Origin: an uncultured Bacillota bacterium
GTDB taxonomy: Bacteria; Bacillota; Clostridia; Christensenellales; Borkfalkiaceae
Length of the DNA stretch: 33,137 nucleotides
Assembly (NCBI GenBank): GCA_949287815.1
Contig: CASEHS010000023.1
Span: 1-33,137 of the forward strand
Direction: 5' to 3'
Below the pieces are notes generated by a model. It worked only from the letters and a program-made list of their open reading frames with translations, did no database searches and had not been told where the DNA came from. Made by a program: the position numbers and the translations under genes. Of this stretch, positions 1 through 33,137 are shown one piece after another. Numbering within the stretch: the stretch's first letter is position 1; every line of letters begins with the position of its first letter.

Positions 1-311
1 CCTGCCGAAACAAAACCTTTCGCGCTTTCGTCTTCTTTAAGCATTTTTAAAGCCACGACCAGCGAGGAATCCTTTTTCTGGCGAATGGCAAGCGTCGGAA
101 CATCGTCGTTGGTGATGACTTCCGTGCAGTTGATAACGGTCAGTCTGGACGCGTCGTACAATTCTCCCGCCAACGCTTTTTTAATTTTTTCCTCTTCGCC
201 CGTGATGACAACGGAAAGCCCCTTGTCTTTATTTACCGCCATCACGGCGCCTTTTACGATTTCGGAAGGCGCGTTGTCTCCGCCCATTCCGTCCAAAATG
301 ATTTTCGTCAT
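1..311 (-). CDS. plsX: Phosphate acyltransferase PlsX, N-terminal part (cut by window edge)
   Basis: PlsX makes acyl-phosphate from acyl-ACP, the first step of the PlsX/PlsY route to phosphatidic acid. About 103 N-terminal residues are visible; the C-terminal two thirds lie outside the window. The start reads MTKIILDGMGGDNAP, the family's opening glycine/aspartate motif, and further on come DDVPTLAIRQKKDSSLVVA and FVSAG, also typical of PlsX. The ATG is preceded by GAGAGGG, part of which overlaps the asnS stop region. It lies 10 nt after asnS on the same strand, so the two are very probably co-transcribed from the asnS promoter. The pairing with asnS rather than with rpmF or acpP is less common. 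Confidence 0.92.
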   Translation of the reverse strand, partial: MTKIILDGMGGDNAPSEIVKGAVMAVNKDKGLSVVITGEEEKIKKALAGELYDASRLTVINCTEVITNDDVPTLAIRQKKDSSLVVALKMLKEDESAKGFVSA

Positions 312-321
312 GATTTCCCTC

Positions 322-1704
322 TCAATATTCCAGATTTCCCACCGTTCTCGGATAAGGCAATACGTCGCGGATATTCGAAATACCCGTAAGATACATGATC
401 ATACGCTCAAACCCAAGCCCGAATCCCGAATGGACCGTTCCGCCGTATCTGCGGAGCTTAATATAAAAATCGTATTCCTCGGGGTTGAGGTTCATTTCTT
501 TCATACGCGCAAGAAGAACTTCTTCCCTCTCCTCTCTCTGCGAGCCGCCTATGAGTTCGCCGATACCGGGAACGAGAAGGTCCGCCGCCGCGACCGTCTT
601 ACCGTCGTCATTGAGGCGCATATAAAATGCTTTGATCTCCTTGGGGTAATCGGTAAGGAAAACGGGCTTTTTATAGACCTGCTCGGTGAGATATCTCTCG
701 TGCTCGCTTTGCAGGTCGCAGCCCCAGTAAACGGGATATTCGAATTTGTCCTTGACCTTTTCGAGGATCTTCACCGCTTCCGTATAAGTGAGGCGAACAA
801 ACTCGCTGTTTACAACGTTATTCAGCCTTTCGATCAGCCCTTTATCCACAAAATTGTTGAGGAAAGCGATCTCATCCTTACAGGTTTTCATAACGTAACC
901 GATCACGTATTTGACCATCGCCTCGGCAACGTCCATATCCCCCGCGAGATCGCAGAAAGACATTTCCGGCTCGATCATCCAGAATTCCGCAGCGTGACGG
1001 GTCGTATTGGAACGCTCTGCGCGGAAAGTAGGTCCGAACGTGTAGACGTTGGAAAAAGCCATTGCAAACGGTTCGACGTTGAGTTGTCCCGAAACGGTAA
1101 GCGAAGATTTTTTTCCGAAAAAGTCTTTCTTATAGTCCACTTCGCCCTTGATCTTATCGAGATCGAGCGTCGTTACCTGAAACATTGCGCCTGCGCCCTC
1201 GCAGTCGCTGCCCGTAATGATCGGGGTATGCACATAGACGAATCCGCGCTCGTTGAAAAAACTGTGAATGGCAAAAGCCGCTTCACTGCGGATACGGAAC
1301 ACCGCATTGAACGTATTCGTTCTCGGGCGAAGATAAGCGATCTCGCGCAGAAATTCCATTGTATGGCGCTTTTTCTGCAACGGATAGTCGGGAGTGGACG
1401 CCCCCATCACTTCAATTTTTTCCGCCTTGACTTCGAACGGCTGTCTGTTTTCAGGGGTCAGCACCAGCGTTCCCGTGACTACAAGGCTCGCACCCACGTT
1501 CTGACGGGCGATCTCATCGTAATTGGAAAGAGTTTCCCTTTCAAATACGATCTGACAGTTGGGAAAACAACTTCCGTCGTTGAGTTCGATAAATCCGAAC
1601 GCTTTACTGTCCCTGATCGTCTTTGCCCAACCCATGAGCGTGACCGTTTTTCCGCCCAATTCCGCGGATGAACGATATAATTCTTTTATCGTAGTTCTCT
1701 GCAT
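322..1704 (-). CDS. asnS: Asparaginyl-tRNA synthetase
   Basis: Class IIb synthetase that charges tRNA-Asn with asparagine in the cytoplasm. It has 460 residues, normal for the family. An N-terminal OB-fold anticodon-binding domain (about 1-110, with [20 protein letters not shown]) is followed by the class II catalytic core. Motif 2 ([21 protein letters not shown]) is at about 227-247 and motif 3 (GFGLGFERM) at about 427-435. The start chosen is the ATG at 1704, giving [10 protein letters not shown] as in other AsnRS proteins, with a GGAG-type site upstream. An in-frame TTG ten codons earlier is less likely. It is transcribed from a strong promoter with a leader of about 87 nt, too short for a T-box, and leads into plsX. 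Confidence 0.96.
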
Positions 1705-1769
1705 AACCCTATATCTCCGATTTTTTTGCTCCAAATTTACAAGACACGACGCTTTACGCTGCTTTTAAC

Positions 1770-1783
1770 ACACGCGCGCGTGT
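1770..1783. repeat. Perfect 14-bp palindrome in the asnS leader
   Basis: ACACGCGCGCGTGT is a perfect palindrome inside the 5' leader of asnS, beginning some 15 bp past the -10 box. It is GC-rich in an otherwise AT-rich stretch. It could be an operator or a small RNA hairpin. No T-tract follows, so it is not a terminator. Confidence 0.5.
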
Positions 1784-1797
1784 CATCATTACGTTGT

Positions 1798-1826
1798 ATT
1801 GTAACAAAATTCACAAAATTTATCAA
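1798..1826 (-). promoter_or_regulatory. Sigma-A promoter of asnS-plsX
   Basis: On the minus strand TTGATA (-35) and TACAAT (-10) are separated by exactly 17 bp. Expected transcription start is near 1791, giving a leader of about 87 nt before the asnS ATG. Confidence 0.8.
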
Positions 1827-1879
1827 GTATATTTACCGAAAAACATAAAATAGATAAAAGAGCACTTTTGTCCGTGAAA

Positions 1880-1897
1880 CATTTTTGTCGAAAAATG
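1880..1897. promoter_or_regulatory. Spo0A-box-like dyad upstream of asnS
   Basis: The stretch contains TTTTGTCGAAAA, a full match to the published Spo0A box core (TTTTGTCRAA), inside a short dyad CATTTTT-GTCG-AAAAATG. It lies about 54 bp upstream of the asnS -35. The organism sporulates (spoIIE and gerA are nearby), so Spo0A should exist. Binding here is inference, and the same bases could simply be a weak hairpin. Confidence 0.35.
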
Positions 1898-1964
1898 CAG
1901 AAAAACACCGAACTCCCTTTTTTAAGGAAACCAAACTAACCGTTATAAAAAATTATCCCGATAG

Positions 1965-2002
1965 AAAAATCGCCCGTCGGCATAAAATTATGCCGACGGG
2001 CG
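1965..2002 (-). terminator. Intrinsic terminator of the GNAT-like gene
   Basis: A 12-bp GC-rich stem (CGCCCGTCGGCA / TGCCGACGGGCG) with an AT-rich loop is followed on the minus strand by ATTTTT. It lies 29 bp past the stop codon of the gene at 2031-3209. The rest of the 1705-2030 gap holds only the asnS promoter elements. Confidence 0.85.
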
Positions 2003-2030
2003 ATTGCTTTATTTTACTTCTTGATATAAT

Positions 2031-3209
2031 TTATTCGGAGACTGTCGCATCAGTCGGAGCGACTTCTGCGACCACTTGGCTCTCTGCGATCTTTTTAACA
2101 AAGCATTTCCTTCTCTTGATGACTTTCTTTTCAAGCGAAGTCCACTGCGACTGCACTGCCGTGTTGGTAACGAGTTCGGGATTTGACTCCACTTTTGTGA
2201 TACCGTCCTCGATGATATTGCTCATGATCCTCGATATCATCAGCGAATTGATACCCGTTTTCTGATAATCGGGGCGTACGGCTATCAATGCCATTTCCAA
2301 CTCTTTCGGCTTGTGCATCGCTTTAAGAAGGCGGAAAACACCGAACGGGAACAACCTTCCGTTACTTTTTTGAATCGCCTCGCAGATGGAAGGAAGCATT
2401 ACGGCCATTCCCACCACTTCATCTTTATCGTTTACGAGCATGGAAAAATACCGCGGATTGATGATCGTTGCAAACTGCGACAGAATGGAATCGACCACCC
2501 CGCCCTCTACGGGAACATAGCAGTCGAGTACCGCATACGCTTTGTTCACCATTTCAAGAGCCTTGTGTCCGTACTTTGCAATGAGTTTTTTCATCGGCAT
2601 TGTGCCGACCATTTCTTTCACACGGAATTTGTCTTTCAGCCTTTCCGCGATCCTCGCGATACGCTCATCCGTCTTTTCAGGAATCACAAAATCGTATTCG
2701 AGCCACTCGCTTTCATCCTCAAAGCCCTGACTCTTTACAAGTTTTTCGTAGTAAGGATAATTATAGTTGGTACAATATGTAGAACGCCTGTCAAACCCGT
2801 ATGTAAGAAGCCCTTCCCGATCCTGATCGTTGAATCCCCAAGGACCGTGCATCGTATCCATACCTAATGCGATGCCGTACTTTTCCACTTCGGCAAGCAA
2901 AGCAGCGGCAACCTTTTCATCGTCTATACAGTCAAACCTCGAAAAACGGATACATTTTCTGCCCGAAATCTCATTGTACTGTTTCTGCAAAATAGCCGCG
3001 ATCCTGCCCGCAACCTTGCCGTCTTTATAAGCAAGCCAGCAACGGATATCGCACTTTTCAAGTGACGGATTTTTTAAAGGATCCATGATTATATTCTCGT
3101 CTGCACGAAACGAAGGAACATAATAGGGATTACCTTTGTAAAGCATAAAAGGAAATTGCGTAAAACGGCGCATCTGCTTGCGCGTTTTTACTTCTTTTAT
3201 TTCTATCAT
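2031..3209 (-). CDS. GNAT-like acyltransferase family protein
   Basis: A 392-residue soluble protein. The N-terminus (RRFTQFPFMLYKGNPYYVPS, then RADENIIMDPLKNPSLEKCD) matches a widespread uncharacterised family of about 370-390 residues usually annotated as N-acetyltransferase. Near residues 315-345 the segment ALIAVRPDYQKTGINSLMISR resembles GNAT motif A, where acetyl-CoA would bind. The substrate is unknown. The start at 3209 was chosen because GGAG sits 7 nt upstream; an extension of 12 codons is possible but has no ribosome binding site. It has its own promoter, a 90-nt leader with a long palindrome, and a terminator, so it is a monocistronic unit. The family assignment is fairly firm, the activity is not. 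Confidence 0.65.
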   Translation of the reverse strand: MIEIKEVKTRKQMRRFTQFPFMLYKGNPYYVPSFRADENIIMDPLKNPSLEKCDIRCWLAYKDGKVAGRIAAILQKQYNEISGRKCIRFSRFDCIDDEKVAAALLAEVEKYGIALGMDTMHGPWGFNDQDREGLLTYGFDRRSTYCTNYNYPYYEKLVKSQGFEDESEWLEYDFVIPEKTDERIARIAERLKDKFRVKEMVGTMPMKKLIAKYGHKALEMVNKAYAVLDCYVPVEGGVVDSILSQFATIINPRYFSMLVNDKDEVVGMAVMLPSICEAIQKSNGRLFPFGVFRLLKAMHKPKELEMALIAVRPDYQKTGINSLMISRIMSNIIEDGITKVESNPELVTNTAVQSQWTSLEKKVIKRRKCFVKKIAESQVVAEVAPTDATVSE

Positions 3210-3237
3210 TGATTTTCTCCGCAAGTTAAAAGTCTTT

Positions 3238-3262
3238 GCGCGCATTTACGGTAAATGCGCGC
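3238..3262. repeat. 25-bp near-perfect palindrome in the leader of the GNAT-like gene
   Basis: Two 12-bp arms (GCGCGCATTTAC and GTAAATGCGCGC) flank a single central base. On the minus strand the palindrome is in the 5' leader, 28 bp before the start codon. Only CTTTT occurs downstream, so a terminator for the vanW gene would be poor. A repressor operator or a regulatory hairpin is equally possible. Confidence 0.6.
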
Positions 3263-3299
3263 CGACAGAAGTTGTTATTTACTTTTCCTGTCCGCGGAT

Positions 3300-3328
3300 A
3301 TTTTAGCACATTGAACAAAATTATGCAA
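3300..3328 (-). promoter_or_regulatory. Sigma-A promoter of the GNAT-like gene
   Basis: TTGCAT (-35) and TAAAAT (-10) with a 17-bp spacer on the minus strand. The -35 overlaps the last codons of the vanW-family gene. Confidence 0.65.
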
Positions 3329-4580
3329 CAGTTTGCGCGTTTTTGTAAATAATTCCACGAGTTGGCAAATATTTGTCTTTGCGAAGCCTGATCTTTGAGA
3401 TCATAACGCCGTTTTTGTAAGTTACAAGATACCCTTCGCTCGTAAGCCCGCTTTTTCCGTCTTTGGATATCCCCTCCCCCTCTACTTCACGCGGCGCCGG
3501 AGGCTCGATCAGACCCGTAACAATACTTTCGCGGCGGTAAGTTATCGAACTCTTTTCACCATAGATCCGAACGGTTATCTTTCCGTTTTCCGCAAAACAA
3601 GTAATATACACTTTACCGCCCAGCAAGTTTGTAAAGCGCAGATCGCAATTTTTACCGCTGACCATCGCATCAAAAGATGCTTCCACATATCCGACTGGCA
3701 GACTGTGCGGATGATATTCCACAATTTTCAATCCCGATATCAAAGCGGCATTGTATAATGTGGTGCTTGCCTGACACACACCGCCGCCCACTCCGCTTAC
3801 AAAACTTCCGTCAACGATGATAGGCGCTTCACAAAACCCGTTCGCGCGCGTTCTTTCGCCTACCGTTTTGTTAAAAGAAAAGGTCTCTCCCACTTCCAGT
3901 ACCGTACCGTTGATCTTTTTTGCCGCAAGTCGAATGTTTTGAGATCTTCCCGAAACTGCGGGATTGTATTTCGTGGAAAACTCGCAAAGCAATGTCGTTG
4001 CCCTCTTCGCGTCGTAAATACTAAACGGCGCGGCTTCACGGCAGGATTTCATCACTACCTTTTCCGTCCCGTTCTCCAAAGCGAGATCTATCTTTTCCGA
4101 AAGCGCCGCTCCGCTCAAATATCTGCCGCTCTGTTCCGCATCATAGGTAAAAGGCGTTTCCGAATCAGGGTGAAAATGTATTTTTGCACTATGGCTTTTT
4201 CTGTAAAAATCGTCGCAAATGCCGCGGATCACATTTTCTTTTCCGACAAGATCCCATTTCTTTTTAAGAATGTGTTTGCCGCCCTCTTTTTTCGCTTTGG
4301 TAAGTGTTCTTCTAAGATCGGTTTTCAGACTGATCTCGGGATACGAAAAATGATATTTCACCCCGTCCACTTCTACCGTAAGCCGCTTGTTTTCCAGTTC
4401 CTTCTGTAACTTTTCCTCAATAAGCCTCTCAGCCGCCGAAGTTTTCATGCCCGATACCGAAACGCCTTCTATCATAGTTCCTTTGGGAAAATCACTTCGT
4501 AAAAAACCCGCCGATAAAATAAAAAAGCCCGCGATAAATACCGCGAGCAACAAATTTTTCAATAGTTTCTTCTTGCACAT
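3321..4580 (-). CDS. VanW-family envelope protein
   Basis: A 419-residue membrane-anchored protein expected outside the cell. Residues 6-26 form one hydrophobic signal-anchor. The middle (about 35-190) looks like the putative peptidoglycan-binding region that usually precedes VanW. The VanW domain spans about 205-330, with VGETFSFNKTVGERT near 230-244 and GGGVCQASTTLY at 265-276. The C-terminal stretch (SEGYLVTYKNG) resembles a small beta domain of the G5 type. VanW proteins occur with vancomycin resistance genes and widely elsewhere, and their biochemical role is unsettled. No van cluster is present here. The start at 4580 has AGAGGA upstream; an in-frame GTG 17 codons earlier has no site. 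It follows recF by 85 bp and may share its transcript. Confidence 0.85.
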   Translation of the reverse strand: MCKKKLLKNLLLAVFIAGFFILSAGFLRSDFPKGTMIEGVSVSGMKTSAAERLIEEKLQKELENKRLTVEVDGVKYHFSYPEISLKTDLRRTLTKAKKEGGKHILKKKWDLVGKENVIRGICDDFYRKSHSAKIHFHPDSETPFTYDAEQSGRYLSGAALSEKIDLALENGTEKVVMKSCREAAPFSIYDAKRATTLLCEFSTKYNPAVSGRSQNIRLAAKKINGTVLEVGETFSFNKTVGERTRANGFCEAPIIVDGSFVSGVGGGVCQASTTLYNAALISGLKIVEYHPHSLPVGYVEASFDAMVSGKNCDLRFTNLLGGKVYITCFAENGKITVRIYGEKSSITYRRESIVTGLIEPPAPREVEGEGISKDGKSGLTSEGYLVTYKNGVMISKIRLRKDKYLPTRGIIYKNAQTVA

Positions 4581-4665
4581 AGCGCGTATTCCTCTTTGGG
4601 AAGTATGTGCAATCTTAAATGGGTTTTTCACGTTTTCGGTTTTTTCCGTTTTTTGGCTCTTTTAT

Positions 4666-5751
4666 TCAGCGCTTGATCGCGCCGCCCGAAATGCGTATCT
4701 TATTTACAGTCTTTCCGAACAGCACCTTCTCCGTATGCGTACAGGTCAAAACCGTCTGTATTCCCTCGATCTCGGCTAAAAGTTTTCGCCTGCGCGGAAG
4801 ATCTAACTCGCTCATCACGTCGTCGAGAATGAGAACGGGATATTCCCCCGAAAGTTTCTTAAAAATTTCCGTTTCCGCAAGTTTGATCGCAAGCGCCGCG
4901 GTACGCGTCTGACCCTGAGATCCGTAAATGCGCGCTTCCTCTCCGTCGATCAGAATTTTCAGATCGTCGCGGTGCGGTCCGGAACCCGTAAACCCGAGCC
5001 GAAGATCCCTTTCGTAATTGTCCGAAAATTCCTTTTCCAGTTTTTGCGCGATCTCTTCCTTTGAATCGGGATATTTTCGCTCCGAATAAATTTCCAGTTT
5101 TTCCGCCCCGTCCGTAAGATAGGCGTGCTTTTCCGCCGCGATGGGCGCGAGCATGGAAATATATTCCTTTCTCCACGAAACTATCTCCGCCGCATATCGG
5201 CAAAGCTGAGCATCCCAGACGGGCAGCGTTTCAAAGACCAAAGAAAAATCTCTGTTTTTTAAAAGCGCGTTGCGCTGTTCCAGAATTTTATTATAACGGA
5301 TGAGTGCCGTATAATAGCTTTTAGATATCTGAGAGATGGATACATTCATGAACCGCCTGCGTTCATCCGGTCCGTCCTGCACGAGACGAAGTTCTGACGG
5401 ATTAAAAAATACGCCGTTGATATTGCCGAGCAGATCCGCGTTTTTTGTTATTTTTGCACCGTTTATCCTGATTTCACGCTTATTTTCGTAAATATCTGCC
5501 TCGATGCGTACATTCCCGAACCTGCTTTCCGCTTCCGCGCGGATGAGCGCGCAGTTTTCCCCCGAATAAATCATCTGCCTGTCCTTTTTTGCGCGCGGCG
5601 AAATACCCGTGCAGAGATAATACACCGCTTCCGCACAGTTGGTTTTGCCTTGCGCATTTTTACCGTAAAGTACATTCAGCCCTTCCGAAAAGGTAAACGT
5701 CTCTTCACGGTAATTTCTGAAATTTTTCAGGAACAGATTTTTTATTCTCAT
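4666..5751 (-). CDS. recF: DNA replication and repair protein RecF
   Basis: SMC-like ATPase that helps load RecA at gaps with RecO and RecR. It has 361 residues, normal for RecF. Walker A is GKNAQGKT at 30-37, the ABC signature region SQGQTRTAALA is near 278, and Walker B with the D-loop is LILDDVMSELD at 307-317. The C-terminal CTHTE is typical. The ribosome binding site is weak (GAAGAAAG). It is usually found after dnaA-dnaN. Here it points away from dnaA across a 149-bp gap, and dnaN is absent. The vanW-family gene follows on the same strand. Confidence 0.96.
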   Translation of the reverse strand: MRIKNLFLKNFRNYREETFTFSEGLNVLYGKNAQGKTNCAEAVYYLCTGISPRAKKDRQMIYSGENCALIRAEAESRFGNVRIEADIYENKREIRINGAKITKNADLLGNINGVFFNPSELRLVQDGPDERRRFMNVSISQISKSYYTALIRYNKILEQRNALLKNRDFSLVFETLPVWDAQLCRYAAEIVSWRKEYISMLAPIAAEKHAYLTDGAEKLEIYSERKYPDSKEEIAQKLEKEFSDNYERDLRLGFTGSGPHRDDLKILIDGEEARIYGSQGQTRTAALAIKLAETEIFKKLSGEYPVLILDDVMSELDLPRRRKLLAEIEGIQTVLTCTHTEKVLFGKTVNKIRISGGAIKR

Positions 5752-5767
5752 CTTTCTTCGTTTTAGT

Positions 5768-5796
5768 TTGATTTTCTCGCAAAATTATATTATAAT
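5768..5796 (+). promoter_or_regulatory. Sigma-A promoter of dnaA
   Basis: TTGATT and TATAAT with a 17-bp spacer. Expected start is near 5803, giving a leader of about 98 nt that contains a CCCGCAC/GTGCGGG hairpin at 5815-5830. Confidence 0.7.
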
Positions 5797-5840
5797 AAAA
5801 ACATATTTATTTCTCCCGCACCCGTGCGGGAAAAACTTTC

Positions 5841-5849
5841 TTATCTACA
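5841..5849 (+). other. Single DnaA-box-like 9-mer in the recF-dnaA gap
   Basis: TTATCTACA differs by one base from the DnaA box TTATCCACA. It is the only close match in this AT-rich 149-bp gap. It could serve dnaA autoregulation or be an outlying part of the origin, but one box alone does not define oriC. Confidence 0.35.
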
Positions 5850-5855
5850 TAATAT

Positions 5856-5884
5856 ATTATAACAGATTCAACAAAAAAGATAAA
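5856..5884 (-). promoter_or_regulatory. Possible extended -10 promoter of recF
   Basis: On the minus strand TGTTATAAT gives a TGn-extended -10 box. The -35 (TTTATC, 17 bp away) is weak. A second -10-like TATAAT lies closer to recF without a good -35. Confidence 0.4.
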
Positions 5885-5900
5885 GTGTTCGGAGGTCATT

Positions 5901-7241
5901 ATGCCCGAAAACCAACAGTACGATATTTTATGGAAACAGATCAAAGAGGTCATGCAGGAAACGATCTCTCCGATCACGTTCGAAATGTATATTTCAAAAC
6001 TCGTACCCATAGATATTGACGGCACGAAAATCATACTCAAAACGGAAACAGAGTTTTTTGCAAATTATATCGGGAAAAACCTGACGGACAAAATGAAATC
6101 GGCGATCCGCAAAGCGGACACGGGCATTACCGACTTTGCCCTTACGGTCGAAGGGGAAGACATCGTTGTTTCCAGCGAAGAACCCGACTCCGAAGACGAC
6201 ATTGCCTGCGCCATTGACCCGAAATTTACTTTCAATTCCTTTGTTGCAGGCAAGAGCAACGAGTTTGTGTTCGCCGCGGCGCAGTCGGTGGCGAAAAACC
6301 CGGGCGCAAATTTTAATCCCCTCTATATTTACGGTGCTTCGGGACTTGGAAAAACGCACCTTTTGCAATCCATTGCAAATTATATCGGAGCGCACAAGCC
6401 CGCCCTTCGCGTACTCTATACGACTTGCGACAAATTTATCAACGAACTGATCGATTCCATTTACCTTTACAAAGGGAATCGGAGCATGCAGGCAAAATTC
6501 CGCAACCGTTACCGCAATGTGGATGTGCTTCTCATTGACGACATTCAGTTTCTTGCGGGAAAACAATCTGTTCAGGAAGAACTTTTCCATACGTTCAACG
6601 CGTTGCAGGCGGAAAATAAGCAGATCGTTCTCACTTCCGATGTACCGCCCAAAGAGATCGCGACCCTTGAAGAACGCCTGCGCACAAGGTTTGAAGGCGG
6701 TCTCATCGCCGACATCCAGCCGCCCGACGCCGAGACCAAGATCGCTATTCTCAAACAGAAAGCTTTTGAACGCAAAGCGGTACTTCCCGCCGACGTGCTT
6801 GAATTTCTTGCGCGCGATTCGGGTACAGACGTAAGAACACTCGAAGGCAGACTCAACAAAGTTATCTTCGCAAGCAAACTGCACGAAAAGCCAGTTACAA
6901 TGGAACTTGCCGCGACCGCTCTCAACGAAGCTGTCAGCGAAGAAGCGGAAACGATCACTTCGGACAAGATCATATCCAGTATCTGTTCTTTCTACAAAAT
7001 CACAAAGGAAAACCTGCTCGGCAAGAGCAAGAAAAAAGAACTTGTTCAGCCCCGCCAGATCTGCGCATTTCTTATGTGCGAAATTATGAATATTCCCCTC
7101 GTTTCCATCGGTGAAACGCTGGGAGGCAGGGATCACACCACGATCATCCACTCCCGCGAAAAAATCGCGAACCTTATCAAAGTCAACGATCGCATCGCCA
7201 AAGAAGTGGAAGATATCCGAAACATGATCCTGAAAAAATAG
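5901..7241 (+). CDS. dnaA: Chromosomal replication initiator DnaA
   Basis: Binds DnaA boxes at the origin, opens DNA and starts replication. It has 446 residues with all four domains. Domain I is about 1-85. The AAA+ domain has Walker A GASGLGKTH at 145-153 and Walker B LIDDIQF at 211-217. The C-terminal DNA-binding domain carries the signature GGRDHTTIIHS starting at 408. The ATG has GGAGG 6 nt upstream. It ends in TAG, so TAG is a real stop in this organism. Its own promoter lies in the recF gap. mnmG follows 118 bp downstream with no clear terminator between. The usual partner dnaN is missing from the window. Confidence 0.97.
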   Translation: MPENQQYDILWKQIKEVMQETISPITFEMYISKLVPIDIDGTKIILKTETEFFANYIGKNLTDKMKSAIRKADTGITDFALTVEGEDIVVSSEEPDSEDDIACAIDPKFTFNSFVAGKSNEFVFAAAQSVAKNPGANFNPLYIYGASGLGKTHLLQSIANYIGAHKPALRVLYTTCDKFINELIDSIYLYKGNRSMQAKFRNRYRNVDVLLIDDIQFLAGKQSVQEELFHTFNALQAENKQIVLTSDVPPKEIATLEERLRTRFEGGLIADIQPPDAETKIAILKQKAFERKAVLPADVLEFLARDSGTDVRTLEGRLNKVIFASKLHEKPVTMELAATALNEAVSEEAETITSDKIISSICSFYKITKENLLGKSKKKELVQPRQICAFLMCEIMNIPLVSIGETLGGRDHTTIIHSREKIANLIKVNDRIAKEVEDIRNMILKK

Positions 7242-7283
7242 TTTTATGATATTATTTTCAGGAAATTATCTATATTAAAAATC

Positions 7284-7339
7284 TCCGCAGTGCGGCGGAA
7301 ATAACCGCACTTCATGCAAAAGGCGTTTGCCTTTTGCAT
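7284..7339 (+). promoter_or_regulatory. Structured leader before mnmG with competing stems
   Basis: CCGCA (7285-7289) can pair with TGCGG (7291-7295). Alternatively GTGCGG (7290-7295) can pair with CCGCAC (7305-7310). An 11-bp stem follows, ATGCAAAAGGC / GCCTTTTGCAT with loop GTTT (7314-7339). No T-tract follows, and the mnmG ATG is 20 nt further on without a clear Shine-Dalgarno sequence. Confidence 0.4.
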
Positions 7340-7359
7340 TTCATCTATTCGGCAAAATT

Positions 7360-9234
7360 ATGACGGTAACAAACGAATTTTACACAAACGAATATGAAGC
7401 GGTTGTCGTAGGCGCGGGGCACGCAGGCTCGGAAGCCGCCCTTGCCCTTGCCAGAACGGGTATCCGCACGCTTATGCTCACCCTTAACCTCGACAGCATA
7501 GCATTTATGGCGTGCAACCCCTCTATCGGCGGCACTGCAAAGGGTCACCTCGTTCGGGAGATCGACGCGCTTGGCGGCGAAATGGGAAGAAATGCCGACA
7601 AAACCGCCTTGCAGATGAGAATGCTCAACCGCGGAAAAGGCGCGGCAGTACAGAGTTTACGCTCTCAGTCGGACAAGCACGCCTACCACGCGGAAATGAA
7701 AAAAACGCTCGAAAACACGCCCAATCTTTCCATTTTACAGGGCGAAGCCGCCGAGATCCTCGTTGAAGACGGAAAAGTCACGGGCGTAAAGACGGCTATC
7801 GGAGAAATCATCACCGCAAAAGCAGTCGTTCTTGCAACGGGCGTCTATTTGAAAGGCGAAATCGTTGCAGGAGAATATAAACAAAGTTCGGGTCCCAACG
7901 GCTTTGCCCCCGCCAACCTTCTCACCGAAAACCTGATTTCACTCGGCTTTAACGTCAGAAGATTCAAAACGGGAACGCCTGCGCGCGTGGACGGCAGGAC
8001 CATAGACTACTCCAAATGCGAAGTTCAGGAAGGCGAAAAGGATATTTATCCCTTCTCTTTCCTCTCGGACGGCGTGCCGCAAAAACAAAAACGCTGTTAT
8101 CTTACCTACACCAATGAAAAAACGCACGAGATCATCCGTGCCAACCTGCACCGCTCCCCTCTGTATGCGGGCGTGATCAAAGGTACAGGCCCCCGTTACT
8201 GCCCTTCCATCGAAGATAAAGTCGTGCGCTTTGCCGATAAGGAAAGACATCAGATCTTTCTCGAACCCGAATGTGCGGACAGCAATGAAATTTACGTTCA
8301 GGGAATGTCTTCCTCTCTGCCGCACGACGTACAGAGAGAAATGTACCGCACTGTCGCAGGGCTGGAAAACGTAAAAATCATGCGTTATGCCTATGCGATC
8401 GAGTACGACTGTATCGACACTCTTGACGTTTATCCTACCCTTGAATTCAAAAAAATAAGCGGACTTTACACTGCGGGTCAAATCAACGGCACGAGCGGCT
8501 ATGAAGAAGCCGCCGCCCAGGGACTGATCGCAGGACTCAACGCCTCACTCAAACTTCGCGGAAAAGATCCGCTGATCTTGCACCGCGACGAAGCGTATAT
8601 CGGCGTTCTCATCGACGATCTCGTGACCAAAGGCACAAACGAACCCTACCGTATGATGACATCACGCGCGGAACACCGTATCCATTTAAGGCAGGACAAC
8701 GCTGATTTCCGTCTGACCGAAAAAGGTTTTGCGGCAGGTCTTGCCACAAAAGAAAGATATGAGCGTTTCCAAAAGCGCAAGGAGGATGTTGCAAGGATCG
8801 GAACACTTCTCGACGAGCGCGTATCCCCCAAACGTTCGGGCGATTTTTTACAGGCGCACGGTTTCCCCGTACCGGCAGGCGGCGTGTCTTACTCGGATAT
8901 GATCCGCCGCGGGATCGATATAGAAGATATCTGCAAAGAATTTGAAATTTTAAAGGAAGAGCGTCCCGAAAACATAGAAACGGCTTGTATCAACGTAAAG
9001 TACGAGGGATATTTAAAACGCGGACTGGAACAGATCGAACGGGCGAAAAAACTGGAAGATAAGAAATTGCCCGAAGATATCGATTACGCTAAAATCGACG
9101 GACTTCGTTTGGAAGCGCGCCAAAAGCTCAACAAGATCCGTCCCGAAAACCTCGGTCAAGCAGGCAGAATTTCGGGTGTAAGCCCCGCGGATATAGCGGT
9201 TCTGATGGTATATCTCGGCTGTATGCACCGCTAA
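7360..9234 (+). CDS. mnmG: tRNA uridine-34 carboxymethylaminomethyl enzyme MnmG (GidA)
   Basis: FAD-binding subunit that, with the GTPase MnmE, adds (carboxymethyl)aminomethyl to U34 of certain tRNAs. It has 624 residues. The N-terminal dinucleotide-binding motif is VVVGAGHAGSEAAL with GAGHAG at about 18-23. The conserved ACNPSIGGTAKGHLVREIDALGGEMG follows, and GTSGYEEAAAQGL lies in the second half. The ATG at 7360 fits the family N-terminus but lacks a clear ribosome binding site; an in-frame TTG at 7327 lies inside the preceding hairpin. mnmE and rsmG, frequent neighbours, are not here. It ends at a strong bidirectional terminator. Confidence 0.95.
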   Translation: MTVTNEFYTNEYEAVVVGAGHAGSEAALALARTGIRTLMLTLNLDSIAFMACNPSIGGTAKGHLVREIDALGGEMGRNADKTALQMRMLNRGKGAAVQSLRSQSDKHAYHAEMKKTLENTPNLSILQGEAAEILVEDGKVTGVKTAIGEIITAKAVVLATGVYLKGEIVAGEYKQSSGPNGFAPANLLTENLISLGFNVRRFKTGTPARVDGRTIDYSKCEVQEGEKDIYPFSFLSDGVPQKQKRCYLTYTNEKTHEIIRANLHRSPLYAGVIKGTGPRYCPSIEDKVVRFADKERHQIFLEPECADSNEIYVQGMSSSLPHDVQREMYRTVAGLENVKIMRYAYAIEYDCIDTLDVYPTLEFKKISGLYTAGQINGTSGYEEAAAQGLIAGLNASLKLRGKDPLILHRDEAYIGVLIDDLVTKGTNEPYRMMTSRAEHRIHLRQDNADFRLTEKGFAAGLATKERYERFQKRKEDVARIGTLLDERVSPKRSGDFLQAHGFPVPAGGVSYSDMIRRGIDIEDICKEFEILKEERPENIETACINVKYEGYLKRGLEQIERAKKLEDKKLPEDIDYAKIDGLRLEARQKLNKIRPENLGQAGRISGVSPADIAVLMVYLGCMHR

Positions 9235-9286
9235 AAAAGAAGATAATTATTCAGTGGTAGCGGATAGCCGATTACTAATTTAATTA

Positions 9287-9333
9287 AAATCCCCCGGAAA
9301 AGTCTTAAAAAAATGACTTCCCCCGGGGGATTT
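9287..9333. terminator. Bidirectional intrinsic terminator between mnmG and the lipoprotein gene
   Basis: An 11-bp outer stem AAATCCCCCGG / CCGGGGGATTT and an inner AAGTC / GACTT stem are flanked by T-rich sequence on both strands. It serves mnmG on the plus strand and the converging lipoprotein gene on the minus strand. Confidence 0.85.
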
Positions 9334-9372
9334 ATTTCAAAGCCAAATTAAAGCTTTAAACCGCAATGCGCA

Positions 9373-11004
9373 TTACTCCAATAGTGTAATATATGTTCTC
9401 ATTGCAATTCCCTTTTCATTATCCGAAACAGCAGATTTTTGTACTGCAATCAAAAAATACCGTATTTCACCGTGTCCAAGATTGAATACAGCCATTTGCG
9501 TCAACTGATCAGCTGAAAACTGTCTTATCTCTTCATCTGCCAGTTCATCCCATAAAAAAGTTTTTATATCACTACTTTTCGCATTGTTTACAACAGCAAA
9601 CGAATAATCCTGCAAGTCTGTCCCTTCTTCAACAATTACATGCAAATCAAATGAAAAATCTTTTTCTGAGCCGCTCAGATTTTCCAAAGCAAAACAAAAA
9701 AACTTTATTTCCCCCGCCAACCAGACATCGGTATCATTGCTGATAGGCTTTACATATCCCGCAATCGGAGAATATTTCCCGTTTTGATCCCAATCTACAT
9801 AAAAATTCATCTCTTCGGGGGGAAGATCAATTATTGTTTTTCCTACTTCGCTAAAAGTGTACTTCATGCTGACCGATCTTCCACTATATGCCGCCTCAGC
9901 ATGAATCTGATAAAGATTATTTCCTCGAAATTCAACAGTCAGCGAACTTAACTGAATATTCGTATATGCACTCATACCGTTAAAATATGTCAATAAACTA
10001 TCCTTTGCAGTAAGTAAATTCCCACTTACTGTAAAAGAATTATAAGTCAGCTGCGGTATGTAATCATATAAAGGAAAAAAATCTTTATTTATTTCCCCGA
10101 TCGTGCTTGCGTTATTATTGACTAAAAAAAGATTGTAGTCAGATTCTGATAATTTTTCCCACGTTTCGTCTTTTATAATGTACTGACTACTCAAATCCAA
10201 AATATATATTCCATCGTCTTCTTCTTTAAAATATAAATCCATAAGATATTCCTGGGTTACGTTGTCCGTTATAATCCTGTAAGGAATATTCATACGGTAT
10301 AAACCGTCTTGACGCCATAAAGTCGCGCTATAAGATTTTTCTTCATCTGCATACTTAATTTCTGGGACAAGAGTATAATTTGTTGCTTTTACCGCATTTT
10401 CGAAAATTTGCTGAGTAATATCCGAAATTACGGGAAGAGTAATTTCGGTTTGACCGTAATCGAAGAACCGATAGACAATTCCCGAAGGAAACGAAATGCT
10501 TTCTAAGCGTTTCTGCGTATCGAATTTCACACTTACCTGACCACCCGCAACACTAACAATATAAGATTTTTCTTTTTCTTGATAATTGGCGTTTTCAAAA
10601 GATAAGCTTTTAAACATGTTAAAAACCGACATAATCTCTTCAATTGTCATATCGGATGGTAATTGAGTCCATTCTCCCTGTTCGTTCGAATAGAGAACAG
10701 TCTCTCCGTTTTCTTCCACATAAATTTCAGTCCAATTGTTTCCCCCGCCCGAAACAGTCATTTCCAGCATGAATCTTTGCGACGTTTTCACTATTTTACA
10801 AGTCTTTACAATCTGATCATCCCCCTCTCCGATTGTTATACTCCCGCTTACATTTGCAAAAGCCTCTTCCGAAAACGCCTGCTCCCATTGTTTTTCAGTT
10901 ACCTTTGATCCACTCTCCGTTTTTTCTTTTTCATCGCACGCCGAAAATATTACAAATGTGCCCATCAATAAAATGCTCAATGCAAAACATAATAATTTCT
11001 TCAT
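9373..11004 (-). CDS. Secreted lipoprotein with two related domains, function unknown
   Basis: A 543-residue protein with a lipoprotein signal peptide: hydrophobic residues 4-20, then FSAC with the lipidated Cys at 23, then a charged linker. It should be anchored to the outer face of the membrane. Two halves look related: each ends in a similar strand pattern (FFDYGQTEITLP near 185-197 and FSEVGKTIIDLP near 360-372), as in LolA/LppX-like folds. A third beta-rich part follows. No enzyme motif was found. The start has AAGGAGG 6 nt upstream, and the promoter is near perfect. Its bases are visibly more A+T-rich than mnmG and cysS on either side, which may mean recent acquisition. Confidence 0.8.
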   Translation of the reverse strand: MKKLLCFALSILLMGTFVIFSACDEKEKTESGSKVTEKQWEQAFSEEAFANVSGSITIGEGDDQIVKTCKIVKTSQRFMLEMTVSGGGNNWTEIYVEENGETVLYSNEQGEWTQLPSDMTIEEIMSVFNMFKSLSFENANYQEKEKSYIVSVAGGQVSVKFDTQKRLESISFPSGIVYRFFDYGQTEITLPVISDITQQIFENAVKATNYTLVPEIKYADEEKSYSATLWRQDGLYRMNIPYRIITDNVTQEYLMDLYFKEEDDGIYILDLSSQYIIKDETWEKLSESDYNLFLVNNNASTIGEINKDFFPLYDYIPQLTYNSFTVSGNLLTAKDSLLTYFNGMSAYTNIQLSSLTVEFRGNNLYQIHAEAAYSGRSVSMKYTFSEVGKTIIDLPPEEMNFYVDWDQNGKYSPIAGYVKPISNDTDVWLAGEIKFFCFALENLSGSEKDFSFDLHVIVEEGTDLQDYSFAVVNNAKSSDIKTFLWDELADEEIRQFSADQLTQMAVFNLGHGEIRYFLIAVQKSAVSDNEKGIAMRTYITLLE

Positions 11005-11022
11005 ATTTACCTCCTTATTATG

Positions 11023-11051
11023 ATTGTATCAAATATTTTTATAGTTGTCAA
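11023..11051 (-). promoter_or_regulatory. Strong sigma-A promoter of the lipoprotein gene
   Basis: TTGACA and TACAAT with a 17-bp spacer on the minus strand, about 20 bp before the start codon's ribosome binding region. Confidence 0.85.
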
Positions 11052-11130
11052 TACCATATCTTAATAATAAAATGAATAAACTCAATGAACTATCTGTCTT
11101 TTGAAATTTTCTTATGCAATTTCATTCCAG

Positions 11131-11180
11131 CAAATAAAACAATCCCCCGCTTTGTACCGACGGTACAGAGCGGGGGATTG
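11131..11180 (-). terminator. Intrinsic terminator of cysS
   Basis: The stem CAATCCCCCGC / GCGGGGGATTG, with an inner TGTACC / GGTACA stem, is followed on the minus strand by TTTTATTT. It begins 22 bp past the cysS stop codon. Confidence 0.85.
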
Positions 11181-11201
11181 AATTCCCTCTTTAAAAAATT
11201 T

Positions 11202-12605
11202 CTATTCGGTTTTATAGGTCGTGCCTTCCTTTGTATCGATGAGGGTTATCCCTTTTTCGGCGAGCAGGTTTCTGATCCTGTCCGCTTCGGCATAATTCTT
11301 TGCTTTTTTAGCCGCCGCACGGTCAGCAATATACTTTTCGATCTCTTCCGCACTCAACCCACCCTTTGCTTCCTGTTTTTCTTCTTTTTCCAAAAGCCCG
11401 AGCGAAAGCACTTTCTCAAAATCGGCGATGAGCGCACGCTTTGCCTTGCCGCTCAGATTTTTTTCTTTAAGAACATCGTAAACGAGCGTGACGGCAAGAG
11501 AAGTATTCAGATCGTTTCCTAAAACGTCGGAAAATTTATTCTTATACTCATTCATAAGCTCGGCGTTTTCCTCTCCTTCTTCGGAAAGAGCCTGCACTTT
11601 TGCTTTGAGTTTTCTGTATGCCGTTGCCGCGTTGGCAAGGTTTTCCTCCGAATAAACGAGGGATTTACGGTAATGGGATTGCAGGCAGAAAAAGCGGTAT
11701 TCCATAGGCGAATATCCCGATTCCGCAAGTTTTTTCAAAGTCAGAAATCCGCCCGAAGATTTGCTCATTTTTCCGCCTGACGTATTCAGATGCAGCACGT
11801 GGAACCAATAATTGCACCATTTATGCCCTAGATATGCTTCACTCTGTGCAATTTCATTGGTATGATGCGGGAAAACATTATCGATTCCGCCGCAGTGGAT
11901 ATCCACATATTCACCGAGATACTTCATTGCAATGCAGGAACATTCAATGTGCCAGCCCGGATAACCTACGCCCCACGGACTATCCCATTTCAGAGCCTGA
12001 TCTTCGAACTTGGATTTCGTGAACCACAGAACAAAGTCGTTCTTATTGCGCTTGTTGGAATCCTCGTCTACGCCTTCGCGCACCCCTACTTCGAGATCCT
12101 CTTCCTTAAAATTAAAGAAAACGTGATAATCTTTGAGTTTTGACGTATCGAAATATACGTTTCCGCCCGCAAAATAAGCGTAACCTTTCTCCATAAGCGA
12201 AGAAATAACTTTAATAAAGTCATCCACACATCCCGTAGCGGGCTGGACTACATCGGGTTTTTTAATATTGAGCGCGGCACAATCCTCAAAAAACGCATCG
12301 GTATAAAACTTTGCAAGTTCCAGAACCGTCTTGTGTTCCCTTTTAGCGCCGAGCAGCATTTTATCTTCTCCGCTGTCCGCATCCGAAGAAAGATGCCCGA
12401 TATCCGTAATGTTCATAACGCGGGTAACATCATACCCAGCGTAACGGAAATATTTTTCAAGAACGTCTTCCATAAGATACGTTCTCAGATTTCCTATATG
12501 TGCAAAATTATAAACGGTCGGACCGCAGGTATACATTTTTACTTTACCCGCTTCGTTTGGAACAAATTCCTCGACCGTTCTTGTCAATGTATTGTAGAGT
12601 TTCAT
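11202..12605 (-). CDS. cysS: Cysteinyl-tRNA synthetase
   Basis: Class Ia synthetase that charges tRNA-Cys. It has 467 residues, normal length. The HIGH motif is HIGN at 36-39 and KMSKS is at 279-283. Zinc ligands by family alignment are C27, C222, H247 and E251. The C-terminal helical part (about 330-467) includes IADRAAAKKAKNYAEADRIR, typical of the anticodon-binding end. The ATG at 12605 has GGGAG 7 nt upstream. It ends in TAG. It is transcribed alone from a consensus promoter with a leader of about 47 nt, too short for a T-box. Confidence 0.96.
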   Translation of the reverse strand: MKLYNTLTRTVEEFVPNEAGKVKMYTCGPTVYNFAHIGNLRTYLMEDVLEKYFRYAGYDVTRVMNITDIGHLSSDADSGEDKMLLGAKREHKTVLELAKFYTDAFFEDCAALNIKKPDVVQPATGCVDDFIKVISSLMEKGYAYFAGGNVYFDTSKLKDYHVFFNFKEEDLEVGVREGVDEDSNKRNKNDFVLWFTKSKFEDQALKWDSPWGVGYPGWHIECSCIAMKYLGEYVDIHCGGIDNVFPHHTNEIAQSEAYLGHKWCNYWFHVLHLNTSGGKMSKSSGGFLTLKKLAESGYSPMEYRFFCLQSHYRKSLVYSEENLANAATAYRKLKAKVQALSEEGEENAELMNEYKNKFSDVLGNDLNTSLAVTLVYDVLKEKNLSGKAKRALIADFEKVLSLGLLEKEEKQEAKGGLSAEEIEKYIADRAAAKKAKNYAEADRIRNLLAEKGITLIDTKEGTTYKTE

Positions 12606-12658
12606 AGATCTCTCCCGTACGCGCAAAAAACGCTTTATTTACGATTGTATTCCCGTTT

Positions 12659-12687
12659 ATTATACAATATCACTTTTTTTCTGTCAA
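12659..12687 (-). promoter_or_regulatory. Consensus sigma-A promoter of cysS
   Basis: Perfect TTGACA and TATAAT hexamers with a 17-bp spacer on the minus strand. Confidence 0.9.
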
Positions 12688-12779
12688 TCTTTCCCGATAT
12701 ATATTACTCAGGGAACAAATAAACTGCAAATTATATCATTCTTTATTCTCTGAATAAATAAACTACATATTCCCTCAGC

Positions 12780-12825
12780 AATCGACAAAAAAACGCCCCG
12801 AACGCCTTGCATATAAAGTTATAAT
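12780..12825 (+). promoter_or_regulatory. Possible Spo0A-controlled promoter of spoIIE
   Basis: A -10-like TATAAT lies at 12820-12825 without a standard -35. On the minus strand 12780-12790 reads TTTTGTCGATT, close to the Spo0A box. In Bacillus, spoIIE is driven by Spo0A~P and sigma-A with unusual spacing, so the arrangement makes sense. It remains inference. Confidence 0.4.
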
Positions 12826-12871
12826 GATATTATCCGTTTTTTTGCGGAAAATCGATCGATTCGGAGCAGAT

Positions 12872-15163
12872 ATGACTCAGAAATTCTCACTCAAATACGG
12901 TTACGGCACCGTTTTGCTTTACCTTTCACTGTTTCTTGCAATGCTGTGCCTGAATTTCACGATGGACAATTTTGAACCCTTTTCTTTCGCACTGTATTGC
13001 GCTATGCTCGTGTGCGGACTGAATATTTTTTCCTCTTCGGGACTTTTTCTTCTTGCCGGCGGTATCAGCCTGACAAAAGGATTTATTCCTTTTGCAGTAT
13101 TTGCCGCACAGGGCGCTGTTATGCTGATCGTTTTTTTCGCTTATGCTCAAATGAAAAAAGCCATGAAAGCGGAACTTTGTTTTTATGCTGCCGCGGCGGC
13201 AACCGTTTTTATCCTTTTATACGGAAAATTCGTCTACGAAGATTATATTCGCGCACTGATCGCGGGAAGTGCTTTGTGCCTTCTCACTTTTGCTATGTGC
13301 GGAGCACTGCGCTGTCTTTTATACCGCGCGGGAAGATGCAGACTCACCGCCGAAGAGATCGTTTTCCTGGCTGTCGCTTTTACGGCAACGGGTATCGGAT
13401 TTTGCAGGCTCGCAGGCGGATATGCCTGTGAAGGGATTGCCATTTTACTTACCCTGCTTTCGATCGGCATTCTCCGAAACCCTTCCGTCATAGGCTGTGC
13501 CATTGTCTTTGCCCTGCCCGAAGCCGTTGTGAAAAGCGTTGCGGCAGGCGCTCCTGAGCTCACTTCCGTTGCCTTGCTTGCTATATGCTGCGCTATTTCT
13601 TTGGCTTTGCTGAGATCGGGAAAGCTGCCCGCCGCCCTCTCCTTTTTTTCCGTTTTTCTGCTCATAAAATATGCCGACGGTGCATTTTATTCGGGCGATC
13701 TTTACGCCGAACTTTTTGTACCGCTCGCCCCCTGTCTGCTCTTTGCCTGTATGCCGGATAAACTGTTTCTGCGCTGGTCGGAAACCATACATAAATATTC
13801 GGACAGACAACTCACCCGCCTTACGGTGGAAGCCGAGAGAGCAAGAACGGCAGAGCGGCTCTTTACGATTTCGGAAGCGTTCCGTGAAATAGAAAATACC
13901 TTCCGCACCCTCGGAGACGGCTGCGACGAAGAAGGCGCGCGAAACGCCGTCAAGGAAGGGATATTAAATGAAGTTTGCGCGCAATGCGAAAACAGAGAAC
14001 GGTGTAAAAATGAAGAAGTCGACAACGCACTTACAAAATTGGTAAACGTCTGTTGCGGCAAAGGGAAAGCAACTTTAATGGATCTGCCCTTTACACTCAC
14101 TTCTGTATGTATCAATCCCTCGGGACTTTTATTCTGCCTTAACAAACTTCTTTCCGAATACAGGCGCTGCGCGGCAGAACTGGAAAATGCGGCAACGGCA
14201 AGGCTGTTATTGGCAGACCAGGCAAGGGCGGTCGGTGAAACGGTACGCGCCCTTGCCGTAGAAAAGAGCATTCCTCTAAACGAGAACACACCTTTTGAGC
14301 GCAGGCTCGGCGAAAAACTCGGACGCGCCGGTGTGATCTGCCGTGAGATCCTCGTCTGCGGAGAAGACGTTTCTTTTACCGCGACAGGAAAATATGATGT
14401 AAAAAAACTCACTTCTCTCGTTTCGGAAATCATGCAAAAACAGTATGTTTTATGCACAAAGACGGCGCTTGCCGCGGAAAAATTCTGTTACGCATTCCGT
14501 CCCCGCCCCGCATTTGACGCCGCATTCGGCATTTCTTCGGCAAAAAAGGAAGGTGAAAGTGCGAGCGGCGATACCCATTCCGTCATTCGGATAGACGAGC
14601 GGACTTTCCTTACTGCACTTTCGGACGGAATGGGCAGCGGAGAATATGCAAGAAAAATTTCGGAAACCGCCATCTCGCTCGTGGAAAGTTTTTACAGGGC
14701 AGGTCTTCCTTCCGAACTCGTACTGGAAACGGTGAACCGTCTTCTTTCCTTTAATAAAGAAGAAAGTTTTGCTTGCGTAGATATTGCCGCGGTCGATCTT
14801 GACAGCGGAACCGCCGATATTGTAAAAATAGGTTCGCCTTTGGGGTTCGTTCTCACTACGGACAAAATAGAAATTCTCGAAAGCGGATCTTTGCCGCTCG
14901 GAATTTTGGACGGGGTGCGCCCGACAGCCGTGCAGAAACAACTCGACGACGGGGATACACTCCTCTTCATCAGCGACGGAATCACATCCGCATTTGGTTC
15001 AAGCGCAGATCTTGCCGAATTTCTTTCTACCCTGTCCCCGCTCAATCCGCAATCCCTGACAGACTCGCTCTTACAGGGCGCGCTCGAAAGAACGGACGGA
15101 AAAGCTGAGGACGATATGACTGCCGTAGCGACGAGACTTTTCCGCACCGGAAAATCCGCATAA
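12872..15163 (+). CDS. spoIIE: Stage II sporulation protein E (membrane PP2C phosphatase)
   Basis: SpoIIE dephosphorylates SpoIIAA to release sigma-F in the forespore and also acts at the polar septum. It has 763 residues. The first 310 or so are strongly hydrophobic with about ten membrane segments. A central regulatory region holds the cysteine cluster CAQCENRERC. The C-terminal PP2C phosphatase domain runs from about 565 to 760, with metal-site aspartates in SDGMGSG (584-590), ISDGI (near 701-705) and EDDMT (746-750). The start at 12872 has GGAG 6 nt upstream; an in-frame ATG 16 codons earlier overlaps the likely -10 box. It heads a rightward block that ends with the gerA operon. No terminator is seen after it. 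Confidence 0.94.
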   Translation: MTQKFSLKYGYGTVLLYLSLFLAMLCLNFTMDNFEPFSFALYCAMLVCGLNIFSSSGLFLLAGGISLTKGFIPFAVFAAQGAVMLIVFFAYAQMKKAMKAELCFYAAAAATVFILLYGKFVYEDYIRALIAGSALCLLTFAMCGALRCLLYRAGRCRLTAEEIVFLAVAFTATGIGFCRLAGGYACEGIAILLTLLSIGILRNPSVIGCAIVFALPEAVVKSVAAGAPELTSVALLAICCAISLALLRSGKLPAALSFFSVFLLIKYADGAFYSGDLYAELFVPLAPCLLFACMPDKLFLRWSETIHKYSDRQLTRLTVEAERARTAERLFTISEAFREIENTFRTLGDGCDEEGARNAVKEGILNEVCAQCENRERCKNEEVDNALTKLVNVCCGKGKATLMDLPFTLTSVCINPSGLLFCLNKLLSEYRRCAAELENAATARLLLADQARAVGETVRALAVEKSIPLNENTPFERRLGEKLGRAGVICREILVCGEDVSFTATGKYDVKKLTSLVSEIMQKQYVLCTKTALAAEKFCYAFRPRPAFDAAFGISSAKKEGESASGDTHSVIRIDERTFLTALSDGMGSGEYARKISETAISLVESFYRAGLPSELVLETVNRLLSFNKEESFACVDIAAVDLDSGTADIVKIGSPLGFVLTTDKIEILESGSLPLGILDGVRPTAVQKQLDDGDTLLFISDGITSAFGSSADLAEFLSTLSPLNPQSLTDSLLQGALERTDGKAEDDMTAVATRLFRTGKSA

Positions 15164-15189
15164 GTCTTAAAAAAACGGCAGTCAGACTG

Positions 15190-15217
15190 GAATGTTGCGC
15201 ATTTTTCCTATATAATA
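15190..15217 (+). promoter_or_regulatory. Possible forespore (sigma-G-like) or weak sigma-A promoter
   Basis: GAATG and TATAATA are 16 bp apart, close to the sigma-G pattern GHATR - 17/18 - CATWHTA. The same bases include a sigma-A-like TATAAT with a poor -35. It lies between spoIIE and the small membrane protein gene. Confidence 0.3.
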
Positions 15218-15258
15218 ATACTTGCGGCGGGAAAAAATTGCGGGAGGTGAACGGACAT

Positions 15259-15339
15259 ATGCCGTTTGCGTTTCATTTCAGATACGGCGACCGCAAGCGC
15301 AATATTGCGGCTGCGGTAAGCAGTCTTTTCGCCTTCTGA
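15259..15339 (+). CDS. Possible 26-residue leader peptide
   Basis: A short ORF starting MPFAFHFRYGDRKR and ending SSLFAF, preceded by GGGAGG 9 nt before the ATG, a better site than that of the next gene. Its TGA merges with the AAAGGCGG site of the following TTG-initiated gene, as expected for translational coupling. It matches no known family and could be a coincidence of a good ribosome binding site. Confidence 0.35.
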   Translation: MPFAFHFRYGDRKRNIAAAVSSLFAF

Positions 15340-15353
15340 AAGGCGGTATAAGA

Positions 15354-15854
15354 TTGGATTTTATTAAATTTCTCGAATACGTCAGATTATACAATATTGA
15401 CGTAGTAGTGATCGGTGCGGGCGTGTTTGTCCTTACCGAAGTTCTGAAAAGAACTGTTTTGAAAAAGCTAAGCAGTAAGTTGATCACCTTTGTGCCGTTT
15501 TTGCTGGGCGTTACGGCATACCTGATCTACGGAGGATTTGCGATCGGAAACTTTGCGGAAAATGCGGCACTTTTTGCACAAAAAGGTTTTTCCTGCGGTT
15601 CGCTCGCTACCGTAATTTATGTAGTATGCAAGCAATTTATTCTGTCGGGCGTGATCCCCTCGGCCTCGCAGACACGCACGGAACTCGTTAAAGAATTAAT
15701 CGCGCCCTACGCGGAAATTTCCGACGAGCAGGCAGAAAAAATTGCCGAAACGGCAAAAACGGATGAAAACCTCGCAAAAGAAATGATCGCTGAACTCGGA
15801 GAAGGGGCAGCTGTTATTGCGGAAACTGTACTGAAAGCAATCAGAGACGTCTGA
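15354..15854 (+). CDS. Small membrane protein, unknown function
   Basis: A 166-residue protein. Three hydrophobic segments are seen near residues 10-27 (IDVVVIGAGVFVLTEVL), 35-60 (ITFVPFLLGVTAYLIYGGF) and 75-100, followed by a charged helical tail rich in Glu and Ala. The start chosen is TTG at 15354, preceded by AAAGGCGG with 7 nt spacing; the frame is open back to 15222 but without a ribosome binding site. I do not recognise the family. Lying between spoIIE and gerAA, it may be a sporulation gene, but a strong terminator separates it from gerAA, so it need not share its transcript. Confidence 0.65.
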   Translation: MDFIKFLEYVRLYNIDVVVIGAGVFVLTEVLKRTVLKKLSSKLITFVPFLLGVTAYLIYGGFAIGNFAENAALFAQKGFSCGSLATVIYVVCKQFILSGVIPSASQTRTELVKELIAPYAEISDEQAEKIAETAKTDENLAKEMIAELGEGAAVIAETVLKAIRDV

Positions 15855-15868
15855 TTTCCCGGGCGGGT

Positions 15869-15903
15869 ATCCGCGCGCAATGTTTGCGCGCGGATATTTT
15901 TTT
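15869..15903 (+). terminator. Strong intrinsic terminator before gerAA
   Basis: A perfect 12-bp stem (ATCCGCGCGCAA / TTGCGCGCGGAT, loop TGT) is followed by A and then seven T residues. It ends the transcript of the small membrane protein only 25 nt before the gerAA start codon. Confidence 0.9.
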
Positions 15904-15928
15904 GTCCTTTGCGTATACTTTTTCCGTA

Positions 15929-17395
15929 ATGAAAAAACTATCTGAAATCTGTAAAGAAAACGTAAAAATCATTAAAAAAATCCTCTCGTCCGAAGACATA
16001 CTTGTCTTTTCTTTCACGATGAAAGACGGCACCGAATGCGCCGCCGTATACGCTGACGGAATAACCGACAAAATGCTGCTAGGCGAGCAGGTTGCAAGGC
16101 CTTTATCTTCGGAATCACGTCCGAAAAACGCAGAAGAAGCGGCAAAACTTCTGCAATCGCCCGAAAACAAGCGGGAAACGGAACCCGAAAATATCGTTTC
16201 GGAGATCCTTTCGGGAAATACCGCTCTGTTCATCGACGGAATCGGCGAAGCTCTGATCATCGGAATGAAAAAAATCAGTATGCGCGCCATTATGGAACCG
16301 CCCACTTCCGTTGCCGTAAAAGGGCCGCGCGAAGGGTTTATTGAGGACGTAAAAACCAATGTTTCACTGATCCGCAACCGACTTCGCACCGAAAAATTAC
16401 AAGTAAAGACTTTTAAAGTCGGAAAACAGAGCGCAACGACTGTCTGCGTCGTGTTTGTAGACGGGATCGCAAACCCCGATACGGCAAAAGAAATTTGCGA
16501 TAAGATAGAATCCATCAATATCGACTCCATACCCGACTCGTCTTATATAGGTAAATTTCTTGCGAAAAACCCCTATTCACTCTTCAAACAGGTAGGCACA
16601 ACGGAAAAGCCGGATATCCTCTGCGCAAAGATTCTCGAAGGCAGGATCGCCGTCTTTACGGACGGCTCGCCTATCGCGCTCACTCTTCCCTATCTCCTTA
16701 CGGAAGATTTTCAGGGGCCGCAAGATTATTTCGTTTCGCCGTACAGGGCAACTCTATCCAGGCTCTTCCGATTTTTTGCAGTGTGCGTTTCCGTACTGTT
16801 GCCCGCATTTTATGTTGCCGCACAGCTTTTTAAACTGCAACTTCTGCCTTTCGGTTTTTTGCTGACGATATCGGGCAGTATACAGGATATTCCCCTTTCG
16901 CCAAGCCTTGAACTATTTTTTCTGTTGCTGATGCTGGAAATTCTCATTGAAGCGAGTATCCGAATGCCGCGCTATGTTGCGCTAGCGCTTTCCGTCATCG
17001 GCGCGCTGGTCTTAGGCGATACCGCCGTAAAAGCGGGGATCGTTTCTTCTACCGCGATCATAATTATGGCCCTTTCGGGGATCTCTGCATATACAGTCCC
17101 CGACCTCGTGGGTACGGTTTCCATTTTACGGCTGTCTTTTCTAGTAGTCGCAGGAAGTATCGGAACGTACGGCATACCTTTGCTCTGCGCACTGCTTCTT
17201 TATTATCTGATATCTTCCGATGCATACGGCAGCCCTATGCTCGCCCCCTTTTCACCCATTGTAAAAAGAGATATGCGTGACGCCCTGCTCAAAGCGCCTA
17301 TGACTGATCTGACTACAAGACCCGAGGTCTTTCGCCCGAAAAATAAAACACGCCTCAAACCATCGACTGAGCGAAAGGAGGCTGACAATGGATAA
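15929..17395 (+). CDS. gerAA: Spore germination receptor subunit A (GerAA family)
   Basis: Subunit A of a GerA-type germinant receptor in the spore inner membrane. It has 488 residues, normal. The N-terminal soluble domain (about 1-280) has SSEDILVFSF, FIDGIGEALIIG and GPREGFIEDVKTNVSLIRNR, hallmarks of GerAA. About five membrane helices follow (285-440) with SIQDIPLSPSLELFFLLLMLEILIEASIRMP broken across positions 340-365, then a basic tail. The ATG at 15929 fits the family N-terminus but has no Shine-Dalgarno sequence and lies just past a terminator, so how it is expressed is unclear. It overlaps gerAB by 8 nt, forming an A-B-C operon. Confidence 0.93.
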   Translation: MKKLSEICKENVKIIKKILSSEDILVFSFTMKDGTECAAVYADGITDKMLLGEQVARPLSSESRPKNAEEAAKLLQSPENKRETEPENIVSEILSGNTALFIDGIGEALIIGMKKISMRAIMEPPTSVAVKGPREGFIEDVKTNVSLIRNRLRTEKLQVKTFKVGKQSATTVCVVFVDGIANPDTAKEICDKIESINIDSIPDSSYIGKFLAKNPYSLFKQVGTTEKPDILCAKILEGRIAVFTDGSPIALTLPYLLTEDFQGPQDYFVSPYRATLSRLFRFFAVCVSVLLPAFYVAAQLFKLQLLPFGFLLTISGSIQDIPLSPSLELFFLLLMLEILIEASIRMPRYVALALSVIGALVLGDTAVKAGIVSSTAIIIMALSGISAYTVPDLVGTVSILRLSFLVVAGSIGTYGIPLLCALLLYYLISSDAYGSPMLAPFSPIVKRDMRDALLKAPMTDLTTRPEVFRPKNKTRLKPSTERKEADNG

Positions 17396-18488
17396 AATCA
17401 AAATAAGGCAGATCTGCTTTTTGTTTGCGGTCATGATGCCTGTTACAAAAATGCTCGTCTATCCCACAACACTCACTTATTATGTAAAAAACGACCTCTT
17501 GATTTCGGCGTTTTGCAACCTTCTTATCGAGGGCGTGATCGTGGGACTGATCATGCTGCTCGCAAAAAAAACGGACAAGTCGTTCTTTTCTCTGATAGAA
17601 GACCGCTTCGGCAATCTGACGGCAAGGATCGTATACGCAGTCTGCGCATTATTCTTTTTTGCTTCCGCGCTTTTGCCGCTCGCAGAACAAAAACTGTTTG
17701 TAATGCAGGTATTTTATGAAAACGTACCTTCTATCATCTCCTTTGCGCCTTTTTTCTTCGTTTGCTTTTTCGCCTGCACAAAAGGTTTTAAAAGTATAGG
17801 AAGAGCGGCAGATCTGTGTCTACCCGTTTTTGCCGTATCTTTTACCGTAATACTTCTGTTATCACTGCCGCACGCCGATTTTTCCGCGCTGCTGCCCATC
17901 ACAGCCGTTTCGCCTCTGACCATAGGCAAAGGCAGTCTTTTTTCCGTCAACTGGTTTACCGACTGTTTTTTCCTTTTGTTTTTCCTCGGAAATTTCAAAT
18001 ACGAAAAAAACGCGTCAAAAAAAGTGATACTGTCTTTTGCGGCGGGTGCATTTTTTATTCTTATCTTTCTTGCCGTATTCTACGGAGTTTTTGCAGACAT
18101 CGCAATACGTCAACAGAACGCCATTGCGCAACTTCCGAAATACACTACCGCATTCACCTCACTCGGAAGGCTCGACTACCTCTTTTTGTTTGCGCTTACC
18201 CTCGTTATGATTTTTTACCTTTGCGTGCCTATTCAGCTTTGCGTGCATTGCATTTGTAAAACATTTAAAAATTGCAGACCGACGCTGCCCTCTCTTGCCG
18301 TAAATGCAGCCATGCTCGGACTTGTCATTCTGCTCAACCGTTCCTTTAACGAATTGCAAACATTTCTGACAAGTCAGGCTTGGTTTGTCTTTCTGATTTT
18401 TGCATATCTCTTACCCGTTCTCGCACTGCTTCTTCCGAAAAAAATTCTGCCTAAGTATAAAAACAAGAAGGAGAAGCTCTATGAATAA
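17388..18488 (+). CDS. gerAB: Spore germination receptor subunit B (GerAB family)
   Basis: Integral membrane subunit of the germinant receptor, related to amino acid permeases of the APC superfamily, and the subunit that binds germinant in studied cases. It has 366 residues with about ten hydrophobic helices spread over the whole length and a short basic tail. Conserved GerAB features include PLAEQKLFVMQVF near residue 98 and the helix around LPVFAVSFTVILLLS. AAAGGAGG precedes the ATG by 6 nt. It overlaps gerAA at the start and gerAC at the end by 8 nt each, a sign of translational coupling. Which germinant it binds cannot be told from sequence. Confidence 0.92.
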   Translation: MDKIKIRQICFLFAVMMPVTKMLVYPTTLTYYVKNDLLISAFCNLLIEGVIVGLIMLLAKKTDKSFFSLIEDRFGNLTARIVYAVCALFFFASALLPLAEQKLFVMQVFYENVPSIISFAPFFFVCFFACTKGFKSIGRAADLCLPVFAVSFTVILLLSLPHADFSALLPITAVSPLTIGKGSLFSVNWFTDCFFLLFFLGNFKYEKNASKKVILSFAAGAFFILIFLAVFYGVFADIAIRQQNAIAQLPKYTTAFTSLGRLDYLFLFALTLVMIFYLCVPIQLCVHCICKTFKNCRPTLPSLAVNAAMLGLVILLNRSFNELQTFLTSQAWFVFLIFAYLLPVLALLLPKKILPKYKNKKEKLYE

Positions 18489-19704
18489 GTTATGGATGCG
18501 AATATTTATCTGCGGGGCGTGCGCTTTATTACTGCTCTTCTTTTCAAACGATTTCGGGCTGATCGATATTCAGGAAACGGCAATCGTTATCGCCATTGCC
18601 ATAGATAAAGGCGAAGAAGAAGGAAAATTCGACGTTTCCGCTCAGATCGCCGTTCCTGCGGGAACGGGCACGGGAACGGCAGGAAACGTGACCGTTACAG
18701 GCGCTTCTACCGTAGGCGAAGCAATCACCGAACTCAACCATAAAACGGGCTGGTACCCTACACTTGTACACTGTAAACTCGTTCTTTTAGGCGAAGAAAC
18801 CACCCGCGAAAATGTTTTTGAAATTCTTGACTACTTTTTAAGAAGTGAATTGGTGGAAGATACCTGTCTCGTCGGCGTATGCGAAGGGCTTGCCAAAGAC
18901 GCGTTCAAAGCGACTTCTCCCGTAAAAGATATTTCAAGTTCCGCGATCTCCAAGGTATTGTCCTCAGAAGCTCAGAAAACAGGTCTTATTTCAGTTACCA
19001 ACCTCAAAGACTTTGCCAAAAATTATTATTCTGTTTCAGGCGGCGGATTTCTCCCCTTTATTGCCGTAAAGCAGGAAGCGGAAAGCCAGGGCGACGACCA
19101 GGCGCAAAAACCTGTCTTCAATGGAAAAATAAATTCGGAAATTTCTCCGGTGTCGTCTGAGGGTGCAAAAAGCGGCGAAAAGAAATCTGACGTATTCGAC
19201 GCGTCTCGGACAATGCTTTTTCAAAACGGAAAAGGTGTGGCGCTTCTCACCCCCGATGAGACGCTAGCTTTCAATATGGCGGACACCCCTACCGACTATG
19301 CGTTCGGAAATATAGAGGTAGATGAAAAGGACGGCAAAGTGGTTTACGATCTGAAAATGAAAATCACTAAAAAATCCGCTCAGCTTTCTTTTGAAAACGG
19401 AAAACCTGTCTTTACTTTCCGCATCCGCGCCCAAGCAAAAATTATCGACGCTAATAAATCGGACAGTATCCTGATGATCACTCAATCGGCACTCGTACCC
19501 GAACAAGTACTCAACGCCGCCGAAGAAAAATTCAAAAAAGAATTATCTTCCGCATTTGAAAAATCGGCAGCCGCGGGATGCGACCTTTTCGGCATGAAAA
19601 TGCAACTCTACCGTTTCCACCATAAAAAATACAACGCTTATAAAAATACCATTTTAAACCGCGTTGAAACAAGGTACGATATCCGCTTCTCCGCTTTAAA
19701 ATGA
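18481..19704 (+). CDS. gerAC: Spore germination receptor subunit C (GerAC family), no lipobox
   Basis: Third subunit of the germinant receptor, lying on the outer face of the spore inner membrane. It has 407 residues. The N-terminus has one hydrophobic segment (about 7-22), then IQETAIVIAIAIDKGEE, which aligns with the IEDLAIVTAIGIDK region of GerAC. The C-terminal domain ends in AEEKFKKELSSAFEKSAAAGCDLFG, the expected helix. Typical GerAC has a lipobox Cys just before that region (GCWD). Here the equivalent stretch is FFSNDFGLID with no Cys, so the protein is probably held by an uncleaved anchor. The ATG has AAGGAG upstream and sits inside the end of gerAB. Confidence 0.9.
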   Translation: MNKLWMRIFICGACALLLLFFSNDFGLIDIQETAIVIAIAIDKGEEEGKFDVSAQIAVPAGTGTGTAGNVTVTGASTVGEAITELNHKTGWYPTLVHCKLVLLGEETTRENVFEILDYFLRSELVEDTCLVGVCEGLAKDAFKATSPVKDISSSAISKVLSSEAQKTGLISVTNLKDFAKNYYSVSGGGFLPFIAVKQEAESQGDDQAQKPVFNGKINSEISPVSSEGAKSGEKKSDVFDASRTMLFQNGKGVALLTPDETLAFNMADTPTDYAFGNIEVDEKDGKVVYDLKMKITKKSAQLSFENGKPVFTFRIRAQAKIIDANKSDSILMITQSALVPEQVLNAAEEKFKKELSSAFEKSAAAGCDLFGMKMQLYRFHHKKYNAYKNTILNRVETRYDIRFSALK

Positions 19705-19745
19705 TAGTTTTTAAAAAAAATTGATAAAAAATTTCAAATTTGCTC

Positions 19746-19773
19746 TTGACAAAGTAAAAATCCGTGTTATAAT
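19746..19773 (+). promoter_or_regulatory. Strong sigma-A promoter with no protein gene behind it
   Basis: TTGACA and TATAAT with a 16-bp spacer, and TGT just before the -10 box (TGTTATAAT) gives an extended -10. The expected start is near 19780. The next convincing protein gene is over 700 bp away behind a terminator and its own promoter. Confidence 0.85.
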
Positions 19774-20056
19774 AAAATTGACCAAAGGGAAAAAATACAA
19801 TCAGATTTTCCCTCGGTACAGCTTTCATAGCGGAGCACGGAACGCTCCTCGCGGCAAAGTGCAGAGTTTGCTCGGGTATCAGCGCTGAACGGACAGACAA
19901 AGCAAAAAGAACAAAGGAAAAGGGAAGGCTTTTCCGCCGCAGGATGTCGGGAAGCAAAGCCGCCGGATTCTTGTCTCACACTTGGGCAATCGGAAAAGAT
20001 GACCGCATGATAAATCAAGAATTTGTGCAGCCCGCACCGCGACGAGGAGGTACTGT

Positions 20057-20089
20057 ATGTACAAGTCCGATTTAAGAAAACTTGCTTAA
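20057..20089 (+). CDS. Possible 10-residue mini-ORF inside the RNA candidate
   Basis: Encodes MYKSDLRKLA. GAGGAGG lies exactly 6 nt before the ATG, an ideal spacing. The ATG lies in a GTAC / GTAC mini-hairpin. It is either translated or a structural RNA motif that looks like a ribosome binding site. Confidence 0.25.
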   Translation: MYKSDLRKLA

Positions 20090-20104
20090 ATGGAGGGCGG
20101 TCCA

Positions 20105-20131
20105 ATGTACTATGTAACTTCGGAGACGTAA
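20105..20131 (+). CDS. Possible 8-residue mini-ORF inside the RNA candidate
   Basis: Encodes MYYVTSET. GGAGGG lies 7 nt before the ATG, and the site begins just past the stop codon of the preceding mini-ORF. Evidence is limited to this spacing. Confidence 0.22.
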   Translation: MYYVTSET

Positions 20132-20259
20132 AGTAAGACAAAACCGTATAAGCGGAATACCGTGCGCTCTGCAGGCGCGAAGATTTTCTGCAATTTTAAG
20201 AATTTGAACGGAAAAGCAATGTCTTTGGCAGTCTCTTAAAACTGAATATATGAAAATTT

Positions 20260-20289
20260 ACCCGCAAGCGCTTTTGCCTTGCGGGTTTT
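20260..20289 (+). terminator. Intrinsic terminator of the RNA candidate
   Basis: The stem ACCCGCAAG / CTTGCGGGT with loop CGCTTTTGC is followed by TTTGATTTG. Its downstream arm is the first unit of the tandem repeat that follows. Confidence 0.8.
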
Positions 20290-20353
20290 GATTTGTCTTG
20301 CGGGTTTTGATTTGCCTTGCGGGTTTTGATTTGTCTTGCGGATTTTTATTTTG
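20278..20353. repeat. Four-copy 19-bp tandem repeat grown from a terminator arm
   Basis: The unit CTTGCGGGTTTTGATTTGY occurs at 20278-20296, 20297-20315 and 20316-20334, followed by a degenerate copy at 20335-20353. Copies 1 to 3 differ only at the last base. Each contains the 3' arm of the terminator stem plus its T-rich tail, so each could pair with the single 5' arm at 20260-20268. No spacers separate the units, so it is not a CRISPR. The remainder up to 20437 shows nothing notable. Confidence 0.85.
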
Positions 20354-20437
20354 CGTCCCCTGCTATTTGCTCAGGATTTATAATATAAAAACTTATCTTT
20401 TCTAATTGATTATGAAAACACAAATTTTAAAAAACTG

Positions 20438-20466
20438 TTTACTTTTATTAAAGTATAGAATATAAT
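20438..20466 (+). promoter_or_regulatory. Promoter of the 75-aa membrane protein
   Basis: TTTACT and TATAAT with a 17-bp spacer, ending 26 bp before the start codon. Confidence 0.65.
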
Positions 20467-20492
20467 AAAAGAAACGACAGGAGGTACTGCTT

Positions 20493-20720
20493 ATGGGCAA
20501 AAATGCAAAAGGCTATCTTAACGCGAGATTAGGATGGCTGATCAATCTGATTCTGGCAATCCTTCCCCCGACAAACTGGATTTTGGGCGGGATCACCCGC
20601 ATACAGCGCGGACATCTGATTGCGGGCGTATTGCAACTGCTTTTGATCGGCGAAGTGTTTTTCTTCTTTGCTGACCTGATCACCGTGATTTTGAGCGGAG
20701 ATCTGAGAATATTTGCATAA
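20493..20720 (+). CDS. Small membrane protein (TM2-like)
   Basis: A 75-residue protein with two hydrophobic segments: WLINLILAILPPTNWILGG (residues 14-32) and GVLQLLLIGEVFFFFADLI (near 45-63), joined by the short loop ITRIQRGHLIA. The arrangement, with a glycine/arginine loop and ADLITVILSG at the end, resembles TM2-type small membrane proteins, but the usual HRFYLG motif is absent, so the resemblance is weak. AGGAGG lies upstream of the ATG. It has its own promoter and a perfect terminator, so it is a single-gene unit. Function unknown. Confidence 0.75.
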   Translation: MGKNAKGYLNARLGWLINLILAILPPTNWILGGITRIQRGHLIAGVLQLLLIGEVFFFFADLITVILSGDLRIFA

Positions 20721-20738
20721 CCTTATAAAAAATATTTA

Positions 20739-20774
20739 AAAAGCTCTGTCGGGAAAATTCCCGACAGAGCTTTT
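20739..20774. terminator. Bidirectional intrinsic terminator
   Basis: A perfect 17-bp stem (arms 20739-20755 and 20758-20774, reading AAAAGCTCTGTCGGGAA on the first arm) has T-rich sequence beyond it on each strand. It ends both the 75-aa protein gene and the converging GH20-type gene. Confidence 0.9.
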
Positions 20775-20793
20775 CTTTCTATCCTAAAAAATC

Positions 20794-22422
20794 TTAACTG
20801 AAAGGTTTGACCATAGCAGTTGTTACCCATCCGTTATAACAAATATCCTCGCCTTTTTTTACACCCGAGCAGAACGGCAGAATTTCTTCTTCGAGAGGTT
20901 CTATGATCTCAATTTTACCTTCTGCATACTCTGTAAGCATCTTTTGGCAATGGTTGAGCCTGTTCAATAATCCGCCGAAACGGATATCCAACACTTCAAA
21001 GCCGTTTTCCTTATTTTCCTTTGCCCATTGCTCTTCAAGGCTTTTATAAAGCTTCTTTACCCTTTTCATTGTTTCGGGGTATGCCGTCTTTGCAAGTTCC
21101 AAAAGGCCTGCTTTATCCCCTTTTCTATACAGTTCACGGGTACGAACACCTAAATCGCATTTCACCGAAACCGCATCACAAAGATCGGAGAGCGTACGGA
21201 AAATATATCCGAACTCTTTCATCCTTACGTTCTTTCTCAGTTTCTCAGCGATTTTTGCGTATCTTTCAGGCATATCTTCCTTTACCTGATAATCCAACAT
21301 CCCTACAAACGGGTCTGCATAAAGAAGATACTTAGATGGATTGTAAATGGGTTTTCCGGGTTCTTTACAGTCAGGCAGATCGGCCAGCATAAACGCGTCG
21401 AAATCGGCACCGATAATTTTTTTGAAAACTTTTTTTGTGTTTTCTATGTCAAAATCCCCTTTCGCACACTGAGCCGCATAAATAAGCGAAGGCAACACGC
21501 CGAATAAGGAACACTCCGCACCGTCATCTTTCCAACAGGTGATAAACATATTCCTTACGCCGTGCTCGATACAACTTCTGATGGCGTTCGCCGTCGCTTC
21601 CATTGAAAACTCATTCTGAGGCGCAAAACCTTTCCACGTCCACGCTCCGCCGCCAAACCAGACAGGATTATTGAACTGCAAATGCCCTTTGATCATCTTG
21701 TCGTAATGCTCTTTATCCCTCGCATAATAATCCCAATAAACAAGATCCAGATTTTTCGGCACTTTATCCACTACACTGCGATCAAATACCGATCCGTCTG
21801 CATAATAATTGCCCTGATTTAAAAGACGGAAAAACATATCCGACCACATCATAGGTCTGAATCCGTACTTTTCCGCGATCTTGACTACTTTGTCAAGATG
21901 CTCGCAGAGGATATCAAAACGATCGCGAAGCCCGTGCTTGTCGAGATATTTGCCCAAGCCTACCATATGCGCTTCATCCATGCCGATATTGACCCTGCGG
22001 CTTTTGAAGTTTTCCGCAAGACTTGCAAAAATATGATCGATCAGCTCATATGTCCTTTCTTCCCCCACGAGAAGAATATCCCCGAAATCCAAACATTCAC
22101 GGCTGTAAACATCCCAGCGCATAATACCGCTTAAATGCGCCAAAGCCTGTACGCACGGAATAAGTTCTATACCTTTTGATGAAGCATATGCGTCGATTTC
22201 TTTCAGCTCCGCGCCCGAATACCTGCCGCGCAGATAACCAAAATACGGTTCGTCTTTTACTTCGTAAACATCTTCTGTATAAAGTTGCAGCATATTATAT
22301 CCTGCCGCAGATAAAATATCGATCATACGAAAGAGCGTTTCTTTCTTATGTACCGCACCGCGCGAACAATCCAGCATAACTCCGAACGTATCAAAATTAG
22401 CCGCCACTGATTTTTTTCTCAT
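20794..22422 (-). CDS. GH20-type beta-N-acetylhexosaminidase
   Basis: A 542-residue cytoplasmic protein; no signal peptide is seen. The N-terminal half is a TIM-barrel of the GH20 kind: FGVMLDCSRGAVHKKETL, then LQLYTEDVYEVKDEPYFGYLRG, IPCVQALAHL, and the catalytic pair in NIGMDEAHMVGLGKY (D149-E150). The glutamate should be the acid/base and the aspartate should support the substrate's acetamido group. GAWTWKGF and TCWKDDGAECS line the active site in relatives. The substrate would be terminal GlcNAc or GalNAc; which one is not visible. AAGGAGG precedes the ATG. It follows the GNAT gene by 88 bp on the same strand. A TGTAAAAT box in the gap could be an extra promoter. Confidence 0.85.
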   Translation of the reverse strand: MRKKSVAANFDTFGVMLDCSRGAVHKKETLFRMIDILSAAGYNMLQLYTEDVYEVKDEPYFGYLRGRYSGAELKEIDAYASSKGIELIPCVQALAHLSGIMRWDVYSRECLDFGDILLVGEERTYELIDHIFASLAENFKSRRVNIGMDEAHMVGLGKYLDKHGLRDRFDILCEHLDKVVKIAEKYGFRPMMWSDMFFRLLNQGNYYADGSVFDRSVVDKVPKNLDLVYWDYYARDKEHYDKMIKGHLQFNNPVWFGGGAWTWKGFAPQNEFSMEATANAIRSCIEHGVRNMFITCWKDDGAECSLFGVLPSLIYAAQCAKGDFDIENTKKVFKKIIGADFDAFMLADLPDCKEPGKPIYNPSKYLLYADPFVGMLDYQVKEDMPERYAKIAEKLRKNVRMKEFGYIFRTLSDLCDAVSVKCDLGVRTRELYRKGDKAGLLELAKTAYPETMKRVKKLYKSLEEQWAKENKENGFEVLDIRFGGLLNRLNHCQKMLTEYAEGKIEIIEPLEEEILPFCSGVKKGEDICYNGWVTTAMVKPFS

Positions 22423-22510
22423 AAATCCTCCTTAATTGCCTTGAAAATTATTTTACAGACAAAAACTTGTATGTTTTCGCCAAAATCAAATTCTCGTAAA
22501 TTTTCAACAC

Positions 22511-23008
22511 TCACAGCAAAAACTCGAAATAATAATCGTCCATTTCGTAGCCTTCGCCGATATCTGCAACTCCTTCTCCGTACTTTGTAAACCCGAACTT
22601 ACGGTAAGCGCGGATAGCCCTTTCGTTTTTCTTGTTTACTGTCAGATATACTCTTTTAGCCCCGACCTTGCGCGCAAAGCCGATAACTTCTCCCAAAGCT
22701 TTGCCGCCTAAACCTTTTCCGCGCATCTGTTCTTTCAGATACAATTTACTCAAAAACAAGTTCTCGTTTTGTAAAGCCAATCCGCAATATCCGACTTTCT
22801 CGCCCTGTTGCGTAAGATAAAAATAAATATAATTTTCCTTTTCTATCTGATCTCTAAGCGCCTGCACGCTTTGAAATTTTTCCAGCATATAATCTACCGC
22901 ATCTTTTCCCAGCAACTCATCATAAGCCGAATGCCAGCACTCATCAGCCATTTGGCTCAATTCCCGCAAGTTTTCGTCCGATACCTTTTCCAACATGCTC
23001 GTGTTCAT
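22511..23008 (-). CDS. GNAT family N-acetyltransferase
   Basis: A 165-residue enzyme that transfers an acetyl group from acetyl-CoA to an amine. The acetyl-CoA loop is in LYLKEQMRGKGLGGKAL (Q-x-x-G-x-G), near residues 91-107. The C-terminal motif B is NERAIRAYRKFGFTKYGEG, typical of the RimI-like group. The acceptor is unknown. GGAGG lies 6 nt before the ATG. It has a perfect consensus promoter and is likely co-transcribed with the GH20-type gene behind it. Confidence 0.88.
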   Translation of the reverse strand: MNTSMLEKVSDENLRELSQMADECWHSAYDELLGKDAVDYMLEKFQSVQALRDQIEKENYIYFYLTQQGEKVGYCGLALQNENLFLSKLYLKEQMRGKGLGGKALGEVIGFARKVGAKRVYLTVNKKNERAIRAYRKFGFTKYGEGVADIGEGYEMDDYYFEFLL

Positions 23009-23028
23009 GTTTGCCTCCGTATTTTTTT

Positions 23029-23057
23029 ATTATAGTATCAAAGCGAAAAAATGTCAA
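23029..23057 (-). promoter_or_regulatory. Consensus sigma-A promoter of the GNAT-GH20 pair
   Basis: Perfect TTGACA and TATAAT with a 17-bp spacer on the minus strand. Confidence 0.9.
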
Positions 23058-23167
23058 TATCCTTCGACAAAATACGCCTCCGCGCGACACACAAATCCAA
23101 AAAAAATTCTTCTGTTTTTGCCGAAATTCATATACAATAAAATAAAAATAAAAACGAGGAAAGCATT

Positions 23168-23872
23168 ATGAATCATCTTAGTGAAATGATAGGAAAAGCC
23201 CTTTTTACTACTGACGGAAGATATGCGGGAACGGTAAAAAACGTATGCGTGACAGCCGATCTCAAAAAAATAAAAGGCGTGGAATACTTCGACGAATCGG
23301 AAGAAGAATTCACCCTTCCTCTTTCTGCCATAAAAGCGGAAGGCGATGCACTCATCGTAAAATCGCTCAGCCTGCCCTGCAAAAATGCCGTACCTGCTCC
23401 GTTCGGGATCGCTGCGTTTTCGGAAAAAGGCGAAAACCTCGGACACGTTCGTGATTTTACCGCAGAAAGCGGAAGCATATCCGGTATTGTCCTAGCTGAC
23501 GGGAAAGAAATCTCCTCACTTCGTATCAGCGGAATAGGCGACGCGCTTATTCTCGATTTGTCCTCAGAAATTCTGCCCGTCAAACAGAAAAAACCTTCAC
23601 GCACTCGAAACTCAGTAAAACAAGAAGCAAAAACAGAGTCCGTACAACCGCAAGAAAAAGATAAAAAAGCGGAAACTCCCGACATTCCCCTTCGCGCAGG
23701 CGGCGGGCTTTTGACAGGTAAACGAGCGACAACGGATGTTTCTGACGTACGCGGCAACATAATCGTAAAAAAGGGAACTCTGATCACACCCGAAATTCTG
23801 CGCCGCGTCGCACAACACAACAAAATGTTCGAACTGACATTGAGCGTGCTTCCCCTGTTTCCGACGCGCTGA
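23168..23872 (+). CDS. PRC-barrel domain protein
   Basis: A 234-residue soluble protein. The N-terminal part (about 5-70) has the PRC-barrel pattern: MIGKALFTTDGRYAGTVKNV, then FTLPLSAIKAEGDALIV. A second, similar beta unit follows (ENLGHVRDFTAESGSISGIV, about 90-140). A charged linker rich in Lys, Glu and Gln (about 140-180) leads to a C-terminal block (LLTGKRATTDVSDVRGNIIVKKGTLITPEI broken over 190-220) that looks like a separate small motif. PRC-barrels occur in ribosome maturation and photosynthesis proteins; in Clostridia many are uncharacterised. GAGGAAA precedes the ATG. A TACAAT box at 23133-23138 lacks a good -35. Confidence 0.75.
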   Translation: MNHLSEMIGKALFTTDGRYAGTVKNVCVTADLKKIKGVEYFDESEEEFTLPLSAIKAEGDALIVKSLSLPCKNAVPAPFGIAAFSEKGENLGHVRDFTAESGSISGIVLADGKEISSLRISGIGDALILDLSSEILPVKQKKPSRTRNSVKQEAKTESVQPQEKDKKAETPDIPLRAGGGLLTGKRATTDVSDVRGNIIVKKGTLITPEILRRVAQHNKMFELTLSVLPLFPTR

Positions 23873-23949
23873 AACCCTTTTTATTATACACAAACCGTAC
23901 GTAACAATCAATACCGTTTCCCCCGCTGATATTGCCAAATATTAAGATA

Positions 23950-23998
23950 AAATGCACAGATGTCGCATATTGTCCGCATCTGTGCATTTATTTTTTTA
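23950..23998. terminator. Intrinsic terminator between convergent genes
   Basis: The 13-bp stem AAATGCACAGATG / CATCTGTGCATTT is followed on the plus strand by ATTTTTTTATT. On the minus strand only TTTTA follows, so it is strongest for the PRC-barrel gene. Confidence 0.85.
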
Positions 23999-24062
23999 TT
24001 CATATTTTATTTTCGTATATTATCAAAATATATTCTTAAAAGTGTTTATTTCGTTTTATTAT

Positions 24063-24602
24063 TCAGCGAACGGATTTTCCCATTTCGTATGCTTCGTTCA
24101 CCGCATCTGTATCGTAAATTGCACCGACGGCATCTGCGCCGATCCCGTATACCACACCCGAAAGCTTTACGCCGTCAAAACAGTCTATCCAGCCCTGTAT
24201 ACCCGAAATTGTACCGTTCATCGCACTTTTACTGTTTTCTGCGGCAGATGTCAATAAGTATACCTGCTTAAAAGAAATTTGCTGACCGTAAAGAGGATTG
24301 AGTCTGTCAAGAAACGTCTTTAACTGTCCGCTCATGGAATAATAATAGACAGGCGTGGCAAAAACAAGAACTTCCGCATTTTTTATGATCGGAAGAATTT
24401 CATTGATATCGTCACGCAGAGCGCATTTGCCCGTTTTCAGGCAGGACATACAGCCGATACAATACCCGACTTTCAAATCTCTCAGATGAATCATCTTTAC
24501 ATCATTGCCCGCATCTTTCGCCCCTTTTGCAAATTTCTCCGCAAGTACCTCAGAATTTCCGCCCTTGCGGTATGTAGAACTGATAACAACGATTCTTTTC
24601 AT
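24063..24602 (-). CDS. Iron-sulfur flavoprotein / NADPH-dependent FMN reductase family
   Basis: A 179-residue flavodoxin-fold protein. The FMN phosphate loop is SSTYRKGGNSEVLA (residues 9-22), and ATPVYYYSMSGQLKTFLDR (near 83-101) is the second FMN segment. C48, C51, C54 and C60 form CX2CX2CX5C, the compact motif that holds a 4Fe-4S cluster in archaeal-type Isf proteins. It should pass electrons in the cytoplasm; the partner is unknown. AAGGAGG precedes the ATG by 5 nt. It follows the sugar O-acetyltransferase by 65 bp on the same strand and probably shares its transcript, perhaps under LysR control. Confidence 0.85.
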   Translation of the reverse strand: MKRIVVISSTYRKGGNSEVLAEKFAKGAKDAGNDVKMIHLRDLKVGYCIGCMSCLKTGKCALRDDINEILPIIKNAEVLVFATPVYYYSMSGQLKTFLDRLNPLYGQQISFKQVYLLTSAAENSKSAMNGTISGIQGWIDCFDGVKLSGVVYGIGADAVGAIYDTDAVNEAYEMGKSVR

Positions 24603-24667
24603 AACTCCTCCTTAAAAAGGCTATAATTTACCTTTAATATTTTTTTATTTAAATAAAATACTCTGTT

Positions 24668-25243
24668 TTAAACTGTTTCTTTTATTTCTTTGATTACCTT
24701 TGCAGGCACACCGCCAACGACTGTGCAAGGCGGAACATCCTTCGTTACGACAGCCCCTGCCGCCACGATCGCACCGTCACCGACCGTAACTCCCGCTAAA
24801 ATTGTTGCATGAGTGCCGATCCAGACTTTATTCCCTATTTTTATCGGCGCAGGAAACATATCCGCACGCTTTCGAGGATCCGAATCATGATTCAGCGTAG
24901 CAAAAACGACTTGCTGACCGATCAGACAATCATCCCCGATCTCAATACCGCCCTGATCCTGAAAACAACACCCTTCATTTATAAAAACATTTTTTCCGAT
25001 AGCAATATTCAGTCCGAAATCCGTGTAAAAAGGCGGAAACAGGTGAAAAGTTTCGTCTTTTTTCATTCCTGTCAACTCCGAAAATAAAATCTGCAATTCC
25101 TCTTGCGTTTTATAACCGCTGTTCATCTTGCCCGTAATCATTCTCGCCCGTTCGGACATTTCGTGCATAAAAAGATGTTCTTCCGATCCCGCTTTGATCC
25201 TATTTCCCTGTTTTACGTATGCTTTAAAATCTTTAAGTTCCAT
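24668..25243 (-). CDS. Sugar O-acetyltransferase (maltose/galactoside type, left-handed beta-helix)
   Basis: A 191-residue acetyl-CoA-dependent O-acetyltransferase. The N-terminal helical part has [23 protein letters not shown] broken over 19-41, the usual maltose-acetyltransferase domain. The hexapeptide-repeat beta-helix spans about 75-185, with the catalytic His in [13 protein letters not shown] (near 118) and the C-terminal [21 protein letters not shown]. The sugar it modifies is not known. There is no Shine-Dalgarno sequence: a consensus promoter places the transcription start on the A of the ATG, so the mRNA is probably leaderless. It is divergent from lysR, which may control it, and leads into the iron-sulfur flavoprotein gene. 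Confidence 0.92.
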
Positions 25244-25249
25244 GATTTA

Positions 25250-25278
25250 ATTATAGTCTCATTCAAATACTATGTCAA
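25250..25278 (-). promoter_or_regulatory. Consensus promoter 6 nt from the start codon (leaderless)
   Basis: Perfect TTGACA and TATAAT with a 17-bp spacer on the minus strand. Only six bases (TAAATC read after the T of the -10) separate the -10 box from the ATG, so transcription should begin at or next to the start codon. Confidence 0.85.
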
Positions 25279-25301
25279 ATACCTATATTTTATATTCTGC
25301 C

Positions 25302-25316
25302 ATGCTTGACAGGCAT
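25302..25316. promoter_or_regulatory. LysR-type operator overlapping the lysR -35 box
   Basis: ATGC-TTGACAG-GCAT is a dyad that contains T-N11-A, the LysR-family binding pattern. The -35 hexamer of lysR is its centre, which suggests autorepression. A weaker T-N11-A at 25279-25293 touches the -35 of the divergent acetyltransferase promoter. Confidence 0.5.
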
Positions 25317-25334
25317 AAATTCAATTTATATAAT
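25306..25334 (+). promoter_or_regulatory. Consensus sigma-A promoter of lysR
   Basis: Perfect TTGACA and TATAAT with a 17-bp spacer, 20 bp before the start codon. Confidence 0.88.
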
Positions 25335-25354
25335 AACAATATAAGGAGAAGAAA

Positions 25355-26248
25355 ATGGATATTCGTGAACTCAAATATTTTCTGACCGTCGCGCAGGAAA
25401 AGAGCATTTCCAAGGCCGCCGAAAAATTATACATAACACAACCGAGCCTGTCTCGACAAATGCAGAACCTGGAAAAGGAAATCGGTAAACAACTCTTTAT
25501 TCGCGGAAATAAGGCTACCACTCTTACCGAAACGGGAATGCTTTTGAAAAAACGCGCGGAAGAAATTATATCTTTGCATAACAAGACAAAATCCGAACTA
25601 ACCGAGCAGACAGACAATTTTTCGGGTGAAATTTTTATCGGAAGCGGTGAATCTTACGTGATAGAAGAAGTCGCTAAAACTGCAAAAAAACTGCACGATC
25701 AGCACTCGGGTATTATTTTTCATTTTTTCAGCGGAGATACGCAGGAAATTGCGGAAAGACTGGATAAAGGACTCATTGATTTCGGCATTTTAGTAGAACC
25801 TGCCGACACCTCAAAGTATAACTCCCTCCGCTTGAAACAAAAAGATACTTGGGGCGTGTTGATGAGAAAAGACAGCCCCCTTTCCAAAACAAAATATGTT
25901 ACGCGCGAGGATCTTAAAGATAAACCTTTAATTCGTTCAAAACACGCCGTAAATACAACCGCTTTGTCCGACTGGTTTGAATGCGATACCCAAACTTTAA
26001 ATATTGTCGCGACATATAATCTTTTATACAATGCTTCCGTACTTGTTCGGGAAGGATTAGGTTATGCAATCGGGCTGGATAAAATCATCAACACCACCGG
26101 CGACAGCGATCTTTGTTTCAGACCGCTTATGCCCTCTTTTCAGTCTTCACTATCTGTTGTTTGGAAACACAATCAGATATTTTCCTCTGCATCGCAAAAA
26201 TTTTTAGATGAATTGAAAAAACAACTTTCGGATCATCCGAACACGTAA
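25355..26248 (+). CDS. LysR family transcriptional regulator
   Basis: A 297-residue regulator, normal length. The N-terminal winged helix-turn-helix (about 1-60) reads MDIRELKYFLTVAQEKSISKA at the start (broken here at 20), then AEKLYITQPSLSRQMQNLEKE and LFIRGNKATTLTETG. The effector-binding domain (about 90-295) has the periplasmic-binding-protein fold with GLIDFGILVEP and REGLGYAIGLDKI. The effector is unknown. AAGGAG precedes the ATG. It is divergent from the sugar O-acetyltransferase with a 111-bp shared control region, so that gene and the flavoprotein gene are its likely targets. It ends at an intrinsic terminator. Confidence 0.93.
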   Translation: MDIRELKYFLTVAQEKSISKAAEKLYITQPSLSRQMQNLEKEIGKQLFIRGNKATTLTETGMLLKKRAEEIISLHNKTKSELTEQTDNFSGEIFIGSGESYVIEEVAKTAKKLHDQHSGIIFHFFSGDTQEIAERLDKGLIDFGILVEPADTSKYNSLRLKQKDTWGVLMRKDSPLSKTKYVTREDLKDKPLIRSKHAVNTTALSDWFECDTQTLNIVATYNLLYNASVLVREGLGYAIGLDKIINTTGDSDLCFRPLMPSFQSSLSVVWKHNQIFSSASQKFLDELKKQLSDHPNT

Positions 26249-26270
26249 AAACTGAATGCGGCAAACTTTA

Positions 26271-26308
26271 AAACCCTGACGCTTTTATGGCGTCAGGGTT
26301 TAATTTTT
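26271..26308 (+). terminator. Intrinsic terminator of lysR
   Basis: The 12-bp stem AAACCCTGACGC / GCGTCAGGGTTT with loop TTTTATG is followed by AATTTTT. Confidence 0.9.
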
Positions 26309-26338
26309 AGCTGAATTATAAAATTCTATCCGTTTAAA

Positions 26339-26590
26339 TCAGCGGCAAAGGGATTCTTTAAGCGCACAGTACACGCCTGCCGTCCAACCGAACAAGTCGG
26401 TGTGATCGGTTATGACAACCTGCCTATCAGTACGATTTCAGGAATCAACATAACCACTATCGCCTACAATTTTAAGGAACTTTCCGCAAACGCGATCGAC
26501 GCTCTGTGTACTGTCATACGGACGCGCCAACACATACCCGACCCCATTATCATTTCCAATCATATGCTTGTGCGCCAATCCACAAAATAA
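26339..26590 (+). pseudogene. Remnant of a LacI-family regulator (C-terminal end only)
   Basis: The frame reads SAAKGFFKR, then VGVIGYDNLPIS, ISGINITTIAYNFKELSANA and, at the end, ISNHMLVRQSTK. This is the closing part of LacI/GalR regulators, where VIGYDN, LTTI and LVxRxST are conserved. The DNA-binding domain and most of the sugar-binding domain are missing. A stop codon lies in frame shortly upstream (26312), the lysR terminator lies just before it, and no promoter or ribosome binding site is visible. It fills most of the 406-bp gap between lysR and the next gene. It probably once controlled the adjacent glycosidase-like gene, itself damaged. Confidence 0.75.
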
Positions 26591-26654
26591 TTTCTGTTTA
26601 AAACAGGATATATATTTTATATCCGCAGTATTTTTTGCCAATAATTTAACCTAC

Positions 26655-28535
26655 TTATTTCGTTTTATTTTTCAAGAAAAATTCATAACGGAAGTTCCCT
26701 TCTATCCACTGCGGAAAATTTGTTCCCCAGTGATTATTGAATAAATTTACCGTAAATTCAGCATTAGTCTTTTTATACCTGTGATTTCTGTAACGGCAAA
26801 TTGCATTTCCGCCAAAGGAAACGAGCGGCGCGTCGGGCGTTTCCAGCACTGTATCGTCAATTTCGGCTCTGCCGTTGACCGCCCAAAGCCCGTGGTTCGA
26901 CTCGGCAACAATATCTTTATCCACATCCACAGAAAAACTTCCCTGCTTAACCTTATAAATTTTTCCGTGCCTGTTCAGATCTATATGCAAATTCCCCGCC
27001 TCTACCATCGCAGTCGCGTCTTTGTCCGCGCCTTCCAGGCTGATGCGAAGTCCGCTGTCTGTAAGCGACAGATCAAGTTTGAGATTTCGGGAATTTCCAT
27101 ATTTTTCAAAACTTTCACGGGGCGGCTGCAACAGCACTTTATACCCCGATTGTACCTTTTCAACGCTTACGACCTTTGCGGAATATCTCTTTTGCTCTGT
27201 TTCGGGATAAGAATACCTTCCGAAATCGGAAAGCGACCACTCCCAATACCGCACGAGATACTCTTTCATGAACCGATGCAGATCTTCCGTCCCGAACACA
27301 ATATATTCATACGACAAAGTTATTTTCTCTCTGTTCGGAAGAAATACATCCAATTTATCGTTTCGGACAGCAATTTCAAAGGGTAAAAAAGCCTCAACTT
27401 TCTTAGCTGGCACATACCCTAATTTTTCCGCCGTACCCTGACAGATCGCGGAAAGATTTTTTACATAATTTTTCTGTTCCTGCCAACTCTCTTCCGCAAG
27501 ACGATACACCGCATCGTTTTTCCGTAAAAAGGAAAGATCTGCCTTTTCGTAACTTCTTTCTTTCTCGAAAAATTTTAAAACGTTTATTCCGAAAGTATGT
27601 TCCGCAAAAATAAGCGCCGCACGGTAAAATTCGTCCTCTGCCTGAGAAATATCCGCACCGACCGATCTTGCGTATTCGTTCATTTGCTTAAATTTACAAA
27701 GATCGCGCTTATATTCGGACATGGCGTCAGGATAAGTTCCCGCGCCATGTATCCAGCTGTCGCTCATTTCACCGCGAATCACTTTAAGTCCCGACAGATC
27801 GCATTTATAAATCTCGTCCGCGAAATCGTCCAGCGTACCCGTTATAAACTTCGTATCCTTTCCGACTTTATTCTTGCATTCGAGTATGTACTCGCCGCTT
27901 TGCACGCCGACATTATCTCCCGTCTGCATAAAAGCGAGCCAAACAGGAAATTTCTAGCCTTTCGGCGGAAGTACGTTTGTACCGTAATCTCCGCTGTACA
28001 TGGTTAAAATGCGGTTCCCTTCAAGATCTTCCCACCAGAACAAAAGCGGAACTTTCGGTTTAGGACTTGCAGGATTTTTCCCCAAATGCAGAAACTTTAC
28101 GCCGCGCTCTACCAGCGGGCGGATGATCGCACTCGTATGACCGGGTACGTCCGTCATTTTTGCGCTTTTGGGAAAATCACAGCCGAAGATCTGACAGCAA
28201 TCATCGGCAAAAACAAACATTTTGCGCAAAGCCGCTTCATCCAATAAAGACGTGTGCATCGTAAACGGAAGAGCATGAAAACATACCTGACCGCGCCCGA
28301 CAAGTTCTTTGAGGCGCTTTTTTGTCTTTTCATCGTTCTTTTCGTACATCATTTTCAGAAGATAAGCAGGCAAAGTCCATTTATATTCCAGTTCTTTTCC
28401 GTACTTTTGCGTTTGCTCGCAGACAGCAAGAGCATTCTGCAACATCTCTCCGCAATATCGGCTGAGAACTTTTTCTGCCGTATCCGTATATCCGTAATCA
28501 AAATGAGTCTTGAACGCCGCTATGATTTTTTTCAT
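26655..28535 (-). pseudogene. DUF5054 / GH38-like protein interrupted by an in-frame TAG
   Basis: One reading frame of 626 codons carries a TAG at 27954-27956. The first part (193 codons) starts MKKIIAAFKTHFDYGYTDTA, with the H-x-D-x-G metal-site pattern of GH38-type enzymes, and has KMTDVPGHTSAI, where the nucleophile aspartate would lie. The second part (27953 down to 26655) continues in the same frame with KFPVWLAF, GDNVGVQSGEY and a beta-rich C-terminal region (SFGGNAICRY, NLFNNHWGTNFPQWIEGNFRY). Relatives run straight through this point. The TAG could come from TGG by one change. GGGGGAG precedes the first ATG; the second half has no good restart signal. Likely a young pseudogene of a carbohydrate-active protein. 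Confidence 0.8.
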
Positions 28536-28574
28536 AATCTCCCCCTTTTTGCAGGCAGAAAGTCTGACTCCAAA

Positions 28575-28603
28575 AATTTACCGATTTTTTTATCCTTTAT
28601 CAA
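28575..28603 (-). promoter_or_regulatory. Possible promoter of the interrupted DUF5054 gene
   Basis: TTGATA and TAAATT with a 17-bp spacer on the minus strand. The -35 overlaps the tcdA stop codon. The -10 is weak, and readthrough from tcdA is an alternative. Confidence 0.4.
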
Positions 28604-29304
28604 CTTTTTGCGATCAGATCTTTTACGATCGTTTCCGCAATCAGAAGCCCTGCCGCCGACGGCACAAAAGAGATACTTCCGATAAACTTTTTACCGTCTG
28701 CACCTTCTTTTGAAATTTGAAGGGGCGCTTCTTCCGAATAAACCGCCTTGACGCCTTCGATGCCGACTTTTTTGAGTTCCCTTCGCATGATTTTGGCGAG
28801 CGGACATTCCCTCGTCTTTTCGATCGGAACAACGCGAAATTCAGAGCCGTTCATTTTATTTCCCGCCCCCATACAACTGATGACGGGAACTCCCGCTTCC
28901 CTTACGGTTTTTATCAGAAGCACTTTGCTTTGGACACTGTCGATACAGTCGGCTACGTAATCATATGCCGTCATATCAAAAAAATCCGCCGTCCTTTCGT
29001 CAAAGAAAAAATTAAAGGCGTTCGCCCTGCAATCAGGATCTATATCGAGCGCCCGCGCCTTCATCACTTCCGCCTTGGGCTTGCCGAGCGTGGAATGAAG
29101 AGCAACGATCTGTCTGTTCAGATTTGATTTTGCAACCGTATCGCCGTCTATAAAATCGATTGCGCCCACACCTGCACGCACCAACGCTTCCGCAGTATAT
29201 GAACCGACACCGCCGATCCCGAATACCGCAACACGTGCTGAGCGAAGTTTTTCAAAGGCGGCAACCCCGATAAGAGCCGTTTCACGACTGTAATTCTCAT
29301 TCAT
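28600..29304 (-). CDS. tcdA: tRNA threonylcarbamoyladenosine dehydratase (TcdA/CsdL, ThiF fold)
   Basis: An E1-like ATP-using enzyme that closes t6A37 of ANN-decoding tRNAs to the cyclic form ct6A. It has 234 residues. The nucleotide-binding loop is FGIGGVGSYTAEALVRAGVG (residues 28-47), followed by IDFIDGDTVAKSNLNRQIVA with the ThiF-type NRQ, and SCMGAGNKM and RECPLAKIMRRELKK further on, all typical of TcdA rather than ThiF or MoeB. The ATG at 29304 has GGGAGGGG upstream; an in-frame start 17 codons earlier is unlikely. It has its own promoter. The interrupted DUF5054 gene follows by 64 bp. Confidence 0.92.
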   Translation of the reverse strand: MNENYSRETALIGVAAFEKLRSARVAVFGIGGVGSYTAEALVRAGVGAIDFIDGDTVAKSNLNRQIVALHSTLGKPKAEVMKARALDIDPDCRANAFNFFFDERTADFFDMTAYDYVADCIDSVQSKVLLIKTVREAGVPVISCMGAGNKMNGSEFRVVPIEKTRECPLAKIMRRELKKVGIEGVKAVYSEEAPLQISKEGADGKKFIGSISFVPSAAGLLIAETIVKDLIAKS

Positions 29305-29366
29305 ACGATCCCCTCCCAAACTTTCAATTTTGGTCACATTCACTTTACGGGACAAAAGTAAGTTCC

Positions 29367-29395
29367 ATTATAAATGATTCCCTTTTCCATTTCAA
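29367..29395 (-). promoter_or_regulatory. Sigma-A promoter of tcdA
   Basis: TTGAAA and TATAAT with a 17-bp spacer on the minus strand. Confidence 0.8.
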
Positions 29396-29474
29396 GCGTT
29401 TGGCAGAAAATTCAAAAAATATATGCTCATTCTCAAAAAATAGTCAATTCAAAAGACAAATTTTTACTTTCCTA

Positions 29475-29503
29475 TTGAAAATGTCAAAATTGTATTGTAT
29501 AAT
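29475..29503 (+). promoter_or_regulatory. Sigma-A promoter of the EF-G-like gene
   Basis: TTGAAA and TATAAT with a 17-bp spacer, giving a leader of about 60 nt. Confidence 0.8.
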
Positions 29504-29571
29504 GAGGTATCTAAATGTTGCGGGCAAAAAATCTATATCGGCTCGCCCGCAGCCGAAAAGGGGAAAAATTT

Positions 29572-31644
29572 ATGAGCATCAAGGCGGAAGACATCAGAAA
29601 TATTGCGGTGATCGGGCATAGCGGCGAAGGCAAAACCTCCGTTTGCGAAGCAATCCTGTTCAACGGAAAATCTACTGACAGACTCGGCAAAACTACGGAA
29701 GGAACTACCGTGACTGACTATGACGAGCAGGAAATTGCGCGTCAGATGTCCATTTCACTCTCTGCGGCATTCACCGCATGGAACGGCGTAAAGATAAACC
29801 TCCTCGACGTTCCGGGGTTTTATGACTTTGAAGGGGAACTCAACGAAGCACTCCGCGCGGCAGGCGGCGCACTCATCGTAACTTCGGCGAGCGGTACGCT
29901 CTCCGTGGGTGCGGAAAAGTGCCTTGACTTGTGCCTTAAAAACAAAATACCTATGGTCATTTTTATCAACGGCATGGATAAAGACAATGCAGATTATGAA
30001 GGCACAGTAAATGCGCTCAAAGCAAAATACGCGGGCAAAATTGCACCTATCCAGATCCCGCTCATGCAGGGAAATAAGATGATCGGCTATATCAACGCCC
30101 TTACCGAAAAAGCCTTCCGCTTCTCCGAGGAAGGATTGAAAGAGATACCTATTCCCGAAGAAATGAAAGGAACTCTTGCCACAATGCAGGAAAACCTGAC
30201 GGAAACCGCAGCCGAAAACGACGAGGCGCTTCTCGACAAATATTTCAGCGAAGGCGAACTTTCCAAAGAAGAGATCATCCACGGCATCCGTAAAGGTATT
30301 TATAACGTAAACACGATCCCCGTTATGGCAGGTTCCGCGCTTCAAAACCGCGGCATCATTAACCTGATGGATGAAATCGTTAAATATATGCCCAAAGCCA
30401 TCGAGAGGCGCGAAGTACTTGCCTCCGCGGTAGGTAAAGACGAACTTGTCGGTATCACCTGTATCGAAAATGCTCCTTTTGCAGCCCAAGTCTTTAAGAC
30501 GGTGGTCGACCCGTTTGTCGGAAAACTCAACGTAATGAAAGTATTCCGCGGCACGCTGAAATCAGGCTCGACGGTATACAATTCCACGACAGGCAAAACT
30601 GAGCGTATTTCTCAGATCTATCTGCTCAAAGGCAAGAAACAGGAAGTTGTTTCCGAACTCAATGCGGGAGATATCGGCGCGGTGAGCAAACTTACAGCGA
30701 CAAACACGGGCGACACCCTCTGCGACGAAAGCGAAAAAGTAAAATTCGATCCCATACACTTCCCCCGCCCTGTTCTTTCCATGGCGATCTATGCGGAGAA
30801 AAAAGGCGACGAAGACAAAATTTTTGCAGGTCTTAATAAACTTGCGGAAGAAGATTATACCTTCACTGTTTCCAAGAATGCGGAAACGGGCGAAATGGTC
30901 ATCAGCGGTCAGGGCGAAACGCACCTTGACGTCATCAACAAAAAACTTAAAGCGAAATTCAATGTATCCGCACTCCTCAAAACGCCCAAGATCGCTTACC
31001 GCGAAACCATCCGAAAGACGGTGGAGGCGGAAGGCAAACACAAAAAACAATCGGGCGGACACGGTCAATACGGACATTGTAAAGTACGTTTTGAACCGTT
31101 CGACGGCGAATTTGAATTTGCAGAAGAAGTAGTCGGCGGAAGCGTGCCCAAACAATATATTCCCGCCGTGGAAAAAGGTTTGCGTGAATGTCTCCCTAAC
31201 GGCGTTCTTGCTGGTTATCCCGTAACGGGACTTCGCGCCGTGCTTTACGACGGAAGTTATCACGACGTAGACTCTTCCGAAATGGCATTTAAACTTGCGG
31301 CAGCGCTTGCGTTCAAAGAAGGACTGAAAAATGCCAACCCTGTGCTTTTGGAACCGATCATGAAACTGCGCATCGCGATCCCCGAATCTTACCTCGGTGA
31401 TATCATGGGAGATATGAATAAACGGCGCGGCAGGATACTTGGAATAGATATGCTCGACGATATGCAGGTCGTCAATGCGGAAGCGCCGCAAGCGGAGCTT
31501 TTCAGATACGCTACCGATCTTCGCAGTATGACGCAGGGTCGCGGCAAATTTGTAGCGGAACTCGAACGCTATGAAGAAGTGCCGTTTGCGGAAGCGGAAA
31601 AAATAATCAAAGCCCGCGCTGCCGAAAAAGAACAGGCAAACTAA
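29572..31644 (+). CDS. EF-G-like translational GTPase (EF-G2 type) with altered G motifs
   Basis: A 690-residue protein with the full five-domain EF-G layout: the GTPase domain (about 1-270), domain II (about 290-390), and domains III to V with VSGQGE-like ISGQGETHLDVI, KKQSGGHGQYGHCKV and the C-terminal YLGDIMGDMNKRRGRI. G1 is GHSGEGKT at 15-22. G3 is DVPGFYDF at 79-86, whereas EF-G has DTPGHVDF; the catalytic His is replaced. G4 is NGMD at 133-136 in place of NKMD. These traits place it with the EF-G-like paralogs, not the main elongation factor. AAGGGG precedes the ATG at 29572. It is a single-gene unit with its own promoter and terminator. Confidence 0.9.
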   Translation: MSIKAEDIRNIAVIGHSGEGKTSVCEAILFNGKSTDRLGKTTEGTTVTDYDEQEIARQMSISLSAAFTAWNGVKINLLDVPGFYDFEGELNEALRAAGGALIVTSASGTLSVGAEKCLDLCLKNKIPMVIFINGMDKDNADYEGTVNALKAKYAGKIAPIQIPLMQGNKMIGYINALTEKAFRFSEEGLKEIPIPEEMKGTLATMQENLTETAAENDEALLDKYFSEGELSKEEIIHGIRKGIYNVNTIPVMAGSALQNRGIINLMDEIVKYMPKAIERREVLASAVGKDELVGITCIENAPFAAQVFKTVVDPFVGKLNVMKVFRGTLKSGSTVYNSTTGKTERISQIYLLKGKKQEVVSELNAGDIGAVSKLTATNTGDTLCDESEKVKFDPIHFPRPVLSMAIYAEKKGDEDKIFAGLNKLAEEDYTFTVSKNAETGEMVISGQGETHLDVINKKLKAKFNVSALLKTPKIAYRETIRKTVEAEGKHKKQSGGHGQYGHCKVRFEPFDGEFEFAEEVVGGSVPKQYIPAVEKGLRECLPNGVLAGYPVTGLRAVLYDGSYHDVDSSEMAFKLAAALAFKEGLKNANPVLLEPIMKLRIAIPESYLGDIMGDMNKRRGRILGIDMLDDMQVVNAEAPQAELFRYATDLRSMTQGRGKFVAELERYEEVPFAEAEKIIKARAAEKEQAN

Positions 31645-31664
31645 ACAATTTTCTATTAAAACTT

Positions 31665-31702
31665 ACGCCGAACACTGTAAAACCAGTGTTCGGCGTTTTT
31701 TT
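31665..31702 (+). terminator. Intrinsic terminator of the EF-G-like gene
   Basis: The 13-bp stem ACGCCGAACACTG / CAGTGTTCGGCGT with loop TAAAAC is followed by six T residues. Confidence 0.92.
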
Positions 31703-31812
31703 CATATAAAGTTTAAATATTTGAGCGCAATCAACTTAAGTGCGAATTTTTATTTACCCTCCTCTCTTAAAATTTATTTTCCGACTTTAAAAAACCGTTT
31801 GCGCTTTTTCGT

Positions 31813-31858
31813 AATAAAAGAAATACCGCACGCAACGAGTCCGCTGCGTGCGGTATTT
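31813..31858 (-). terminator. Intrinsic terminator of the SHOCT gene
   Basis: The 14-bp stem AAATACCGCACGCA / TGCGTGCGGTATTT is followed on the minus strand by CTTTTATTAC. It begins 11 bp past the stop codon of the gene at 31869-32591. Confidence 0.8.
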
Positions 31859-31868
31859 ATAGTGTTCA

Positions 31869-32591
31869 TTACAAAATCTCTTTTTTCTTGGCGTCAAACT
31901 CTTCCTGGGTAATTACGCCGTCTTTTAAAAGCTGTGAATACTTTGCCAGAACCTCTACTTTACGTTCCTCTGACATTTTTGCACCCGCTGTGGGAGCAGA
32001 ATACGTTGCGGCAACTTCGCTTTGTGCTTCGTTCTTTTCAGGGGCTTCGCCATCAGCTTCGTTACTGACGCCGTATACATATTTATCAGGTACCATTTTC
32101 TGACATACAAAATAAGCGACCGTGAAAAGCACTGCGAAAATAAACGGAACAAATGCAGACGTAGTATATTCAATGGATATTCCCATTTCGGTTGCATCTG
32201 TTCCTCCAACCGCTTTTACCTGCAAATTATAAATAATCCCAAAAACCATATATAAGAAACTGCATATTAAGCTCACAATCATCAGTTTTTTTGCGACTTT
32301 TTCATATTTATTAAACATAACGGAAAGCACACCGAAAACCATCGTAACAACCCCGACAAGACAACTCAGAATGGATATTGCACCTGCAACATATACCGCC
32401 CATTCCCTATTGCTTCCTTCCAAAAATAAACTTTTGAAATCGAACACATCAAATCCGTTCTCGCTCACAGTTTGGCTGACTCCATAAGAAATAGTTACAT
32501 TCGAAAGAGCCGAACTCAATCCTGTAAGTGCGATCAAACCTACCACAAAAGCGGCAACGCCGCAAGCCAATGTTTTAAAAGAAATCCTCAT
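31869..32591 (-). CDS. Four-helix membrane protein with C-terminal SHOCT domain
   Basis: A 240-residue membrane protein. Hydrophobic segments lie near residues 8-28, 62-92, 100-122 and 145-170. A polar linker rich in Glu and Ala leads to a C-terminal SHOCT motif, YSQLLKDGVITQEEFDAKK, in the last 30 residues. SHOCT is a short helical motif found at the ends of many bacterial proteins, thought to mediate oligomerisation. The role of this protein is unknown. GGGAGG precedes the ATG at 32591; an in-frame start 14 codons earlier lacks a site. It is a paralog of the next gene: FVPFIFAVLFTVAYF here against FIPFIFGFIFTGAWI there. No clear promoter lies in the 85-bp gap, so they may be co-transcribed. 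Confidence 0.82.
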   Translation of the reverse strand: MRISFKTLACGVAAFVVGLIALTGLSSALSNVTISYGVSQTVSENGFDVFDFKSLFLEGSNREWAVYVAGAISILSCLVGVVTMVFGVLSVMFNKYEKVAKKLMIVSLICSFLYMVFGIIYNLQVKAVGGTDATEMGISIEYTTSAFVPFIFAVLFTVAYFVCQKMVPDKYVYGVSNEADGEAPEKNEAQSEVAATYSAPTAGAKMSEERKVEVLAKYSQLLKDGVITQEEFDAKKKEIL

Positions 32592-32676
32592 AAATGTCCT
32601 CCCTTTTAAATTTATTTTTTTTTGAATTATCACAAATAATTAAATTATATGATAATGCTCAAATTTTTTATGAATT

Positions 32677-33137
32677 TTACAACAATTCTTTCTTTTTAGC
32701 GTTAAACTCTTTCTGAGTAATAATGCCATCTTTTAGAAGCTGTGCGTAATCTCTTAGCAATTGCACTTTTTCTGCCTCACTGATCTGCAGCTTTTGGGGC
32801 TGAGCCACTGAAACAATACTCATTTCGGCCTGTTTATCAACAGATTTTACTTCTGTCGGATGATTAACCGCTTTAACTTCTGGAATATTTTCAGAAACCG
32901 CAATTTCAGCCGCAAAATTTGCACTTACGGGTGCCATAACGCTCTGATTTACAACATATACTGCTTGTTTTTCTTTTCCCTTTGCCGCAAAAATCTCTTT
33001 ATCCGGCACTGCAAAAAGACAAGCGATCCAAGCCCCTGTAAATATAAACCCAAATATAAACGGGATAAAGCCCTGAGAAGAAATCGACACTAAATCCTTT
33101 TTAGACCCTGCGCCCAATAACTTCAAAATTTCTTCTA
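32677..33137 (-). CDS. SHOCT-domain membrane protein, paralog (start outside the window)
   Basis: The C-terminal 150 or so residues of a protein whose frame stays open to the window edge. It keeps one hydrophobic segment (FIPFIFGFIFTGAWIACLFAV, broken here at the window's last helix), followed by VPDKE, a long polar linker richer in Val and Ser than its paralog, and the SHOCT motif YAQLLKDGIITQKEFNAKK at the end. It matches the gene at 31869-32591 in the last membrane helix and in SHOCT, but the linkers differ. The pair looks like a tandem duplication. The stop codon is TAA at 32677-32679. Function unknown. Confidence 0.8.
   Translation of the reverse strand, partial: EEILKLLGAGSKKDLVSISSQGFIPFIFGFIFTGAWIACLFAVPDKEIFAAKGKEKQAVYVVNQSVMAPVSANFAAEIAVSENIPEVKAVNHPTEVKSVDKQAEMSIVSVAQPQKLQISEAEKVQLLRDYAQLLKDGIITQKEFNAKKKELL

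What the first reader, a model, noticed from the sequence alone, without database searches (positions are those of the whole stretch)
19746..20292. Promoter-terminator unit of about 510 nt with no credible protein: candidate large structured RNA next to the gerA operon
A near-consensus extended -10 promoter and an intrinsic terminator bracket a region with several local stems and no plausible long plus-strand ORF. It is large for a bacterial small RNA and does not show the landmarks I know of tmRNA, RNase P RNA, SRP RNA or T-box leaders. Its place right after spoIIE and gerAA-AB-AC raises the idea of a role in sporulation or germination. That link is inference from position only.
Basis: partly seen in the sequence, partly recalled or inferred. 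Interest (0 to 1): 0.7.

Follow-up and report, generated by a model that had tools for sequence, protein, structure and literature searches.

The report
Structured RNA carrying tandem micro-ORFs
A roughly 500-letter bacterial RNA of unknown function is conserved in about half of the genomes searched from one family of gut bacteria, folds into a conserved shape, and carries a row of ribosome start sites for peptides of only about 2 to 20 amino acids, an arrangement we could not match to any described RNA.

Summary
The promoter-terminator unit is real (perfect TTGACA-N16-TATAAT, extended -10; hairpin terminator) and conserved. The genome groups with Candidatus Borkfalkia. Rfam has no match; tmRNA and 6S lie elsewhere in the genome. 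Models find the locus in 35 of 40 genus genomes and 211 of 398 family genomes (training sequences included), once in 209 of the 211, and not convincingly outside the family. It holds two tandem ORFs with strong Shine-Dalgarno (SD) sites, 10 and 8 codons here. ORF1 (M[Y/F][K/R]SDLRKLA) evolves like a protein: a sliding test over the RNA picks only ORF1, in frame. In other genera the RNA mostly carries three or more SD-led ORFs, down to two codons (MH*, MY*). Their frames stay open and about 10 codons long while the peptides drift, and a covarying stem overlaps the last ORF. Most likely it is a stand-alone regulatory RNA whose folding is gated by ribosomes on the micro-ORFs. Transcription, translation and function are untested; the sporulation link is only partial synteny.

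The parts
19746..19773 (+). promoter: TTGACA-N16-TATAAT with TG extended -10
   Evidence: 12 of 12; perfect in 30 of 30 genus loci
19780..20289 (+). predicted RNA, about 510 nt (start inferred 7 nt after the -10 element)
   Evidence: promoter, terminator and conservation; no transcript seen
19787..19812 (+). 5' hairpin P1 (GGGAAAA...UUUUCCC)
   Evidence: 6 of 7 pairs have compensatory changes in 32 sequences
19814..19819 (+). CGGUAC, proposed long-range partner of GUACUG at 20050-20055
   Evidence: CGGUAC in 33 of 33 genus transcripts, paired in the consensus fold; invariant, so covariation cannot test it
19879..19888 (+). palindromic loop UCAGCGCUGA, candidate self-kissing (dimer) site
   Evidence: a 6-nt palindrome of one of four sequences in 33 of 33 genus RNAs; the four strings were chosen from the alignment
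20046..20055 (+). SD of ORF1 plus spacer (GGAGGUACUG)
   Evidence: GAGGTACTG invariant in the 33 sequences of A1, which were selected with that string; L034, left out there, has GGGGTACTG; only two GGAGGTACTGN{0,4}ATG in the genome
20057..20089 (+). ORF1, MYKSDLRKLA*
   Evidence: synonymous-change excess: 0 of 1000 column permutations; only this ORF passes in a scan of the whole RNA
20092..20103 (+). SD2 module GGAGGGCGGUCC (GGA/UCC mini-hairpin) before ORF2
   Evidence: helix 1 pairs in 99% of cells but hardly varies; CCRATGNAC start class
20105..20131 (+). ORF2, MYYVTSET* (10 codons in most relatives, MYxFxxGTVK*)
   Evidence: 8-10 codons in 35 of 35 genus loci, BLOSUM 19 of 1000, synonymy 146 of 1000; frame open against the two others; start ATG to GTG in L034; not picked by the scan
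20122..20127 (+). end stem, 5' strand, inside ORF2
   Evidence: covarying
20231..20236 (+). end stem, 3' strand
   Evidence: covarying
20238..20248 (+). conserved tail AAAACUGAAUA (ACAACUGAAUA in most other-genus sequences)
   Evidence: near-invariant in A1 and A3
20260..20289 (+). intrinsic terminator hairpin and U tract
   Evidence: hairpins at the same place in relatives

Best explanation
A stand-alone RNA from a strong vegetative-type promoter whose shape is gated by ribosomes. Shown by sequence: the promoter; a conserved, covarying RNA; two tandem micro-ORFs here and mostly three or more in sister genera, with strong SDs; the stop of one usually 12 or 15 nt before the next AUG in g1 and g10; the last ORF running through a stem that pairs with the RNA's 3' end. 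Inferred: ribosomes load on ORF1 (in genus g10 its AUG sits in a covarying hairpin with the SD in the loop), terminate and reinitiate on ORF2, melt the end stem while reading its last codons, and so switch the 3' tail (ACAACUGAAUA) between two states. The RNA would thereby report or buffer the initiation capacity of the cell, and the micropeptides are mostly by-products; ORF1's peptide in Borkfalkia is the exception and may act itself, for example in the exit tunnel. A palindromic loop suggests that the Borkfalkia RNA also forms a homodimer (inferred).
For: Family-wide locus: 66 of 358 genomes outside the genus match model R1 at E 0.001 or better, where chance gives under one (counted from the rows); 211 of 398 match R2, 44 of whose sequences trained it. 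SD-led ATGs exceed the highest of 20 dinucleotide shuffles: g1 83 against 28 (33 RNAs), g10 118 against 32 (37), g3 129 against 33 (28), median ORF 10 codons. Coding signal at ORF1: 5 of 314 windows pass, all overlapping ORF1 in its frame. Without selecting on length, the frame is open: sequences with a stop in the next 7 codons, frame 0 / +1 / +2: last ORF g1 0/13/8 of 31, g10 2/20/10 of 36, g3 1/13/16 of 27; g10 ORF-b 0/18/2 of 32. Outside g1 the amino acids are mostly unconstrained, as expected if the act of translation matters. Stop-to-next-AUG 15 or 12 nt in 31 of 33 g1 and 28 of 35 g10 RNAs. Structure on A1: 95.0% of cells paired against 34-50% when slid, covariation 0 of 500 shuffles. 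End stem, own against swapped strand: g3 0, g1 6, g10 42 of 2000. g10 start hairpin 0 of 2000.
Against: No RNA-seq, ribosome profiling or phenotype. In L105 the last AUG is ACG and in g3 the same module appears as ACUCCAACG inside an ORF, so the start module may have a role other than initiation. Many SD-like cores have no start behind them: 89 of 163 (g1), 110 of 158 (g10) and 138 of 210 (g3) are followed by ATG/ACG/GTG within 2-16 nt. ORF1-like peptide constraint is not seen in g10 ORF-b (562 of 1000, 571), and ORF2 does not pass the scan. Frame +2 is nearly as free of stops as frame 0 in g1 ORF1 (3 of 27) and g10 ORF-b (2 of 32). In g3 the stop-to-AUG distance is not constant. Sequestration of SD1 by an upstream pyrimidine stretch was not supported (11 of 30 shuffle sets as low). 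In L008 ORF1 lacks its stop and fuses in frame with ORF2. The A1 structure was derived from the same alignment, which favours it over slid versions. The RNA was not found in 5 of 40 genus genomes or in about half of the family, though assemblies are incomplete and the models weak there.
Confidence: 0.5

Rival explanations
1. A polycistronic micropeptide mRNA: the 2-20 aa peptides themselves are the products and the RNA folds only to tune their translation.
For: ORF1 in Borkfalkia is under clear peptide-level selection, with length changes by whole codons; ORF2 weakly so (BLOSUM 19 of 1000); recurring motifs in g3 (DTPT, RYFNKE); open frames.
Against: Column-permutation tests find no amino-acid constraint in g10 ORFs or in g3 ORF-b and the g3 last ORF (RYFNKE core borderline, 42 of 1000); first ORFs of 2-5 codons (MH*, MK*, MDR*) are too short to be plausible peptides; covarying stems overlap the ORFs.
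Confidence: 0.2
2. A non-coding ribosome or initiation-factor decoy: tandem SD-AUG modules capture 30S subunits; the short ORFs only let ribosomes fall off quickly (minigene-like), with no gating of structure.
For: Multiple strong SDs (duplex -6, the cut-off, to -14 kcal/mol); SD-like cores without a start behind them; two-codon ORFs; an unusual start module CCRAUGNAC; a strong promoter.
Against: The end stem and start hairpin covary, and ORF1's codons are selected at the peptide level in g1, which a pure decoy does not need.
Confidence: 0.17
3. Leader or attenuator of the next gene: the micro-ORFs are leader peptides that control terminator read-through.
For: Micro-ORFs followed by an intrinsic terminator resemble attenuators; in the window a 75-aa gene follows with a similar SD.
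Against: The 75-aa gene was matched in no other locus fetched; its orthologues (37 of 40 genus genomes, own included) lie on other contigs in the rows compared and do not share the SD; in this window it has its own promoter-like site (10 of 12); downstream genes differ among the loci of other genera looked at.
Confidence: 0.04
4. A divergent known housekeeping RNA, or a sponge for CsrA.
For: Single copy, strong promoter, many GGA motifs (27-35 per kb).
Against: No Rfam match; tmRNA and 6S found elsewhere in the same genome; no csrA hit in the own genome, which is about 90% complete. RNase P and SRP RNA were not searched genome-wide.
Confidence: 0.04

Closest known systems
Dual-function regulatory RNAs (RNAIII with delta-haemolysin, SgrS/SgrT, SR1/SR1P; recalled)
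   Same: Stand-alone structured RNA from its own promoter that also carries an SD-led ORF.
   Different: Those carry one ORF of tens of residues; here two or more tandem ORFs of 2 to about 20 codons, mostly without peptide-level conservation. No trans target is known.
Translated minigenes, e.g. mg2 in axe-txe (PMC8708949; passages of abstract, introduction, results and discussion seen)
   Same: SD-led two-codon ORF with its stop 15 nt before the next start; frame and distance matter there.
   Different: Those act in cis on a real gene within an operon; here the whole transcript consists of such ORFs and ends at a terminator.
Ornate large RNAs OLE, ROOL, GOLLD (PMC12286853; passages seen)
   Same: Large, elaborate bacterial RNA; a palindromic loop whose sequence switches between palindromes, the kind of evidence used there for symmetric kissing loops.
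   Different: No Rfam match; here micro-ORFs; roughly 300-770 nt by genus; dimerisation untested.
Peptide-leader attenuators (trp, erm; recalled)
   Same: Tiny ORFs whose translation would rearrange stems next to a terminator.
   Different: No conserved downstream gene; the promoter and terminator delimit an independent unit.
tarsal-less/polished rice polycistronic micropeptide mRNA of insects (recalled)
   Same: One former 'non-coding' transcript with several tiny ORFs.
   Different: Eukaryotic, with conserved peptides; here peptide conservation is clear only for ORF1 in one genus.

Membership tests
Any Rfam 15 family | score at or above gathering threshold | tested here: not met
   0 matches in the window; three matches at E 0.18-9.7 at the terminator, all below gathering
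tmRNA / 6S RNA | match to RF00023 / RF00013 at this locus | tested here: not met
   own-genome matches over the cut-off lie at G000:C24:9900-10273 and G000:C9:437-623
Dual-function regulatory RNA | an ORF under protein-type selection | tested here: met
   ORF1 in genus g1; not met for the g10 ORFs
Dual-function regulatory RNA | conserved secondary structure | tested here: met
Dual-function regulatory RNA | regulates a target in trans by base pairing | not testable with these tools
   no transcriptome; no target search was made
Translated minigenes | SD-led ORF of 2-6 codons | tested here: met
   first ORF of 2-5 codons in 21 of 21 g10 and 13 of 13 g3 loci (found by the motif CC[ACG]ATG, not by SD; one search finds most of them by SD); not in the window itself, whose ORFs have 10 and 8 codons; translation not shown
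Leader/attenuator | conserved downstream gene in the same orientation | tested here: not met
CsrA-sequestering RNA | csrA in the genome | tested here: not met
   own genome about 90% complete
OLE/ROOL/GOLLD | match to their Rfam models | tested here: not met
   (all 4227 families of the library)
Homodimeric kissing-loop RNA | palindromic loop that changes between palindromes | tested here: inconclusive
   33 of 33, four sequences; but the four were picked from the alignment, and other palindromes also occur in the region
Homodimeric kissing-loop RNA | dimer observed | not testable with these tools
   needs a native gel, mass photometry or cryo-EM

The most novel reading that the evidence does not exclude
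A new kind of bacterial RNA machine: a family-wide stand-alone RNA built as a row of ribosome landing sites with micro-ORFs, in which translation itself, not the peptides, is the function. Ribosomes walking from one micro-ORF to the next remodel a covarying fold, and the RNA thereby senses or tunes translation initiation, in Borkfalkia possibly as a homodimer.
Probability: 0.35. Interest if true: 0.92.

Novelty: categorically new. Interest (0 to 1): 0.8.

Why it matters
It would be a transcript class that annotation pipelines easily miss: ORFs of 2-20 codons fall below usual gene-caller limits (recalled), and screens for structured RNAs may drop candidates with coding signal (the workflow of PMC8040213 does, passages). 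The RNA is mostly single-copy, strongly promoted and found in about half of 398 genomes of a gut family, with no described function. If ribosome passage is the point, it offers a natural, testable device for reading the translation state through RNA folding. It also gives an evolutionary case in which one micro-ORF shows peptide-level selection in one genus while related ORFs are kept open without it.

Tried and rejected
Single-sequence folding: not informative on the plus strand. Low-threshold Rfam hits: terminator-like chance. CsrA sponge: no csrA. Anti-SD sequestration of SD1 in g1: not supported. The downstream 75-aa gene as a trans target because it alone shares GGAGGTACTG-ATG in the genome: orthologues lack it. 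Sporulation co-occurrence with spoIVA: uninformative, 145 of 151. Peptide-level selection in g10 and g3 ORFs: mostly not found. The counts of stops are not used: those sets held only ORFs of fixed length, so absence of stops was built in, done on re-check without that selection, replaces them. Sequences with indels inside ORF1 (and L008) were left out of the permutation sets. The one BLAST match outside the genus below E 1e-4 (G058, 2.0e-5) is not at that genome's RNA locus and is taken as chance. L140 (g8) was dropped as a likely false hit; L123 and L139 (g14, different promoter, an upstream gene) were left out; 9 of 111 loci gave no promoter plus end and were dropped, and a few ends there were set too early (e.g. 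L114, L130, L143). The first run of that analysis used a wrong spacer pattern and is void. L064 (Proteiniphilum) matches the pattern by chance. A P4 helix had no consistent register and is not claimed.

Full report
WHAT IS THERE. Between gerAC (18400-19704; Pfam Spore_GerAC) and a 75-aa ORF (20493-20720) lies a unit with a perfect sigma-A type promoter (19746-19773, 12 of 12, TG extended -10) and a GC-rich hairpin with a U tract at 20260-20289. No plus-strand ORF of 60 aa or more lies between them. The plus-strand fold is no more stable than shuffles (z -1.22). Rfam finds nothing at gathering score.

RELATIVES. The DNA itself matches 33 of 39 other genomes of the genus at E 1e-4 or better. A degenerate pattern that leaves the ORF1 codons free, run over 84,980 species genomes, returned 33 loci: one chance hit in Proteiniphilum and 32 others. 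Six of the 32 bear a Candidatus Borkfalkia species name; 31 of the 32 have contig lengths equal to those of genus loci fetched, and L051 shows the same ORFs. The genus is therefore taken as Candidatus Borkfalkia; family Borkfalkiaceae and order Christensenellales are recalled. Covariance model R1, built from 33 genus sequences, matches 35 of 40 genus genomes (33 of them gave the training sequences) and 143 of 398 family genomes at E 0.1; outside the genus 66 of 358 match at E 0.001 or better, where chance gives under one (counted from its rows). Sequence-only model R2, from 44 sequences of several genera, matches 211 of 398 at E 0.001, in 7 of 18 genera, training sequences included; two genomes (G282, G286) have two matches, the others one. 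Over 396 genomes drawn from the order, 25 match at E 0.01: 22 in the family and three outside at E 0.0035-0.0098, about what chance gives. At this sensitivity it is an RNA of one family. tmRNA and 6S lie elsewhere in the same genome.

TANDEM MICRO-ORFS. In 30 of 30 first genus loci the same perfect promoter is followed by a 5' hairpin, a variable domain, then GAGGUACUG-AUG (ORF1) and, after ORF1, an SD and UCC[A/G]AUG (ORF2). Over 35 genus loci ORF1 is 10-12 codons in 34 and fused in frame to ORF2 in one (L008); ORF2 is 8-10 codons in 35, starting with GTG in L034. In ORF1 0.66-0.73 of changed codon pairs are synonymous, and none of 1000 column permutations reaches this or its BLOSUM score (14 and 19 distinct sequences; those with inner indels left out). 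ORF2 is weaker (19 of 1000 by BLOSUM, 146 of 1000 by synonymy). As control I slid the test over the 30-sequence alignment of the whole RNA: of 314 windows of 24 columns, 5 pass (at most 1 of 200 permutations on both measures, no stop), and all 5 overlap ORF1 in its frame; ORF2 does not pass. ORF1 is therefore very probably a real coding sequence in this genus.

OTHER GENERA. Of 40 loci fetched outside the genus, 37 have a perfect extended -10 promoter upstream, and the transcripts hold more micro-ORFs: g10 mostly three (first 2-5 codons such as MDRKA*, MH*; then for example MKNPIYLKIK*; then MYYQLKGAEK*), g3 three to eight SD-led starts, some nested (MHK*, MIPSHLEAEA*...DTPT......RYFNKE..., MN....G..K*), the one g18 locus four (MQ*, MK*, MKKIYGRKIS*, MAHILKG*); the two g8 RNAs and the one g5 RNA show one or two. 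In 102 transcripts (of 111 loci tried, 9 dropped) SD-led ATGs number 83 in 33 g1, 118 in 37 g10 and 129 in 28 g3 RNAs; the highest of 20 dinucleotide shuffles is 28, 32 and 33; the median ORF is 10 codons; 8 of 83, 0 of 118 and 1 of 129 ORFs exceed 30 codons. Outside g1 the peptides are mostly unconstrained: BLOSUM permutations at least as high 260 (g10 last ORF), 571 (g10 ORF-b), 250 (g3 last), 221 (g3 ORF-b) and 42 (g3 RYFNKE core) of 1000. Yet the frames stay open. Without selecting on length, sequences with a stop in the next 7 codons in frame 0, +1, +2 are 0, 13, 8 of 31 (g1 last ORF), 2, 20, 10 of 36 (g10 last), 1, 13, 16 of 27 (g3 last) and 0, 18, 2 of 32 (g10 ORF-b), and last ORFs are 8-11 codons in 32 of 32 g1, 33 of 36 g10 and 26 of 28 g3 RNAs. 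For ORF1 and g10 ORF-b frame +2 is nearly as open, so there the contrast rests on frame +1. The start context CC[A/G]AUG, mostly followed by NAC, marks 33 of 72, 68 of 110 and 47 of 126 SD-led micro-ORFs against 0 of 16 longer ORF starts that I picked from the window. In L105 the last AUG of this module is ACG, and in g3 an ACG form lies inside an ORF, so the module may have a second role; and many SD-like cores have no start behind them.

STRUCTURE. On alignment A1 the consensus structure forms 95.0% standard pairs against 34.2-50.4% when slid by 1-3 columns, and its covariation score is reached by 0 of 500 shuffles; the structure came from the same alignment, which favours it. The 5' hairpin has compensatory changes in 6 of 7 pairs. 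The end stem pairs bases near the end of the last ORF with the bases just before the conserved tail A(C/A)AACUGAAUA. Pairing each RNA with its own partner strand is stronger than with swapped partners in g3 (0 of 2000 permutations), g1 (6) and g10 (42). In g10 the AUG of ORF-b sits in a covarying hairpin with its SD in the loop (0 of 2000). In g1 a loop region holds a 6-nt palindrome in 33 of 33 RNAs, of four sequences (GUGCAC 23, AGCGCU 8, UGCGCA 1, GCGCGC 1); palindrome-to-palindrome change is the type of evidence used for symmetric kissing loops (PMC12286853, passages). The four strings were chosen from the alignment, so this is suggestive only.

INDEPENDENT UNIT. GerAC ends 0.3-0.7 kb upstream of ORF1's SD in the loci of 20 genus species; in three species it is downstream on the other strand; the rest are undetermined in the stretches fetched. 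In g10 and in the one g5 locus a GerAC-like or SpoIIE-like gene is often the neighbour, and in several g3 loci an unrelated gene is (names from reading the translations). Downstream genes differ. The neighbouring 75-aa gene shares ORF1's SD string, the only other copy in the genome, but its orthologues do not. It is therefore unlikely to be a leader of a fixed gene.

MECHANISM. Stops lie 15 or 12 nt before the next AUG in 31 of 33 g1 and 28 of 35 g10 RNAs; in axe-txe a two-codon minigene ends 15 nt before the next start and its translation affects that gene (PMC8708949, passages). Together with the end stem that a ribosome on the last ORF must open, the reading I find most likely is a ribosome-gated RNA: load, terminate, reinitiate, melt the end stem, alter the 3' tail. 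All of these steps are inferred from sequence. Rivals are peptides as products (best for ORF1 in Borkfalkia) and a plain 30S decoy.

NOVELTY. I found no equivalent in Rfam or in the literature searches named (listings; three papers seen in passages); most subscription papers are not in that library. I call it categorically new for its architecture, while its function is open. The sporulation idea stays possible but unsupported beyond position.

Noticed in passing
window 20273-20351: Four tandem copies (19-nt unit) of the terminator's 3' arm and U tract (TTTGCCTTGCGGGTTTTGA).
   Followed up: no
window 20480-20495: The 75-aa gene downstream starts with GGAGGTACTGCTTATG, the only other copy of ORF1's SD string in the genome; its orthologues in the genus lack it.
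   Followed up: yes
L008 (ORF1 to ORF2): ORF1 lacks its in-frame stop and reads through into ORF2 as one 26-codon frame.
   Followed up: no
G282 and G286 (genus g10): Two model matches in one genome, the only such genomes among the 211 with a match.
   Followed up: no
L123 and L139 (genus g14): Variant with a less perfect upstream promoter, a short lipoprotein-like ORF before it, and an extra SD-like module.
   Followed up: no
own genome G000: No csrA match; the genome is about 90% complete.
   Followed up: partly
genus genomes G015, G020, G030, G031: Their spoIVA matches cover only the C-terminal part of the model (from position 147-220 on), while G000 and G005 match it almost fully.
   Followed up: no
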